From NCBI GenBank assembly GCA_023623175.1, contig JAMNXU010000038.1:1-64000 (forward strand): a stretch of DNA of 64,000 nt, in the 5' to 3' direction. Of the stretch, positions 1 to 64,000 are shown one piece after another; position 1 is the stretch's first letter, and every line of letters starts with the position of its first letter. The notes under the pieces were generated by a model. The model saw only the letters and a program-made list of their open reading frames with translations, had not been told where the DNA came from and ran no database searches. This DNA is from Bacillota bacterium (GTDB taxonomy: Bacteria; Bacillota; Clostridia; Acetivibrionales; JAMNXU01). The translations under genes were made by a program, and so were the position numbers.

Positions 1-113
1 GGTGGGAATAACGAGAAGGACACACCCGTTCCCATCCCGAACACGGCAGTTAAGCTTCTCAGTGCCGATGATACTTGGGTGGAAACGCCCTGGGAAAGTA
101 GGTCCCTGCCGGA
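1..113 (+). rRNA. rrf: 5S ribosomal RNA (5' end cut by window edge)
   Basis: The segment holds the conserved 5S core CACACCCGTTCCCATCCCGA followed by GAACACGGCAGTTAAGCTTC, and ends with the helix I 3' strand near CCTGCCGGAA. The matching 5' strand begins at base 1 with GGTGGG, so the first few nucleotides probably lie outside the window. It sits directly before tRNA-Asn, as at the end of a 16S-23S-5S operon. The 3' end is approximate. Confidence 0.95.
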
Positions 114-120
114 ATTATAT

Positions 121-196
121 TCCTCAATAGCTCAGTTGGTAGAGCATGCGGCTGTTAACCGCAGGGTCGTAGGTTCGAGTCCTACTTGAGGAGCCA
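121..196 (+). tRNA. trnN: tRNA-Asn (anticodon GTT), CCA encoded
   Basis: The acceptor stem TCCTCAA pairs with TTGAGGA. The D arm holds AGCTCAGTTGGTAGAGC, the anticodon loop CTGTTAACC gives GTT, and the T arm is GGTTCGAGTCC. The discriminator is G193, as expected for tRNA-Asn, and CCA is encoded at 194-196. It lies seven bases behind the 5S gene and is probably processed from the same rRNA precursor. A terminator follows within five bases. Confidence 0.97.
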
Positions 197-200
197 GGTA

Positions 201-234
201 AAGCATCGGATTCTCCGATGCTTTTTTATTTTTA
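201..234 (+). terminator. intrinsic terminator of the rRNA/tRNA-Asn operon
   Basis: A 10 bp perfect stem (AAGCATCGGA with TCCGATGCTT) and a TTC loop are followed by a T-rich run. It closes the stable-RNA transcription unit. Confidence 0.92.
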
Positions 235-489
235 ATTACATAAATGCCTGAAGTGCATGAGAATATAAAAAAACACATAAAAATACAAAAAGTACAACAT
301 TCATGTAAAATGTGAAAAAAACAGCAACCGGTAAAACACGTACCTGCTATTAACCTTCGGACCGGGGAGACGGTGGATGGACCGGATATAAAAAGCGAAG
401 CTAAAACGGGCGGACATGATTAATAGTTGAACAATAAAATATGATATTTCAATAGGACTTAATAACTATTTTAAATTGCTAAAAATTAC
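235..489. other. intergenic AT-rich stretch before the nrdJ promoter
   Basis: No open frame with a ribosome binding site is visible. I looked for a cobalamin riboswitch, because class II reductase needs adenosylcobalamin, but saw no recognisable B12-box. Nothing else can be supported here. Confidence 0.5.
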
Positions 490-518
490 TTGACCGTGCC
501 TGACTGGTGAAATACAAT
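490..518 (+). promoter_or_regulatory. sigma-A promoter of nrdJ
   Basis: A -35 box TTGACC (490-495) and a -10 box TACAAT (513-518) are separated by 17 bp. Transcription would start near 525, leaving a leader of about 55 nt before nrdJ. The -10 box is overlapped by the upstream of two predicted NrdR boxes. Confidence 0.8.
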
Positions 519-559
519 TTAAAGTGTCATAGTGAAATGAATTATACTAAATGTAGTAT
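512..559 (+). promoter_or_regulatory. tandem NrdR-box pair controlling nrdJ (predicted)
   Basis: Two 16 bp partly palindromic elements lie start-to-start 32 bp apart: ATACAATTTAAAGTGT (512-527) and ATACTAAATGTAGTAT (544-559). They match about 13 and 12 of 16 positions of the known NrdR consensus, quoted from memory as acaCWAtATaTwGtgt. NrdR boxes occur as pairs a whole number of helical turns apart. The first overlaps the -10 box and the second lies downstream of the start, a repressor layout. An outer arm pair, AGTGAAA (531-537) with TTTCACT (560-566), surrounds the second box. Confidence 0.72.
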
Positions 560-580
560 TTTCACTGAGGAGGAAGAACA

Positions 581-2938
581 ATGAAGTTGACGGAAAATGC
601 GATTAAAGTTCTTGAAAAGCGTTACCTGGCAAAGGATGAAAATGGCAGGCTCCTTGAGGATCCTGAGGGCATGTTCAGACGAGTGGCAAGGGTTATTGCC
701 CGGGCAGACGAGGGATATCTCTCTGAAGAAGAGATCAGGAAAACAGAAGAAGAATTCTACGAAATGATGACAAATCTCGAGTTTCTTCCGAATTCTCCCA
801 CCCTTATGAATGCCGGAAGGCCGCTCGGACAACTCAGCGCATGTTTTGTTCTTCCTGTCGAAGATTCCATGGAGGAAATATTTGAAACCATAAAAAATGC
901 CGCACTGATTCATAAAAGCGGTGGTGGAACGGGATTCAGCTTTTCACGGCTTCGTCCGAAAGGTTCTGCCGTAAACTCTACAGGCGGCGTAGCCAGCGGA
1001 CCCGTCAGCTTCATGAAGGTTTTCAATGCCGCAACCGAGGCCGTAAAACAAGGCGGCACCAGGCGCGGCGCCAATATGGGCATCTTGAGGGTCGACCATC
1101 CCGATATCCTTGAGTTTATAACATGCAAAAGCGAAAACACTGAAATTACCAATTTCAATATAAGCGTGGGCATAACCGAGGAATTCATGAAGGCTGTTGA
1201 AGAGGACAGGGAATACGACCTTGTTGACCCGCATACCAAAAAAGTCACGGGAAGGCTCAATGCCCGCGCGGTATTTGACCTGATAGTGGAAATGGCGTGG
1301 AGAAACGGGGAACCCGGGATAATATTCCTTTACAGGCTTAACAGGGACAATGTGACGCCGGAGCTGGGAGAGATAGAAAGCACTAATCCTTGCGGAGAAC
1401 AGCCGTTGCTGCCTTATGAAGCCTGCAACCTGGGATCGATAAACCTGAGCCTGATGGTAAAAAACGAATCCGGAAAACCGGAAGTGGACTATGAACGACT
1501 GAGGGAGACCGTAAGAAAAGCCGTGCACTTCCTCGACAATGTAATAGACGTAAACAAATATCCGCTGGAGCAAATTGAAAAGATGTCGCGCGGAACGCGC
1601 AAAATCGGTCTTGGCGTTATGGGCTGGGCTGACCTTTTGTGCAGGCTCGGCATACCGTATAATTCCCAGGAAGCCCTGAATCTTGCCGAGAAAGTAATGC
1701 ACTTCATCCAGGAAGAGGCGAAAAAGAAGTCAATTGAAATAGCTGAGCAAAAAGGCGTGTTTCCTTTCTATGATAAAAGCATATACAAAGAACTGGGCAT
1801 TAAAATCAGGAATGCCACAACAACAACCATTGCGCCTACCGGCACCCTTAGTATCATAGCGGGTTGTTCAAGCGGTATAGAGCCATTGTTCGCAATTTCG
1901 TACATCCGTAATGTAATGGACAATGATGAGCTGGTGGAAGTTAATCCCATTTTTAAAGAGGTGTTAATGAAAAATAACCTATATTCAGAGGAGCTGATCA
2001 GGAGAATAGCCAAAAAAGGCTCAATAAAAGATTTTGAGGAGATTCCCAAATCCATAAGGGACGTATTCGTGACGGCCCATGATATTTCACCGGAATACCA
2101 TGTGAAAATGCAGGCGGCATTCCAGAAATACACCGACAATGCCGTGTCCAAGACTGTCAACCTGTGCAACAGCGCAACGCAGGATGACGTCAGGGACGTG
2201 TTTACCCTCGCGTATAAACTGAACTGCAAGGGTGTGACAATATACAGGGACGGCAGCAGGGACATGCAGGTACTGAATATAGGAAAGGTGAAAGGAAAGG
2301 AAAAAGAATACGAGGCGGCTGTAAATGCAATGGCGATGAAACAAAGCCAGAGCCGTCGAATTGAGCCGAGACCGCGCCCGGACATTACCACGGGCTTTAC
2401 CGAAAAGGTCAAAATAGGCTGCGGGAATCTTTATATAACAGTAAACTATGATGATGAGGGTATTTGCGAAGTGTTTACAAACACAGGCCGTGCCGGCGGA
2501 TGCCCGTCCCAGTCCGAGGCAACCAGCAGGCTGGTGTCCATAGCACTGAGGTCTGGAATTGATGCAAAATCAATTGTTGAGCAGCTCAAGGGAATAAGGT
2601 GTCCATCCACCATCAGGCAAAAGGACCTCAAGGTGCTTTCATGTCCGGACGCCATAGGAAGGTTGATAGAGAAGGTTTTGAAACTTCAGAACGGCGAGGA
2701 TGATCACTCGATGGCTGAAATTTATGCCGCCGTTTCAAACAACAGCAGGTTGCATGGTCATCCCGTTCCGGGAGCGTGTGGGCGCGAGTGCTTCAACAGG
2801 ACAGACTGCGATAAAAGCACTGATTCATACGCAGACCCTGCGGGGATGGAAACTACATGCCCTGAGTGCGGAACCCCGGTGGAACATGAAAGCGGCTGCT
2901 TTGTATGCAGGAGCTGCGGATATTCGAAGTGCGGCTGA
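581..2938 (+). CDS. nrdJ: adenosylcobalamin-dependent (class II) ribonucleoside-diphosphate reductase
   Basis: Cytoplasmic enzyme of 785 residues that reduces ribonucleotides to deoxyribonucleotides using a thiyl radical generated by coenzyme B12. Visible motifs are NSPTLMNAG and the first redox cysteine in QLSACF (about C88), NPCGE near residue 269 with the radical cysteine and catalytic glutamate, and the phosphate loop PTGTLSIIAG near 418. A TSCPD-type region follows around 610-710. The tail has CPECG, CFVC and RSCGYSKCG, a cysteine-rich end that re-reduces the active site. GAGGAGGAAG lies seven bases before the ATG. It is monocistronic behind the predicted NrdR boxes. Its last six codons, stop included, are copied just downstream. 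Confidence 0.96.
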   Translation: MKLTENAIKVLEKRYLAKDENGRLLEDPEGMFRRVARVIARADEGYLSEEEIRKTEEEFYEMMTNLEFLPNSPTLMNAGRPLGQLSACFVLPVEDSMEEIFETIKNAALIHKSGGGTGFSFSRLRPKGSAVNSTGGVASGPVSFMKVFNAATEAVKQGGTRRGANMGILRVDHPDILEFITCKSENTEITNFNISVGITEEFMKAVEEDREYDLVDPHTKKVTGRLNARAVFDLIVEMAWRNGEPGIIFLYRLNRDNVTPELGEIESTNPCGEQPLLPYEACNLGSINLSLMVKNESGKPEVDYERLRETVRKAVHFLDNVIDVNKYPLEQIEKMSRGTRKIGLGVMGWADLLCRLGIPYNSQEALNLAEKVMHFIQEEAKKKSIEIAEQKGVFPFYDKSIYKELGIKIRNATTTTIAPTGTLSIIAGCSSGIEPLFAISYIRNVMDNDELVEVNPIFKEVLMKNNLYSEELIRRIAKKGSIKDFEEIPKSIRDVFVTAHDISPEYHVKMQAAFQKYTDNAVSKTVNLCNSATQDDVRDVFTLAYKLNCKGVTIYRDGSRDMQVLNIGKVKGKEKEYEAAVNAMAMKQSQSRRIEPRPRPDITTGFTEKVKIGCGNLYITVNYDDEGICEVFTNTGRAGGCPSQSEATSRLVSIALRSGIDAKSIVEQLKGIRCPSTIRQKDLKVLSCPDAIGRLIEKVLKLQNGEDDHSMAEIYAAVSNNSRLHGHPVPGACGRECFNRTDCDKSTDSYADPAGMETTCPECGTPVEHESGCFVCRSCGYSKCG

Positions 2939-2974
2939 TATTTGAAGTGTGGCTGATAATAGAAGTGTGGAATA
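2921..2974 (+). repeat. three 18 bp copies duplicating the nrdJ 3' end
   Basis: TATTCGAAGTGCGGCTGA (2921-2938, last five codons plus stop), TATTTGAAGTGTGGCTGA (2939-2956) and TAATAGAAGTGTGGAATA (2957-2974) run head to tail. The second copy differs from the first at two positions, the third more. The two trailing copies lie beyond the stop codon. Looser echoes of GGCTGAAT continue to about 3080. Confidence 0.85.
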
Positions 2975-3142
2975 ATAATAAGGAAAGTACGGCTTTGGTT
3001 AACTGAAGCTTCAGGCTGAATACTGCCTGGTATATTTGGCTCGGACCGAATTTGGTTTGGGGCTGAATTAGGTTTGAATGATTGCCGCATTAATGCTAAA
3101 ATGGTAACATCAGGATTATTTGTGCCATAGTGGAGGATTGAC

Positions 3143-3871
3143 ATGATTGTACTTGAGAACGTTAGCAAGACATACGGAGGAACCGTCAAGGCGGTTGACA
3201 ACATAAGCCTGACAGTGAATAACGGGGAAATATTCGGATTCCTGGGACCGAACGGGGCGGGAAAAACCACTACTATCAAGATGATTACAGGTATTTTGAG
3301 CCCCGACAGCGGTACGATCACCGTAAACGGGAAAGATATCAGGAAGGAACCCATTGAAGCCAAAAAACAGTTTGGCTATGTGCCCGACGACCCGAATGTT
3401 TTTCTCAGGCTGAAGGGCATAGAATACCTGAATTTCATGGCGGACATTTACAGTGTCTCTCCCGGTGACAGGAAGCAGAGAATTGAAAACCTAGCAAGGC
3501 GTTTTGAAATGGAGAGCGCCCTGGGCGACAGGATCCAGAGCTATTCCCACGGAATGAGGCAGAAAATAGTGCTGATGGGCGTGCTGATCCATGATCCGTC
3601 AGTATGGATTCTTGATGAGCCCATGATGGGTCTTGACCCCAAGTCCTCCTTTATTTTAAAGGAAATGATGAGGGAACATGCCGACAGCGGCAAAACCGTT
3701 TTCTTTTCTACCCATGTCCTTGACGTGGCGGAAAAGATATGCGACAGGGTGGCGATTATCAACAAGGGGAAAATTCTGTTCTGTGGCAGGATTGAAGAAA
3801 TGAAGGAGCAGTTTAAGCGGAATGAATCCCTGGAAAAAATGTTCCTGGAGTTGACTGAAAATGAAGAGTAA
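3143..3871 (+). CDS. ABC transporter ATP-binding protein (ABC-2/exporter type)
   Basis: Soluble ATPase of 242 residues that should power the membrane protein encoded next. Walker A is GPNGAGKT (35-42), the signature is SHGMRQ (135-140, a variant of LSGGQ) and Walker B plus catalytic glutamate is WILDEP (155-160). The switch histidine lies in FFSTHVLD. It has one nucleotide-binding domain and the layout of CcmA/YthP-type exporter ATPases. TGGAGG precedes the ATG by seven bases. The stop overlaps the start of the permease gene by 11 bp, suggesting translational coupling. Cargo cannot be told from sequence. Confidence 0.93.
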   Translation: MIVLENVSKTYGGTVKAVDNISLTVNNGEIFGFLGPNGAGKTTTIKMITGILSPDSGTITVNGKDIRKEPIEAKKQFGYVPDDPNVFLRLKGIEYLNFMADIYSVSPGDRKQRIENLARRFEMESALGDRIQSYSHGMRQKIVLMGVLIHDPSVWILDEPMMGLDPKSSFILKEMMREHADSGKTVFFSTHVLDVAEKICDRVAIINKGKILFCGRIEEMKEQFKRNESLEKMFLELTENEE

Positions 3872-5525
3872 TTTGTTCATACTGACAAAAGTGCAGCTAA
3901 AAACCGGGTTGAGCGTCCAGGGGAGAGGCAGGAAAAACAGGTCAGCGCTTTTGATTTTCGGGTTGATAGCAGTGGCCTTTTTGCCTCTTATCATAGAAAT
4001 AGTAAAATTCCTTTCGGATGCTTACAATGCCCTCGAGAGAATCGGCCAGCAGGGAGTTTTGCTGAGTCTTAGCTTTACAATAAGCTCTCTTGTCATTTTT
4101 CTGTTCGGTATATTCTATGTGCTTAATATTTTTTATTTTGCCAATGATGTTGAGAGCCTGCTTCCGTTGCCCCTGAAGCCCGGGGAAATACTGGGCGCCA
4201 AGTTCCTGGTAACCGTTTTTTATGAATACCTGACCGGGATTGCGTTTGTATTGCCGATCGTTGCAGTTTACGGAGTCAAAAGCGGTGGCGGCGTGCTTTT
4301 CTGGCTGTATGCAGTGCTAGCATTCCTCTTGCTGCCGGTTATACCACTGGCCCTGGCATCGTACATTATACTGCCGCTTATGAGATTTACTGGTTTCGCA
4401 AAAAACAAGGACAGATTCAGGTTAGTCGGAGGTATTTTCGCCCTTGTGCTGGCGTTCGGCTATAGTTACCTGAATCAGAAATTTGTCGGAAGCACACTCA
4501 CTTCTGAAGGCTTGCAGGATTTGTTCCTTAAAGGAAACAATTCACTGGTAGGCATAGTTTCAAGAATTTTCCCGACTTCAAGATTTGCCGCCGAAAGCCT
4601 GGTTAATGCTTCAAACATAAGCGGTTTGACGAATATGGCGTTGTTTTTCCTTGTATGCGCCCTGGCATTTGTGCTGTTCCTGTATCTCGGCGAAGCCCTG
4701 TACTTCCAGGGTGTCATGGGAATCTCGGAAACTTCGGCCAGAAGAAGAAAGCTTACCTCCGATGAACTTGATAAAAACATTTCAAGCAAATCGGTTTTAA
4801 TGACGTGCCTGTTAAAGGAATTGAGGATTTTGTTCAGGACTCCGGTGTATTTCCTGAACTGTGTGATAATGAATTTCCTTTACCCGCTTTTTCTGATTTT
4901 TCCCTTCCTGGCGCAATCCAGCGCGGGCAGTTTAATGGGAGAGCTTGGGCATATAATCAATAATGAAAAATTTGGGGGATATGTTTTGGTTGGGGCTTTC
5001 ACGCTCATTCTGCTCGTTTCGTCCAATAACGGCATTACCTCGACGGCGATTTCCAGGGAAGGCAGCAATCTATATATAAGCAAATACATTCCCGCGAAAT
5101 ATTCAACACAAATAATGGCCAAGGTGCTGTCGGGAGTATTGCTGAGCGCCGGAGGCATTTTATCGCTGTTACTAATCTCCGCTATACTTTTCAAAATTAA
5201 TGCGGCGATGATGTTCGCCATACTGGTTACAGGGCTTGCCGGAGCGCTGTTTACAGCCTTTGTGGGCATCATGATTGACATAATCCGCCCGAAACTGAAC
5301 TGGGACAATGAGCAGAAAGCTGTGAAACAGAATTTCAACATGCTTTTCACAGCGCTTATATGCCTGGCTGCAGCAGGAGTGACGATTTTCGGAGTAATCA
5401 GGCTTAAGCTGGGTTTTGCCGAAACATTGGCCGCAATTTTGATTCTGTATGGTTTGCTTGACATCCTGATGTATTATTTGGTCAAAACCGCAGGAGTCAA
5501 ACGCTTCAGTGAAATTGAGACTTGA
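3861..5525 (+). CDS. ABC exporter membrane subunit (large permease)
   Basis: Integral membrane protein of 554 residues with roughly 12 hydrophobic segments in two blocks. The N-terminal block (about 30-300) and C-terminal block (about 320-545) are split by a charged loop ending RRRKLTSDELDKN. It resembles the YthQ-like family of exporter permeases paired with a single ATPase. Its ATG lies inside the ATPase gene (11 bp overlap), so the two form an operon. A GC-rich hairpin follows the stop. Transported substrate unknown; lipid, peptide or drug export are all possible. Confidence 0.85.
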   Translation: MKSNLFILTKVQLKTGLSVQGRGRKNRSALLIFGLIAVAFLPLIIEIVKFLSDAYNALERIGQQGVLLSLSFTISSLVIFLFGIFYVLNIFYFANDVESLLPLPLKPGEILGAKFLVTVFYEYLTGIAFVLPIVAVYGVKSGGGVLFWLYAVLAFLLLPVIPLALASYIILPLMRFTGFAKNKDRFRLVGGIFALVLAFGYSYLNQKFVGSTLTSEGLQDLFLKGNNSLVGIVSRIFPTSRFAAESLVNASNISGLTNMALFFLVCALAFVLFLYLGEALYFQGVMGISETSARRRKLTSDELDKNISSKSVLMTCLLKELRILFRTPVYFLNCVIMNFLYPLFLIFPFLAQSSAGSLMGELGHIINNEKFGGYVLVGAFTLILLVSSNNGITSTAISREGSNLYISKYIPAKYSTQIMAKVLSGVLLSAGGILSLLLISAILFKINAAMMFAILVTGLAGALFTAFVGIMIDIIRPKLNWDNEQKAVKQNFNMLFTALICLAAAGVTIFGVIRLKLGFAETLAAILILYGLLDILMYYLVKTAGVKRFSEIET

Positions 5526-5534
5526 TTGTGACGG

Positions 5535-5560
5535 AGCGGGGGATCACCCCCGCTTTAATA
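5535..5560 (+). terminator. probable terminator of the ABC exporter operon
   Basis: A perfect 8 bp stem, AGCGGGGG with CCCCCGCT and an ATCA loop, lies nine bases after the permease stop. The T-tract is weak (TTAATAATATTT), so termination may be partial. Confidence 0.7.
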
Positions 5561-5585
5561 ATATTTGGAAGACAACTTTTTACGT

Positions 5586-5679
5586 GTTCAAGTTACATCA
5601 GTGGTTCAAGTTATATCAACAGTTTAAATTTATATTAACAAGTTTGGGTTATATCCACAAGTTCAAGCAGCATCAATAA
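5586..5679 (+). repeat. five decayed 18-20 bp tandem copies (GTTCAAGTTAYATCA-type)
   Basis: Copies start at 5586, 5604, 5622, 5642 and 5661. Each begins GTT(C/T) and carries a variant of TTATATCAACA. They do not encode a convincing reading frame. The remainder of the gap (5680-6067) holds an RCC1-like remnant, an 11 bp direct repeat CCATTGAGATT at 5921 and 5940, and a hairpin GACCGG-CTC-CCGGTC at 6016-6030 before the MFS gene. Confidence 0.8.
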
Positions 5680-5757
5680 GTCAGCAGTTACATTATCTGG
5701 TAACTTATATCAGGCAGGCGAGAGTAACGAATAATTGATTGAGTTAAAAAGGATGTA

Positions 5758-5910
5758 TTGAGCATTGATAAAAACAGTGTTAAATTCATTGAACACAGGC
5801 TTGCGCTAAATAAAGACGGCACGGTTTTGGCATGGGGATCCAATACATACGGCCAGGCAGGCAACGGCGACTGGGGATTTTTCACCGCACCGGTGAAATT
5901 GGGGAAATAG
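5758..5910 (+). pseudogene. remnant of an RCC1-repeat protein (single C-terminal repeat)
   Basis: The frame ending in TAG at 5908-5910 encodes about 50 residues. It contains ALNKDGTVLAWGSN and TYGQAGNG, the hallmark of one RCC1/beta-propeller blade (xLxxDGxVxxWGxNxxGQLGxG). A stop lies in frame at 5740-5742. The only start is a TTG at 5758 with AAAGGA close upstream. Real RCC1 propellers need about seven blades, so I read this as the surviving end of a deleted gene. A tiny expressed peptide cannot be excluded. Confidence 0.6.
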
Positions 5911-6067
5911 GCTTTGACAACCATTGAGATTGTTAGCGGCCATTGAGATTCTTTGTCGAAAAATGTAGACCGACCTGCAAAACGGAGGTATATTGTTTCA
6001 GTAAGCCATTGAAGAGACCGGCTCCCGGTCACGGGATAATGACATCATAAGTTTACCGGAGGCATTC

Positions 6068-7216
6068 TTGAAGAGAATAATCCTTTTAATTGTAATATAC
6101 ATTGCCTTTATTTCACTGGGTTTGCCCGACAGCCTGCTGGGCGTGGCCTGGCCGTCAATGAGGATATCGCTGAATCTGCCGCTCGAAGCCGCTGGAACGT
6201 TTATAATGATTTCCACCCTGTGCACGGCCATTTCAAGTTTTATCAGCGGTCATGTAATAAGCCGCCTGGGAACCGGACGCGTAACTTTTTTGAGTTGTGT
6301 GATTACAGGATCAATGCTGCTGGCCTACTCTTTTGCGCCGTCCTACCCGTGGCTGCTTTTGTTTACCATACCGCTGGGGTTTGGAGCGGGAGCCGTTGAT
6401 ACCGGTCTTAACAATTATGTGGCTGCTCATTTTTCTTCGCGACACATGAGCTGGCTCCATTGTTTCTGGGGAGTGGGTGCGTCCGTCGGTCCCAATATCA
6501 TGATGCTTGCCATTGACCGGAAAAACAGCTGGCAGATCGGATACCGTATTACAGGTATGATACAGTTATCGCTGGCGGTGATTTTGCTGGCTTCGCTTCC
6601 TTTGTGGAAGTTAAACGGAAAAGGAGCGGAGAGGTCCGGCAACCCTCGGAGCAATGCAATTAATGTTTTGCGCAGCAAGGGCGTTTTGCTGTCCGTAATT
6701 GCATTTCCCCTTTACATCGGGATAGAAGCAGGAACGGGGGCATGGCTCGGAAGTCTCCTGGTGGAAGGCCGCAACATCGATAAAGTAACTGCCGGCGTAT
6801 GGGTATCAATGTTTTATGTAAGCATTACTGCAGGGCGATTTCTCACCGGTTTCATTACCGCGGGAATCAGCAACAGGCGACTGATCCGCGGAGGAATCCT
6901 GCTGTCTATGGCCGGCGCCGTCATATTGGCACTTCCTTTTAAGGCATTAATACTCCCGGGAGTGATTTGCACGGGACTTGGATGTGCACCCATATTTCCG
7001 TGCATGGTGCATGAAACGCCACGCAGATTTGGTAAAGATCAATCGGAAATCATTACGGGTTACCAGGTCGGAATGGCCTATTTTGCCGGTGTATCGATTA
7101 TACCGCTTATAGGCCTGCTGGCCGGAAGAATTTCACTGGAAATCATACCTTATTGTGTCCTGCTGTTTGCCATGCTGACCCTGGTTGTAACCGAAAGGCT
7201 TAACAGGATAACATAA
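6068..7216 (+). CDS. major facilitator superfamily transporter
   Basis: Membrane carrier of 382 residues with about 12 predicted helices. Helix 1 (about 3-22) contains the GLPDSLLGVAWP pattern seen in FucP/sugar-type MFS members. Helix 4-5 carries GFGAGAVDTGLNNYVA, and a second half begins near residue 205. Translation starts at TTG 6068, with GGAGG (6058-6062) five bases upstream. It stands alone: the upstream gap holds repeats and gene debris. No specific substrate can be assigned; a sugar or drug exporter is most likely. Confidence 0.85.
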   Translation: MKRIILLIVIYIAFISLGLPDSLLGVAWPSMRISLNLPLEAAGTFIMISTLCTAISSFISGHVISRLGTGRVTFLSCVITGSMLLAYSFAPSYPWLLLFTIPLGFGAGAVDTGLNNYVAAHFSSRHMSWLHCFWGVGASVGPNIMMLAIDRKNSWQIGYRITGMIQLSLAVILLASLPLWKLNGKGAERSGNPRSNAINVLRSKGVLLSVIAFPLYIGIEAGTGAWLGSLLVEGRNIDKVTAGVWVSMFYVSITAGRFLTGFITAGISNRRLIRGGILLSMAGAVILALPFKALILPGVICTGLGCAPIFPCMVHETPRRFGKDQSEIITGYQVGMAYFAGVSIIPLIGLLAGRISLEIIPYCVLLFAMLTLVVTERLNRIT

Positions 7217-7248
7217 TGCCGGAGTCCTCCTGTCCCGGTTTCCCTGTC

Positions 7249-7840
7249 TTATTGACCTGATTTCGGCAGACTGCCAAAAAGTTCCCTTACATCAGCCTTC
7301 AGCCCCTCATATATTGAGGATTCAGCGATGTCACCGGCTTTAAACACCCGTATTTTTTCAATCTCAAAATCGGAAAAATCATAAATTAGTCATGTATGTA
7401 TTCAGCTTGTATAATGCGTCCCTGCTTTTTGTGCCGGGGGAAATTATTTCAACGGTCAGCGCGGGTGTACCCATATATTTGCCTTTTTCATTAAGGTTGT
7501 TTTCAACGTCACATATCACTACGAGGTCCGGTTGCAGAACGTCCGGGTCCTTAATGTCTTTTTTCCTGAAATGTGTGTCAAAGGGAGCCATTAGCGGCTT
7601 GCACTGTTTTCCCCTGAAATATTCTTTGAATAATACATAAAGCTCACCGAGGACCGACTGGTGGAAAAAATCCGGTGAGCTGAGAACATAGATTTCTCCG
7701 TTTAAATACTCCATGCGCATATTGCTTTTCTCGTAAATTTCCATGAACTCTTCATAGGAAACGATCTTCCTGTGGTAACTATATATCAGGAGACATTTGA
7801 TTGCAAAAAACGGGGGATTACAGCAAGTCGTCAGCGACAT
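7249..7840 (-). pseudogene. Uma2-family (DUF820) putative endonuclease, frameshifted
   Basis: The N-terminal part (7379-7840) has the Uma2 pattern MRMEYLNGEIYVLSSP, DTHFRKK, LQPDLVVICD and PALTVEIISPGT, with core acidic residues present. The frame stops after NTYMTNL. A different minus-strand frame (7249 to about 7384) continues with RVFKAGDIAES, SIYEGLKADV and RELFG, the expected C terminus. The block that normally lies between (the ExWxVDP-type strand) is missing. I therefore infer an internal deletion with frameshift. Uma2 proteins are PD-(D/E)XK-like and very common in cyanobacteria and some Firmicutes; their role is unsettled. Confidence 0.75.
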
Positions 7841-8002
7841 GAGCCGCCTTTGGCGGCACTTTACTTTTTGAAATCTAAGGTTTCAGCACCCCGGAAAAAT
7901 GTGTTGCTTTGTTGCTAAATATATAAGAACAATTGCATTTACAAGCTTAATCGACCATAATAGATTTAACAGACTTTAATCAACATTCAGAGGTGACCAA
8001 GC

Positions 8003-11000
8003 ATGCCGTATTATCACAAGCTCACAAAAAATTATCTTGAGCAGACCCTGAAAAGAATCAAGGATTCCATATACAGGCCGGTAGCAGACCTCGATGTCAC
8101 TATTTATGTAACAGAGGAACCCGTGCCTTTTTCAATGAAAGAATCAGGGACAATGCGGAAAATTTCCGTCGGTGAAACCTGGGGCAAGCTATGGGATTGC
8201 GCATGGTTTCACTTTACCGGCGAAGTTCCTGAAACGGCAAAAGGTGAGAATGTCGTCCTGCTGATAGACGTCAGCGGCGAAGCATGCGTTTTCGATGAAA
8301 ACGGTTGCCCGGTGCAGGGCCTTACAACGGCCTCATCGGCTTTTGCCCGATTCCAGGGATTGCCGGACAAGAGGGTTGTCCGGATGTTTGAAAAAGCCAG
8401 GGGAGGAGAGAAGATCGACTTATGGGCCGATGCCGGATGCAATGACCTTTTCGGGAATTACCAGGACAACGGGATTCTCATGGAAGCCTGCATCGCAATT
8501 TGCAATGAAAACATGGAGCAGCTGTATTACGACTTTGAAGTTTTATTTGACCTGATGAACAGCCTGTCAGAAGACAGGGCAAGGCACCACAGCATCCTGT
8601 GGACGCTGAACGAAGCGGCAAATACCTTGAAAAACTTCACTTCCGAAGAAGCTGCAAAAGCCCGCGAATTATTGTCCAAAGAGCTGAACAAGAAGGGCGG
8701 GGATCCGTCGATTACCGTCAGTGCCATAGGACACGCGCACATTGACCTCGCATGGCTCTGGCCCGTTCGCGAGACGATCAGGAAAGGCGCCCGCACTTTC
8801 TCCACGGTGCTAAAAAATATGGAGCGTTATCCCGATTATGTATTCGGCGCGAGCCAGCCCCAGCTCTTCCAATGGATGAAGGATTACTATCCTGCTCTCT
8901 ATGAGAAGATTAAGCAGCGTGTGGCCGAGGGACGCTGGGAAGTCCAGGGAGCAATGTGGGTGGAGGCCGACACCAATATATCGGGAGGCGAAGCGCTGGT
9001 AAGGCAGGTCCTTTATGGCAAGATGTTTTTCAGGGATGAATTCGGTATAGATATGAAATACCTGTGGCTTCCCGACGTGTTCGGGTACACTGCGGCGCTG
9101 CCCCAGATTCTCAAAAAGTCCGGCGTTGACTATTTTATGACCACGAAGCTGTCCTGGAGCGAATTCAATACTTATCCCCATCACACTTTCTGGTGGAAGG
9201 GCCTTGACGGAAGCAGGGTCCTGACCCACATGTCTCCCGGGGACAGCTACAACAGCCCCGTTACGCCAAATGCCATCATAAGGGCTGAAAACCGGTACCT
9301 CGACAAGGGCGTCTGTGACGGATTCTTAATACTATTCGGTATAGGGGACGGTGGCGGAGGTCCGGGCGAAGAGCATCTTGAAAGGCTCAGGCGTGAAAAG
9401 AACCTGGAAGGTCTGCCCCCTGTGGTGCAGGAGCCGGCCATAAACTTCTTTAGGAGAATAGAAGCCGGCGCGGACAGGTATAAAACATGGCAGGGCGAGC
9501 TTTACCTCGAATTCCACCGCGGAACCTACACATCCCAGGCCCGCAATAAGCGCTACAACAGAAAGCTGGAACTTGCGCTGCGCGACCTTGAAATAGCTTC
9601 GGTTATGGCTATGATCGAATCCGGAAAACCCTATCCCCAGGAGGAACTGGAAAAGATGTGGAAGGAAGTGCTGTTCTACCAGTTCCACGATATCCTGCCG
9701 GGTTCGTCCATAACGCGCGTTTATACCGAATCCCTCGAGGGTTATAAACGCATTGAGGAAAATACGAAAAAACTGACTGCCGATGCATATAGCGCCTTAT
9801 CGAAAGCCGGGCTCAATAAAGCAGCTGAAGATGTCGCAGCAAGGGATAGAGCAACAGGCTGCGAAGTGACTGATGATAATTCGGCTAACAATTGTAATGT
9901 GACACGTGATAATACGGCACAATGTAATGCGGAGGTCCGGAATATGAACGTGTACAACACGCTGTCCTGGGAACGCACTGAATGGATAAAGGTGAACGGG
10001 CAGTGGAAACGCGTAACCGTACCTGCCATGGGAGCGGCGGATTTGTCCTCAGCGTGTGCCGATGTGCCGGAAGTCTGCAGCGGCAGTGAAAACAGGCTGG
10101 AAAATGACTGCCTCGTTGTTGAATTTAATGCTGAAGGAGACATTGTCTCAATTTACGACAAGAAAAATGACCGGCAGGTCCTTGCGGGCGAACCGGCCAA
10201 CAGGCTCGCAGTCTATGATGATATCGGCGACGCCTGGGACATTAAGATAATGTATGAAGAAAAAGCGCCTGATACTTTCTCGCTTGAAAGAGTCGAGACT
10301 GTACAAGACGGTCCGAAGGTAATCCGCAGGAGCCATTACTGTTACAATCAATCCGCGCTTGTGCAGGAAATAATACTCACCGCCGGCAGCCCGAGGATAG
10401 ATTTTGTAACAAGGGTCGACTGGAAGGAACGCGGCAAAATGCTCAGGACGGATTTTACCGTAAACGTTTTTGCGGCTGAGGCAACCTGCGATATTCAGTT
10501 CGGCAACCTGAAGCGTCCCGCTCACAGGAATACAAGCTGGGATATGGCAAAATACGAGGTTTGCGCCCACAAGTGGGTTGACCTGTCCCAGGGAGATTAT
10601 GGCGTAGCGCTGCTCAATGACTGCAAATACGGCTACAAGATCCATGAGAACACCATAGGGCTCAATTTGCTGAGGAGTCCGAGCTATCCCGATCCCGTGG
10701 CCGACTGCGCAGTGCATGAGTTCACCTATTCGCTGCTGCCGCACAGCGGTGATTACAGGAAGGGCAATGTCGTAAGGGCCGGGTACGAGCTCAACGTGCC
10801 GCTCGCAGTTGTACCCGGGTCAAAGGATTCCGGGTTCCTCAAAAGGCCGCTCGTCTCCGTTGATGCGGAGAATGTAATCGTGGAAGCGGTTAAGAAAGCC
10901 GAGGACAACAACGACATCATCATAAGGCTTTACGAATGCCACGGAGCCGGCGCCAGGACCGGAATAAGCCTTGGTTTCGGTTATAAATCGGTCCGGCTGG

Positions 11001-11104
11001 TCAACTTAATGGAAGAACCCGTTGATGACGATGCATTTGACAGCAAGCGCATGGAGCTTGTTTTCAGACCTTACGAAATCCACACGCTGAGAGTGGAGTT
11101 GTAA
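8003..11104 (+). CDS. alpha-mannosidase, glycoside hydrolase family 38
   Basis: Cytoplasmic exo-mannosidase of 1033 residues, a usual size for bacterial GH38; no signal peptide. The catalytic domain starts near residue 238 with AIGHAHIDLAWLWP (zinc ligands H and D). It continues with WVEADTNISGGEALVRQ and LWLPDVFGYTAALPQ, whose Asp is the nucleophile in the family. A central helical domain holds FHDILPGSSI, and a beta-sandwich C-terminal half follows. Between them, around residues 610-650, lies a short Asn/Cys-rich stretch of repeats (CEVTDDN, CNVTRDN) that looks inserted. GAGGTGACC lies before the ATG. It stands alone, ahead of a bidirectional terminator, and probably trims imported alpha-mannosides. 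Confidence 0.95.
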   Translation: MPYYHKLTKNYLEQTLKRIKDSIYRPVADLDVTIYVTEEPVPFSMKESGTMRKISVGETWGKLWDCAWFHFTGEVPETAKGENVVLLIDVSGEACVFDENGCPVQGLTTASSAFARFQGLPDKRVVRMFEKARGGEKIDLWADAGCNDLFGNYQDNGILMEACIAICNENMEQLYYDFEVLFDLMNSLSEDRARHHSILWTLNEAANTLKNFTSEEAAKARELLSKELNKKGGDPSITVSAIGHAHIDLAWLWPVRETIRKGARTFSTVLKNMERYPDYVFGASQPQLFQWMKDYYPALYEKIKQRVAEGRWEVQGAMWVEADTNISGGEALVRQVLYGKMFFRDEFGIDMKYLWLPDVFGYTAALPQILKKSGVDYFMTTKLSWSEFNTYPHHTFWWKGLDGSRVLTHMSPGDSYNSPVTPNAIIRAENRYLDKGVCDGFLILFGIGDGGGGPGEEHLERLRREKNLEGLPPVVQEPAINFFRRIEAGADRYKTWQGELYLEFHRGTYTSQARNKRYNRKLELALRDLEIASVMAMIESGKPYPQEELEKMWKEVLFYQFHDILPGSSITRVYTESLEGYKRIEENTKKLTADAYSALSKAGLNKAAEDVAARDRATGCEVTDDNSANNCNVTRDNTAQCNAEVRNMNVYNTLSWERTEWIKVNGQWKRVTVPAMGAADLSSACADVPEVCSGSENRLENDCLVVEFNAEGDIVSIYDKKNDRQVLAGEPANRLAVYDDIGDAWDIKIMYEEKAPDTFSLERVETVQDGPKVIRRSHYCYNQSALVQEIILTAGSPRIDFVTRVDWKERGKMLRTDFTVNVFAAEATCDIQFGNLKRPAHRNTSWDMAKYEVCAHKWVDLSQGDYGVALLNDCKYGYKIHENTIGLNLLRSPSYPDPVADCAVHEFTYSLLPHSGDYRKGNVVRAGYELNVPLAVVPGSKDSGFLKRPLVSVDAENVIVEAVKKAEDNNDIIIRLYECHGAGARTGISLGFGYKSVRLVNLMEEPVDDDAFDSKRMELVFRPYEIHTLRVEL

Positions 11105-11174
11105 GCCGGCATGAAGCAACCATGTGCATTCAAGTAATACGGGCGATATAAAGCAAATAAGACAAGGGAACAAA

Positions 11175-11250
11175 TAATCAATGGCCAATAAAAAATAATA
11201 CAGCCAATATTAAATAATACAGGCTATAAAAAAATACAGGCAATATACAG
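11175..11250 (+). repeat. decayed 17-19 bp tandem copies (AATAATACAGSCWATA-type)
   Basis: AATAATACAG occurs at 11194 and 11213 (period 19). Related copies are AATAATCAATGGCCAATA just upstream and AATACAGGCAATATACAG just downstream. The array lies between the mannosidase stop and its terminator. Confidence 0.75.
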
Positions 11251-11254
11251 TCAA

Positions 11255-11287
11255 AAAAGCAAAGGGAGCCGGTCCCTTTGCTTTTTT
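11255..11287. terminator. bidirectional terminator between the mannosidase and COG0523 genes
   Basis: The stem AGCAAAGGGA with TCCCTTTGCT is flanked by A-runs on the left and T-runs on the right. It can therefore serve the plus-strand mannosidase gene and the minus-strand GTPase gene. Confidence 0.9.
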
Positions 11288-11386
11288 ACTTCCAATATCT
11301 TTGTTTTCCTATATCTAATATAATATTTTTTGTTTATAATTTCTTTTATTTCTCCAAATTTTTCAGCAGCTCTCCTGTCATGCCCG

Positions 11387-12469
11387 TCATATCCTGTGCA
11401 GGGGCCTGGGATATGCAGGCTTGAAGGCTTCAACTTCCCGGACGGTCACGGTGCAATCATGTGCCTGTGCTGCCGCCCCGACGGCTTTTTCCGTTATTTG
11501 ATGAAGCAATTCGGGTTCCGCGGCAGCGCGGATGTTGATTACAAGGGATGCTTCATTTACGCAGGCGGACATTTTCCTGTCGAACTTAACATCATCGTGA
11601 GTGCTCACGCAGCTCAACCTGGCATACTTGTCGCGACTGACAATGTACATTTTCAAATGGGCTATCTCATTTTGATTTTCTGCAAGGGCGGCTTTTACTG
11701 CTTCAGCGGTCTGTTCCAGGAATGAATCGGCATTGAAACCGTCCTTACAGTTCACTGCCGCAGTAAGATTGAGCCAGCCTAGGAATGCTTCCGCCCTTGC
11801 ATAAATGTCGTATTCTATATCAAGCGAAGGTTTTCCGGTTGCCGGCTTATACTCAGCTATCTTCGAAAGCCATACTTCCAGTCCCTTTCGCTTTTTCGCG
11901 CTGACAGGAATGACATCGGCCCCTGGATATTCATGCTGCAGGAAGGAGAGCATGTCCTCGGTTTCTGCAGGCAACAGAGTATCGGTTTTGTTCAGCAAAA
12001 TAATATCGGCTTCTTCGAGCTGCTTTCTGAAAAGGTAGTTGATTTCATCGGGGAACGGGCTTTCCGATTCCGACATTACTTTCCACAGCCTGAGAGGGTC
12101 CACGACAACTGAAAGCGGTGACATCGTGAAATTATAGTTGAGCATGGCCATTGGTTTCATTATTGTAGCCACGAGGTCAGTGCAGCTTCCCACCGGTTCA
12201 GCCAGAATAAAGTCGGGAAGATGCTGCTCTGTCATTTGGGAAAGCCGTTCGGCAAATTCGCTGAAGTTGCAGCAGAAACAGCCTCCGGTTACCTCAAGAA
12301 CCGGAAGATCCTGTTGCTTCAGGTATTCTGTATCAACAAGACTGCTTCCCTGGTCATTTGTAATGACACCGACTTTTTTACCGTCGGAACGCAGCATTTT
12401 TGTCAATTCCAAAATGCATGTAGTTTTACCGGCACCGAGAAAACCGCCAATTATAACCAGTTTGGTCAT
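11387..12469 (-). CDS. COG0523 (CobW/P47K) metallochaperone GTPase
   Basis: Protein of 360 residues from the ATG at 12469. Walker A is GGFLGAGKTT (8-17), the metal-binding CxCC is GCFCC (C64-x-C66-C67), and the G4 motif is LLNKTD; Walker B is replaced by LAEPVGS-type sequence as in the family. Such proteins hand metal (Zn or Co) to client enzymes using GTP. A longer reading from TTG 12544 would overlap the upstream stop but lacks a binding site and places the P-loop unusually late. It follows the glycosyltransferase on the same strand. In Clostridia, COG0523 genes often sit near corrinoid or UroD-like methyltransferase genes; one such gene lies 1.7 kb away, so a link is possible but unproven. 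Confidence 0.88.
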   Translation of the reverse strand: MTKLVIIGGFLGAGKTTCILELTKMLRSDGKKVGVITNDQGSSLVDTEYLKQQDLPVLEVTGGCFCCNFSEFAERLSQMTEQHLPDFILAEPVGSCTDLVATIMKPMAMLNYNFTMSPLSVVVDPLRLWKVMSESESPFPDEINYLFRKQLEEADIILLNKTDTLLPAETEDMLSFLQHEYPGADVIPVSAKKRKGLEVWLSKIAEYKPATGKPSLDIEYDIYARAEAFLGWLNLTAAVNCKDGFNADSFLEQTAEAVKAALAENQNEIAHLKMYIVSRDKYARLSCVSTHDDVKFDRKMSACVNEASLVINIRAAAEPELLHQITEKAVGAAAQAHDCTVTVREVEAFKPAYPRPLHRI

Positions 12470-12540
12470 TTTCAACCTGAACACTCCGTTCCTTTTATTT
12501 ATTATATTACCGGGTATTATCAGGGATTTTCGCAGTTTTT

Positions 12541-14010
12541 TCAAGAGCGGCTAATGCGGAGAATTCGCCTAAGTTTCTCCGAAACCAGGCTTATTCCGTA
12601 TCCGCTGAGTATGAAGAAAGCCGGCATGGCGAGGTAGCGGTACCTCAGCTGGATTTCAATAAAGAGAAGTACGGCTGCATATCCCAGTATGAGAACAAGG
12701 TAAAGGAGATAGCCGGGATTACTGCCCTTTCTCAGGGTCAAGTACCCGAGACCGGTTAATATGTAAAATACAATGGCGGAGTAGAAGCATTTTTCACAAT
12801 ATAGCATAAAACTGATTTTAAATGGCGTCAGGTTCGTGCCGGGGGCGACGAAACTTATAAAAGAATGGTCAAAATCGGACCACATTATTCTGATTTTAGC
12901 CTTGAGAAGTGACGTAAGCTTTTTAACGTCCGCTGTGCGTTCCCTGATCAGTTTGAGTTCTTCGATTGCGCGTTCCCTGCCGAGCGGGAACCTGGATATA
13001 CGCGCAAAGTCGCTGGAACTGTACTGGCCGTAAGTATCATAATTCAACCCAACGACAAATTTCCACAACGGGTCCCGGTTTGAAAGCGGGAAGTCTGAAA
13101 TGCCGCTGCTTATCAATACGAGATCTGCAATTTTTATTACAGCAAAAAATACAACCAGTGTGCCTGCTATTATACCGACATTTCGCGAAAATGCACCTGT
13201 TTTCTTTTCCTTTTTAAAAAAAAGAAGGAACACAAAAATCGCCATGAGAATTAAGGGACCTTCGGGCCTTATTATATTACCCAGCGCTGCAGTCAGTCCC
13301 AGCAGGACGAAACTGTGATTTTTCAGTTTGCCCGCCGCGAGGTACAGCGCAATATAGAAAAGAAAGGTTGCGAGGACCTGGTTTGTCAGGACGGAGCACA
13401 TGTATATGCTTGGGGGGAACAGGCTGTAAGCAAGTGCGGCCGTTCTTCCCGCATTTTCGCTGAATACCCTCCTTGCGGCAAGGTATACCATGATGCAGGT
13501 TCCCGTACTGAAGACAGCATTCAGGATTTTGAGGGCCAGCCACCCCTGGCCGAAAATCCTTATTACCAGGGCCTGGTAGGATACGAAACCTATCTGGTAA
13601 ACCCAGTAGAGAAAATACTCGGCTTTTTTGACAAAATCGTAATTTCCCTTTGCAACTTCTTCGGCGCCCCGGTACAGCAGCATGAAATCCGACACGGGTG
13701 TCGAGTCAAAGAGCAGGATAAAGGCAAGCCTCAGTGTAAAGGAGAGCCCGGCCAGCGCTATAATAAAGCTTAACGGCCTGATGCGGAGGCTTCCCGCAAT
13801 AATATCGACCAGCACAAAGCCTGTAACGGCGAGAAAAATGAATACGACGGATAATACCAGGAAATTGGCGTTGTGAATGATATATGCCGCTTTCAGCTTA
13901 TGCGTGAAAATATACCTCAGGCTGTTATATTCAATATGTAAAAAAAACAAAAAGCCTGCGGCCGTGAGAATAAGCCGCAATACTGCTGAAAACCTTTCCC
14001 TGTGCTTCAT
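12541..14010 (-). CDS. GT-C fold glycosyltransferase (GT39/PMT-like membrane protein)
   Basis: Protein of 489 residues with about 11-12 membrane spans. The first external loop after helix 3 contains DSTPVSDFMLLYRGAEEVAKGNY, where the acidic residues match the catalytic Asp position of GT-C enzymes. A later helix pair holds FPPSIYMCSVLTNQ, and a loop has IIRPEGP. These features match polyprenyl-phosphate-sugar-dependent mannosyl/arabinosyl transferases (PF13231-like) that act outside the membrane. Its stop is 72 bp before the COG0523 start. Acceptor unknown: protein O-glycosylation or a cell-wall glycan are both possible. Confidence 0.8.
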   Translation of the reverse strand: MKHRERFSAVLRLILTAAGFLFFLHIEYNSLRYIFTHKLKAAYIIHNANFLVLSVVFIFLAVTGFVLVDIIAGSLRIRPLSFIIALAGLSFTLRLAFILLFDSTPVSDFMLLYRGAEEVAKGNYDFVKKAEYFLYWVYQIGFVSYQALVIRIFGQGWLALKILNAVFSTGTCIMVYLAARRVFSENAGRTAALAYSLFPPSIYMCSVLTNQVLATFLFYIALYLAAGKLKNHSFVLLGLTAALGNIIRPEGPLILMAIFVFLLFFKKEKKTGAFSRNVGIIAGTLVVFFAVIKIADLVLISSGISDFPLSNRDPLWKFVVGLNYDTYGQYSSSDFARISRFPLGRERAIEELKLIRERTADVKKLTSLLKAKIRIMWSDFDHSFISFVAPGTNLTPFKISFMLYCEKCFYSAIVFYILTGLGYLTLRKGSNPGYLLYLVLILGYAAVLLFIEIQLRYRYLAMPAFFILSGYGISLVSEKLRRILRISRS

Positions 14011-14156
14011 ACTTTTTTCTGGTCTCCTGTATTTTACTGGTTTTTGTAAACTAATGTTCCTGCAACTAAAATTTTCTAATTAATATTTTGGTTTATTTAG
14101 CGCGTTCTTATACTGATTGGTCTTTGTACCGTATAACTTTTTCTTAGTATTGCATT

Positions 14157-15320
14157 TCAGGCATAAAGCCGGTCAACGGCTTCATTTGCCCTGTTCCAGC
14201 ATTCGATGACGCTGTCCAGCCTGTCGTCGCCGCATGAATACTGAAGCAGCAACAGGCTCCTGCCATCTTTTCTTGAAGCTTTCAACAGTTCAGCAAAGCT
14301 GTTTGTCAGGGATTCGTCAGTGCTGTCATCAATTACGGGGCCGACTGCTCCATAGTATATTTTTCCGCGTTCGGCGCAATCCTTGAGTACCCGCATGATG
14401 TCATTCTTTTCGGGATTGCCGAAATTAATGCCGTAAGCTTTTTCCGATTTCATTACCGCGTCGTACAGGTGGGGATTTGAGCCGCAATAATGTATATAGC
14501 CTCCGCCGAAGCGGTCGAGTATCCTGTTCATGTATGGCACGACGAATTCTTCTATATGGTCTTTTGAAAGAAGCGTGGACGTGTCTTCGCTGATCTTGAT
14601 TCCGCCCATGGACCGTGGGATTACGAGCTCATTGTAGTGGGCAATCATTTTTTCGGATCGGGGCATAACCTTCAGGCATTCGTCCATGCCCATGAAAATG
14701 GCTTCACAGCTGAGCTCGAGCAGGTGATGGACAAAACGGGGATCGTCATACAAATCATAGAATATGTCGTCGCCGTAAACTATGTGGGCAGTGTCGAACG
14801 CTCCCTGCAGATCCATGGGGAAAACAAGGCAACCGGTGCCTTCAAGCTTTTCAGCCATGTAGGCCATATGCTCAAGACCGGCCTTGAATTCATCGCTGAG
14901 CTTTATATCTTCCGGTCCCATTTTTGACAGTTCTTCTTTCGACTTATGCTCCAGTACCCAGGGCATTTTGTCTTCAAAGAGCTCCTGCCTGACACCGAGA
15001 AGTGTGGGGAAAATGCCGCATCCCATATTGGCCCTGACTGACGGAACCGATCCGACCGGCCCCCTGCTGTTGGCTGCAGCCACGGTCAGCGCGCCGTTTA
15101 GCTGGTCGGTGAGCATTTTCTCGGAATCATAATGGGTTTCCTTGGTATTGTACGAAGGCATGCCTTCGACGGGCGCGGATTTTGTTCTGCAATGCAGAAG
15201 AAGAGGTTGGGCTGCCGGTTTTTCGCCGTTCCAGAGGCGGAGCTGCATTTCGGCCGATGCTTCAAAGGCTTCCCTGTGGGATCTGAGAATCTCGATTGCC
15301 TTGCCTGCGTATTTATTCAT
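14157..15320 (-). CDS. uroporphyrinogen decarboxylase-superfamily (MtaA-like) protein, HxCG type
   Basis: TIM-barrel protein of 387 residues. The start is ATG 15320, with AGGAG eight bases upstream; an in-frame extension has no binding site. YIHYCG near residue 290 gives an H-x-C pair that in corrinoid methyltransferases (MtaA, MtbA, CmuA) binds zinc. QYSCGDD close to the C terminus could supply a third ligand. It lacks the Arg-rich N terminus of true HemE, and no haem genes are nearby, so I do not call it HemE. It is one of five superfamily members in this window. A methyl transfer role is inferred from the family only. Confidence 0.85.
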   Translation of the reverse strand: MNKYAGKAIEILRSHREAFEASAEMQLRLWNGEKPAAQPLLLHCRTKSAPVEGMPSYNTKETHYDSEKMLTDQLNGALTVAAANSRGPVGSVPSVRANMGCGIFPTLLGVRQELFEDKMPWVLEHKSKEELSKMGPEDIKLSDEFKAGLEHMAYMAEKLEGTGCLVFPMDLQGAFDTAHIVYGDDIFYDLYDDPRFVHHLLELSCEAIFMGMDECLKVMPRSEKMIAHYNELVIPRSMGGIKISEDTSTLLSKDHIEEFVVPYMNRILDRFGGGYIHYCGSNPHLYDAVMKSEKAYGINFGNPEKNDIMRVLKDCAERGKIYYGAVGPVIDDSTDESLTNSFAELLKASRKDGRSLLLLQYSCGDDRLDSVIECWNRANEAVDRLYA

Positions 15321-15578
15321 AATAACTGCTCCTTTGCGTTTGATTTTGGTACTACTTCCTTGAGTATGGTTTTCAATGAATGTTATATATGGCAAACCGC
15401 ACAGGCTGATTTGATCATAATAACCGGTGGCGGTATGCGCAAGCATGGTGCCTGCAAAATAATACGGGTGATTCATGGCAACCTGGTGTCAAATCAGCAA
15501 ACAATAAAAACCAATAACATTTCTAATTATAAACTTACTGTGTCACATCGTAAAGAGAAGGGAAGAGTTCCGGACCTG

Positions 15579-16550
15579 TCAATGAACCCCGGTTTTACCC
15601 GGGCCTTCGGGTACGAGCCATTCAATGAATTTTATATAGGCTCCGGTGAAAGGCATGAAGATAACCGCGCTTAATACATTGAACAGGGTATGGGCATTGG
15701 CGACAAGCCTTTCGGAGGACTGGCCGGCAAATTCCGTAAAACGCACTGTAAAATCGGCGAACGGCCTGAAGAAAACCATTACGAGCAGCACCCCTATGAG
15801 GTTGTACAGCGTATGGGCCCACGCAGTTCTTTTTGCGGCGGTGCTTGTGTTCAGCGATGCCAATTGCGCTGTCATGCACGTTCCGATATTATCACCCATG
15901 GTAAGGCCAATGGCGGCGTCAAAACTGATAAGACCGGCGTTAAAAAGCACTATTGTAAGCCCGACAGTGGCGGCGCTGCTGTGAACCAGCATGGTGGTGA
16001 CAAAACCGATAAACACCCCCAGCACCGGGTTGTTCCCGTATTTTACAAACACATTGTTTATTGCAGGACTGCTTTTTACCAGAGGTGCTCCTGAACTTAA
16101 TATGCCGATACCGAGGAACATGAGCCCAAGTCCGGCCAGGGCTTTTGCCAGGTGCCTTGTGCGCTGTTTTTTGGCAAGCAGGTACCATGCGAATCCCGTG
16201 GCGGCCATGGGCAGGGCGATGTGTTTCGGGTTGAAGGACATCAGCTGTGCCGTGACCGTCGTTCCTATGTTGGCGCCGTAAATGATGCCTACGGCCTGCT
16301 TCAGCTGCATGATTCCCGAATTGACAAAGCTTACCGTAAGGAGGGTGACGGCTGTGCTGCTTTGAACCAGCGCCGTGACCGCAATCCCGGTCAGGAATGA
16401 ACAGATGAGATTGCCCGTGAGGGCCGAAAGGATTTTGTGAATGAGACGGGGACCGGCCTTTTCAAGACCGTTGCTCAGCAGCTGGACTCCGTATATTAAC
16501 AGCGCTGTGCCCGCAATAAAATCCAGGATTATTATTAGTGCCAGTTTCAC
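15579..16550 (-). CDS. Na+/phosphate (NptA/PF02690-type) cotransporter family protein
   Basis: Membrane protein of 323 residues with two inverted Na/Pi repeats. Each has a paired serine/threonine signature: ALVQSSTAVTLLT (about 60-72) and MLVHSSAATVGLT (about 187-199). Each repeat also has a GANIGTT/GDNIGTC motif (about 93 and 218). The C-terminal PhoU-like cytoplasmic domain seen in many homologs is absent. A GTG start at 16550 is used. It stands alone on the minus strand. Transport of phosphate or another anion is likely. Confidence 0.88.
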   Translation of the reverse strand: MKLALIIILDFIAGTALLIYGVQLLSNGLEKAGPRLIHKILSALTGNLICSFLTGIAVTALVQSSTAVTLLTVSFVNSGIMQLKQAVGIIYGANIGTTVTAQLMSFNPKHIALPMAATGFAWYLLAKKQRTRHLAKALAGLGLMFLGIGILSSGAPLVKSSPAINNVFVKYGNNPVLGVFIGFVTTMLVHSSAATVGLTIVLFNAGLISFDAAIGLTMGDNIGTCMTAQLASLNTSTAAKRTAWAHTLYNLIGVLLVMVFFRPFADFTVRFTEFAGQSSERLVANAHTLFNVLSAVIFMPFTGAYIKFIEWLVPEGPGKTGVH

Positions 16551-16704
16551 GGCATCTGCCCGCTTTATGCAAAAGGTCCTGATTTATAGATATTGAAACA
16601 GGTATTGAATCAGAACAATATTATCCCTATATCGGCAGAAGCCAGTATTATCAATTACCGGACAGATCTTTGTTTTAACCAGATTTCCCGGTATTGCGGT
16701 CACT

Positions 16705-17895
16705 TTAAAAGAAATCATTCAGGAAAAGCAGCTTTTTTCTGAACACTGCCTTAATTGATTTCAAATTCCCATATACCTTAACACTATCATTCAAAGCGTA
16801 ATCATCAATATCGGTAAATCCGACGGACAGCTGGGACAGCGCCTGGATACTGCATTCCAGGTCAGGTTCGTCGTTTTCCCTCGAAACTTCCAATTCTCCG
16901 TCATCCCATTCAATCCTAAATGTGCCGTTGTTCCATTCAAGGAAACTGTCGCTTACCTTCAGTGTGAGGCTGCCCTTTCCTTCCGGCGGCGGGATCAGTT
17001 CCAGGACTTTTTCCACGTCTATTATCCTCGCCATGCCCCCGGTAACCAGCCCTTTTTCAACCTCATAGGGCTCGGGAATAATATTCCAGAAATCCATCCA
17101 GACCGGTGTCTGAACCTTCAATTTATCGTACTTGGGTATGAAGTTGGTCAAAAAGCCCAGGATGCCGAAAAGGGATTCGCGGTCAAGCCAGACAAGCTCA
17201 TTGACCTCCATGTCAGCCCTTTCATATTCCCTGGGTTTTGATGACGCTATTATGTAAGACTTCGGGTTCCCGCCGTCGTCATACCAGATAAAGGTGTATT
17301 TCCCGGTCCTGTACGGGTCACTGCCGAGCCATCTTTTCCAGTGCTCGTCGGAACGTACCATTGCAAGGTTTTTATCGGCTATGAAGGAATTGTATATATT
17401 GATTATGTCGGAAGCGTCTTCGCCGGGCATGAAAAAACGCACTCTGCCATTTTTGGTGAAACAGCGCAGCGAAGTAAACGGCATGGTGTTGCTGAATTTC
17501 ACATAACCCAGTTCATAGCCGAATTTCCTGTAATATGTATGGGAAAAGGGATAAAGGTATGAAAGTATCATGCCCGTGTCATGCATTTCTTCCATGGCAA
17601 AACGAAGCAGCGCGCGAATATGGCCCTTGTGCCTTTCTTCGGGCAGGGAAGCGACACCGCCGATTCCTCCTGTTTTCACCCTGTGCCCGTTGAGCATGAA
17701 TTCATAGGGAAATAAGGTCAGGCACGAGCACATTTTTCCTTCGTCATTGAAAACAGCGCGTTTAAGCTCGTAATTGGTCATGAACCTTTCGGGTTCAGCG
17801 GCTGCACGGCTGAAATCGGTTCCCGACAAAAAAGCTATGGTTTCTATCTTTTTTGCGTGTATGCATTCTTCGGGTCTGATTTTCCGCACTTCCAT
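16705..17895 (-). CDS. Eis-like GNAT N-acetyltransferase
   Basis: Cytoplasmic protein of 396 residues. The N-terminal GNAT domain has the acetyl-CoA loop motif GGIGGVASLPEERHKGHIRA (about residues 75-95), followed by LSYLYPFSHTYYRKFGYE. A second GNAT-like domain and a C-terminal SCP2/sterol-carrier-like domain (about 290-396) complete the Eis/YitI architecture. Eis enzymes acetylate amines such as aminoglycosides or lysine side chains; the physiological acceptor is unknown. No operon partner. Confidence 0.85.
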   Translation of the reverse strand: MEVRKIRPEECIHAKKIETIAFLSGTDFSRAAAEPERFMTNYELKRAVFNDEGKMCSCLTLFPYEFMLNGHRVKTGGIGGVASLPEERHKGHIRALLRFAMEEMHDTGMILSYLYPFSHTYYRKFGYELGYVKFSNTMPFTSLRCFTKNGRVRFFMPGEDASDIINIYNSFIADKNLAMVRSDEHWKRWLGSDPYRTGKYTFIWYDDGGNPKSYIIASSKPREYERADMEVNELVWLDRESLFGILGFLTNFIPKYDKLKVQTPVWMDFWNIIPEPYEVEKGLVTGGMARIIDVEKVLELIPPPEGKGSLTLKVSDSFLEWNNGTFRIEWDDGELEVSRENDEPDLECSIQALSQLSVGFTDIDDYALNDSVKVYGNLKSIKAVFRKKLLFLNDFF

Positions 17896-18009
17896 GGCAC
17901 GGCCTCCCGTTATTATATTTGCGGCATTTAAAACGATAATCCTATTATATATTTCTCTGCGCCGGTTTTACAATATCGGGGCGTAACTCATGATACCGGT
18001 TTTTATAAA

Positions 18010-18040
18010 ATTGGCCGTTCCGTACCAGGAACGGCAAAAT
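18010..18040 (-). terminator. probable terminator of the LysM-CAP gene
   Basis: A perfect 8 bp stem, GCCGTTCC with GGAACGGC (18014-18021 and 18028-18035), has a six-base loop. It lies about 100 bp past the CAP stop codon on the minus strand and is flanked by A/T tracts on both sides. Confidence 0.6.
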
Positions 18041-18134
18041 ATTTATATCATTTTATATTATATTGTAACTATGCTTTGTATCTGGGCCGGTATTATTGAT
18101 CCTGTTCCGAGCGATTCTTTTCTTCAGGTTCAGC

Positions 18135-18824
18135 TTATTTCATCGGACGTATAAACATCTGGGTCCAGTAGCACACGCCGTTTTTGTTCTTTGCAAATCC
18201 GACCCCGATCTGGCTGTAGGAAGGGCTGAGGATGTTGGACCTGTGACCGGGGGAATTCATCCACGCATTCATAACTTCGGCGGCAGTACGCTGGCCATAG
18301 GCAATGTTTTCACCGGCCGAGGTGAACCGTATGCCGAAATCCTCCATCATTTTGAAAGGAGATCCGTATGTGGGCGAAGTGTGGGAGAAGTAGCCCCTTG
18401 TTGCCATATCCCGGGATTTATATCTTGCCACCCTCGAGAGCTCCCAGTTTTCGGTGAGAGGAGCCAGTCCCCTTTTGGTCCTTTCAGCGTTTACGAGTTT
18501 TATGACTTCCCTTTCAACAGCCTTAATATCCTCAATGTTTGGTACACTTATCTTCTGGCCAGGGTAAATCAGGGCAGGGTTTTTGATCTGTGGATTCTGC
18601 GCTGTCAGCTCACTCAGTCGGACCTGGTATTTTACGGCTATTTTCCACATTGTGTCGCCCGGCTGCACAATGTGGGTGATCGGCTGGGCATGGGAGCGGA
18701 CTGAAAACAGCAATACCGCGGAAGCTAGCAGCGGCAGCAATTTCTTAATGCTTTTTGTTTTCAGCTGAGCTGTTTTCGGCTGTATCGTTATTAACTGCGT
18801 TGTTTTCCGCATGGATCCAGTCAT
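18135..18824 (-). CDS. secreted LysM + CAP/SCP-domain protein (YkwD/SafA-like)
   Basis: Protein of 229 residues. A Lys/Thr/Gln-rich N terminus is followed by a hydrophobic signal segment (LLPLLASAVLLFSVRSHAQ). One LysM domain (HIVQPGDTMWKIA to YPGQKISVP) should bind peptidoglycan. A CAP domain follows with VNAERTKRGLAPL, the HTSP and GENIAYG motifs and GHRSNIL. The start at 18824 is chosen because GGAGGCG lies ten bases upstream; an ATG further out lacks one. The N-terminal 20 residues show a tandem TxQLxT pattern (TTQLIT, TAQLKT). It likely acts at the cell wall or spore surface; biochemical role unknown. Confidence 0.88.
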   Translation of the reverse strand: MTGSMRKTTQLITIQPKTAQLKTKSIKKLLPLLASAVLLFSVRSHAQPITHIVQPGDTMWKIAVKYQVRLSELTAQNPQIKNPALIYPGQKISVPNIEDIKAVEREVIKLVNAERTKRGLAPLTENWELSRVARYKSRDMATRGYFSHTSPTYGSPFKMMEDFGIRFTSAGENIAYGQRTAAEVMNAWMNSPGHRSNILSPSYSQIGVGFAKNKNGVCYWTQMFIRPMK

Positions 18825-19230
18825 TTTAAAATCGCCTCCACTCATAGTGTGGGATTGATACAATGAATTATGAAGCATATTTTATGTCACTTATGGCAGT
18901 AAAACTAAATTCCGTTATTTCATTCCGGGGAAATTGGAATTTTACAAAAAATCGCGCAATTTGAACAGGTTAAGCTTTATAAATATCAAGTCAAGTAATT
19001 TAAACATGTTTGAATAACGCATGAATTGCTAAGAAAGAAATGGGCCGGCTGCTGAGGAAAAGGAATGAGCTGACAGCAGGCAGGTCTAAGGTCCATATGA
19101 ACAGGGAATTTCTCAATGAACCGGCAGATCTTTAAGAAGCGCCAATAACGCCCAAAAAACTCCAAGAAAATGTGAAAAAAACATTTAAGATATTTGTAAG
19201 AATAACGTAACTTTTCAGGCGGCTTTCATG
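18825..19230. other. divergent intergenic region between CAP and GH18 genes
   Basis: About 400 bp of AT-rich sequence with no supportable reading frame. It should hold promoters in both directions; only the rightward one at 19231-19239 is clear. Confidence 0.5.
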
Positions 19231-19239
19231 TGTTATAAT
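19231..19239 (+). promoter_or_regulatory. extended -10 promoter of the SLH-GH18 gene
   Basis: TGTTATAAT is a perfect extended -10 element (TGnTATAAT). The -35 region 17 bp upstream (CTTTTC) is poor, which extended -10 promoters tolerate. The start would be near 19246, about 50 nt before the ATG at 19295. Confidence 0.65.
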
Positions 19240-19294
19240 GCTTAAAAAGGGGTAATGTCCTAATTTCATATAAAACAGGTCAAGGGGAGTCAAA

Positions 19295-21211
19295 ATGGTT
19301 ATGCGAGGGAAATTAACAAAAATTTCGGCACTTTTCGTAGCATGCGTGTTGATATTGGGTTCGCTTCCGCTTAAAATCCAGGGAGCGGGGGAAAAGAAAC
19401 TGAACCTCTCATACATTTATTCCGGAAGTCCTGCCAATTATACGGCAATGGTGGACAAAACGATGAAGTCTCTCGACGTGGTATGTCCAAGCTATTTTGA
19501 CCTGGATTCCAGCGGTCTTTTGAAGCTGAATTCAAGTATTTCGGCAAATTTTGTAGCGGAGATGCACCAAAGGGGCATAAAGGTGACTCCTTTCCTGAGC
19601 AATCACTGGGATCGTACACTGGGGCGCAAAGCTCTTGCCAACAAAGACAGGCTCGCATCGCAGATAGCCGACGCAGTGGCGAGATACAACCTTGACGGGG
19701 TTAATATAGATCTCGAAAACCTGACGCAGGATGACAGGAAGGCTTACGTGGATTTTGTAAAGGCTGTAAGGGAAAAACTCGGCAGCGGGAAAATCGTTTC
19801 AGTTGCCGTGGCTGCCAATCCCAAGGGACAGACGACGGGCTGGCAGGGATCCTATGATTATACTGCGTTGGCGCAGTACTGCAATTATTTGCTCATAATG
19901 ACCTATGACGAATCCTACCAGGGGAGCGCTCCCGGACCCGTTGCCAGTGCGCAGTTTGTGGAAAAGTCCATTATATATGCATTGGGCAAGGTTTCTAAGG
20001 ATAAAATATTGCTCGGCATTCCGTTTTACGGCCGCTACTGGAAAAACGGCGATGCCGAGGGAGGGTACGGAATTCCCGGGGCAACGGTTAAAACGCTTAT
20101 AGAAAAATACAACGGTCGTGTCGAATATGATGAGGAAAGACAGTCAGCCAAGGCGACAATCACCATAAAAGCGGGGGACGCAAAACCGACGGTTTCGGGC
20201 AGAACCTGGACCGCAGGAACTTATACCATATGGTTTGACAATGAGAAGTCGTATAAATATAAACTCAGGCTTGTCCAGAAATATGGCCTCAGGGGCGCCG
20301 GTAGCTGGGCTCTCGGGCAGGAAGACCCGGAAATCTGGAATTTTTTCAGCCTGTGGCTTAACGGGAAGTATTTTACCGACACGGAAGGCCACTGGGCCCA
20401 GGAGGCAATCCTGAAGGTTGATTCGCTGGGCTGGATGACGGGTTCAACGAGCACGCTGTTCAGGCCCGACAATAACCTGACGAGGGCGGAAGCGGCCACG
20501 ATCCTGGTCCGCGCGCTGGGACTGAAAACCGAGGAGGGAAGCGCCGCGTTTCCCGATACAGCCAGTCACTGGGCGAAAAAAGAAATAAACTCGGTTTATA
20601 AAGCGGGATTGATGGTAGGCGACGCCCAGGGATATTTCAATCCCGACAAACCCATAACGCGGGAAGAACTGGCGGTTATTCTCAACAGGGCTTTGAAACT
20701 TGAAGACGTTCAGCTGGATTTTTACGTATATCCCGATGTAAATCCCCACAGTGCCAGCTGGTCCTACCAGGCCATAGGAAACACGAGTTACTACGGTTTG
20801 TTCCAGGGTTCGAACGGGCTGTTCAGGCCGAAAGATATCGTAAGCAGGGCGGAAATGGCTACGGTTATGGTCAGGGTATACGAATACATGGAGCGGCTGA
20901 AGAACCAGCCGTCGCCGTCACCGACACCCGTTCCTACGCCGACACCCACACCGTCGCCGACACCTACACCGTCTCCGTCGGAGTCGCCGGAACCGACGGA
21001 TTCACCGGTTCCGACGGACACGCCTTCTGCGACGCCGCCAGTTTCGCCGACACCGTCGCCGACAGCTAAGCCCACTGCTTCACCGGCATCCACATCATCA
21101 CCCAAGGTGGCAAAGCCCAAAACTTCGCCGAAACCTACGCCAACGCCCACGCCGAAACCGACACCGTCGCCGACAACATCTCCCAGGCCTGTCGCATCGC
21201 CGAAATCATAG
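19295..21211 (+). CDS. SLH-anchored GH18-family glycoside hydrolase with Pro/Thr/Ser tail
   Basis: Exported protein of 638 residues. Residues 1-30 form a signal peptide ending near KIQGA. A GH18 barrel (about 35-350) contains the active-site strand [11 protein letters not shown], matching DxxDxDxE except for N at the second acidic position, with the catalytic Glu kept. LIMTYDE and GSWALGQE follow. Three S-layer homology modules (about 353-535: [33 protein letters not shown]) attach it to the secondary cell wall polymer. The last 90 residues are PTPTPSP-type low complexity and end without another domain. GGGGAGT precedes the ATG. Spore-cortex or cell-wall GH18 activity (YaaH/SleL-like) is as likely as chitinase. 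Confidence 0.9.
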
Positions 21212-21220
21212 CGGAAACTG

Positions 21221-21250
21221 AGCCTCCGGGTTCATGCCGGGGGCTTTTCA
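21221..21250 (+). terminator. terminator of the SLH-GH18 gene
   Basis: GCCTCCGG pairs with CCGGGGGC across a seven-base loop (one G-T pair), followed by TTTTCAGTT, ten bases after the stop codon. Confidence 0.8.
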
Positions 21251-21308
21251 GTTATTGCTGGTATTGCTTACTTGGAAGACCTGCTTACCTGGCAGGCCCG
21301 CAATCATT

Positions 21309-21800
21309 TTATCCCTTTCCGGTCATAAGGAATCTGATTACGGGTTCAAGGTTTTCCTCTTTTACGCCGTCATAACCGTTTTCGATGAAAGCGATTTTTT
21401 CTTCCGTCTCTTCATCCTTGTTTTTTATTAGCTTTAGCGCGCTTACAAACATTATCATCAGTATCCGGTCCATGCCTTTCAACTCTTTTAAGGGCAGGCA
21501 CCCCCCGCGCAGGTAAAAAAACGGCACGTTTTTTATGCGGTTCCTTGCAATAAGTGCTTCCGCACTGGGTTCCGGCGACCTAGCGGTACCGGTGGCACAG
21601 ACAGCCTTGAGGTTAAATTTTCGTACTTTATTCAGCCCCTGTATTTTTCCGGCCTTGATCCAGCCAAGAAAAATGATCTCCTCGTCCTTGTCAGCCGCCG
21701 CAATTTCCTTTACCGGTAAGGCTCTATATCCTGTCTTCGTGGAAAGCATTTCAGCATACTTCCTGGTAAAACCCGTTTTTGATTCATAAACAACAACCAT
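21309..21800 (-). CDS. flavodoxin-domain protein
   Basis: Cytoplasmic protein of 163 residues. It opens with VVVYESKTGFTRKYAEML, the phosphate-binding loop that holds FMN in flavodoxins (T/S-x-T-G-x-T pattern). IIFLGWIKAGKIQG and ATGTARSPEPSAEA fit the later FMN-contacting loops of the Flavodoxin_5 family. It probably carries electrons at low potential. It lies convergent to the GH18 gene and divergent from the CRISPR leader, with no operon partner. Confidence 0.85.
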   Translation of the reverse strand: MVVVYESKTGFTRKYAEMLSTKTGYRALPVKEIAAADKDEEIIFLGWIKAGKIQGLNKVRKFNLKAVCATGTARSPEPSAEALIARNRIKNVPFFYLRGGCLPLKELKGMDRILMIMFVSALKLIKNKDEETEEKIAFIENGYDGVKEENLEPVIRFLMTGKG

Positions 21801-22286
21801 GAAATTACCACCTTTAACATTTGCTTAATTGTTTATGGAGCTAAGGTTCTGTATTTACTTAAGTCATGTACGATTATACCAAATAATGCTAATAGCTCAA
21901 AGGTATTCCAGGTTTTTATCATGTTAAATCAACATCCTGCAACAGGCTTCCCCCTTGAGAAAACAGCGGGAGTGACGTAAACTTATATTATTCTTTCAAA
22001 TATTAAAATAAAAATATAATGTTTACTGAATAGCCAATTGTTATAATAATGCTCAAGAGTATAGCGTTTTAAATCTATAGAAAATTGTTAAAAGGAATAA
22101 AGAGCTTATTACCTCAAGGTGCGAATGTGAAGTGAACATGAAAATCCCGGGAGATTCGCACTGGTTGAAAATAAAGCGTTTGAGGGAAATTTTAGATAAT
22201 TTTCAATACAAAAACAGACTGAAAAAATGCGATTCGCGAATATGGCATTTAAAAAGCAGAGAATAAGCCTATTTTAACATGGCGCC
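21801..22286 (+). promoter_or_regulatory. CRISPR leader region
   Basis: An AT-rich, gene-free stretch of about 490 bp next to the best-preserved repeats, as expected for a leader. TATAAT occurs at 22042-22047 without a clear -35. An 8 bp inverted repeat GTGCGAAT/ATTCGCAC lies at 22119-22126 and 22154-22161, and the perfect palindrome ATTCGCGAAT at 22232-22241. These three GCGAAT-type elements could be protein sites. The start of the array transcript is not certain. Confidence 0.6.
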
Positions 22287-22906
22287 GTTTCAATCTGCGC
22301 CCCGCGAGGGGACGGAAACCATCATAAGGAAAAATAAACGAATTAATGTAACAGTTTCAATCTGCGCCCCGCGAGGGGACGGAAACTTCTTGTAATATTC
22401 AATCTTTCTAGTGAGGCGTTGGTTTCAATCTGCGCCCCGCGAGGGGACGGAAACTTCTTGATCAGGATCAACTTCCCTCAGTTGCTTGGTTTCAATCTGC
22501 GCCCCGCGAGGGGACGGAAACACCTCTCTTTTGATGTTCAAACTTTTCAACATTAGTTTCAATCTGCGCCCCGCGAGGGGACGGAAACCGTACATCTGCG
22601 CGGCCTTGAATGCGCTCCTGGTGTTTCAATCTGCGCCCCGCGAGGGGACGGAAACATTTTCAGGGTAAAATATTACGTATATGATGCTGGTCGCAGCCTG
22701 CGCCCCGCGAGGGGACGGAAACTCCGCGAAGATACACGGGAATATCTCCCATATCCGGTCGCAGCCTGCGCCCCGTTAGGGGACGCGGCCGTTGTGCTCA
22801 ATTTCAGGTGTCACAATCTACACCCCGCGAGGGAACGGTAACACTGTTCCATCCGCACCTATGCGAATGTCCATTGGTCACAACCTTTGCCCCAAGGGGA
22901 CATGTC
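22287..22906 (+). CRISPR. type III-A CRISPR array, 6 intact + 4 degenerate repeats
   Basis: Repeats of 33 bp start at 22287, 22354, 22422, 22489, 22556 and 22623 and are identical. Each begins GTTTCAATCTG, has the hairpin CCCC-GCGA-GGGG and ends GGACGGAAAC. Spacers are 34-35 bp. Four more copies at 22690, 22758, 22810 and 22877 decay progressively: 5' half first (GTCGCAGCC), then loop and 3' end. Spacer 8 is only 19 bp. Decay at the right end places the leader at left, with transcription toward the cas genes. The last eight bases ACGGAAAC equal the crRNA 5' handle known for the Streptococcus thermophilus Csm system, supporting type III-A. Confidence 0.97.
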
Positions 22907-23013
22907 TTCATTTGTTTCCCATGGATTAAAACTGCAAGAGATTTGTTTTTTAGGTTATTGAAAACAATGTAAAATTTTCGGGGTTAATTGCAGGATTTTA
23001 TTGATTGCTATCG

Positions 23014-23019
23014 TATAAT
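23014..23019 (+). promoter_or_regulatory. candidate -10 box of the csm operon promoter
   Basis: TATAAT lies in the AT-rich gap between the array trailer and csm1. The nearest -35 candidate, TTGCAG at 22988-22993, is 20 bp away, which is long. Apart from this, 22907-23190 shows no gene. Confidence 0.4.
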
Positions 23020-23190
23020 TCAATTGTTGTCAATTTATCCAATTAATTTATTCTACGTACGGCAAATATTTGTCGGAATTTGACGTTGCAATTTTTTTAT
23101 TCACAGTATTGCAGTACGTTTAAATCATTAACTTCCAGCTTTATTATTAAGTACGTAGATGTATAAACTGATAAACGCTGAGGTGATAAG

Positions 23191-25614
23191 TTGAGAAACC
23201 AGATCCATATTCTTGCCACTGGAGCACTGCTCCATGACATTGGAAAAGTCCTGTACCGTTCAAGTTCCATGGATGGCCGGTCACACAGCATTTCCGGAAC
23301 AGATTTCGTAAAACGGTTTACAGATAACAAAGATATCCTGGATTGCATCCGCTATCACCATTGGAAAGAAATTAAAGATGCACCGCTGGAAAAGGACAGT
23401 CCTGCGTACATAGTCTATATTTCCGACAATATTTCTTCCGGTGCAGACAGGCGGGATATTGAAGGAGAAGCAAGAAGCGGATTTGAAAGGAACCGGCCGC
23501 TGGAATCAGTGTTCAACCTGTTGAACAACAGGAATGGAAACAAGGCCTATATTCCCGGGGAAGTTGAGAATACCGTAAAATACCCGGAGATTGTAACACC
23601 CCGAAATTTTGCCCCGGAATATTCGAGAATAGTGTCGGATTTTGCCGACGGATTATCAGGCATTAGTTTCGAACCTCAATACATAAACTCGTTGATTGAG
23701 CTTTGCGAAGCGTACCTTTCGTATGTTCCGTCGTCCACTGACCTGGGACAGGCTGCAGACATATCGCTGTTTGACCATTCCAGGATTACAGCAGCGATTG
23801 CTTCATGTATAGCCCTGTATGCCGAAAGCAGGGGTATCACTGACTATCGTGAAGAATACTTTATTAAAGAAAAAAATTTTTACGATGAAAAAGCCTTCAG
23901 GGTATTTTCCATGGACATCTCGGGAATTCAGCAGTTTATATATACCATTTCTTCAAAAGGAGCCCTGAAAGGACTTCGTGCGCGCTCGTTCTATCTTGAA
24001 ATCCTGCTTGAAAATGTAGCAGATGAGATTTTAACCAGGTGCAAATTAACCAGGGCAAACCTGTTATACACCGGCGGCGGGCATGCATACATTTTGCTGC
24101 CAAACACCGGGGAGGCCAGGCAGGCAATTGAAAATACAATTAAAACAATAAACAGGAAGCTGATCAGCAGTTTCGGGACCCGGTTGTTTATTGCCTACGG
24201 ATCTGAAGCCTGCTCGGCAAATGAACTTATGTCCAAAACTTCTGATCCGGAAAGCTATATCAATATTTTCCGAAGCGTCTCTTCCCAAATTTCCGCGATG
24301 AAACTGCGCCGCTATTCAGCGGAAGACTTGAGGCTTCTCAATAGCGGCAGAATGGACGAAGAAGGACGAGAATGTACGGTCTGCGGTGTTTCCAGCGATT
24401 TGATATATAGGGACGAGACATACATGTGCAGGATGTGTTCTGTTTTTGCAGACATTTCCGGCGACCTGATAAGAAAGGATTATGTATTTGCAGTTTTAAA
24501 CGGGCGGGGAAACGGAACATCTTTGCCGATGGTTTCTTCAGGGGAAAAAAACCTGTACCTGGCGCCGATGAAGTGCGAAGATGCAAAAAGACTTTTAAAT
24601 AACAGTCCTGAAAAGGTAGTGAGAATATACAGCAAAAACCTGTTCCGAACAGGTCTCTCCCTTGCTGCCAAGCTTTGGATGGGAGATTATGCGGCCAAAA
24701 ACGAGGATGGATCGCTGAAAACATTTATTGAACTGGCAAAATGTTCAAAAGGAATACAAAGAATAGGGATTCTAAGGGCAGACGTGGACAACCTTGGAAC
24801 TGCCTTTGTCAGGGGCTTTATACGCGACAATGATGAGGAAAACAAATACAGGTATGAAACTATTTCACGGACTGCAACATTGTCGCGCAGCCTGTCATTA
24901 TTCTTTAAATATCATATAAACAACCTGATGGAGAATCCGGAATATTCCCTGGCAGGTAAAAAGGGAAAGAGAAATGTAGTCGTAGTATATTCAGGAGGCG
25001 ATGACCTGTTTATAGTTGGAGCATGGGACGAGGTGCTTTCAGCGGCTGTGGATATACGCAACGCCTTCAGGCGCTATACTGACGGTGCTCTCACTTTATC
25101 AGCAGGCCTGGCTGTGTATGATGAGAAATACCCCATATCACTCATGGCAGAAGAAACGGCGGAGCTTGAGCAGAGGGCGAAGCAGCATGAGCACAAAAAC
25201 GGAACCAAAAATTCAATTTCGCTGTTCGGCTTGGAACATGACAACGGAAGCCTTGTTGACAGGCATACTTACGATTGGGATACCTTTGAAGAAAAGGTGC
25301 TGGGAGAGAAATATACCGCTATAAAGACGTTTTTTGAATCGGGAGAAGATTATGGTAACGCATTTTTATATAACATTTTGCGTTTGCTGAGACAGGCCGA
25401 GAAAGAAAAAATCAATATAGCCCGCCTGGCATTTTTACTCGCCAGGCGCGAGCCCGGGGAAAATGCTCCGGAAAAATTAAAAGAGGCTTATTCAGAATTA
25501 TCAGCTAATTTATATAAATGGTCACTAAATGCGGACGACAGGAAACAGCTTATTACAGCATTGATTATTTACATATATACCAGGCGCGAAGAAAAGGAGG
25601 ATAAGAATGGATGA
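23191..25614 (+). CDS. csm1: type III-A CRISPR effector large subunit Cas10/Csm1
   Basis: Signature subunit of the Csm interference complex, 807 residues. An N-terminal HD nuclease domain has HDIGK at 15-19 (ssDNA cleavage). Two cysteine pairs, CTVCG near 394 and CRMC near 413, form a zinc ribbon. The palm/cyclase domain carries GGDD at about 602-605, needed to make cyclic oligoadenylates from ATP on target RNA binding. Both activities look intact. Translation starts at TTG 23191, with AGGTGATAA just upstream. csm2 overlaps its 3' end by 8 bp. It is the first gene of a seven-gene operon. Confidence 0.97.
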   Translation: MRNQIHILATGALLHDIGKVLYRSSSMDGRSHSISGTDFVKRFTDNKDILDCIRYHHWKEIKDAPLEKDSPAYIVYISDNISSGADRRDIEGEARSGFERNRPLESVFNLLNNRNGNKAYIPGEVENTVKYPEIVTPRNFAPEYSRIVSDFADGLSGISFEPQYINSLIELCEAYLSYVPSSTDLGQAADISLFDHSRITAAIASCIALYAESRGITDYREEYFIKEKNFYDEKAFRVFSMDISGIQQFIYTISSKGALKGLRARSFYLEILLENVADEILTRCKLTRANLLYTGGGHAYILLPNTGEARQAIENTIKTINRKLISSFGTRLFIAYGSEACSANELMSKTSDPESYINIFRSVSSQISAMKLRRYSAEDLRLLNSGRMDEEGRECTVCGVSSDLIYRDETYMCRMCSVFADISGDLIRKDYVFAVLNGRGNGTSLPMVSSGEKNLYLAPMKCEDAKRLLNNSPEKVVRIYSKNLFRTGLSLAAKLWMGDYAAKNEDGSLKTFIELAKCSKGIQRIGILRADVDNLGTAFVRGFIRDNDEENKYRYETISRTATLSRSLSLFFKYHINNLMENPEYSLAGKKGKRNVVVVYSGGDDLFIVGAWDEVLSAAVDIRNAFRRYTDGALTLSAGLAVYDEKYPISLMAEETAELEQRAKQHEHKNGTKNSISLFGLEHDNGSLVDRHTYDWDTFEEKVLGEKYTAIKTFFESGEDYGNAFLYNILRLLRQAEKEKINIARLAFLLARREPGENAPEKLKEAYSELSANLYKWSLNADDRKQLITALIIYIYTRREEKEDKNG

Positions 25615-26101
25615 TATCATGAAAAGCGCTTTTGAAAGAGCCGGATATAAGCTGCCGAAGGATGAAGGGCAGCAGTCTCCGCCGGGAAAAACATTGCAGC
25701 AGGGTACAACGCAGAAACCGGCAGAAGTCCAGGAAGATTACACTGCCCAGGCAGAAAAAGTGATTACCGAGCTGCGGCGTATTTTGGGCAGGAATTACAT
25801 CAATTTTACCACATCAAAGATAAGAAATATCCTGGGTATGGTTAATGAGATTTATAATGATGTGGTACTGAAGCCTGAAAAAAACCTGGACGAAAGCATC
25901 CGAAGCCGCATTGAATATTTGAAGGTAAGGCTGATTTATGAATGCGGCCGGGAGCCAAAGGTTATCAAACCTTTCGTGGAAACGGCCGGATTGCTTGATA
26001 TTATTTCGGGAATCAAAGACAGTAAAGATAAATTTATTAAATTCGCGCATTACATGGAGGCTCTGGTAGCATATCACCTATACTATGGCGGTAAGGAATA
26101 A
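25607..26101 (+). CDS. csm2: Csm complex small subunit Csm2
   Basis: Small helical protein of 164 residues that lines the target-RNA channel of the Csm complex. The N-terminal 45 residues are Gln/Pro-rich and probably disordered. The conserved part begins near residue 50, with TSKIRNILGMVNEIYND and a positively charged helix SRIEYLKVRLIYECGR, typical of Csm2. The start overlaps csm1, with GGAGG inside the csm1 end. It lies in the canonical place between csm1 and csm3. Confidence 0.93.
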   Translation: MDDIMKSAFERAGYKLPKDEGQQSPPGKTLQQGTTQKPAEVQEDYTAQAEKVITELRRILGRNYINFTTSKIRNILGMVNEIYNDVVLKPEKNLDESIRSRIEYLKVRLIYECGREPKVIKPFVETAGLLDIISGIKDSKDKFIKFAHYMEALVAYHLYYGGKE

Positions 26102-26114
26102 AGGGGGCACTATA

Positions 26115-26804
26115 ATGTACGGGAAAATACTTATAAAATGCAAAATGGAAGTATTAACCGGTATGCATATAGGAGGTTCATCAGCTTTTTCGGCAATAGG
26201 TGCCGTTGACAGAGTTGTAGTCCGGGATTCCTTGACGGGGGAGCCCATGTTGCCTGGCTCAAGCCTTAAGGGAAAAATGAGAACATTACTGGCCAAAAAG
26301 CTTTATGATAATTACATTTTGAAGGATTTTGACGACGATCCCGAATGCATTAAACGCTTGTTTGGAACAGCAGGTAACAAAAGCGGAAACCCGAGAAATG
26401 CGAGGTTGCAGTTTGCCGATGCTTTCCTGGTAAATGCAGAAGAGCTTAAGAACAGGACAGGCATGACTGAAGTAAAATTTGAAAATACCATAAACAGGCT
26501 GACATCAAAAGCCAACCCTAGACAGATAGAAAGGGTCGTTCGGGGCGCCGTATTTGATGTGAGAATGGTTTACAATATGGAAGAGGCTTCGGAAATAAGG
26601 GAAGATATTGAAAATATAGCGGAGGCACTGAAACTTGTATCCATGGATTACCTCGGGGGACATGGTTCAAGGGGGTATGGCAGGGTTGCTTTTAAAGATA
26701 TTGAACTGGAAGTTATTAATGGAGAATGTCCCGAGGATATAAACGGACTCCTTGATTTATTGAAAGGAGTAGAAAAATATGGCGTATACGCTTTACAGGC
26801 TTGA
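26115..26804 (+). CDS. csm3: Csm complex backbone subunit and target RNase Csm3
   Basis: RAMP/Cas7-family protein of 229 residues that polymerises along the crRNA and cleaves target RNA at 6-nt intervals. The catalytic aspartate lies in AIGAVD at position 32, the same residue number as the known active-site Asp of staphylococcal Csm3. LPGSSLKGKMRTLLAK is the conserved glycine-rich signature, and GGHGSRGYGRV is the C-terminal RAMP loop. The ATG at 26115 follows AAGGGGG; an upstream in-frame start lies within csm2 and is less likely. csm4 begins inside its 3' end. Confidence 0.96.
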   Translation: MYGKILIKCKMEVLTGMHIGGSSAFSAIGAVDRVVVRDSLTGEPMLPGSSLKGKMRTLLAKKLYDNYILKDFDDDPECIKRLFGTAGNKSGNPRNARLQFADAFLVNAEELKNRTGMTEVKFENTINRLTSKANPRQIERVVRGAVFDVRMVYNMEEASEIREDIENIAEALKLVSMDYLGGHGSRGYGRVAFKDIELEVINGECPEDINGLLDLLKGVEKYGVYALQA

Positions 26805-27711
26805 ATTTTTAACAGGATTACATATAGGCAGGGAAGACGGCGGAGAGTCCCTCGATGATTGTCGGATGACCATACATTCTGACACCATTTTTTCCGCCCT
26901 TTGCTGTGAGTGTTCAAATACAGAAGAAATACAGCTTCTGCATCGTTACTTTTCAAACGATGATCTGACGATATCCGGCGCTTTTCCGTATACAGGTGAT
27001 GAGTATTTTTTACCAAAACCGGTTCTTTTCCTGGACACCAGGCGCGAGGGAAAACCCGGCCAGCGGAAAGAACTGAAATCTATTGAATTTATACCATGTT
27101 CCTTATTTGACAGGTACCTCCGGGAGCTTTCTGAAGGCGAAATGCATCCCGAAAATTTTAAGCATGACTTTGGTATCCAGGACGTCAGTACGCGGGTTGC
27201 GCTCAGGAAAACACCTCAGCCCTATAATGTGGCTTACTGGCGTTTTGCCCCGGGAGCCGGGCTTTATATTATTGTCAGGTATAAGGACCAAAGCGCCCTT
27301 ACATTTTTTGAAAGTATCCTGGTTTCACTGGGATGTTCAGGTATTGGAGGCAAACAATCCTCCGGGCTTGGGAAGTTTAATGTAACAAGGAAACCTGTGC
27401 CGCCTGGGCTGGAGAAATTGCTGGAAGACGAAAAAGCCGGTTTCCAGATGCTGCTCGGAACAGCATTGCCTGAAGACGATGAACTGGACCATCTGCTCTC
27501 AGATGGCTGGTACTCGGTGGTGCGGCGCGGAGGTTTTGTCAGGTCTGCGAGTTATTCCGATAAACCTTTAAAAAAACGGACATTATATATGCTTGCGCCC
27601 GGTTCCTGCCTGAAAAAAAGATTTCACGGAGGTATTTTTGACGTATCGGAAGGAGGAACCCACCCGGTCTGGAGATGTGGCAAAACACTTTTTGCAGGAG
27701 TGAGGATATGA
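26779..27711 (+). CDS. csm4: Csm complex crRNA 5'-handle-binding subunit Csm4
   Basis: Cas5-like RAMP protein of 310 residues that caps the crRNA 5' end and contacts Csm1. It shows the N-terminal strand YRLEFLTGLHIG, the HSDTIFSALC motif shared by Csm4 proteins, and the glycine-rich loop GCSGIGGKQSSGLGKF near 190-205. GAAAGGAG lies upstream of the ATG, inside csm3 (26 bp overlap). The TGA stop overlaps the csm5 ATG as ATGA. Confidence 0.95.
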   Translation: MAYTLYRLEFLTGLHIGREDGGESLDDCRMTIHSDTIFSALCCECSNTEEIQLLHRYFSNDDLTISGAFPYTGDEYFLPKPVLFLDTRREGKPGQRKELKSIEFIPCSLFDRYLRELSEGEMHPENFKHDFGIQDVSTRVALRKTPQPYNVAYWRFAPGAGLYIIVRYKDQSALTFFESILVSLGCSGIGGKQSSGLGKFNVTRKPVPPGLEKLLEDEKAGFQMLLGTALPEDDELDHLLSDGWYSVVRRGGFVRSASYSDKPLKKRTLYMLAPGSCLKKRFHGGIFDVSEGGTHPVWRCGKTLFAGVRI

Positions 27712-28853
27712 GGATTGGACCGTTTGAGAGAATCGAAGTTAAGTTACGGGTTTTAACGCCGGTCTTTATAGGTTCAGGCGAGGAACTTACAAAAAAAGAG
27801 TATATATTTGATGAAACCAGGGGTATTATTCACATGCCTGATTTAAGAAAACTGGCGGCTTTTTTGTCGGCGCGCTCACTCATACCGGCATACCAGGAAT
27901 ATATGTTAGATCCGGGGAAGAATAACCTGCGTATTTTTTTGCGGGAAAAAGGAATTGACGATAAATATTATCCGTCTTTTGTCCAATACAGTATCGATGC
28001 AGGTGAAGCAGCGGCATCCGGACGATTCCGCGGAGTTTTGACATTTATTAAGGGCCCGGACGGTCGTCCATACATTCCCGGGTCAAGCCTTAAAGGGGCA
28101 ATACGCACTGCTGTTGCAGCAAAGCTGATAAAACAGGATAATTATGTAAAATTCATAGATGAAATAGAAAGAGAATCGGGTAACCTGGAGCAATTGGAAA
28201 GAAATATTTCAAAAGTAGCCGGACAACTTGAAGTAAGACTGTTCAACAGGCTTGACGTCAAGGATCCCCGTGATCCGGAAAAAATAAAAAGGCATGATGC
28301 CGTAAATGACTTTATGCAAGGCATTAAGATCAGCGACAGCCTGCCCATGGAGTTTGAAAACCTGACGCTTTGCGGGAAATATGACCGCCTGCCTGACGGG
28401 ACAGTAAGGAAGATTCCCCTTTTCAGGGAATGCCTTGCACCGGGTACTGAAACAAGGTTTTGGTTGACGATTGACCGATCCATAATGAACAAGGCAGGAA
28501 TTAATATAGAATTTATAGAAGATGCATTACGTGGTTTTTACAATTCATACAAAAAATCCTTTGAACAGTATTTTAAGGTGCTTGCTGAAGATTACCGCGA
28601 AGAAACGGGTGAGGAAGCAATAATCATCCTCGGCGGAGGAGCCGGTTACGTGGCAAAAACCTTAATATATCCTCTTATTCCTGAACGGGACAGGGCGGTA
28701 AAGCTTGTCAGCAAAATAATGACAAGGCAGTTCAATGTTCATAAGCATGACAGGGATCCCGCAGTATATAAAGTTTCGCCACGCATGCTTAAAACAACTA
28801 TGTATAAGGGCGTTTACTATCCGATGGGGAAATGTGCGATCACTTTTGGATAA
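27708..28853 (+). CDS. csm5: Csm complex crRNA 3'-end-binding subunit Csm5
   Basis: RAMP protein of 381 residues. YIPGSSLKGAIRTAVAAKL near residue 120 is the signature of Csm5, and LGGGAGYVAKTL near 310 is the C-terminal glycine loop. Csm5 binds the crRNA 3' end and recruits host nucleases for maturation. The ATG at 27708 makes an ATGA overlap with csm4 and has GGAGTGAGG upstream. A 71 bp gap to cas6 follows. Confidence 0.94.
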   Translation: MRIGPFERIEVKLRVLTPVFIGSGEELTKKEYIFDETRGIIHMPDLRKLAAFLSARSLIPAYQEYMLDPGKNNLRIFLREKGIDDKYYPSFVQYSIDAGEAAASGRFRGVLTFIKGPDGRPYIPGSSLKGAIRTAVAAKLIKQDNYVKFIDEIERESGNLEQLERNISKVAGQLEVRLFNRLDVKDPRDPEKIKRHDAVNDFMQGIKISDSLPMEFENLTLCGKYDRLPDGTVRKIPLFRECLAPGTETRFWLTIDRSIMNKAGINIEFIEDALRGFYNSYKKSFEQYFKVLAEDYREETGEEAIIILGGGAGYVAKTLIYPLIPERDRAVKLVSKIMTRQFNVHKHDRDPAVYKVSPRMLKTTMYKGVYYPMGKCAITFG

Positions 28854-28924
28854 TTTTATAACTTAACGGACAAATATCATTGTTCTGAATCGTTCGATTA
28901 TTCGACTGCAGGAGAAGAAAGATA

Positions 28925-29707
28925 ATGCTTCAAAAAATTAAATTGCGTTGTTCTTATAATGGTGATGCAACGGCATCCTATCATTGGGGAACATTAACTC
29001 ATGGCGCGCTCATGGAAATTTTGCCGGCCGAGATTTCGGAAATGCTTCACGAAAATTCTTTGCGACCTTTTTCGCAATATGTATTACCCCGGGAAGGTAA
29101 CATGCTGGACTGGAATATAGGGGTATGGGATGATGAAGTCGCAGAAGCCATTATTAAGGCTGTATTACCACTGTCCGGCATTGAATTGAAACATAAGGGT
29201 GTTAAACTGGAAATCCTGGGGTCCGAACAAAGCAGGATAAGCGAGAAGGATTTTTTATCCGGGTTTTTTACTGCAGGGGACCCATGCAGACGCTATGTAC
29301 TGGAATTTTTAACGCCTTCTACCCATAAAAGCGCCGGAGAATATGTGATTTTTCCCACTCCGGAATTGATAATCCAGAATCTCTGCATGCGGCTGAATAC
29401 ATTTTCACAGGATTTTTCAGCTGATGATCCCGAAACCATGGCCGAGATAGCGTCAAACGTGAAAATCAAGAGCTATTCGCTGCGTTCTGCAAGGTTTAGC
29501 CTGCAGGGCACATATATTCCCGGCTACCTGGGAAGGATTACGCTTTCTTTATACGGGCCCGTTCAGCTTGTGCGATTGACCGGGATGATCCTGTCCTTTG
29601 CTGAATATGCCGGTGTGGGTATTAAGACTTCGCTGGGAATGGGTGGTTGCCGGGTTACACCTGTTCCAGGCAATAGAAAAAATGCTGGAGAAACGGATGG
29701 TGATTAA
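28925..29707 (+). CDS. cas6: CRISPR pre-crRNA endoribonuclease Cas6
   Basis: Protein of 260 residues with two ferredoxin-like halves. The C-terminal glycine-rich loop is GVGIKTSLGMGGCRV, the family signature. HWGTLTHGALMEIL near residues 20-33 holds histidines that could include the catalytic one. It should cut the array transcript at the base of the CCCC/GGGG hairpin, leaving the ACGGAAAC handle. GGAGAAG lies upstream of the ATG. It is followed at once by csm6. Confidence 0.93.
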   Translation: MLQKIKLRCSYNGDATASYHWGTLTHGALMEILPAEISEMLHENSLRPFSQYVLPREGNMLDWNIGVWDDEVAEAIIKAVLPLSGIELKHKGVKLEILGSEQSRISEKDFLSGFFTAGDPCRRYVLEFLTPSTHKSAGEYVIFPTPELIIQNLCMRLNTFSQDFSADDPETMAEIASNVKIKSYSLRSARFSLQGTYIPGYLGRITLSLYGPVQLVRLTGMILSFAEYAGVGIKTSLGMGGCRVTPVPGNRKNAGETDGD

Positions 29708-29708
29708 C

Positions 29709-31064
29709 ATGTCGAATTATGTTTTATTTTCGCCCCTGGGAATGACAGATCCGACCAGAGGTTGCCGTGATGGAGCATTTATTCACATTTGCAGGTTTTA
29801 CAAGCCTGAAAAGGTATATCTCTATATGTCAAAGGAAATTTGCCAGTTTGATCAGAAGGATAACAGGTATGAAATATATTTGAAAAAGCTATGCAATAAG
29901 CTGGATTTTAATTGCGAAGTTATAAAAATTCGTCGTCCCGAACTTGTGAATGTACATGACTTTGACATATTCTACAGTGATTTCACTGATATTATTGAAA
30001 ATATCAGCAATGAGAACCCCGACAGCGAGATTATTGTAAATTTGTCGTCGGGGACGCCGCAAATGAAATCAGCATTAAGTATCATAAGCAGCTTGAGTCC
30101 AAGACGAATTATACAGGTACAGGTATCTTCGCCTGCAGGAAAGGCAAATCGTGAACAACCTGTGGGGGAAGAATATGATATTGAGCTGGAATGGGAACTG
30201 AACGAAGACAATTATGATCATAGCTGCATAAACCGGTGTATTATTGTAACCAATGATAATTTTAATGCACGCATTAAGAGGGAAATAATTGAAAAACATA
30301 TTAAGGCATTTGATTATAGGGCTGCTTTGGCTGTAGCAGAAACTATAAGTGATTTCATAAATCCAAGAGCAATGGAGTTAATTAAGGCCGGAGAACGCAG
30401 GCTGGCACTTGATACAATCAATGCAGAGAAGTTTGCGCAAAATGCGGAATATGATTTGCTGCCTGTAAAGGGGAAAAGTGTCAGTGATAAAAAAAGAATT
30501 GCTTTTGAATATCTCCTTGTACTTAAAATTAAGCTTATAAAAGGTGAGCTTGCAGACTTTTTACGCGCCATTTCGCCGATTTTGACCGATTTGTTTGAAA
30601 TGTATCTCAAGGAAAATTGCATGATCGATATCGAGCGCTATTATTCAATGGACCAAAATAAGCGCAGCGCACCCAGGTTGTCAAGGAACCTTTTACCACC
30701 GGATTTATTGCAAATTCTTGATGAAGAGTTTAGCGGATTTTACAGGGACAGTGAACCCTGCGCAGCGAATTTATGCCCTCTGATCGTAGCAAAAGGGAAT
30801 AATAAAGCCAGAGAGTTGGCTCCAAAGCTTCGTATGATTGAAAGGGAAGCCCGTAATATTGCTGCCCATGAAATAGTAACGGTAACGGAAGACTGGTTAA
30901 AACAAAGGACGGGGTTTGTATTTCAGGATGTTTTTAAAATGCTGAAAGATTTCCTTACAATTATTGCTCCAATCCCCAAAAGTGCGTGGGATTCTTATGA
31001 GCGGCTTAACGACGCAATTATAGGCATGCCAATACTAAAGTATAGTCCGGGAAGCGCCAAATGA
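29709..31064 (+). CDS. csm6: cyclic-oligoadenylate-activated RNase Csm6 (CARF-HEPN)
   Basis: Protein of 451 residues. The N-terminal CARF domain holds FSPLGMTDPTRG and the ligand-loop motif NLSSGTPQM (near 110). The C-terminal HEPN domain carries R-x4-H as RNIAAH (about R382-H387), the catalytic site for nonspecific RNA cleavage. Once Csm1 makes cyclic oligoadenylate, Csm6 should degrade RNA and arrest the cell or phage. The start is ambiguous: ATG 29697 has GGAG six bases upstream and overlaps the cas6 end, and ATG 29709 gives the usual family start. A strong terminator follows. Confidence 0.93.
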   Translation: MSNYVLFSPLGMTDPTRGCRDGAFIHICRFYKPEKVYLYMSKEICQFDQKDNRYEIYLKKLCNKLDFNCEVIKIRRPELVNVHDFDIFYSDFTDIIENISNENPDSEIIVNLSSGTPQMKSALSIISSLSPRRIIQVQVSSPAGKANREQPVGEEYDIELEWELNEDNYDHSCINRCIIVTNDNFNARIKREIIEKHIKAFDYRAALAVAETISDFINPRAMELIKAGERRLALDTINAEKFAQNAEYDLLPVKGKSVSDKKRIAFEYLLVLKIKLIKGELADFLRAISPILTDLFEMYLKENCMIDIERYYSMDQNKRSAPRLSRNLLPPDLLQILDEEFSGFYRDSEPCAANLCPLIVAKGNNKARELAPKLRMIEREARNIAAHEIVTVTEDWLKQRTGFVFQDVFKMLKDFLTIIAPIPKSAWDSYERLNDAIIGMPILKYSPGSAK

Positions 31065-31098
31065 AGAAATACCAAATAAATACATGCACGCTGTAAAG

Positions 31099-31121
31099 AA
31101 AGGCCTGAAGGCCTTTTTTAC
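31099..31121 (+). terminator. terminator of the csm operon
   Basis: The stem AAAGGCCT with AGGCCTTT and a two-base loop is followed by four more T residues, 35 bp after the csm6 stop. Confidence 0.88.
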
Positions 31122-31147
31122 ACATTCTTTTTCATTTCGAAATATTT

Positions 31148-31156
31148 TGCTATAAT
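31148..31156 (+). promoter_or_regulatory. extended -10 element upstream of the QueT-like gene
   Basis: TGCTATAAT fits an extended -10 box, with only a weak T-rich -35. It implies an AT-rich 5' leader of about 215 nt before the ATG at 31379. I checked that leader for preQ1 riboswitch signatures, since QueT genes often have one, and could not fit any known class. Confidence 0.5.
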
Positions 31157-31378
31157 TTGCCTTATAATTATATAATTTTTGTTGTAACATATACTTTAAG
31201 TTGTATATGCATTTTATTATTGCTTTTTTGGTTTTTTCGGCTTTTTATCGAATAATGCCTTACTTGTAATTGTTTAAAGTGCATTTTTAGTTAAATTATT
31301 TGGGTTTACAGCGCATCATTTTAATTATTTCGCATGATTTGCTCGGTTGGCTTTTGTAGCCGGATCGGAGGTAATTGT

Positions 31379-31867
31379 ATGAGAAAGAGAAAAACGGCAT
31401 ACCTGACCCAGGCAGCTGTTATAGGAGCCATGTATGCGGCCTTGACAATGGCGTTTACGTTTTCATCCTTCGGGGTGGTGCAGTTTCGCGTAAGCGAAGC
31501 ACTGACCGTGCTGCCGGCCTTTACGCCTGCGGCAATACCCGGCCTTTTCGCGGGGTGTGTCATTTCCAACCTTTTCGGATACATAGCAGGGCAGACGTTT
31601 TTGATCGACATTTTTATTGGAAGCTCTGCCACTCTCCTGGCAGCATGGCTGACGAGGATAATAAGAATCCGGGCATTGAAGCCGCTGCCGCCGGTATTGG
31701 TAAACGCAATTATCGTCGGAGCCGAGCTCAGTTACATGCTCAAGTACCCGCTATTTATTGCGATGGGCCAGGTTGCGCTGGGTGAACTGGTCATTTGCTA
31801 CGGTCTCGGATATCCACTGCTTTTGATTCTTGACAGGCATAAGCACAAAATATTCAAACAGGACTGA
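31379..31867 (+). CDS. queT: QueT-family transporter (probable queuosine-precursor uptake)
   Basis: Small membrane protein of 162 residues with five to six helices. It has QAAVIGAMYAALTMAF, VQFRVSEALTVLP and AAIPGLFAGCVISNLFG, a pattern typical of QueT/COG4708. Family members are predicted S components of ECF transporters that import preQ0/preQ1-type precursors; binding needs a shared EcfA/T module encoded elsewhere. CGGAGG lies seven bases before ATG 31379. No partner gene is adjacent. Confidence 0.85.
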   Translation: MRKRKTAYLTQAAVIGAMYAALTMAFTFSSFGVVQFRVSEALTVLPAFTPAAIPGLFAGCVISNLFGYIAGQTFLIDIFIGSSATLLAAWLTRIIRIRALKPLPPVLVNAIIVGAELSYMLKYPLFIAMGQVALGELVICYGLGYPLLLILDRHKHKIFKQD

Positions 31868-31896
31868 CAGGCATTGAAATATGGGCCCAAACGCAT

Positions 31897-31980
31897 GGGT
31901 TAAAATCCTGCAGGGCTGGTAACCCGTCAAGGGATAAATCCGTCCAGACTTAAAACCCGGAAAGGTTAAAAACCAGCAAG
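31897..31980 (+). repeat. five decayed 16-18 bp tandem copies (GGTTAAAACCCGTCAAG-type)
   Basis: Units begin at 31897, 31914, 31932, 31948 and 31965. Each carries a TAA(A)A-CC core and ends in (C/A)AG. Pairwise similarity is partial but the phasing is steady. The array fills the first part of the queT-asnA gap. Confidence 0.7.
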
Positions 31981-32039
31981 ATATTGGCGGGAATTTCCGC
32001 GCGGATTAAAAAAATATGTCATTTTTAAATTTTATATAG

Positions 32040-32045
32040 TATAAT
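32040..32045 (+). promoter_or_regulatory. candidate -10 box of the asnA promoter
   Basis: TATAAT lies in an AT-rich segment 132 bp before asnA. No good -35 is seen. No T-box sequence (no AGGGTGG-type antiterminator bulge) is present in the asnA leader. Confidence 0.35.
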
Positions 32046-32176
32046 TTTTAGAAGTGAAATCAGGGCAGCGCCGGAGATAAACGAAACGGCCTGAAATGCA
32101 TTAAGCGATATGAATCAACTTCTGTACATCAATACAAAAAAACAGCAGCTAATGAGTTGCCACCGGGAGGATTTGT

Positions 32177-33199
32177 ATGGCATCTAACGGAAGAAAACTT
32201 ATTATACCTAAGCAGTACAAGCCGTTACTGGATATAAGGGAGACGGAAATCGCCATAAAGCTTATAAAGGATACATTTGAAAGAGAACTGGCAAAGGAGC
32301 TGAATCTTGTCCGCGTGTCCGCTCCGCTTTTTGTGAGACCGGAGACCGGCCTGAACGATAACCTCAACGGGATTGAAAGACCCGTTTCCTTTGATATAAA
32401 ATGCATGAACGGAGCGGAAGTGGAGATTGTCCACTCACTTGCAAAGTGGAAGAGGATGGCGCTGAAAAGATACGGATTTGCTCCCGGCGAGGGCCTTTAC
32501 ACGGACATGAATGCAATTCGCAGGGATGAGGAACTCGACAACCTGCATTCGATTTACGTGGACCAGTGGGACTGGGAGAAAATTATTCTTAAAGAGCAGA
32601 GAAACCGTGAGACGCTGAAAGATATCGTGAGGGCGATTTTCAGGGTATTCAAGCGCACTGAGAGCATTGTCCGGGGGGCTTATCCCGGGTTGCCCGGAAA
32701 ACTGCCCGATGATATATTTTTCATCACCACCCAGGAACTTGAGGACATGTATCCCGATCTCGAGCCCCAGGCCAGGGAGGATGCCATCGCAAAGCAGCAC
32801 GGGGCCGTTTTCATAATGGAAATCGGCGGTGTTCTCAGGTCCGGAACCAGGCATGACGGTCGCGCTCCCGACTATGACGACTGGAAACTCAACGGGGATA
32901 TCATTTTCTGGTATCCGCTGCTCAACAGGGCTTTAGAGGTATCTTCCATGGGAATAAGGGTGGATGAGCATACGCTCGTGGAACAGCTCAAGGCTGCAGG
33001 CTGCGAGGAAAGGCTGAACCTGTCGTTCCACAGGAATCTGCTTGCGGGCAGGCTTCCTTACACCGTCGGCGGAGGAATAGGGCAGTCGAGGATATGCATG
33101 TATTTCCTTGAAAAGGCTCATATCGGGGAAGTCCAGGCGTCGGTATGGCCCGATGAAATGATTGCGGAATGTGAAAAGCATGATGTGATCCTGTTATAA
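32177..33199 (+). CDS. asnA: aspartate-ammonia ligase (asparagine synthetase A)
   Basis: Cytoplasmic enzyme of 340 residues, the family's normal length, making asparagine from aspartate, ammonia and ATP. Conserved blocks include [62 protein letters not shown] and the C-terminal [16 protein letters not shown] site. The fold is that of class II aminoacyl-tRNA synthetases. GGGAGG precedes the ATG. asnS follows 109 bp downstream on the same strand. Confidence 0.97.
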
Positions 33200-33308
33200 T
33201 AATATTGTGAAAAACGGCGATTGTCTTGAGAATAGTATTTTGGGAATAATTTAGGAAACAGATAATTGAATTTGTACTTTAGCAGTTAAAACAACAAAAG
33301 GAGTTACG

Positions 33309-34709
33309 GTGAATATGAAAAAGGTATATGTCAGGCAGCTTTACAGGCAGCCGGAAGAACATATAGGACAAAAAGTGAGGGTTTCCGGCTGGGTAAGAAC
33401 AGTCAGGGATTCCAAGGTTTTTGGTTTTATTGAACTCAATGACGGCTCTTTTTTCAAAAATGTCCAGGTTGTTTTTGAAGACGGGAAAATAGACAACTTT
33501 AAGGAAATTGCAAAGCTTCCCGTGGGCTCGGCCATAACCGTCGAGGGAGATCTCGTTGAAACTCCGGGAGCTAAACAGCCTTTTGAGATTAAGGCGGACA
33601 GGATAATCATCGAGGGCATGAGCACCCCCGATTATCCCTTGCAGAAAAAACGCCATTCGATGGAGTTTTTAAGGACGATTGCGCACCTGAGACCGCGAAC
33701 GAATACTTTTTCGGCAGTGTTCCGGGTAAGGTCCCTTGCGGCCTATGCGATCCACAAGTTTTTCCAGGACAGAGGATTCGTATACGTCCACACGCCGATT
33801 ATTACGGGAAGCGACTGCGAAGGAGCCGGCGAAATGTTCAGGGTCACGACGCTGGACCTTGAAAATCCTCCGAGGACCCAGGACGGGAAAATTGATTTTT
33901 CCCAGGACTTTTTCGGCCGTGAGACCAACCTGACCGTCAGCGGCCAGCTGGAAGGGGAAGCGTACGCGCTGGCGTTCAGAAACATATATACTTTCGGTCC
34001 CACGTTCCGCGCCGAAAACTCCAATACAGCCCGCCATGCGGCTGAATTCTGGATGATCGAGCCGGAAATTGCCTTTGCCGATTTAAAGGATGACATGGAA
34101 CTGGCCGAAGACATGCTTAAATATATCATCAACTACGTGATGGAAAACGCTCCCGAGGAAATGGAGTTTTTCAACAACTTCATTGACAAAACGCTGCTGG
34201 AGCGGCTGAACAACGTGGTAAATTCAGAATTTGGACATATAACATATACAGAAGCCATTGAGATTCTCAAGAAGGAAGAAAGCAGGTTCCAATTCCCGGT
34301 CAGGTGGGGAGCGGACCTGCAGACGGAGCATGAGAGGTATCTGACGGAGCAGGTATTTAAGAAGCCGGTATTTGTGACTGACTATCCCAAGGAAATCAAG
34401 GCGTTTTACATGAGGCTCAATGACGACGGAAAGACCGTTGCTGCCATGGACTGCCTTGTTCCCGGCGTTGGAGAGATAATAGGCGGAAGCCAGCGCGAAG
34501 AAAGGCTTGACGTGCTCCAGGCAAGAATCAGGGAACTGGGACTGAAGGAAGAAGACTACTGGTGGTACCTGGAACTCAGGAAATACGGCGGAGCCAAGCA
34601 CGCAGGGTTTGGACTCGGTTTTGAAAGGGCCATCATGTACATGACGGGTATGAGCAATATCAGGGACGTCATTCCGTTCCCGAGGACAACCGGTTCTGCA
34701 GATTTTTAA
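33309..34709 (+). CDS. asnS: asparaginyl-tRNA synthetase
   Basis: Class II synthetase of 466 residues. The N-terminal OB-fold anticodon domain (about 5-120) has [14 protein letters not shown]. Motif 2 lies in [25 protein letters not shown] and motif 3 in [20 protein letters not shown] near the C terminus; ending at IPFPRTTG fits the AsnRS family. The start is GTG 33309, five bases after AAAGGAG. Having AsnRS means direct charging of tRNA-Asn, whose gene also lies in this window at 121-196. Confidence 0.97.
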
Positions 34710-34739
34710 AGCAGCAACAAAACATTGATGAAATGTACC

Positions 34740-34780
34740 AAGCCCCTCGGTTGCAATCCGACCAAGGGGCCTTTTATTTT
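34740..34780 (+). terminator. terminator of asnS
   Basis: GCCCCT pairs with AGGGGC, extended inward by GGT/ACC with one mismatch, and is followed by CTTTTATTTT. Confidence 0.85.
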
Positions 34781-34905
34781 CATGGATTCACAGGTGGCTT
34801 TCTCTGAAAGTGAATTTAAGGGGTTCTTTAACAATTTTGGTACGGGCTTTTTCAGTCCCGGAATATACCCGGCAGTTAAAACATAAAGAAATAGGGGGTG
34901 GTTTT

Positions 34906-35511
34906 GTGATTATCAAGGTTTTTAAGCTGAATATAAAGGCATTGGTGGCTATTGTCGCCTGCTTGTGTATGGTAATTTGCATTGCAGCTTTAATGATCTC
35001 AGGCCATATTGATGTTGTACGGCCGGTTACCCGGTTTTTCGCCACGGAAAGCGAAACGGAATTCTCTGAAAAGATTGAAACGGATTTATCTGAAAAGGCT
35101 GATATGGCCGTTTTTTTAACCGCGGCCCGGGAAACCAAAATGATTGAGATTTTTGACGTGGGACTTGAGAGGGTGGCGAAGAAAATAATCATGGATGATG
35201 AGTACCGCAAAAGCGCAGAGGAATTTATCGGATCCATAACCGGCATGTATGTAAAGGTGAAGGCTTTGCCTACAACCGGTTTTATAGTACGACTGCCGCT
35301 GGAGCCGCCCGTATCTGTCAAAAATAAATGGTTTTCCGGCGAAGTAGACGAAGTATTTGTGCTTTTCCCTGAAAATGAAAAACCCTATCTTCTGCTTTTG
35401 AATGAAAGAAACCAGCCTCTGTTTTTCAATTTTGAAAGCAACACCGATAATTTTCTGACCCGGCTGGATTATACACCGCAGCCGTCGGAGTCACCCCAAA
35501 TCACAGGGTAA
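34906..35511 (+). CDS. single-pass membrane protein of unknown function
   Basis: Protein of 201 residues that I do not recognise. Residues 1-10 are positively charged (IIKVFKLNIK), 11-34 form one hydrophobic helix, and the remainder should lie outside the membrane. Within it are an acidic, charged helix (about 45-75), a folded-looking part with VKVKALPTTGFIVRLPLEPP, and a short Pro/Ser tail. The start GTG 34906 follows AGGGGGTGG; the longer frame from 34810 lacks a binding site. It lies between asnS and a deacetylase lipoprotein, with no evident operon. Confidence 0.65.
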   Translation: MIIKVFKLNIKALVAIVACLCMVICIAALMISGHIDVVRPVTRFFATESETEFSEKIETDLSEKADMAVFLTAARETKMIEIFDVGLERVAKKIIMDDEYRKSAEEFIGSITGMYVKVKALPTTGFIVRLPLEPPVSVKNKWFSGEVDEVFVLFPENEKPYLLLLNERNQPLFFNFESNTDNFLTRLDYTPQPSESPQITG

Positions 35512-35742
35512 AAAACATATTCAGTTGTCCATTTGTTGTTTTCAGTTTATAATAGGATTGTTCACGGGCGCATGGACTCGCGCCGGTGCGCGTATTTTGC
35601 AGATGACAGGCAAATGCAGTGCCCGTGTTGGCCGGTGTTCAAGGCCCATCAAAAACAGGCTGCCGATTGAAAGCAGCGACAGCTATGCGACCGGGGACCG
35701 GCAAAATGGCGACGGGTAAAAGGTTAAAACCGGGAGGACGAA

Positions 35743-36819
35743 ATGAGAAGCAAGCTGACCGTAATCATATCTACGGTTCTTATTTTTGCACTGTTATTCA
35801 GCCTGGCCGGCTGCGGCGGGCGTGCAAAGAGTGAAACGGGAACTGAAAGCACATCCGGGGAAACGGTCACCGGTGATGCGGGCAATCAAGGTAATGAAAG
35901 TAACCTTGATAATGAAAGCAACTCCGGTGATGAAAGCAGCCCGCGAGATACAGGAAAGGGAGACATGGATACGTTTCCGGAAGTCACCGATGAAAAAGGA
36001 AAAGAAGCTGAACCTGGAAACAGGGATGAAAACGGCAAAGGGACCGGTGGCACGAAAAAGGGTACTGACAGCGAAAAACAGGGCACTGTTCCGCAAAGCG
36101 GGGACAAGCTTCCCGGCAGCACACCGAAGGTTGAATACAAGTCTGTTCCGATCCTGACCTATCATTCGATCGGCTATGAAGAGGGAAATTCGGTGCGGCT
36201 GCCCGAGGGAAAATTCCGCGAGCAGATGCAATGGCTTAAGGACAACGGATACACCACTATAAGCCTTGATGACCTTTACAGTCATTTCACCCAGGGAACA
36301 CCCCTGCCGGAAAAACCCGTCATTCTCACCTTTGATGACGGGTATGCTGATAATTACGAAAAGGCTTTTCCGATATTGAAAGAATTCGGTTTCACCGCGA
36401 CCATTTACATAATCACGAACACCATTGATAAAAGCCAAGGTTATCTTACAGCCGAACAAATCAGGGAAATGGCCGCTTATGGAATAACAATGGGAAGCCA
36501 TACATGCGGGCATGAAGAGCTGGACAAGCTTTCCTATGAGGCTCAGCTTGAAAACATCAGGAAATCCAGGGAAACCCTGGAGAATATCTTGGGGAAGGAA
36601 GTGCGCCACTTTGCCTATCCCATCGGGCTGTACAATGAAAACACACTGAAAGCCCTGAGGGAGGCAGGTTTTAAAACAGCGGTGACGATGAACAGGGGAT
36701 GGGCGCAGAAAAGCAACGGCCTGCTTACATTAAGCAGGGTATTCGTAAGCTCTACATTCGGCATGGAGACTTTCCGCGAAAGGCTGACAAACCCGGATTA
36801 TCCCGTGGTATTCAGCTGA
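35743..36819 (+). CDS. polysaccharide deacetylase lipoprotein (NodB domain, CE4)
   Basis: Protein of 358 residues. A type II signal peptide ends at LFSLAGC (lipobox cysteine about 23). Residues 25-125 form a hydrophilic Asn/Gly/Glu/Lys-rich linker with short repeats (GNESN, DNESN, GDESS). The CE4 domain has VPILTYHSIG, the metal-binding TFDDGY, SHTCGH (H-x3-H zinc ligands) and HFAYPIGLYN. Such enzymes deacetylate cell-wall or extracellular glycans. GGGAGG precedes the ATG. The 230 bp upstream holds no clear gene. Confidence 0.93.
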   Translation: MRSKLTVIISTVLIFALLFSLAGCGGRAKSETGTESTSGETVTGDAGNQGNESNLDNESNSGDESSPRDTGKGDMDTFPEVTDEKGKEAEPGNRDENGKGTGGTKKGTDSEKQGTVPQSGDKLPGSTPKVEYKSVPILTYHSIGYEEGNSVRLPEGKFREQMQWLKDNGYTTISLDDLYSHFTQGTPLPEKPVILTFDDGYADNYEKAFPILKEFGFTATIYIITNTIDKSQGYLTAEQIREMAAYGITMGSHTCGHEELDKLSYEAQLENIRKSRETLENILGKEVRHFAYPIGLYNENTLKALREAGFKTAVTMNRGWAQKSNGLLTLSRVFVSSTFGMETFRERLTNPDYPVVFS

Positions 36820-36990
36820 CGGATTATTCGGCTTAAGGGTTAAGGATTATATAAGGCAGTCCGAATATTTTATTACATTTTGTATTTGCTGATTGTATTA
36901 TGCTGGTTAGATTATTTATTGCAGCCACTGGCTGGATTATTCATAGCAACAAATGAAATATATAAAACTACAAAACGGGGGTTGAAGCAT

Positions 36991-37764
36991 TTGCGTATAG
37001 ATCTTCACATGCACACAAATCTCTATTCTCCCTGCGCGTCAATGAAACCGGAAGAATTGGCCGCAACGGCCCTGGAAAGAGGCCTGGACGCAATTGTAAT
37101 TACTGAGCACAACAATTTCTGGAAACCCGATGAGCTTAATGCTCTAAGGGTACAATTTCCCGGATTGAAAATTTTCAACGGCATCGAGGTTACGGTTGAA
37201 GACGGCGACCATTTTCTTGTTTTTGGGGTTATCAATCCCGATGCCTTCTGGTTCGGCACGCCGCTTTCGGAGCTCGTCGCCAATGTGAGGAAGGAAGGCG
37301 GGGCGCTGGTTTTTGCCCATCCGTTCCGCTATGGGGACAAGCTGCCCAGGGGATTTTTCGATTATGAATATGATGGTATCGAAGTCATGAGCAGCAATAC
37401 TCTTTATTATATGAAGGACAAGACCCGGGAACTGCGTGAAAGATTGAAATTGCCCGGCCTTTCATGCACCGATGCCCACAGCACGGGAAGTATAGGCCTG
37501 TTTGCCACGGACTTTTTTGATGATATCGCTAATGAGGGTGAACTCGCGGAAGCTATCAGGAAAAGAAGGTTCAGGCTTTATGCTGACAGGGAGCGCATTG
37601 AGAAAATAAACAGCGACCTGGAGAAAAGGGTCAAACTTGTCCGCGAATTGATCGACAAGGGAATGGATGAAGCCGAGGTAAAAAAGGTTTTAAAGGAGTC
37701 CATATCCTTTGTGAAGGGAGTTGCCAGGGGGCTGGATTTAAGGCTTGTATACATTGAAGAGTGA
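36991..37764 (+). CDS. PHP-domain metal-dependent phosphoesterase
   Basis: Cytoplasmic protein of 257 residues. The four PHP motifs are visible: DLHMHTNLYSPC at the start, VITEHNNF, FAHPFRYG and CTDAHSTG. A charged helical tail (about 195-257) follows. PHP proteins hydrolyse phosphate esters, for example nucleotides or histidinol phosphate; the substrate here is unknown. I start at TTG 36991 because motif I begins at once and GGGGG lies nine bases upstream; the longer frame from 36880 looks like untranslated sequence. Confidence 0.85.
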   Translation: MRIDLHMHTNLYSPCASMKPEELAATALERGLDAIVITEHNNFWKPDELNALRVQFPGLKIFNGIEVTVEDGDHFLVFGVINPDAFWFGTPLSELVANVRKEGGALVFAHPFRYGDKLPRGFFDYEYDGIEVMSSNTLYYMKDKTRELRERLKLPGLSCTDAHSTGSIGLFATDFFDDIANEGELAEAIRKRRFRLYADRERIEKINSDLEKRVKLVRELIDKGMDEAEVKKVLKESISFVKGVARGLDLRLVYIEE

Positions 37765-37858
37765 AGTTTGAAACAGTGGACACAAAACAAAAACGAAAAG
37801 CAAAACAAACACGAAAAGTAAAAACCATGCAAAATTACGGAAAAGAAGTGTGCTGCAA

Positions 37859-38773
37859 ATGTCAAAGCAAATTAAAGCCGATCTGCTGCTGTTGTTGATC
37901 ACTGTCATATGGGGTTCATCATTCACGCTGATGAAAAATGTGCTGGTGCACATACCTTCCTTTGCCTACCTTTCATTGCGTTACCTGGTGGCCCTGGCAA
38001 TCCTCGCCGTGATATTCCATCGCAAATTCAGGGGGATAAACGCGCGATCGCTGATTCACGGGTTTTTACTGGGTATCATGATGGTCGGCGGAATGGGGTT
38101 CCAGGTCACGGGGCTGTACTGGACCACGGCTTCAAATTCCGCTTTTATCACGGGCACGAGCGTGGTTTTCGTACCGGTGGTATCCACGCTGTTTCTGAAA
38201 AAAAGACCTGAATGGAATTCGGTAATCGGCGTGGTCCTTGCATTCGCAGGCTTGTTCTTCCTTTCGGGGGGACTGGATTTCCGGTTTAATTTCGGCGACT
38301 TTCTCACGCTGTTGTGCGCATTTTGCTGGACTTTTCACATAATCCTGATTGACCGGTTCACGGAAAACGCTGATCCGGAGCTTCTTTCCATGTTGCAGAT
38401 TGGTTTTGCCGCCTTGATGTTTTGCATCATTTGGGGCATTTTTGAACCTGAACCGGTCACCATAAACGGGCCAGTAGTGGTAACGCTGCTGATAACCGGC
38501 GTTTTCGGCACCGCCTTGGCTTATGCCGGGCAGACGATAGTCCAGAAATTCACGACGCCGACGCATACGGCGCTCATATTCAGCGCGGAACCGGTATTCG
38601 GCGCTGTTTTTGCGCTGCTGATTCCGGCTCCCGACGGCAGCACGGAGAAACTGACAATGACGACCGTTGCCGGTTGCCTCCTGATCCTGGTCGGTATGCT
38701 CATTTCCGAATTAAAAGTATTTGGCAAGGGGAGAACGAAGCCCGCTGAACCCCCGGCCATGGAGACGGAGTAG
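37859..38773 (+). CDS. EamA/DMT-family transporter
   Basis: Membrane protein of 304 residues with ten predicted helices in two EamA repeats. Repeat 1 starts LLLLITVIWGSSFTLMK and repeat 2 near residue 150 has LTLLCAFCWTFHIILIDR. TASNSAFITGTSVVFVPV and TPTHTALIFSAEPVFGAVFA are the paired motifs of metabolite exporters in this family. The upstream gap has two 18 bp A-rich copies around ACGAAAAG (37793 and 37811). The ATG at 37859 is preferred over GTG 37850. Substrate unknown. Confidence 0.9.
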   Translation: MSKQIKADLLLLLITVIWGSSFTLMKNVLVHIPSFAYLSLRYLVALAILAVIFHRKFRGINARSLIHGFLLGIMMVGGMGFQVTGLYWTTASNSAFITGTSVVFVPVVSTLFLKKRPEWNSVIGVVLAFAGLFFLSGGLDFRFNFGDFLTLLCAFCWTFHIILIDRFTENADPELLSMLQIGFAALMFCIIWGIFEPEPVTINGPVVVTLLITGVFGTALAYAGQTIVQKFTTPTHTALIFSAEPVFGAVFALLIPAPDGSTEKLTMTTVAGCLLILVGMLISELKVFGKGRTKPAEPPAMETE

Positions 38774-38919
38774 GACAGGGGACGGGGACGTAAGAACCCG
38801 TGCCGGCAGGACCGGCAGGGATGAATTGAATTATTCCGGGTAAGAGTGAATTATTTGCGATAATAATATATAATCAATGATGATGAAACATTATCAATGT
38901 GGTCAAAGGGGGTCTCTTT

Positions 38920-40308
38920 GTGAGATTTGAGGGCAACAAGGTCACTGATATTAATATTGCCTACATAGGCGGCGGTTCAAGGGGATGGGCCTGGGGGCTG
39001 ATGAGTGACCTGGCGATGGAAGAACAGATGTCAGGCACGGTACGCCTTTATGATATTGATTACCAGGCCGCTCTTGATAATGAAATAATCGGCAACAAGC
39101 TGAGCGCAAGGGATGACGCAAAGGGCCGCTGGGTTTACAAGGCAGTCAGGACATATGAAGAGGCGCTGCCCGGCGCTGATTTTGTCGTTATTTCCATACT
39201 GCCGGGAACTTTCAAGGAAATGGCTTCAGACGTGCATTTGCCCGAAAAATACGGCATTTACCAGTCCGTGGGAGATACCACCGGTCCCGGCGGACTTGTA
39301 AGGGCTTTGCGTACCATTCCCATGTACGTGGAGTTTGCGGAGAAAATTAAGAAGTACTGCCCCGGGGCATGGGTCATCAACTACACTAATCCCATGGCGC
39401 TGTGCATGAGAACGCTGTACGAGGTGTTCCCCGGCATCAAGGCGTTCGGCTGCTGCCACGAGGTGTTCGGAACCCAGAACCTCCTGAGGCAGGCACTGAA
39501 GGAGATAAAAGGCATAGAAGTCGCGGACCGCAGGGAAATCACGGTCAACGTGCTCGGCATCAACCATTTTACTTGGCTCGACAGGGCAAGCTGGAAAGGA
39601 ATTGACCTTTTCCCGGTATACAGGGAATTTGTTGATAAATACTATGAAGAGGGCTATGAAGGCAATGAAAAGGGTCATTGGATGAACGACCACTTTGCTT
39701 CGGCCCACAGGGTAAAATTTGATTTGTTCAGGAGATACGGCCTTATAGCCGCCTCCGGAGATCGCCACCTTGCGGAATTCATGCCTCCGTGGTACCTGAA
39801 GGATCCTGAAACGGTCAGAAAGTGGAAGTTTGGTCTGACCCCCGTATCATGGAGAATCAAAAACCTTGAAGAAAGGATTGCAAGGAGCCGCAGGCTCGTC
39901 AGCGGGGAAGAAGAAGTTAAGCTTGCAGGTTCCGGTGAGGAAGGTGTGCTCCAGATGAAGGCCCTGCTGGGGCTCGGAGATATGGTAACCAACGTAAACC
40001 TTCCCAACCGCGGGCAGATAAAAAATATACCTGAAGGAGCCGTTGTTGAAACCAACGCGCTGTTTACAAGGGACTGTGTACAGCCCGTTATGGCAGGTGA
40101 GCTGCCCGGCGACGTGCAGGCCATGGTATTGAGGCATGTATACAACCAGGAAAACACTCTCAAGGCAGCTTTAAACAGGGACAAGGCGCTGGCTTTCAAT
40201 GCCTTTGTCAATGATCCCCTTGTGAATATTCCGGTGGAACAGGCCGAGGAACTGTTCAACCAGATGCTTTACAATACGCGCGAATACCTGCCGGGTTGGG
40301 ATATTTAA
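38920..40308 (+). CDS. GH4 glycosidase, probable alpha-galacturonidase (CHEV type)
   Basis: NAD+- and Mn2+-dependent cytoplasmic glycosidase of 462 residues, which acts by oxidation-elimination. The N-terminal Rossmann motif is YIGGGSRGWAWGLMSDL; VINYTNPMALC and GINHFTW are the usual GH4 sugar and metal motifs. The metal cysteine lies in CHEV (C179), followed by FGTQ. From memory, this four-residue motif marks the LplD-like alpha-galacturonidase branch, whereas alpha-galactosidases have CHSV and phospho-glycosidases CNxP. GTG 38920 is chosen because AAAGGGGG lies eight bases upstream. Confidence 0.88.
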   Translation: MRFEGNKVTDINIAYIGGGSRGWAWGLMSDLAMEEQMSGTVRLYDIDYQAALDNEIIGNKLSARDDAKGRWVYKAVRTYEEALPGADFVVISILPGTFKEMASDVHLPEKYGIYQSVGDTTGPGGLVRALRTIPMYVEFAEKIKKYCPGAWVINYTNPMALCMRTLYEVFPGIKAFGCCHEVFGTQNLLRQALKEIKGIEVADRREITVNVLGINHFTWLDRASWKGIDLFPVYREFVDKYYEEGYEGNEKGHWMNDHFASAHRVKFDLFRRYGLIAASGDRHLAEFMPPWYLKDPETVRKWKFGLTPVSWRIKNLEERIARSRRLVSGEEEVKLAGSGEEGVLQMKALLGLGDMVTNVNLPNRGQIKNIPEGAVVETNALFTRDCVQPVMAGELPGDVQAMVLRHVYNQENTLKAALNRDKALAFNAFVNDPLVNIPVEQAEELFNQMLYNTREYLPGWDI

Positions 40309-40365
40309 CCGGGATTAGCCGGCCCGGATTATGCAATGTGTTTAGCATAAATTTACAGGTTAATT

Positions 40366-40437
40366 TGTAAAAAACCATGTTTGTTTAAGATTTAAAAAAC
40401 AAGGTTTGTTTAAAAAAATCAGGTTTGCTTATAATTA
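40366..40437 (+). repeat. three decayed 19-25 bp copies (GGTTTGTTTAAAAAA-type)
   Basis: GTTTGTTTA occurs at 40379 and 40404, and GTTTGCTTA at 40423, each followed by A-rich sequence. The array ends 10 bp before the dinB ATG and spans where its promoter should be. No SOS box (GAAC-N4-GTTC) is visible. Confidence 0.65.
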
Positions 40438-40447
40438 AGGCGGTGCC

Positions 40448-41650
40448 ATGGGCAGAGTTATATTTCTCGTTGACATGAACGCATTTTATATAAGCTGCGA
40501 AATGTCGAGAAATCCGGAGCTGAAGGGAAGGCCCGCGGCGGTGGCAGGGGATCCTGAAAACCGCCGCGGAATTATCCTGGCTGCCAATTATGACGCCCGG
40601 AAATATGCCGTAAAAACGACGATGACCGTCAATGAAGCCAGGAAACTGTGCCCCGGTATTGTGCTGGTGCCGCCCGACCATGATTTTTACGAATTGAAAT
40701 CACGGGAGGTTATGAAGCTTTTGTCGGAGTTTACTCCCGTGATCCAGCAAAACAGCATTGATGAAGCGTGGCTTGATGTGACGGGGTGCGGAGCGCTGTT
40801 CGGAGAACCGGTCGAAATGGCTGAAAAAATAATGAACAGGATCCTGAACGAGCTTGATTTGTGGTGCTCCATAGGCATCTCGGAAAACAAGTTCCTCGCA
40901 AAAATGGCGTCGGAAATGAAAAAACCGCTGGGCATCACCGAGGTCTGGCTGAAAGACGTACCGCAGAAAATCTGGCCCCTGCCCGTCGGGAAAATGTACG
41001 GCATAGGGCAGCAAACGGAGAAAAAGCTTTCTGAACTTGCCATATTTACCATCGGCGATCTGGCCAGGGCGGATATAAAAGTGCTGCGTAAAAATTTCGG
41101 CCGGTACGGCGAAGAAATTCACAGGCTGGCCAATGGCCTGGATTTTTCTGAAGTTACGGAATTTCCGCAACATGACAGCAAATCCATCAGCCGGTCAACA
41201 ACCCTGAAAAATGATATTACGGACCTGGATTTTGCCAGGACAATACTGCTCAGGCTGGCTGAAGAAGTGGGCGAAGAAGCCAGGAGGCAGGGATGCAAGG
41301 GCAAAACCGTGTCGATTGTAATCAAGTACAGTGATTTTCAGTCAATAACCAGGCAAAAATCCATAATGCCCACATACCTTACGAAGGATATTTACAATAC
41401 CGGCGCAGCGCTGCTGGAAGAAAACTGGAATCCCCACCGCCCGGTAAGGCTTCTTGGTATCGCCCTTGCCAATATAACCGACGAAAATGCCCGCCAGCTC
41501 TCCATTTTTGATTTGCCCGGGGAAGGAGCCAATTACAGGACGGAAAGGCTAGAAAGGGCCATGGATGAAATCAGGTTAAGGTTCGGCAAAGGGAAAATAA
41601 CCAGGGCGAAGACGCTGGAGTTAAATAAGAAGGAGTTAAGAAAAAAGTAA
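40448..41650 (+). CDS. dinB: DNA polymerase IV (Y-family)
   Basis: Translesion polymerase of 400 residues. Metal ligands are in FLVDMNAFY and SIDEAWLDV; the usual steric-gate Tyr/Phe lies in NAFYISCE. KFLAKMASEMKKP marks the thumb, and the little-finger domain covers about 240-350. QLSIFDL near residue 360 is a good beta-clamp binding motif. GCGGTG precedes the ATG. It is not preceded by a recognisable LexA box. The FHA gene begins 35 bp later, perhaps cotranscribed. Confidence 0.95.
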   Translation: MGRVIFLVDMNAFYISCEMSRNPELKGRPAAVAGDPENRRGIILAANYDARKYAVKTTMTVNEARKLCPGIVLVPPDHDFYELKSREVMKLLSEFTPVIQQNSIDEAWLDVTGCGALFGEPVEMAEKIMNRILNELDLWCSIGISENKFLAKMASEMKKPLGITEVWLKDVPQKIWPLPVGKMYGIGQQTEKKLSELAIFTIGDLARADIKVLRKNFGRYGEEIHRLANGLDFSEVTEFPQHDSKSISRSTTLKNDITDLDFARTILLRLAEEVGEEARRQGCKGKTVSIVIKYSDFQSITRQKSIMPTYLTKDIYNTGAALLEENWNPHRPVRLLGIALANITDENARQLSIFDLPGEGANYRTERLERAMDEIRLRFGKGKITRAKTLELNKKELRKK

Positions 41651-41684
41651 AAGTTTTGCGGGGACTACAGGGAGGCAGGCCGGT

Positions 41685-42140
41685 ATGTTCGAAATATTGT
41701 CGACCGTCCTGAAATACATATTTGTTACTATAATCTACCTTTTCATTTACAGCATTATCAGGCTTATATACCTTGATATAAGGTCTGTTGACACTTCCGT
41801 AAGGAAAAGGGAAAAGCATGTTCCGTATCTTAAACTGATCAATCGCAGGGAAGACCTTTCTTTCAAGGTTAAGGAGCATTATGCCTTAAACGGTGTTGTT
41901 TTGCTGGGACGCTCCGGGAAAAACGACATTGTAATTGCCGATCCCTACATTTCGGGAAGCCATGCGCGCTTTACTCCAAGGGACGGACAGTATTACATAG
42001 AGGATTTGAACAGCACCAACGGAACTTTTGTAAATGACACGCGTCTTAAAAACGAACCGAAGGTGCTCAGGAACGGTGACAGGATACAAATGGGACAGGT
42101 TGAGTTTGTTTTTGTGGACGGCAGTCGGCATAAACGCTGA
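41685..42140 (+). CDS. membrane-anchored FHA-domain protein
   Basis: Protein of 151 residues. One N-terminal helix (about 5-27) is followed by a forkhead-associated domain (about 65-150) with LGRSGKNDIVI, YISGSHARF and LNSTNGTFVN, the phosphothreonine-binding signature. FHA proteins next to FtsW/RodA and a class B PBP are known from actinobacteria and Clostridia, where they link Ser/Thr phosphorylation to wall synthesis. GGGAGGCAGG precedes the ATG. The FtsW gene follows after 32 bp. Confidence 0.93.
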   Translation: MFEILSTVLKYIFVTIIYLFIYSIIRLIYLDIRSVDTSVRKREKHVPYLKLINRREDLSFKVKEHYALNGVVLLGRSGKNDIVIADPYISGSHARFTPRDGQYYIEDLNSTNGTFVNDTRLKNEPKVLRNGDRIQMGQVEFVFVDGSRHKR

Positions 42141-42172
42141 AAAGCCCTGGTTTTGCCAAAAGGGGTGGTTGT

Positions 42173-43729
42173 TTGAAAGGACTGGTAAGTTACCGGCGGC
42201 CAGTTGTATTAATTGTAATTATTGACGCAATAGCATTTTCACTGCTTTTTTTGTACAAACAGCCTTTCGACTGGTATGTTCTGCCGGCGGGATTGCTGGT
42301 TATAGGCCTGATATGCGCTTCATTCCACGTGATAACCAGGAAGTCCCTCGGTGACGAGTACCTTTTTTTGATAACGGCCATGCTGACCAGCCTTGGTTTC
42401 ATAATGATCTACCGCCTGGACCCCGTTTACGGATTCAGGCAGATAATGTGGTTTTCCGCGGGGATACTGCTGTTTTTCCTGTCATTTTTTGTTTTTTTGA
42501 AATTCCGGTTCTGGCACAGGCTTTTCTATTATTATGTTTCCATATCTCTTGCGTTGTTTATCCTTACGCTTTCGCTCGGGGAAAGCGTCAAGGGTTCGAA
42601 AAACTGGCTTGAAATAGGTAAATTTTCCTTTCAGCCGTCGGAACTGATCAAGATTTTGTTTATTCTTTCGCTGGCATGCTGTTTCAGCAAATCTGAACAG
42701 GTGATATTCAAAGGTCTCAGTATATCTTTTCCCCAGTCTCCGGTGCGTTATCGCATCGTCCTTGCGCTTGTATCTTATATGCCCTTGGGATTTCTCGTGC
42801 TGCAGAGGGAGTGGGGCACGGCAATAGTATTTTTCCTTGTATATGCCACGCTTGTTTACGCCTTTGACGACAGTCCGCGCTTTTTTGCGCTCAATGCGGC
42901 AGCTGCCGTATTGGGAGCCGTGGCTGGATATATGACGCTTTACCATATCCGCGTCAGGGTGGAAACCTGGTTGGACCCGTGGAAGGACATAGCGGGTAAG
43001 GGATACCAGATTACCCAGTCCCTTTTTGCCATAGCTGAAGGCGGATTTTTCGGCACGGGCATTGGCATGGGGCGTCCCGACCTGATACCCGCTGTCAACA
43101 CTGATTTCATATTTTCGGCGATCTGTGAGGAAATGGGCATATTCGGCGGTGTTGCGGTAATATTGCTATATTTTATACTGACCTACAGGGGCGTCAAAAT
43201 TTCGCTCAGGGTTAAAAACCCGTTTTACAGGGCGACAGCACTCGGAATAACCTTGATGTTCGGATTCCAGACGTTTATTATAATCGGTGGGGTTATAAAA
43301 CTGATTCCGCTCACCGGAATCACGCTGCCTTTTGTGAGTTACGGGGGCAGTTCCCTGACCACGAGCTTTATTGCCCTTGGCATGCTGCAGGCTGTTTCAG
43401 TAATAGCCGAAGAACCTGGAACCGATGGACCCGGACCTGGAGCCGATAAATTTGAACCCGGAGCCGATGAATCCGGATCCGGAGCCGGTGGATCCGGGTC
43501 TGAAGCAGATGAATCCGGACCTGAAACCAGCGGAATCGGACCTGGAGCTGATGGATCCGAACCTGCATCTGTCGTACCTGAAGCAGAAATCCACGGACCT
43601 GGAGCAGAATTGGATGAGCCTGGGCCTGATGACGATATAAATGCCGAACACATAAAGGATGCAGAATGCAGGAACCTGGATAATTCCGGGGAGAAAGGCG
43701 TTGCAGGAAGCAATGAAACCGATAAATAA
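42173..43729 (+). CDS. SEDS-family peptidoglycan polymerase (FtsW/RodA/SpoVE type) with heptad-repeat tail
   Basis: Integral membrane glycosyltransferase of 518 residues with about ten helices. SKNWLEIGKFSFQPSELIK and LVLQREWGTAIVFF are SEDS signatures; NTDFIFSAICEEMGIFGG and PLTGITLPFVSYGGSS complete it. The membrane part ends near residue 410. The remaining 100 residues contain about ten 7-residue acidic/Gly repeats (GADESGS, EADESGP), which are absent from normal FtsW/RodA. The start is TTG 42173. The downstream PBP gene overlaps its end by 17 bp. Confidence 0.93.
   Translation: MKGLVSYRRPVVLIVIIDAIAFSLLFLYKQPFDWYVLPAGLLVIGLICASFHVITRKSLGDEYLFLITAMLTSLGFIMIYRLDPVYGFRQIMWFSAGILLFFLSFFVFLKFRFWHRLFYYYVSISLALFILTLSLGESVKGSKNWLEIGKFSFQPSELIKILFILSLACCFSKSEQVIFKGLSISFPQSPVRYRIVLALVSYMPLGFLVLQREWGTAIVFFLVYATLVYAFDDSPRFFALNAAAAVLGAVAGYMTLYHIRVRVETWLDPWKDIAGKGYQITQSLFAIAEGGFFGTGIGMGRPDLIPAVNTDFIFSAICEEMGIFGGVAVILLYFILTYRGVKISLRVKNPFYRATALGITLMFGFQTFIIIGGVIKLIPLTGITLPFVSYGGSSLTTSFIALGMLQAVSVIAEEPGTDGPGPGADKFEPGADESGSGAGGSGSEADESGPETSGIGPGADGSEPASVVPEAEIHGPGAELDEPGPDDDINAEHIKDAECRNLDNSGEKGVAGSNETDK
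43418..43621 (+). repeat. 21 bp tandem repeat encoding heptads in the SEDS protein tail
   Basis: Seven units of exactly 21 bp run from 43418 to 43564, then one 15 bp unit (43565-43579), then two more 21 bp units. The peptide units read GTDGPGP, GADKFEP, GADESGS, GAGGSGS, EADESGP, ETSGIGP, GADGSEP, ASVVP, EAEIHGP and GAELDEP. Units are diverged in DNA but keep frame. Confidence 0.9.
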
Positions 43730-45266
43730 AGTGCTAAAAATGAAAAATTTGTTTAAGGGGAACCTGTTTGCCCGTAAAAGCGTTACAGGCGATGAAGACT
43801 ACAACGGGGAGAAAGAGCCTGAAACCAGGAAAAAAAGGGACAGGAGCGAGAAAAAAATCATTCATATAATGGTTTTCCTGGGCTGCCTGTTTCTCATTCT
43901 GGTAATCTACCTTTCCTGGTTTGAAATTGCAGTCAGCGACAAGATTGTAACCAATACGTACAACCGCAGGCAGTGGGCCTTGGAGGAGAACACCGTCCGG
44001 GGACAGATACTGGACAAAAACGGAGTGGTTCTTGCCCGGGACGAAGGTGAGGGCAAATCAAGGCACAGGGTTTATCCATACAAACAGCTCTACTGCCATG
44101 TGATCGGTTACAATTCCCGCAGTTACGGCAAATCCCTGCTGGAATTGCATTATAACAGGGAGCTTCTGGGAGCGGGCTCGATCGAATCCTTTTTTGGTTT
44201 AGGCTCAAGAATAACGGGAGAAGTGCGCTACGGGTATAACCTGCACCTTACCGTGGACCACAATCTCCAGAACCTTGCTGACAGGCTGCTTGGCAACAGG
44301 AGGGGAGCCGTCGTGGCGCTGAATCCGCGCACCGGCGAAATTCTTGCGCTCGTCAGCAAGCCCGGTTTTGACCCGAGCGAAGAAAGCTTGTCAAAGAACT
44401 GGCAGAGCCTTGTGGAAGCAAAGGATTCGCCTTTTTTGCCGAGGGCTACAATGGGCCTTTATGCTCCGGGCTCGACATTTAAAATTCTGGTAGCCGGAGC
44501 CGCTGTTGAAAACAACCTCGGCGGCAGGACTTTTGAAGACAGGGGACAAGTAATTATCGACGGAAAGCCTTTTAAGAACACCGGCGGCGTTGCCCACGGA
44601 AAAATAGGGCTGAGCCGCGCCCTCGAGGTTTCGAGTAACGTGGTATTCGCCCAGATAGGCGTGGAACTGGGGTTCAGGAAGCTAAAGGATATGGCGCTGA
44701 GAGCCGGGTTTGAGAAAAAGATTGATTTTGACTTTCCCGTTGCCAAAAGCCGGTTTCCCTATAATGACATGGGCAAGTCCGACATGGCGGCATCAGCCAT
44801 AGGGCAGGGAAAGATACAGGTGACGCCGCTCCATATGGCATTGATAACAGGAGCGGTGGCAAACGGCGGGGTCATGATGCGTCCTTACATCGTTGACAAA
44901 ATAACGGACAAAAACGGAAAGACGATTAAAGATTTCGGATCCCAGGCCTTCATACGGATGATGGATGACGAAACCGCAAATGCCGTTGCGTCAATGATGG
45001 AAAATGTCGTTAAAAAAGGCACCGGGGGCAATGCTTCAATAAAAGGCGTCCGTGTGGCGGGGAAAACAGGAACAGCCGAAAACGAACTGACATCCAGGCA
45101 AAAAAACAGCGAGCACGCATGGTTTGTAGGTTTCGCGCCGGTTGAAAACCCCAGGATTGCCGTAGCTGTCATACTTGAGTACAGCGGATCGACAGGCGGC
45201 GCCGTCGCCGCGCCTATAGCCGGGAAAATCATGGAACAGTATTTAAAAACCAGGCAGAATGAATAA
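43713..45266 (+). CDS. class B penicillin-binding protein (transpeptidase, PbpA/FtsI-like)
   Basis: Protein of 517 residues. A charged cytoplasmic N terminus (about 1-50) and one membrane helix (about 52-72) are followed by a reduced dimerisation region and a transpeptidase domain. Catalytic motifs are S-T-F-K in PGSTFK (about 252), SSN (about 306) and KTGTAE (about 450). It should crosslink peptidoglycan made by the SEDS partner just upstream. I use ATG 43713, with AGGAAG upstream, giving a 17 bp overlap; ATG 43740 is an alternative. The PASTA domains of some homologs are absent. Confidence 0.93.
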   Translation: MKPINKVLKMKNLFKGNLFARKSVTGDEDYNGEKEPETRKKRDRSEKKIIHIMVFLGCLFLILVIYLSWFEIAVSDKIVTNTYNRRQWALEENTVRGQILDKNGVVLARDEGEGKSRHRVYPYKQLYCHVIGYNSRSYGKSLLELHYNRELLGAGSIESFFGLGSRITGEVRYGYNLHLTVDHNLQNLADRLLGNRRGAVVALNPRTGEILALVSKPGFDPSEESLSKNWQSLVEAKDSPFLPRATMGLYAPGSTFKILVAGAAVENNLGGRTFEDRGQVIIDGKPFKNTGGVAHGKIGLSRALEVSSNVVFAQIGVELGFRKLKDMALRAGFEKKIDFDFPVAKSRFPYNDMGKSDMAASAIGQGKIQVTPLHMALITGAVANGGVMMRPYIVDKITDKNGKTIKDFGSQAFIRMMDDETANAVASMMENVVKKGTGGNASIKGVRVAGKTGTAENELTSRQKNSEHAWFVGFAPVENPRIAVAVILEYSGSTGGAVAAPIAGKIMEQYLKTRQNE

Positions 45267-45285
45267 ACAGATGGAGGGATGTGTT

Positions 45286-46023
45286 GTGAAAACTGATGAA
45301 TGGGATACTTTAAAAGGAATAGTTGAAAATTCCGGGTATCTTGTTTTTTTCGGAGGAGCGGGGGTGTCAACGGAAAGCAACATTCCCGATTTCAGGAGCG
45401 CCGGGGGTCTTTATTCTGAAAAAACGAAATATAACTATCCTCCGGAACGCATATTGAGCAGGAGCTTCTTTTACAGCCATCCTGATATATTCTACGAATT
45501 CTACAGAAGCAAAATGATATACAGGGATGCCAGGCCCAATGACGCCCATATTTCGCTTGCGAAACTGGAAAAACGCGGCATTCTTAAATGTATAATAACG
45601 CAGAACATAGACGGCCTTCATCAAATGGCCGGTTCAGTCAACGTTATAGAACTTCACGGATCGGTATTCAGAAATAACTGCACCAGGTGCGGCAGGTTTT
45701 TCTCGCTGGACTATATAATAAATAGCGAAGAAACGGTTCCGAAATGTGATAAATGCGGAGGCATTATTAAACCTGATGTCGTTCTGTATGAAGAACCGCT
45801 GAATGAAAACGACCTGATAAAGTCAGTAGAAGCCATTTCAAAGGCGGATACGCTGATAGTCGGGGGAACTTCGCTCGCCGTCTATCCTGCGGCCGGTCTG
45901 ATCAACTATTTCCGGGGCAAAAATCTCGTATTGATCAACAAGTCTCCAACTCCCTATGACCGCTATGCCGATCTTGTTATAAATGACAGCATTGGTAAAG
46001 TATTAAAAAGTGTTGTTCAGTAA
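45286..46023 (+). CDS. cobB: NAD-dependent protein deacylase (Sir2 family)
   Basis: Cytoplasmic sirtuin of 245 residues. NAD-binding GAGVSTESNIPDFRS, TQNIDGLHQMAG with the catalytic His in ELHGS, and a four-cysteine zinc module (CTRCG and CDKCG) are all present. GGTSLAVYPA and LINKSPTPYD close the Rossmann fold. It removes acyl groups from lysines. The GTG at 45286 has GGAGG eight bases upstream. It begins 19 bp after the PBP stop, so it may belong to the cell-wall operon. Confidence 0.95.
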   Translation: MKTDEWDTLKGIVENSGYLVFFGGAGVSTESNIPDFRSAGGLYSEKTKYNYPPERILSRSFFYSHPDIFYEFYRSKMIYRDARPNDAHISLAKLEKRGILKCIITQNIDGLHQMAGSVNVIELHGSVFRNNCTRCGRFFSLDYIINSEETVPKCDKCGGIIKPDVVLYEEPLNENDLIKSVEAISKADTLIVGGTSLAVYPAAGLINYFRGKNLVLINKSPTPYDRYADLVINDSIGKVLKSVVQ

Positions 46024-46091
46024 GTGCCTGATGTAGGTTATTCAGCAACCGCAATTATTCGATGTTATTCGACAGAATTCGCAAAATAATA

Positions 46092-46121
46092 TTGCAAAAG
46101 ATCCGAATTTTATTGTATAAT
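46092..46121 (+). promoter_or_regulatory. promoter of the first solute-binding protein gene
   Basis: TTGCAA (46092-46097) and a perfect TATAAT (46116-46121) lie 18 bp apart. Transcription would begin near 46128, about 110 nt before the start codon. Confidence 0.7.
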
Positions 46122-46180
46122 AAGTTTACATAATATATTTACAATTCTTTTATTGCGCTATCCAGGCGTAATGACGGTTT

Positions 46181-46194
46181 CGGTAACGTTACCG
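46181..46194. promoter_or_regulatory. LacI-family-type operator palindrome
   Basis: CGGTAACGTTACCG is a perfect 14 bp palindrome with the central CG step typical of LacI/GalR-family operators. It lies about 53-66 bp downstream of the predicted start, consistent with a roadblock operator in the leader of the binding protein gene. No LacI-type regulator gene lies in the window. Confidence 0.65.
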
Positions 46195-46236
46195 TTATTA
46201 TAGAAAACTATTATAAAACAAAGGGAGGAATAAAAT

Positions 46237-47820
46237 GTGAAAAAAAGTCTTCTGCGTTTCTTGGCGCTTTTGACGGCGCTGCTTTTGATTGTGGGTGCAG
46301 CGGCCGCATGCGGCAAGAAAAACCCGTCGGACGATAAAGATATAGAAGCGTCCGATGACTATGACGATCGCGATGATTCCGATGATTGGGATGACGACTA
46401 CACCGATGATGAAGACTCTTCGGATGACGAAGATGAAGACAGGGATTCCGAAGATACAGACGATGAAACCGGCACCGATGAAGACAGCAACACTCCCGGA
46501 AACAATACCGGAAATAATGGAAGCACCGGAAAACCCAACAACCAGGGATCAACTGGGAAAAACACAACGGGAAAAACCACCACGGGAACCTCTTCCAACA
46601 ACAATAAGCCCACAAAGGTAGATTTGAAGGGCTACACTGTTAAGATAGCCGCATGGTGGAACCTCGATCCCAAGGTACCGACCAACGTTTACTATCAGCA
46701 GGCAGTTCAGCGTGAAAAGGAAGTAAGGGAGAAATATAACGTCAAGTTCCAGTTCGTCAACGTTCCCGGACAGGGAATCAGGGACAGGCTTCCTGCGAGC
46801 GTTCTCGCCGGAGAACCTCTCGGTGACATCGTACGTTGCCGTTCCGGATGGGTACTGCCCGTATTTGCAGGAAGAGGTATTGTAGAGCCTGCTGACAAGT
46901 ACTTCGACGTAAGCGATCCCCTGTGGAATCCTTACATTATTCAGCAGTCGATGTTCAAGGGCCATCCGATGGGCGTAAACCATCAGCAGATGACATCCTA
47001 TTATCGCCTGTTCTACAACAGGAGCATGATGCAGAGACTGGGTCTTGCTGATCCTCAGACTCTCGTAGCTTCCAAGCAGTGGACATGGGCCAAGTTTGAA
47101 GAATACCTTTCAAAGATAGCCCAGGACACTGATAACGATGGTAAATTAGACATTTACGGCGTTTCAGGATTCCCGTGGGTTGCTGTAGTGGCATCCAACG
47201 GCGGGAAGGTTGTTTCTGATGTCAACGGCAAGGACGTTTGGACTCTCAACAAGCCTGAAGCCGTAGAAGCTCTTAAATGGTACAGCAAGCTGCAGAGCCA
47301 GGGCTATATAGGCGGAGGCCAGGCTGACTTTGTTGCAGGCAAATCCGGATTCTATACAGACTATGGCACAGGATTTAAAGCCAACATGAAGGACAAGTGG
47401 GGAGTACTGCCGTTCCCGATCGGACCCAAGGCAAAAGACTATGCAAGCTGGTGGGATGAAGTACACCTCATGACCATACCGAAAAACAGCAAATATCCGA
47501 AGGAAGTCGCAGCTATCTGGACAGACCTGAGCCGCTGGTATTCGAACGCACCCAGCAGGGAAAAGATGCACAGGGATGTTCTGGAGAACATGTATGACGA
47601 TCCGAGAGATGTAGAAATGGATGTATTCCTTGCTTCCAAGTTCTGGCTTGACAAGTACTTTGCATACAACGAAATTATGAATGAACTCTGGCCCGGCGGC
47701 GGACAGGATATAGAAAACGTGATTGACGGCTCGGCCGGTAAGACCATTGACCAGTGGATGGCTGAAAAATCAGGCAAGATGCAGAATATAATCGACCAGC
47801 TCTGGGCAACCTTCAAATAA
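46237..47820 (+). CDS. extracellular solute-binding lipoprotein (family 1, sugar ABC type) with acidic linker
   Basis: Lipoprotein of 527 residues. The signal peptide ends at VGAAAAC. Residues 28-80 are almost all Asp/Glu/Ser, followed by an Asn/Thr/Gly linker to about 125. The binding domain starts at VDLKGYTVKIAAWWNLDPK and has DTDNDGKLDIYGV, a calcium-loop-like motif. It should capture a saccharide for ABC import, but no permease gene is nearby. The start is GTG 46237, which overlaps an ATG-TGA mini-ORF at 46235. A paralog follows. A terminator closes the gene. Confidence 0.9.
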   Translation: MKKSLLRFLALLTALLLIVGAAAACGKKNPSDDKDIEASDDYDDRDDSDDWDDDYTDDEDSSDDEDEDRDSEDTDDETGTDEDSNTPGNNTGNNGSTGKPNNQGSTGKNTTGKTTTGTSSNNNKPTKVDLKGYTVKIAAWWNLDPKVPTNVYYQQAVQREKEVREKYNVKFQFVNVPGQGIRDRLPASVLAGEPLGDIVRCRSGWVLPVFAGRGIVEPADKYFDVSDPLWNPYIIQQSMFKGHPMGVNHQQMTSYYRLFYNRSMMQRLGLADPQTLVASKQWTWAKFEEYLSKIAQDTDNDGKLDIYGVSGFPWVAVVASNGGKVVSDVNGKDVWTLNKPEAVEALKWYSKLQSQGYIGGGQADFVAGKSGFYTDYGTGFKANMKDKWGVLPFPIGPKAKDYASWWDEVHLMTIPKNSKYPKEVAAIWTDLSRWYSNAPSREKMHRDVLENMYDDPRDVEMDVFLASKFWLDKYFAYNEIMNELWPGGGQDIENVIDGSAGKTIDQWMAEKSGKMQNIIDQLWATFK

Positions 47821-47836
47821 ATAATTTCAACCATAG

Positions 47837-47873
47837 CTCCCTGTTATTCTGCGGAATAACAGGGAGTTTTTAT
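47837..47873 (+). terminator. terminator between the two solute-binding protein genes
   Basis: A perfect 13 bp stem, CTCCCTGTTATTC with GAATAACAGGGAG and a four-base loop, is followed by TTTTTATTTTTT. Confidence 0.96.
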
Positions 47874-47885
47874 TTTTTGCGCAAC

Positions 47886-47915
47886 TTGACCTCAAAGATG
47901 CTACTAATATACAAT
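47886..47915 (+). promoter_or_regulatory. promoter of the second solute-binding protein gene
   Basis: TTGACC (47886-47891) and TACAAT (47910-47915) are 18 bp apart. ATATACAATT is repeated just downstream. The palindrome CTGTATACAG (47937-47946) could be an operator. Confidence 0.65.
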
Positions 47916-47980
47916 TAATATACAATTTATAACGTACTGTATACAGGCATCCAAAGGCCAAACCCGGGGAGGTGTGAACG

Positions 47981-49588
47981 CTGAAGGAAAAGGGTACCCG
48001 TATTGTTTTGTTTTTAATAATTGTTTTTTTTGCTCTTGGTTTGGCTGCCGCATGCCACAGGGATTTGCCAGCACGAAATGACAGGAGCGCTCTGGGAAAA
48101 GATTTGAAAGAAGGAAGTCTTACAGACCCATTGAATGGCGAAACCGAACCGGAAGAAGCGCCGGTTGGCGATACTTCTTCCGGCGATTTTTCCACGGGTG
48201 TAGCTTTCGAAGGTGAATCGGGAGAAGAAGAAAAGTCCAGGGAATATGTGATGAGCGAAGAGGTGGCAGCGGCAAAGGGAGAAGGGACTGCGGAAAAAGG
48301 CGCGACACCTGTACCCGGAAAAGTTACTGAAAAGGAAAAGAACTCCGAAAAGCAACCAGGGGAAGAGGCAAGGATTGATTTAAAAGGCTATACCGTTAAG
48401 ATTGCGGCATGGTGGAACCTCGATCCCAAGTCCCCGTCCAACGTTTACTATGTAAAAGCGGTTGAGAGGGAAAAAGAAGTTCGAAAAAAATACAATGTTA
48501 AGATAAAATATATCAGCGTACCGGGGCAGGACCTGAAGGACAAGATTGTTTCAAGCGTCATTGCCGGAGACCCGATTGGCGACATCTGCCGCTGCCGTTC
48601 CGGATGGGTGCTTCCCACGCTGGCGGGAATGGGGTACATAGAACCCGCGGAAAAGTATTTCGACATAAGCGATCCGTTATGGAATCCCTACGTACTAAAA
48701 CAGGCGATGTACAAGGGAAAGGTGATGGGCGTAGATCACGGCCCGCTGTCGTCCTACGCGTGCATGCTTTATAACAGGAGCATGATCCAGAGGCTTGGTC
48801 TCAGGGATCCACAGGAGCTGGTATATAGAAAAGAGTGGACCTGGGCAAAATTTGAGGAATATGTAAAAGCAATTGCAAAAGATACTGACAATGACGGAAA
48901 ACTTGACATATACGGGACCAACCTCGTCACTTTTCAGTCCGCGGTAGCGTCCAACGGAGGAAGGATTGTTTCCGATATTAACGGCCGGGATTTCTTTACG
49001 TTAAACAACCCTGAAGCCGTTGAGGCCTTGAAATGGGTGCAGTATATCAATGGCCTGGGCGTGGCGGGAGGAACGATGGCTGATTTTGCCATGGGGAATA
49101 TGGGATTTTACTGGTGGTGGAATTACGAATGGGGTTTCAAAAGCTCGATGAAGGATAAATGGGGTATCCTGCCGTGTCCCATGGGTCCCCGAGCCAAGGA
49201 TTACGCCGCCTGGTGGGACGAAGTGCACCTTATGTGCATTCCCGCATACAGTAAATACCCGAAGGAAACCGCGGCAATTTGGACGGACTTATGCCGCTGG
49301 TACCCTGGTGTTTCCGGGCGTGACCAAATGTACGAGGAAATGCTGGAAAACCAGTACATGGACAAAAATGACATTGAAATGGCAAAGTTTATATCAACCA
49401 AGTTCTGGCTTGACAAATATTTCGCGTACCCCGACATTGTTGACGACATGTATCCCTGGCCGGACAACGGCACGGGAATTGAGGCCATATTAAGGGGCTC
49501 CGGGACCATGAGCATAGAACAATGGCTGGCCCGGAAATCGGAAATGTACCAGAGTACGATCAACCGCTTGTGGAAAATGTTTGAATAA
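47981..49588 (+). CDS. extracellular solute-binding lipoprotein (paralog), probable CTG start
   Basis: Protein of 535 residues if started at CTG 47981, which has GGAGG eight bases upstream. That start restores a normal signal peptide: KEKGTR, a hydrophobic run, then lipobox GLAAAC. The nearest conventional start (TTG 48008) would remove the positive charges and has no binding site; an in-frame TGA at 47975 excludes anything longer. A Glu/Gly/Ser-rich linker runs to about 128. The binding domain IDLKGYTVKIAAWWNLDPK is clearly paralogous to that of the gene before it (RCRSGWVLP and DTDNDGKLDIYG shared). The linkers are unrelated. Confidence 0.88.
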   Translation: MKEKGTRIVLFLIIVFFALGLAAACHRDLPARNDRSALGKDLKEGSLTDPLNGETEPEEAPVGDTSSGDFSTGVAFEGESGEEEKSREYVMSEEVAAAKGEGTAEKGATPVPGKVTEKEKNSEKQPGEEARIDLKGYTVKIAAWWNLDPKSPSNVYYVKAVEREKEVRKKYNVKIKYISVPGQDLKDKIVSSVIAGDPIGDICRCRSGWVLPTLAGMGYIEPAEKYFDISDPLWNPYVLKQAMYKGKVMGVDHGPLSSYACMLYNRSMIQRLGLRDPQELVYRKEWTWAKFEEYVKAIAKDTDNDGKLDIYGTNLVTFQSAVASNGGRIVSDINGRDFFTLNNPEAVEALKWVQYINGLGVAGGTMADFAMGNMGFYWWWNYEWGFKSSMKDKWGILPCPMGPRAKDYAAWWDEVHLMCIPAYSKYPKETAAIWTDLCRWYPGVSGRDQMYEEMLENQYMDKNDIEMAKFISTKFWLDKYFAYPDIVDDMYPWPDNGTGIEAILRGSGTMSIEQWLARKSEMYQSTINRLWKMFE

Positions 49589-49767
49589 ACAACGTGATGA
49601 ATTTGGAAAAACAAATTAATGAAAAGCATGTACAAATAAGCATCCTGAAGATATGGAGCATATTTTTTGATACTGGAAGATGAGCTTGACAGGAATCATC
49701 TGATGAAGCTGATTCGTAACAGATTCGTAAAGACCTGAACCATAAACATCCCGGGGGAATATGCGAC

Positions 49768-50688
49768 ATGGAGTTCTTGGCTACACTGGAGAAAGTTTCA
49801 GCATTGTTCATACTTATACTCGTCGGCTGTTTAATAAGCAAACTGAAGGTGACAGACAGGGGTTTTACCAGGCCGCTGTCAAACTTCCTTTTTTACGTAT
49901 CCCTTCCTTCGCTTATTATTTCGTCAATGTATTTTCCGTTTTCACCGAAACTGCTGGTTGACAGCCTGCGCCTTATACTGATCGGCATTGCGGTGATGGC
50001 CGGCTCAACGCTGTTGTCCGCTTTTTTGTCCAGGAAATTGAGCGATGATTACCGCGCAAGAAATGTATATGAATTTTCGATGATATTTTCCAACTTCGCT
50101 TTTATGGGTCTGCCGGTAACCGGTGCAATTTTCGGGCAGGAAGGCATTTTCCTCGCATCGGTTTTCAGCGTTCCCATTTATGTATGGGTAAACAGTTACG
50201 GAATCATGCTGATGCAAAGGGACAGCAAGGGATGGAGGGGCATAAGGCTCTCCAATTTGCTAAATCCTGCGCTGATAGCTATAGTCGTCGGATTTTCCCT
50301 GTTTGTGCTGTCCATTGAGCTTCCTGAATTTATTTTCAGCCCGTTAAGCATGCTCGGAAGCACCACGACGCCGCTGTCCATGGTGCTTGCCGGAATGCTG
50401 CTTGTCCAGGCGGGCTGGAAGGACATGTTCGGGAATTACAAAGTGTATATCGTGGCTTTTGTCCGGCTCATAGGCTTTCCGCTAATGGTCATGCTGCTTG
50501 CGGGATTTTTTGTGGACGACCCGCTTCTTGTGGGCGTTCCCGTGATTATTACAGCCATGCCGGTGGCCGCCAACGTTTCTATACTTTCCGAAAAATTCGG
50601 CGGCGAATCCGGCCTCAGCGCCCGGTGCGTGTGCATTACCACTTTCTTGTCAATAATAACCGTGCCTTTTATAAGCTGGCTTTTATAA
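49768..50688 (+). CDS. AEC-family (auxin efflux carrier-type) transporter
   Basis: Membrane protein of 306 residues with ten helices in two five-helix repeats. LVGCLISKLKVTDRGF, LSNFLFYVSLPSLII and MIFSNFAFMGLPVTGAIFG in the first half, and TTPLSMVLAGMLL and AMPVAANVSILSEKFGG in the second, match the family. Members export or take up carboxylates such as malate. GGGGG lies upstream of the ATG. It converges on a UroD-like gene. Confidence 0.9.
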   Translation: MEFLATLEKVSALFILILVGCLISKLKVTDRGFTRPLSNFLFYVSLPSLIISSMYFPFSPKLLVDSLRLILIGIAVMAGSTLLSAFLSRKLSDDYRARNVYEFSMIFSNFAFMGLPVTGAIFGQEGIFLASVFSVPIYVWVNSYGIMLMQRDSKGWRGIRLSNLLNPALIAIVVGFSLFVLSIELPEFIFSPLSMLGSTTTPLSMVLAGMLLVQAGWKDMFGNYKVYIVAFVRLIGFPLMVMLLAGFFVDDPLLVGVPVIITAMPVAANVSILSEKFGGESGLSARCVCITTFLSIITVPFISWLL

Positions 50689-50723
50689 CCGGATGACGCG
50701 GATAACCATGTCGAGACCTGCCA

Positions 50724-51842
50724 CTATCTGCCGGCGGCGAGTGACGCTATTTTTTCAGCCTGCTGCCGGTTCTTGGCGGAAACGGTCAGGAAGAAGGATT
50801 CTCCAGGCAGAACGGAAAACAGCTTTTTCATTTGGTCGATGTCGTCAATGAAGCCGTTAAGTATGATTTTCCTGCCGTTTTCAATGATTTTCCCGTACAG
50901 AGGGTAGTGCATTTCCAGGTAGTGAGGCTGGCCTGGCATCGGAACCCACTGAATTGCATGAAGGTTTTCTATGCTCAGGAGCAGGTCGAGATGCGGCAGT
51001 TCCCCGGGACCGTCGAGGTGGTAGATTCCCTTTTCGAACCAGCTCATTTCTTTTTTCAGGGATGGCAGGACCAATTCTTCAAACATGGCAGGCGATATCA
51101 TTGCTGAAAAATCGCATTGGGAGGGGTATTGGGCCCTTGAAGAAAGCAGCGACATCCAGGTGGTGTGATATCCGTTGTTATACTTGTCAAGTATTTCAAA
51201 CAATTCGTCATGGACTTTTTTCCACAAAACCTGTATGGAATCAATGGCTTTATTCATTTCTTCAGGATAATCCACCACATCGTAAAGCAGGACTTCAGTT
51301 CTCCTCAGCGATGCGAGGATATCGACCACTCCGCCGAGGTCCAGCATGCTGACAACCGCATGGTCCTTCAGCCTTGACGCAACAATTCTGACTGTTTCCA
51401 CGGCCGTTTGGTAATACCTGCTGACCTTTTTCGCAAGCGAATTTATATCTTCCCAGTCCATGGGTTTGTCAAGCTCGAACCATACCGTTTCACCCGTGAA
51501 CTTGGCAAAATTTGTTATGAATGCGGCAAGACAGCCGGGACCCAGGTTCGTGAAGTAGCTCGGGAACCCAGCGCCGTAGTATTCTTCGCATTGGAAGTAT
51601 ATTTCCATCACATCCATGGCTTCTCCGATATATTTCAAGTCCCCTTCTGCGAAAGCGCGTTCAAAGGCTGACGCCAGCACCCAGTCCGGATCGTCGGGCA
51701 TCCAGTCTTTTTTTATTTTTGCGGCCTTTTCGTCAAAGGCGGACTTGTCAAAATACGCGCAAAATATCAGCGGATTTTTGTTTGTGCCTTTCCACCATTC
51801 CTCGTACATTGGACCAACGTTTTGCAGATGTTTTGCCAACAT
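50724..51842 (-). CDS. UroD/MtaA-superfamily protein, HLDG type (copy A)
   Basis: Protein of 372 residues from ATG 51842, where GGGAGGG lies upstream. It has SYFTNLGPGCLAAFI near 95 and a barrel region ending in a strand YHLDGPGELPHLDLLL (about 255). At that place corrinoid methyltransferases have H-x-C-G; here Cys is Asp, so the classical zinc site is not formed. MSLLSSRAQYPSQCDFSAMISP is a second shared block. It is closely similar to the gene at 53923-55026 over its whole length. No haem-pathway neighbours. Substrate unknown; a sugar-derived compound is possible because such genes often occur in carbohydrate loci. Confidence 0.85.
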   Translation of the reverse strand: MLAKHLQNVGPMYEEWWKGTNKNPLIFCAYFDKSAFDEKAAKIKKDWMPDDPDWVLASAFERAFAEGDLKYIGEAMDVMEIYFQCEEYYGAGFPSYFTNLGPGCLAAFITNFAKFTGETVWFELDKPMDWEDINSLAKKVSRYYQTAVETVRIVASRLKDHAVVSMLDLGGVVDILASLRRTEVLLYDVVDYPEEMNKAIDSIQVLWKKVHDELFEILDKYNNGYHTTWMSLLSSRAQYPSQCDFSAMISPAMFEELVLPSLKKEMSWFEKGIYHLDGPGELPHLDLLLSIENLHAIQWVPMPGQPHYLEMHYPLYGKIIENGRKIILNGFIDDIDQMKKLFSVLPGESFFLTVSAKNRQQAEKIASLAAGR

Positions 51843-52197
51843 AGAAAACCCTCCCGGTCTGATTCTAACTTGCACATGTAAAACCTTTACAGTTGTAAAG
51901 GTAAAATATAAAAAGCCGCAAGCATGGATTAAAATACTAAAATGAAATTAAAAGATATTAAGCTTAATTCTAACATTTAATGCCAGGCAATTCAATTGAG
52001 TATAAAAAATAAATCAGGAAGTTTGGCGAGGGTAAAATAAAAATTTTCATAATCGAAAGGCAAGGGGAAAAGGTTGTTAGGAGTGCAAAAAAAAAATCAT
52101 GAAATGATATACATCTCAGAATGAAAAACATCATGGTATAAAATAAGAATCAAAGAGTGAGAGTAAATATCCGGAATCAGAAAAACACAATCGGATA
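51843..52197. other. AT-rich intergenic region upstream of UroD-like copy A
   Basis: No gene is supportable. It lies upstream of copy A and downstream of the DUF438 gene. A-rich tracts and short direct repeats are visible, continuing into the array at 52198-52254. Confidence 0.5.
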
Positions 52198-52254
52198 AGA
52201 GAAACTCAATAGAAAAAAAGAAACTCAACAGAAAAAGAGAAACTCTAAATAAAA
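52198..52254 (+). repeat. three 19 bp tandem copies (GAAACTCAA-type)
   Basis: GAAACTCAA starts at 52201 and 52220, and GAAACTCTA at 52239, an exact 19 bp period with A-rich sequence between. It lies in the gap beyond the DUF438 terminator. Confidence 0.85.
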
Positions 52255-52302
52255 AGCGGAACACCGCGGGTTGGGAGAAAACGCCAATGAAAAGGTTTAT
52301 TG

Positions 52303-52339
52303 AGTAAAAAAAGAGGCTGCTAATCAAGCAGCCTCTTTT
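52303..52339 (-). terminator. intrinsic terminator built into the DUF438 gene end
   Basis: On the minus strand the stem AAAAGAGGCTGC with GCAGCCTCTTTT (12 bp) runs into a T-run. The upstream arm encodes the last codons (KRLL), and the loop contains the TAG stop codon. Confidence 0.92.
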
Positions 52340-53546
52340 CTCCTTCAAGTTTTTTAATGCCGGTTATGTTTTGAGAGACTTCAAGGGTTCCAACATATTC
52401 GCCCTGGGCGTTTCTGACTGCGAAATACCTGATATAGATGAACATATCCTTCATTTGAATCCAGAATTCAGCCACGTCCCTTTTTCCGGCTTTAAAATCG
52501 TTTATGATTTTTTCAACCACGTGGACGCTTGCCGGAGGATGACAGTTCTGGACCTTCCTGCCTATGACAGCCTGGGTCCTGTGGAATATGCGTTCCTTGC
52601 CCTGCGAGAAATACTTTACAGTATCGTCCTTGTCCACGAAGGTGATATCCACCGGGAGATGGTTGAAAATGAGGTTGACTTCTTCCAGCGTCAGAATGCC
52701 GGTATCGAATTTGAGGTATCCCTGGGGAGTATAACTGTAAGCTTTTTCCTTTTCGGCCTTGGGTTCAGATTTACCGGGCTGCCACATGAATTCTTCTTCA
52801 ACGAGGCAGAAACCGATTTGCGAGCTTTGATCGCGGATCTGCCCCCACTCGTCTTCGGTCAGAAGATCAAGGCACATGGGCAGCATGATGTTTTCTTCCT
52901 TGAAGATCATGGAATCCACCATGGCGTTTAATTCATTGACGGCCTCCACCACCTTTTTCACTTCTTCAGCGGATTGGGCCTCGGAAGCCATCTTCAATGT
53001 ATCCTTCAGCTTCAGCCGGATATCGTCGTGGATGCCCCACATTACGGACGAAGGACCCGTTACGCCGTATTTCTCAAGAAACGGGAAAAGAAGATTTTCT
53101 TTTCTAAGGTAGTGTTTATCTATTTCTCCCAACTGATTTAACGCGATCCTGAGATCGGGGAGCTTCGAACTGTCATATCCCGATTGCTCCAGCTTTTCAA
53201 GAGCAGGTTTTATTTTTGTGTTGATCAGCTCTTCAATGGCGCGGTTTTCTTTCTTGAACATGTACACGGGATGGCCGGGAATGGTCTCCTGCCTGACCTG
53301 CTGCTGTTCCAGCGAGTCGAGAAACACCTCGGTATGGACGTCGCAGAGGCGTTTAATCTCTTCGACCGGCAAACCCTCATCGATAAGCGCCTGCTCCAGC
53401 TGAGATATTTCCGTCGCCGTCAGATTTTGAATCACTTTGCTGAATCTTTCCTTTACGTCCTCCACCCTTGCGCCGTCGTGCAGCTCCCTGATAAGCTGCT
53501 TCATGGTTTTTTGCCGTTCTTCCCGATTATTGATGAATTCACTCAT
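52320..53546 (-). CDS. DUF438 protein: hemerythrin-like + PAS domains
   Basis: Cytoplasmic protein of 408 residues. An N-terminal DUF438 helical domain (about 8-75) is followed by a hemerythrin-like four-helix region (about 95-245). KHYLRKENLLFPFLEKYG, WGIHDDIRLKLKD and FKEENIMLPMCLDLL carry the His/Glu residues that would bind a di-iron centre. A C-terminal PAS domain (about 280-400) has LPVDITFVDKDDTVKYFSQG and GTLEVSQNI. These features suggest sensing of oxygen, NO or redox state; there is no output domain. It starts three bases after the DUF1858 stop, forming a two-gene operon. Confidence 0.9.
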   Translation of the reverse strand: MSEFINNREERQKTMKQLIRELHDGARVEDVKERFSKVIQNLTATEISQLEQALIDEGLPVEEIKRLCDVHTEVFLDSLEQQQVRQETIPGHPVYMFKKENRAIEELINTKIKPALEKLEQSGYDSSKLPDLRIALNQLGEIDKHYLRKENLLFPFLEKYGVTGPSSVMWGIHDDIRLKLKDTLKMASEAQSAEEVKKVVEAVNELNAMVDSMIFKEENIMLPMCLDLLTEDEWGQIRDQSSQIGFCLVEEEFMWQPGKSEPKAEKEKAYSYTPQGYLKFDTGILTLEEVNLIFNHLPVDITFVDKDDTVKYFSQGKERIFHRTQAVIGRKVQNCHPPASVHVVEKIINDFKAGKRDVAEFWIQMKDMFIYIRYFAVRNAQGEYVGTLEVSQNITGIKKLEGEKRLLD

Positions 53547-53549
53547 TCC

Positions 53550-53777
53550 TTAACCTCCTTTGACAGTGTACCCATGTTCTTCAAGGGTCTTCACTACCTT
53601 TTCAAGTTCTATTCCCTTCATGACGCAGCCTTTTGGCAATGTCATGACTCTGCCGGCGGTATTCCTTACAACTGGGTTTGTTATGTCGCGAAATCCCAGA
53701 TCCTTGAGAATATCCACCAATTCAGGGAATTCTGAAGTAAGTTCGTAAACAGTTTTGGACAGGTCAACGGTTTTCAT
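53550..53777 (-). CDS. DUF1858-domain small protein
   Basis: Protein of 75 residues, essentially one DUF1858 domain: DLSKTVYELTSEFPELVDIL followed by KDLGFRDITNPVVRNTAGR. These domains usually precede or accompany DUF438/hemerythrin proteins, as here, and resemble the N-terminal helix-turn module of ScdA-type di-iron repair proteins. GGGGG lies before ATG 53777. Role inferred as partner of the next gene in redox or NO response. Confidence 0.87.
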   Translation of the reverse strand: MKTVDLSKTVYELTSEFPELVDILKDLGFRDITNPVVRNTAGRVMTLPKGCVMKGIELEKVVKTLEEHGYTVKGG

Positions 53778-53922
53778 GATTACCCCCTTTTTCCACATGC
53801 AACAAGCTTATTTTTCCTGAAAAACCATATTGTATGCATCGGCTTGTGCAGGTTTTACACTATAATTTTTAACATCAGCCTTTTTTACACCGGCTTTTAT
53901 CAGTTTTTGAGAACCGTCCCCC

Positions 53923-55026
53923 TTATGCGAGCGAGGCTATTCTTTCGGCTTCATCGCGGCTATCGCAGCTGATTGTGAGGAAGAACGCTTCCCTGGGAAA
54001 ATGCCGGAACAGTTTTTTAACTGCTTCGCAATCATTTATATACCCATTTAGAATCACTTTCTTTCCACTATTTATTATTTTTTTATACAGGTCATAGTGG
54101 CTTTCGCTGTGGTGAGGTTCGGACGGCATGGGTACCCATTGAACGGCATGGAGGTTTTCGATGCTTAAAATCAGGTCAAGATGTGGTATCTGGCCCGGGC
54201 CGTCAAGATGGTAAACGCCCTTGTCAAACCAGCTCATTTCTTTTTTCAGCGACGGGAGAATGAATTTTTCAAACATGGTGGGGGAAATCATCGCGGCAAA
54301 ATCGTTTTGGGAGGGGTAATAGGGCCTGTCCGACAGAATTTCCATCCAGCTCGTGTAATAGCCGTTGTTGGTTTGCTGCAATATTTGCAGTACATCATCA
54401 TGGAATTTTTTCCATATCTTCTGTATCGATTCGATGGCCTTTAAAGATTCCCCGGGGTAATCAACAAGATCAAACAGCAGGTTTTCAGTCCTTCTCAGCG
54501 CCGCCAGAACATCGGACACTCCGCCTAAATCGGGCATGCTGACCACTGCAATGTCCTGAAGCCTCGCTCCGACTTTTTTGACTACTTTCAGCGCAAAATC
54601 CGCAAAGGTTGACGACGGGGCGTTAAATATATCCTCCCACTCCATGGGTTTTTCCAGCTCAAACCAGACCGTGTCGTTATAGAATCTTGCGTAACTGCTT
54701 ATAACAGCGGCGACGCACGCGGCACCAAGACGCGTAAAATAGCTCGGGAATCCTGCACCGGAATAATGATGGCAACTAAAATAAACCTCGGACATATCAA
54801 GGGCTTCATCGACATATCCCATATTTCCGTCTTCCATGGCCTTAAGCAGCGACTGGGCAAGCAGCCACCTGTGTTCACGGTGCATCCAGCTTTTCCTGAT
54901 CTTGGCCGATTTTTCATTGTACGCCAGGTTGTCAAAGTACGAGCAGTATATTACGGCATTTTTGTTTTTACCTGCCCACCAGTCCAAATATTGCCGCGAA
55001 ACGTTTTTAAGAATATCGGAAAGCAT
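53923..55026 (-). CDS. UroD/MtaA-superfamily protein, HLDG type (copy B)
   Basis: Protein of 367 residues from ATG 55026, with GGAGGACG upstream. It is a close paralog of the gene at 50724-51842: both have a WW(K/A)GxNKN start, SYFTRLGAACVAAVI-like and HLDGPG(E/Q)-PHLDL motifs, and end with FFLT plus a basic helix. The motif is again HLDG, not HxCG. The two copies flank the DUF1858/DUF438 operon on the same strand, which looks like a segmental duplication or an inserted module. Catalytic role unknown. Confidence 0.85.
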   Translation of the reverse strand: MLSDILKNVSRQYLDWWAGKNKNAVIYCSYFDNLAYNEKSAKIRKSWMHREHRWLLAQSLLKAMEDGNMGYVDEALDMSEVYFSCHHYSGAGFPSYFTRLGAACVAAVISSYARFYNDTVWFELEKPMEWEDIFNAPSSTFADFALKVVKKVGARLQDIAVVSMPDLGGVSDVLAALRRTENLLFDLVDYPGESLKAIESIQKIWKKFHDDVLQILQQTNNGYYTSWMEILSDRPYYPSQNDFAAMISPTMFEKFILPSLKKEMSWFDKGVYHLDGPGQIPHLDLILSIENLHAVQWVPMPSEPHHSESHYDLYKKIINSGKKVILNGYINDCEAVKKLFRHFPREAFFLTISCDSRDEAERIASLA

Positions 55027-55436
55027 ATCGTCCTCCGCTTTAACGTTAATAAAATTTGTTGTAAATATTATACATTGATGGGTCTGCAAAATTCCATATA
55101 CAAAAATCCCGAATGTATAAAAAATGTTTTTCTTTTAAATAATGCGAAGTTTATTCTTAAATCGATTCAGTTTGTGAGCGGAATCCCCGGTGAACAACAT
55201 GATGCACATTAAAAAAATGATTTCGTGCGGGAAATCAAGCGGTTATTCGGAATATGATGATTTTTATATTTAATATAGTTAAATATTTTGTTAAATATAG
55301 TGAAATTCAGGGGAATATACGTTAAAATATAAAAAACAATTTCTGAAAACATATAAAACATATGGGATAAATATGGATTTTCTTGTTTTGTAAGAAAACT
55401 TGTATTAAAATTAACGGATAATAGCGTTAATCAGGC
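55027..55436. other. AT-rich divergent region between UroD-like copy B and metA
   Basis: No gene is supportable. TTAAATAT-type direct repeats occur near 55270-55310. I looked for a SAM (S-box) riboswitch or T-box ahead of metA and saw none. Confidence 0.5.
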
Positions 55437-55543
55437 AATAAACGAAGTCGCATGGTTTTGAACAATAAACGGAGTCGCAAGGTTATGAGCTTAAACCGGC
55501 CGGCATGGTTATGAAAAATAAATGAGCTCGCAGGTTTATGAGA
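55437..55543 (+). repeat. four tandem copies of a 26-27 bp unit upstream of metA
   Basis: Copies at 55437-55463, 55464-55490, 55491-55516 and 55517-55543 abut exactly. Each carries AATAAA(C/T)G or a variant at the left, (G/C)TCGCA in the middle and GGTTATGA or GGTTTATGA at the right. The first two are the closest pair. The array ends about 10 bp before the metA ribosome binding site. Confidence 0.92.
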
Positions 55544-55567
55544 TTTCTGAAACAGGAGGAACGACAA

Positions 55568-56518
55568 ATGCCTATTAAAATTCCCGTGGATCTGCCCGCA
55601 ACTTCAGTGCTTAACCGTGAAAACATTTTTGTAATGGACGAAAACAGAGCATACCACCAGGATATACGTCCGCTGAGAATAGCCATTTTAAACCTGATGC
55701 CGACAAAAATAGAAACTGAGATACAACTGCTCAGGCTGCTGGGAAATTCACCGCTCCAGGTTGAAATATGCCTGCTGCACCCAAGCAGCCATAAATCAAA
55801 AAACACGCCACAGGAACACTTGCTGAGTTTTTACAAGACCTTTGACGAAATAAAGCACATGCGCTTTGATGGTCTCATAATTACAGGCGCTCCCGTTGAA
55901 CAGCTTGAATTTGATCAGGTGACTTACTGGAATGAGCTTTGCGAAATCATGGACTGGAGCGTCCGTAATGTTTACTCGACGTTCCATATATGCTGGGGAG
56001 CCCAGGCCGGGCTGTACCATCATTACGGCGTGCCCAAGTATCCCCTGGAGAAAAAGATGTTCGGGGTTTTCCCCCATAAGGTCAGCAAACTCTATACAAA
56101 ACTGCTCAGGGGTTTTGACGACGTGTTTTATGCGCCCCATTCGCGTCATACCGAGGTGAGGAAGAGCGATATTGAAAAGGTCGATGAGCTTGAAATCCTC
56201 TCAGAGTCGGAAGAATGCGGCGTCTATATAGTTGTTTCCAAGAACGGCCGACAGGTCTTTGTCACGGGCCATCCCGAATACGATCCTCTTACGCTGAAAA
56301 AGGAATATGACCGCGATGTTTCGAGGGGACTTGATATAGATATTCCCGTCAATTATTTCCCGGACAATGACCCCACAAAACCCCCAATTGTCACCTGGAG
56401 AGGGCATGCGAACCTGCTTTATTCCAACTGGCTGAATTATTACGTTTACCAGGAAACTCCCTATGATCTCAGCCAACTGGACTGCTATCCGTTTTTCCCT
56501 GCGCGCCAGGACAGGTAA
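55568..56518 (+). CDS. metA: homoserine O-acetyltransferase (MetA family)
   Basis: Cytoplasmic enzyme of 316 residues for the first committed step of methionine synthesis from homoserine. Nucleophile Cys142 lies in [11 protein letters not shown], catalytic His and Glu in VTGHPEYD (about 235-241). Residue 111 is Glu ([10 protein letters not shown]). In the MetA family Glu111 selects acetyl-CoA, while Gly111, as in E. coli, selects succinyl-CoA. I therefore call the acetyltransferase. AGGAGG lies upstream of ATG 55568; the frame open from 55538 lacks one. Monocistronic with its own terminator. Confidence 0.94.
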
Positions 56519-56599
56519 TATGCGTTTTCGCGCGTCTCTGAATTTTGGCATCATTGATTGAAGCTGTTTGAGGCGGATTCACAGGAAATCCGGACCCAA

Positions 56600-56630
56600 A
56601 ACACCAGGTGCAATGCCCTGGTGTTTTTTA
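56600..56630 (+). terminator. terminator of metA
   Basis: AACACCAGG pairs with CCTGGTGTT across TGCAATGC, followed by a run of T. Confidence 0.9.
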
Positions 56631-56773
56631 GTAAAGCGCGGTGAAGCGCGCTGGAAAGTATCGCGGATTGTGCCAAAACATCATAAAGTGCACAGAAAAG
56701 TGTTGTAAAAAAGTTTTGAAGTATGATAAAGTTTCATTAAGCATACAAGCATTATCATGGGGGGTGGCAATAT

Positions 56774-57841
56774 ATGTCCGGGATGACATCTTATGAAAGG
56801 TTTAAAAGAATGTATGAACACAGGGAAGCAGACCGTATTCCCATAATAGACGACCCATGGCGCACGACGATTGAACGCTGGCGCAGGGAAGGCATGCCGG
56901 AGGGAATGCATTTTGCGGATTATTTCGGCATAGACTGGGTTCCCAAGATATATGTTGACAATTCACCACGCTATGAAGAGAAAGTAATTGAGGAAACTGA
57001 CACCTACACCATTTACACCACAAAATGGGGCGCGACTTTGAAACAGTGGAAGCATGCCACATCTACCCCCGAGTTCCTGGATTTTATAATTACAAGTCCG
57101 GACAAATGGAAGGAAGCGAAAGAAAGGATGGTCCCGACACGGGACAGGATAGACTGGAGTTATCTTGAAAAGAACTACAAAAAATGGAGACAGCAGGGTT
57201 TGTGGATTGAAGCCGAATTGTGGTTCGGCTTTGACGTGACCCACTCGTGGACCGTAGGCACCGAGACCCTGCTTATTGCGCTCGTGGAAGAGCCGGAATG
57301 GTGCATTGACATGTTCAATCACTTCCTTGACGTGAACATCGCGCTGCTCGACATGGTCTGGGATGCGGGATATACATTTGACGCCGTATACTGGCCCGAT
57401 GACATGGGATACAAGGACAGGCAGTTCTTTTCGGTGAACATGTACAGGGAGCTCTTGAAACCCATACACAAGAAAGCCATTGACTGGGCTCACAGCAAGG
57501 GCGTTAAGACTCACCTGCACTCTTGCGGAAACATTAACCCGTTTGTGCCTGAACTTATTGAAATAGGCCTGGATGCGCTCAACCCGCTGGAGGTCAAGGC
57601 CGGGATGAACCCCGTCGAGCTTAAACATAAATACGGGAAAGACCTCGTTTTCCACGGCGGAATCAATGCGGTATTGTGGAACGACGTGGAAGCTATAACC
57701 GAAGAAATGAGGAAAGTGATTCCCGTGATGAAAGAGGGCGGAGGGTACATCTTTTCATCAGACCATTCGGTGCCTGACAGCGTAAGCCTTGAGAATTTCA
57801 GGTACATTACCGATCTGGCGAAGAAGCTTGGAAGTTACTGA
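56774..57841 (+). CDS. UroD/MtaA-superfamily protein, HxCG type
   Basis: Protein of 355 residues with the methyltransferase-like features of the superfamily. The N terminus MTSYERFKRMYEHREADRIP is typical. YWPDDMGYKDRQFFS lies near 218, and THLHSCG near 255 supplies the H-x-C pair. GGYIFSSDHSVPDSVSLENF occupies the place of the third zinc ligand, with Asp/His instead of Cys. GGGGG precedes the ATG. It stands alone between two terminators, so it has its own promoter. Corrinoid methyl transfer or an unknown lyase role are both possible. Confidence 0.87.
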   Translation: MSGMTSYERFKRMYEHREADRIPIIDDPWRTTIERWRREGMPEGMHFADYFGIDWVPKIYVDNSPRYEEKVIEETDTYTIYTTKWGATLKQWKHATSTPEFLDFIITSPDKWKEAKERMVPTRDRIDWSYLEKNYKKWRQQGLWIEAELWFGFDVTHSWTVGTETLLIALVEEPEWCIDMFNHFLDVNIALLDMVWDAGYTFDAVYWPDDMGYKDRQFFSVNMYRELLKPIHKKAIDWAHSKGVKTHLHSCGNINPFVPELIEIGLDALNPLEVKAGMNPVELKHKYGKDLVFHGGINAVLWNDVEAITEEMRKVIPVMKEGGGYIFSSDHSVPDSVSLENFRYITDLAKKLGSY

Positions 57842-57865
57842 CCATTACCCTGATCAGTTATGGCG

Positions 57866-57915
57866 CCGGCTGCGGGAAACAGCGAGTTTTTCCTGCGGCC
57901 GGATTTTATTTGCTT
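57866..57915 (+). terminator. terminator after the HxCG-type UroD-like gene
   Basis: A 14 bp stem with two G-T type pairs (arms 57866-57879 and 57889-57902) is followed by ATTTTATTTGCTTTTTT. Confidence 0.85.
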
Positions 57916-58093
57916 TTTTACGATTATTTTGCACTTTTTATTTATTGCTTGTATCCAGTGTACAGGTCGGCGAGCTGTCCGGGAATGCGGTTTTTATATA
58001 CTGTATACAACACGCAACGGATACGATACTGGAATTCAGCCTTTATAACGGACAAAACGGAACAAAAAATTGCACAAAATCGTATTAATTTTG

Positions 58094-58122
58094 TTGCTAA
58101 TGTGAATTAATTTTGCTATAAT
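58094..58122 (+). promoter_or_regulatory. promoter of the hydrogenase operon
   Basis: TTGCTA (58094-58099), a 17 bp spacer and TATAAT (58117-58122) preceded by TGC make a near-ideal extended -10 promoter. The start would be about 58129, just ahead of the Rex operator. Confidence 0.88.
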
Positions 58123-58133
58123 CATGAAGGGTA

Positions 58134-58151
58134 TTGTTAAATACTTAACAA
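58134..58151. promoter_or_regulatory. Rex (NADH/NAD+ sensor) operator
   Basis: TTGTTAAATACTTAACAA matches the clostridial Rex site TTGTTAA-N4-TTAACAA perfectly on both arms. It covers about +6 to +23 of the predicted transcript, so bound Rex would block transcription when NADH is low. The rest of 57842-58210 holds only the terminator and promoter. Confidence 0.92.
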
Positions 58152-58210
58152 CGATGAGAATAGATTTTTTTGCATTTTAAAAAGTTCAATTCGGACAAGG
58201 GGGCATTGAA

Positions 58211-58696
58211 ATGGCTGAAACCAACTGCTGCTGCCTGGGCGATGCAACACAGGCGCGGAAGCTGCAGGAAGTTATTGAAAAGTACAAGGGTATGGACGGA
58301 GCATTGATACCCGTTCTCCATGAAGCACAGGAGATTTATGGTTATCTTCCGTTATCCGTTCAGAAGAAGATCTCGGAGGAATTGAATGTTTCTCTCGCGG
58401 AGATCTACGGAGTCGTTACTTTCTATACCCAGTTTTCTCTCAATCCCAAAGGCAAATACAGAATAAGCGTCTGCCTGGGTACCGCGTGCTATGTCAAGGG
58501 TGCAGCGGCCATTATTGACAAACTCAAGGAAAAGCTCGGCATTGACGTTGGCGAATGCACCGAAGACGGCAAGTTTTCACTCGACGCATGCCGTTGTGTA
58601 GGAGCCTGCGGACTCGCACCCGTCATGATGATCAATGATGATGTCTACGGCAGGCTGGTTCCGGACGAAATAGAAGGCATACTGAAGAAGTACTGA
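58211..58696 (+). CDS. hydC: [FeFe] hydrogenase gamma subunit (NuoE-like, [2Fe-2S])
   Basis: Protein of 161 residues with a helical N terminus and a thioredoxin-like ferredoxin domain. Cluster cysteines lie in CLGTACYVKGA and CRCVGACG. In HydABC it passes electrons between the NADH-binding and other subunits. GGGGGC lies upstream of the ATG. It is first in a five-gene operon; the next gene starts two bases after its stop. Confidence 0.94.
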   Translation: MAETNCCCLGDATQARKLQEVIEKYKGMDGALIPVLHEAQEIYGYLPLSVQKKISEELNVSLAEIYGVVTFYTQFSLNPKGKYRISVCLGTACYVKGAAAIIDKLKEKLGIDVGECTEDGKFSLDACRCVGACGLAPVMMINDDVYGRLVPDEIEGILKKY

Positions 58697-58698
58697 TT

Positions 58699-59265
58699 AT
58701 GAAGGATTTGTCGCTGCATCTGATGGACCTGTTGCAAAACTCAATCGTCGCGGGAGCCGATTTGATCGAAATAACCATTGCCGCATCAGCCCGGCAGGAT
58801 TTGCTCGTTATAAGGATAGTTGACAATGGTTGCGGCATGGAACCGGAATTGGCCGAGCGCGTCGACAACCCTTTTGTTACTACGCGCGATACGAGAAAAG
58901 TAGGATTGGGAATTCCCTTGTTCAAAGCTTCGGCCAACCTGGCCGGAGGCGATTTGAAAATAGATTCGAAGCCCGGCAGGGGCACCACTGTTGAAGCAAC
59001 CTTCAGGATTTCTCATATAGACCGCCTTCCGCTCGGAGATATCGCCGAAACAATAACAAGTATGATTGCAGCCCATCCCGAGGCAGACATGTTAATAAAG
59101 CTCGACAACGAAAAGGAATCGTTCGTTTTGGATACGGCAGGGATAAAGGCGACGCTGGGGGAAGTTCCCGTGACAGAATATGAAGTATTGTGCTGGCTGA
59201 AGGATTACCTGAACGAGGGAGTAAAGAAAATTTTCGGAGGTGTTTTGAATGAAATCGCTGGCTGA
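58699..59265 (+). CDS. HATPase_c (GHKL) ATP-binding protein of the hydrogenase operon
   Basis: Protein of 188 residues. The N-terminal 115 residues form a GHKL ATPase domain with LLQNSIVAGADLIEI (N box), VDNGCGMEP (G1) and KVGLGIPLFKASANLAGG (G2). There is no histidine phosphorylation domain, transmembrane helix or receiver. The C-terminal 75 residues are unassigned. Such kinase-like proteins occur inside several clostridial hydrogenase operons, but their role is not established; regulation or assembly is guesswork. It overlaps the next gene by 17 bp. Confidence 0.85.
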   Translation: MKDLSLHLMDLLQNSIVAGADLIEITIAASARQDLLVIRIVDNGCGMEPELAERVDNPFVTTRDTRKVGLGIPLFKASANLAGGDLKIDSKPGRGTTVEATFRISHIDRLPLGDIAETITSMIAAHPEADMLIKLDNEKESFVLDTAGIKATLGEVPVTEYEVLCWLKDYLNEGVKKIFGGVLNEIAG

Positions 59266-59623
59266 GCTTGAGGAAATAAGAAAGAGAGCGCTGGAACAGA
59301 TTAGCCTGCGCGACGACAAGGAAAAGATCCGCGTTGTTGTTGGCATGGCGACATGCGGTATAGCCGCCGGGGCCAGGCCTGTAATGAACGCTTTTGTTGA
59401 GGAAATTAACAAGAGGAAGCTGACCAATGTCAGCGTCACGATGACCGGGTGCATAGGAGTTTGCCGGCTTGAACCCATCGTGGAAGTCATCAGTCCCGAC
59501 GGGAGCAAGGTAACCTATGTAAAGATGACGCCAGAAAAAGCGGTCAGGGTCGTTACGGAACATTTGGTAAACGGAAGAGTATGCGCTGACCTGACTATCG
59601 GTGCATATGGACAGGAGGGGTAA
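59249..59623 (+). CDS. thioredoxin-like [2Fe-2S] ferredoxin
   Basis: Protein of 124 residues with a short N-terminal helix and a thioredoxin-like ferredoxin fold. Cluster cysteines are in GMATCGIAAGA and MTGCIGVC. It matches the stand-alone ferredoxin subunit found with NuoF-like hydrogenase genes (HndB type). It should carry electrons within the hydrogenase complex. The stop overlaps the next ATG by one base. Confidence 0.9.
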   Translation: MKSLAELEEIRKRALEQISLRDDKEKIRVVVGMATCGIAAGARPVMNAFVEEINKRKLTNVSVTMTGCIGVCRLEPIVEVISPDGSKVTYVKMTPEKAVRVVTEHLVNGRVCADLTIGAYGQEG

Positions 59624-61422
59624 TGATGCAGTTTTACAGAGCGCATGTACTGGTTTGCGGAGGTACCGGATGCACATCATCTGATTCTCCCAAAATTTCA
59701 GCTGAATTTGAAGCACAGCTTAAAAACTACAAACTCGACAACGAAGTAAAGATAGTCAAGACAGGATGCTTCGGACTGTGCGCCGAGGGACCGATAGTGG
59801 TCGTTTACCCTGAAGGTGCCATGTACACCATGGTCAGGGTTGAGGATGTCAAGGAGATAGTGGAAGAACACCTGCTCAAGGGCAGAATAGTCAAAAGGCT
59901 CCTGGCCGGAAACAAAGAGGCTGATGATGTCAACAAATCACTGGAAAATGTCGGTTTCTTCAAGAAGCAGTTCAGGATTGCACTGAGAAACTGCGGCCGC
60001 ATCAATCCGGAAAACATTGAAGAGTATATAGCTTATGACGGTTATAAGGCCCTGGGCAAGGTACTGACCGAAATGACGCCCGAAGAGGTAATTGAAACAA
60101 TAAAAAAATCGGGTCTCAGGGGAAGAGGCGGCGGAGGATTCCCCACGGGTCTTAAATGGGAATTTGCCGCGAAATCGCAGAACGATCAGAAATATGTTTG
60201 CTGTAATGCGGACGAAGGAGACCCGGGTGCTTTCATGGACAGAAGCATTCTCGAAGGCGACCCCCATTCGGTTCTCGAGGCTATGGCAATTGCAGGTTAC
60301 GCCATAGGAGCAAACCAGGGTTTCATTTATGTAAGAGCTGAGTATCCGATCGCTGTCAAGAGACTCCAGATAGCCATACAGCAGGCAAAGGAATACGGCC
60401 TGCTCGGAAAAGACATTTTCGGAACCGGTTTTGACTTTGATATTGAACTGCGTCTCGGGGCCGGAGCTTTTGTATGCGGTGAAGAAACAGCCCTGATGAC
60501 TTCAATAGAGGGACACCGCGGCGAACCCAGACCAAGACCTCCGTTCCCGGCTGTCAAAGGACTTTGGCAGAAGCCGACAATTCTTAACAACGTTGAAACC
60601 TATGCCAATATTCCCGTTATCATTCTTAAAGGTCCCGAATGGTTCAGCAGCATAGGAACTGAAAGAAGCAAGGGAACCAAGGTGTTTGCCATCGGAGGAA
60701 AGATCAACAATACAGGTCTTGTGGAAATTCCGATGGGAACAACGCTCAGGGAAGTTATCTATGACATCGGCGGAGGCATTCCCAACAACAAGGCTTTCAA
60801 AGCCGCTCAGACTGGCGGACCTTCAGGCGGATGCATCCCGGCTTCCCATATTGACACGCCCATAGATTATGATTCATTGATTGAGCTGGGTTCAATGATG
60901 GGTTCGGGCGGTCTCATCGTTATGGATGAAGACACCTGCATGGTTGATATTGCAAAGTTCTTCCTCGAATTTACCGTCGATGAATCCTGCGGAAAATGTC
61001 CTCCCTGTCGTATAGGCACCAAGAGAATGCTTGAAATACTCAACAGGATTACTGAGGGCAAGGGTGAAGAGGGAGATATTGAAAAGCTTGAGACTCTTGC
61101 GAAAAACATCAAGGCATCTGCTCTCTGCGGACTGGGGCAGACCGCTCCAAATCCGGTGCTCAGCACTTTGAGATATTTCCGCGATGAATACGAAGCCCAT
61201 GTAAGGGAAAAGAAGTGCAAGGCCGGCGTCTGCAAGTCCATGATGCAGTATGTCATTAATGCCGCCCTGTGCAAGAGCTGCGGCATTTGCGCAAGGAATT
61301 GCCCTGTCGGAGCCATTACCGGAGAAAAGAAGGTGCCTTACGAAATCAACCAGGAGAAATGTATCAAGTGCGGAGTTTGCATGGAGAAATGTCCTTTCAA
61401 GGCTATCTTCAAGAATATATAA
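59623..61422 (+). CDS. hydB: [FeFe] hydrogenase beta subunit (NuoF-like, FMN/NADH-binding)
   Basis: Protein of 599 residues. It starts with a thioredoxin-like [2Fe-2S] domain (CGGTGCTSSD and KTGCFGLC, about 1-100). A NuoF domain follows with GRGGGGFPTGLKW and ADEGDPGAFMDR (FMN/NADH). CGKCPPCRIG holds a [4Fe-4S] cluster, and the tail has two more (CKSCGICARNCP and CIKCGVCMEKCP). It oxidises or reduces NAD(H) in the bifurcating HydABC complex. Two adjacent ATGs (59623, 59626) are possible; the second has the better spacing from AGGAGG. Confidence 0.96.
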   Translation: MMQFYRAHVLVCGGTGCTSSDSPKISAEFEAQLKNYKLDNEVKIVKTGCFGLCAEGPIVVVYPEGAMYTMVRVEDVKEIVEEHLLKGRIVKRLLAGNKEADDVNKSLENVGFFKKQFRIALRNCGRINPENIEEYIAYDGYKALGKVLTEMTPEEVIETIKKSGLRGRGGGGFPTGLKWEFAAKSQNDQKYVCCNADEGDPGAFMDRSILEGDPHSVLEAMAIAGYAIGANQGFIYVRAEYPIAVKRLQIAIQQAKEYGLLGKDIFGTGFDFDIELRLGAGAFVCGEETALMTSIEGHRGEPRPRPPFPAVKGLWQKPTILNNVETYANIPVIILKGPEWFSSIGTERSKGTKVFAIGGKINNTGLVEIPMGTTLREVIYDIGGGIPNNKAFKAAQTGGPSGGCIPASHIDTPIDYDSLIELGSMMGSGGLIVMDEDTCMVDIAKFFLEFTVDESCGKCPPCRIGTKRMLEILNRITEGKGEEGDIEKLETLAKNIKASALCGLGQTAPNPVLSTLRYFRDEYEAHVREKKCKAGVCKSMMQYVINAALCKSCGICARNCPVGAITGEKKVPYEINQEKCIKCGVCMEKCPFKAIFKNI

Positions 61423-61440
61423 GGGAGGAGAGTGAAAGTT

Positions 61441-63189
61441 ATGGAAATGGTTAATATTACGATAGATACCAGAAAGATTCAGGTTCCCAAGAACTATACG
61501 GTCCTGGAAGCCGCCAAGTACGCGAACATCGATATACCGACACTTTGCTTCCTTAAGGACATAAATGAAATTGGCGCATGCAGAATGTGCGTAGTTGAAA
61601 TAAAAGGTTCGAGAAGCCTGCAGGCAGCCTGCGTTTATCCGGTATCGGAAGGTCTCGAAATCTACACCCAGACGCCGGCTGTCAGGGAGGCAAGGAAAGT
61701 CACCCTTGAGCTCATCCTGTCCAATCATGACAGGAAGTGCCTTACGTGCGTCAGGAGCAGGAACTGCGAACTCCAGAAGCTTGCAGAGGATTTGAATATA
61801 AAAGATATACGTTTTGAAGGCGAAACCTATAAACAGCCCATTGACGATTTTTCGCCTTCAATAGTCAGGGATCCCAACAAGTGCGTTCTTTGCAGACGCT
61901 GCGTGAGCATGTGCAAGAACGTGCAGGGAGTAGCGGTAATTGATACAATGGAAAGAGGATTTAAAACCATAGTTTCACCTGCTTTCCACAAGTCCCTGGA
62001 CGAAGTTCCCTGCACAATGTGCGGGCAGTGTATCAACGTATGTCCCGTCGGGGCTCTCAGGGAAAAGGACGACACCGACAAGGTATGGGAGGCCCTCGCC
62101 AACAAGGATCTGCACGTGGTTGTTCAGACTGCTCCCGCAGTGAGGGTGGCCCTTGGAGAAGAATTCGGAATGCCGATAGGAACAAGGGTAACAAGCAACA
62201 TGATTGCGGCATTGAGGAGGCTGGGATTCAGAAAGGTATTTGACACGGATACCGCCGCTGACCTCACGATTATGGAAGAAGGGCACGAACTGCTCGAGAG
62301 AATCAAAAACGGAGGAAAACTTCCGCTTATAACATCCTGCAGCCCCGGATGGATCAAGTTCTGCGAGCATTACTATCCTGAATTCCTCGACAATCTGTCA
62401 ACATGCAAATCGCCGCATGAAATGTTCGGTGCCGTATTGAAGTCTTACTACGCAGAAAAGATGGGCATCGATCCTTCCAAGATCTTCGTGGTTTCGATAA
62501 TGCCCTGCACGGCCAAGAAGTTCGAGGCACAGAGACCCGAACTGTCGTCCACGGGTTATCCCGATGTGGATGTCGTGCTGACCACGAGAGAACTGGCGAG
62601 GATGATAAGGGAAGCCGGAATCGACTTTACCGAGCTGCCTGAAAGGCACTTCGACGATCCCATGGGCGAAGCGTCGGGCGCCGGCGTCATATTCGGAGCA
62701 ACTGGCGGTGTAATGGAAGCTGCGCTCAGAACGGTGGCTGAAATACTCGAAGGTAAATCAATTGATAACATAGAGTACACCCAGGTAAGAGGAGTGGAAG
62801 GAATCAAGGAAGCCACGGTAGAGGCAGGAGGCATGAAGATTAAAGCTGCTGTTGCCCACGGCCTTGGAAACGCCAGAAAACTCCTCGACAGGATCAAGGC
62901 CGGGGAGGCAGAATATCATTTCGTTGAGATCATGGCATGTCCCGGCGGTTGCGTAAACGGCGGCGGACAGCCCATACAGCCTTCAAAGGTCAGAAGCTGG
63001 ATCGATATCAGGGCTGAAAGGGCGAAGGCAATATATGAAGAAGACCGCAGCCTGCCGATACGCAAGTCCCATGAAAACCCGAAGGTCCAGATGCTTTACA
63101 GGGAGTACTTCGGTGAGCCCGGAAGCCATAAGGCCCATGAACTGCTCCATACGAAGTACACTCCGAGGGAGAACTACCCGGAGAAATAG
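61441..63189 (+). CDS. hydA: [FeFe] hydrogenase catalytic subunit
   Basis: Protein of 582 residues. The N-terminal [2Fe-2S] domain has GACRMCVVEI, then a His-Cys [4Fe-4S] segment (HDRKCLTC) and two [4Fe-4S] clusters (CVLCRRC and CTMCGQC). The H-cluster motifs are TSCSPGW (about 298), MPCTAKKFE (about 353) and MACPGGCVNGGGQP (about 498), all complete. TSCSPGW, rather than TSCCPGW, is frequent in bifurcating trimeric enzymes. It makes or consumes H2 using reduced ferredoxin plus NADH. ATG 61441 fits the AGGAG spacing better than GTG 61432. A strong terminator follows. Confidence 0.97.
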   Translation: MEMVNITIDTRKIQVPKNYTVLEAAKYANIDIPTLCFLKDINEIGACRMCVVEIKGSRSLQAACVYPVSEGLEIYTQTPAVREARKVTLELILSNHDRKCLTCVRSRNCELQKLAEDLNIKDIRFEGETYKQPIDDFSPSIVRDPNKCVLCRRCVSMCKNVQGVAVIDTMERGFKTIVSPAFHKSLDEVPCTMCGQCINVCPVGALREKDDTDKVWEALANKDLHVVVQTAPAVRVALGEEFGMPIGTRVTSNMIAALRRLGFRKVFDTDTAADLTIMEEGHELLERIKNGGKLPLITSCSPGWIKFCEHYYPEFLDNLSTCKSPHEMFGAVLKSYYAEKMGIDPSKIFVVSIMPCTAKKFEAQRPELSSTGYPDVDVVLTTRELARMIREAGIDFTELPERHFDDPMGEASGAGVIFGATGGVMEAALRTVAEILEGKSIDNIEYTQVRGVEGIKEATVEAGGMKIKAAVAHGLGNARKLLDRIKAGEAEYHFVEIMACPGGCVNGGGQPIQPSKVRSWIDIRAERAKAIYEEDRSLPIRKSHENPKVQMLYREYFGEPGSHKAHELLHTKYTPRENYPEK

Positions 63190-63243
63190 AACGGTTGAAA
63201 ATTTGAAAGATTAATAGGAAATTGGTAATCAGAAATGTCCAAT

Positions 63244-63275
63244 AAGGCCGGATGAGTAATCCGGCCTTTATTTTC
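63244..63275 (+). terminator. terminator of the hydrogenase operon
   Basis: A perfect 10 bp stem, AAGGCCGGAT with ATCCGGCCTT and loop GAGTA, is followed by TATTTTC. Confidence 0.9.
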
Positions 63276-63340
63276 TGCTGAATATGTGCCAAAATTAAAC
63301 TATAATTTACAAATTGAATTTACAAATTGGCGGGGGTTCA

Positions 63341-64000
63341 ATGATGAAACCGGATTTTAAAATCATCAGGCAGGCTGCGACAAGAGATGGCGTTCCGCCC
63401 AGGCTGCCTTTATATGAGCATTTCGTTGACAAAGAGGTCATAGAGGCGATAATGGGTTTCAGGTTTTCTGAAGTCAGCAGCCGCGAGGAATACTGGAAAA
63501 AACAGATCGAGTTTTACAGGCAAATGGGCTACGATTATGTTCCCGTGGAACTTGGGCCGAAATTCTGCAATACGAAATACTTGTACGCTGATGACACGGC
63601 TCTTTATTCAAAAGGACAGAGGAGCTGGGTAAATGAGCACGAAGGCGCGATTCGCACGCGGGAAGACGTGGAAAATCCTGATTTGTGGCCTTCTCCTGAA
63701 AACGCCTTTGATTACGACGAGTTTGAACTGATAGCGAGTCTTTTGCCGGAGGATATGAAAATAATCGGCGGAGCCTCGGGAGGGCCCTTTGAGCATGCGA
63801 GTTTTCTCATGGGGCTCGAAAACCTGTGCATAGCGTTGTATGAAGATGAAGAAATGGTCGGGAAACTGTTCGAAAGAATAGGCACAACGCTTGCGGCCAT
63901 TGCTGAAAGGCTTGTTAAACTGGATGCAGTCGGAATTTACCGGTTTGGAGACGACCTGGGATATAAGAGCGCCACGATGATATCACCGGAGATGCTGAGA
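63341..64000 (+). CDS. UroD/MtaA-superfamily protein, partial (runs off the window)
   Basis: The frame is open from ATG 63341, after CGGGGG, to the window edge: 220 codons without a stop. It begins with a degenerate first strand and RLPLYEHFVDKEVIEAIMGF. YDYVPVELGP, DLWPSPENAFDYDEFE and IGGASGGPFEHASFLMG follow, as do many UroD-like proteins of Clostridia. YRFGDDLGYKSATMISPE near the edge resembles the WPDDMGYKDRQFFS block of the gene at 56774. The zinc-motif region lies beyond the window, so its class cannot be told. Confidence 0.82.
   Translation, partial: MMKPDFKIIRQAATRDGVPPRLPLYEHFVDKEVIEAIMGFRFSEVSSREEYWKKQIEFYRQMGYDYVPVELGPKFCNTKYLYADDTALYSKGQRSWVNEHEGAIRTREDVENPDLWPSPENAFDYDEFELIASLLPEDMKIIGGASGGPFEHASFLMGLENLCIALYEDEEMVGKLFERIGTTLAAIAERLVKLDAVGIYRFGDDLGYKSATMISPEMLR

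Follow-up and report, generated by a model that had tools for sequence, protein, structure and literature searches.

In the window analysed here, a stretch of 64,000 nucleotides (positions 1 to 64,000 of contig JAMNXU010000038.1) from a Bacillota bacterium, two closely related genes of the uroporphyrinogen decarboxylase (UroD)/MtaA superfamily flank a DUF1858 gene and a DUF438-hemerythrin-PAS gene. Our analysis suggests that the enzyme gene was probably duplicated within this lineage and that an independent sensor pair lies between the two copies, the four genes being neighbours and not a functional unit. All four were confirmed on the minus strand, between positions 50724 and 55026. Read along that strand they encode W2, a UroD-superfamily protein of 367 amino acids (53923-55026); a DUF1858 protein of 82 amino acids as called (53550-53798, with a later ATG possible at 53777), whose gene lies 3 bp upstream of the next; a DUF438-hemerythrin(HHE)-PAS_10 protein of 408 amino acids (52320-53546); and W1, of 372 amino acids (50724-51842, ATG start at 51842). 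W1 and W2 both belong to an HxDG (YHLDGPG) subfamily. The first-pass annotation had described two close paralogs around a DUF1858/hemerythrin-PAS pair on one strand, and the coordinates, the Pfam matches and the W1/W2 identity of 59% bear this description out. Other features were noted in the surroundings. A 27-nt repeat is present in three copies at 55436-55542, just upstream of a metA-like gene, and two tandem proteins (46237-47820 and 48008-49588) look alike by eye, the second matching an extracellular solute-binding protein in Pfam and the first giving no such match. A search of positions 49500-57000 against Rfam returned no matches.

W1 matched the Pfam URO-D profile below threshold (14.7 bits for a cut-off of 23.9). 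No URO-D match was obtained for W2, for which Pfam gave only sub-cut-off matches, to DUF463 (23.3 bits for a cut-off of 25) and DPC2. Neither protein had a Pfam match above cut-off or any NCBIfam match whatever. The AlphaFold2 model of W1 (mean pLDDT 95.7) displayed the TIM-barrel fold of UroD and MtaA. It aligned along its full length with MtaA (4AY7; Z 18.2, 293 aligned positions, 4.0 Å) and, in what amounts to a tie, with uroporphyrinogen decarboxylases, also over the full length (best Z 17.9). A PDB sequence search with W1 produced no matches, and a profile built from a 75-row family alignment produced eight, none of them significant. A contig scan seeded with W1 alone yielded ten pattern matches and no relatives. 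According to record titles, the HxDG family is spread over many bacterial phyla and several archaea. A literature search on 'trimethylamine corrinoid protein 2', which we take to be a label used for this family, found nothing. Judged from sequence and model together, W1 and W2 are TIM-barrel enzymes of the UroD/MtaA superfamily and belong to a widespread, uncharacterised subfamily.

Zinc methyltransferases of the MtaA/MtbA type bind their metal through the ligands HxC...C, and the twins had been singled out as lacking the cysteine of this motif. Both W1 and W2 read YHLDGPG. A third nearby UroD-superfamily gene (56774-57841, plus strand), which is MtaA-like, belongs to another subfamily and is considered here for context only, reads HSCGN. 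Because a profile comparison of the W1/W2 family with this neighbour was not significant (probability 2.8%, with the motifs set two residues apart), HLDG is assigned to the place of HxC by motif and position only. In the 75-row family alignment, which includes the twins, H275, D277, G278 and H284 are invariant, as are Trp121, Asp168, Asp174, Asp244, Gln298 and Trp299; no cysteine is invariant in it, and the HxC...C set of zinc ligands was not found. This alignment leaves out seven of the 80 scanned loci; HxDG is nonetheless present in all 80, the top-ranking of 331 relatives in a contig scan biased towards the motif by a seed pattern that contained HLDG. It was also found in 33/33 relatives extracted from whole-protein searches. 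These came from simple longest-ORF calls in which ORFs with HxDG were kept, the chosen ORFs overlapping the search matches; weak hits and locus L014 were left out of this set and of the tree. One weak hit left out (L015, E 1.1e-11) reads HACG. On the sequences compared, H-x-D-G-(x5)-H is an invariant signature of the subfamily, standing by position in place of an H-x-C zinc motif. HxDG being common to the whole family, loss of a zinc site is not something that sets the W1/W2 locus apart: the twins do carry Asp in place of Cys, by position, but they are not special in doing so.

Over 369 columns W1 and W2 share 59% identity, and a tree of 35 sequences recovered them as sisters with a support of 1.0, on a long stem. 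Searches covering 58 genomes at order level, 391 at class level and 398 at phylum level, with the bacterium's own genome among them, listed nothing else that exceeds 45% identity; the class and phylum sets are samples, searched with E cut-offs of 1e-45 and 1e-60, respectively. In the contig scan, the closest relative (the best of 331) was 41% identical. Two of the best 80 loci (L057 and L106) also have HxDG genes in tandem, without a sensor in between, and three more have a second, weak match; a tandem pair in genome G196 is probably the same locus as L057. These data argue for a lineage-specific duplication, which, taken jointly with the independence of the pair between the copies, we regard as likely. 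The first-pass annotation had proposed, as one possibility, a duplication that enclosed the operon. The sister relationship supports this as far as the twins are concerned, and does not reach the order of events around the sensor pair. The two copies differ by a dN of 0.32 and a saturated dS of 2.8, for a dN/dS of about 0.11, and appear to be under purifying selection. The absence of the zinc-motif cysteine from both copies could also be taken to mean that W1 and W2 are degenerate, inactive former zinc methyltransferases. We give this interpretation hardly any credence, as the motif is shared by the whole family and the low dN/dS, even with dS saturated, points the other way.

The two genes between the copies are well defined by their domains. 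Pfam matches above cut-off were found in the order DUF438 (E 5.7e-25), hemerythrin (1.8e-17) and PAS_10 (6.1e-29) in the larger protein, and DUF1858 (E 6.7e-20, above cut-off) in the smaller one. A DUF1858 gene immediately precedes DUF438 in 13 of the 26 other genomes of the order that contain DUF438, and at 33 of 106 DUF438 loci overall, indicating that the pair occurs on its own. The window DUF438 protein is 50-57% identical to its 26 relatives from the order, which average 70% among themselves. It has Q83 and Y95 at positions where His is conserved in 26/26 and 25/26 of these relatives, and His at position 173 where all 26 have Asp. In a tree of 107 proteins with midpoint rooting, it groups with sequences from outside its order in a six-member clade (support 0.99); none of the five other members has DUF1858 beside DUF438. 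A sister relationship with the protein of genome G207, supported at 1.0 with 67 proteins, fell to only 0.36 with 107 and was not retained. The divergence from order relatives, together with a clade outside the order, hints that the window copy may be foreign or fast-evolving. Its domains and a weak similarity to YtfE suggest, as the likeliest role for the hemerythrin-PAS protein, the sensing or buffering of NO, O2 or iron. A literature search for DUF438 together with hemerythrin found nothing, and a literature match to DUF438 proved to concern DUF4388. As for DUF1858, PMC6710368 lists a gene of this family in the NnrR regulon, and PMC6282519 describes DrpB as carrying the domain.

Transcription signals separate the sensor pair from W1. 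A strong intrinsic-terminator hairpin, which is also an inverted repeat, sits at the stop codon of DUF438, on the minus strand (52300-52348; -26.9 kcal/mol, z -6.45), is followed by a T run and precedes W1 by about 460 bp. With a terminator of this strength, W1 is probably not cotranscribed with DUF1858 and DUF438, and the sequence thus suggests that it is transcribed apart from the pair. In a pattern scan for promoters and terminators, sites were no commoner than in shuffled sequences (14 against 13.3 and 6 against 9.3). The DUF438 terminator was absent from the resulting list, probably because its stem includes the T run. Upstream of W1, a perfect 20-bp palindrome (51883-51902) may be an operator. 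The evidence for this is weak: no second good copy was found in the genome, and a reversed control pattern matched more often (8 versus 2). On the other side of the pair, W2 is separated from DUF1858 by a gap of 124-145 bp on the same strand, and a scan of this gap revealed no terminator. Read-through from W2 is therefore possible, and W2, DUF1858 and DUF438 could share a transcript that excludes W1, the sharing being a local accident of gene order. Such a transcript would be compatible with duplicated copies around an independent pair. We hold it to be possible, but somewhat improbable, since a gap of that size could house a promoter and such an order was absent from the other loci sampled.

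The arrangement had also been proposed to be a functional module in which the di-iron/PAS protein, sensing NO, O2 or iron state, would control or protect both UroD-like enzymes. The common strand and the short gap after W2, with no visible terminator, are what such a module would be expected to show; the terminator before W1 is not. We looked at co-occurrence in other genomes. DUF438 or DUF1858 was found near the UroD gene at 0/80 loci (the best 80 of 331 relatives, with flanks of up to 7 kb, many shorter at contig ends). Conversely, we inspected 106 DUF438 loci (1.3 Mb), comprising all 26 other order genomes, 40 of 61 others from the class search and 40 of 51 from the phylum search. A clear HxDG UroD gene was present within about 6-7 kb at only one of them (L238, in genome G207), while a second (L173) gave a marginal match of 16.7 bits. 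From the order-wide density of HxDG genes (21 matches in 57 genomes, weak hits with E above 1e-20 being excluded), about 0.12 cases would be expected by chance, and the probability of at least one is about 0.12. The same four-gene order was found nowhere among the 80 UroD (best of 331) and 106 DUF438 loci.

The single pairing does favour a module to some extent: G207 also has the closest DUF438 relative found (60% identity), with the HxDG UroD gene about 1.1 kb away. In its 4.7 Mb this genome has a single HxDG match, so that the coincidence would amount to roughly 0.3% (12 kb of 4.7 Mb), a figure that applies to that single genome and was reached after the fact. However, the pairing differs in order and strand from the one in the window: the UroD gene is on the opposite strand, convergent with DUF438, its product is 28% identical to W1, and a UroD gene reading HSCGD lies between the two. 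Moreover, the four other members of the DUF438 clade shared by the window and G207 (support 0.99) have no HxDG UroD gene near DUF438. As a separate observation on this locus, the HxDG and HSCGD genes (L238 3783-5927), with sugar ABC transporter-like genes ahead by eye, may form a two-UroD sugar operon. At the level of whole genomes, DUF438 was present in 8 of 13 order genomes with HxDG UroD and in 19 of 45 without (Fisher P 0.34; UroD counted at E up to 1e-30, own genome included), so that no association was apparent. Given these counts and the terminator before W1, the module proposed in the first-pass annotation did not find support, and we consider it very unlikely.

The genomic background makes neighbouring copies of such enzymes unremarkable. 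Besides W1 and W2, the 2.85-Mb genome contains 18 Pfam URO-D matches, 17 of them over cut-off, for a total of about 20 UroD-superfamily genes. Four of the URO-D matches lie on the same 67-kb contig, near 14.3 (14160-15476), 57.3, 63.7 and 64.7 kb, making six with W1 and W2. A search with PF02607, which misses corrinoid proteins without this domain, found a single corrinoid protein in the genome, on another contig. The neighbours of HxDG relatives were sampled as 88 same-strand genes at 48 of the 80 loci (best 80 of 331), the 88 being those scanned out of 106 preselected. They included other URO-D proteins (6), GH4 (4), GH42 (3-4), ABC permeases (4), class II aldolases (4), LacI (3), Peripla_BP_4 (3) and B12-binding proteins (2). 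Sugar-related families were commoner than corrinoid ones in these raw counts, which carry no background control. With some 20 UroD-superfamily genes set against one PF02607 protein, one may ask whether HxDG proteins form a large uncharacterised family that breaks down sugars or methoxy compounds with neither a corrinoid partner nor thiolate-bound zinc. We advance this idea as a speculation that is rather unlikely to hold in full.

Taken together, these observations suggest the following scenario. A gene for an HxDG enzyme of the UroD/MtaA superfamily would have been duplicated in this lineage to give W1 and W2. The DUF1858/DUF438-hemerythrin-PAS pair, common elsewhere with no UroD neighbour, sits between the copies with a terminator of its own, and its hemerythrin-PAS protein would sense or buffer NO, O2 or iron apart from the enzymes. 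From their fold, the neighbours of their relatives and the existence of zinc-free members such as CdmB, W1 and W2 are most likely methyl-transferring or related C-O/C-C cleaving enzymes. Their substrates would be small, perhaps sugar- or plant-derived, and bound inside the barrel through the invariant His and Asp residues, at a site with or without a non-thiolate metal. The bracketing arrangement itself is locally ordinary, a matter of duplication and gene order, and wider interest lies only in the uncharacterised HxDG family. Since this family is widespread and sequence searches of the solved structures gave it no significant match, a biochemical assay of a single HxDG protein would help to annotate the family as a whole.

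Comparison with known systems places each component. The window DUF1858 protein matches 2FI0 (E 1.1e-15 over 74 residues). It differs from the selenoprotein form with CxxU, whose existence is reported in PMC9312934, in having a single Cys and no CxxC. The DUF438 protein matches the DUF438-type PF0695 of Pyrococcus (3CAX) at E 1e-61 in two stretches, and is weakly similar to its distant kin YtfE/RIC (E 0.0065, below the NCBIfam cut-off). W1 has the same fold as the uroporphyrinogen decarboxylases HemE/UROD (6W2O, 1R3Y; Z 16.3-17.9 in the rows listed) at 6-11% identity; with W1 under the Pfam URO-D cut-off and W2 giving no match, neither is classed as HemE. CdmB, a UroD-superfamily methyltransferase that works without zinc according to PMC13222342, provides a zinc-free precedent for the cysteine-free site of HxDG proteins. 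CdmB/MtvB-type enzymes work with corrinoid proteins, and the match of the HxDG family profile to CdmB is not significant (E 0.96). A corrinoid protein gene alongside would be expected for an MtaA/MtbA-type enzyme; the W1/W2 contig has none by PF02607, a search that would miss corrinoid proteins of other kinds. MtaA, the methylcobamide:coenzyme M methyltransferase of Methanosarcina mazei (4AY7/4AY8), was the sole Foldseek match of W1 with E below 0.001. At about 9-10% identity, and with Asp in W1 where the HxC motif of MtaA has Cys (by position), the two proteins nevertheless share the TIM barrel over its full length (Z 18.2, 293 aligned).
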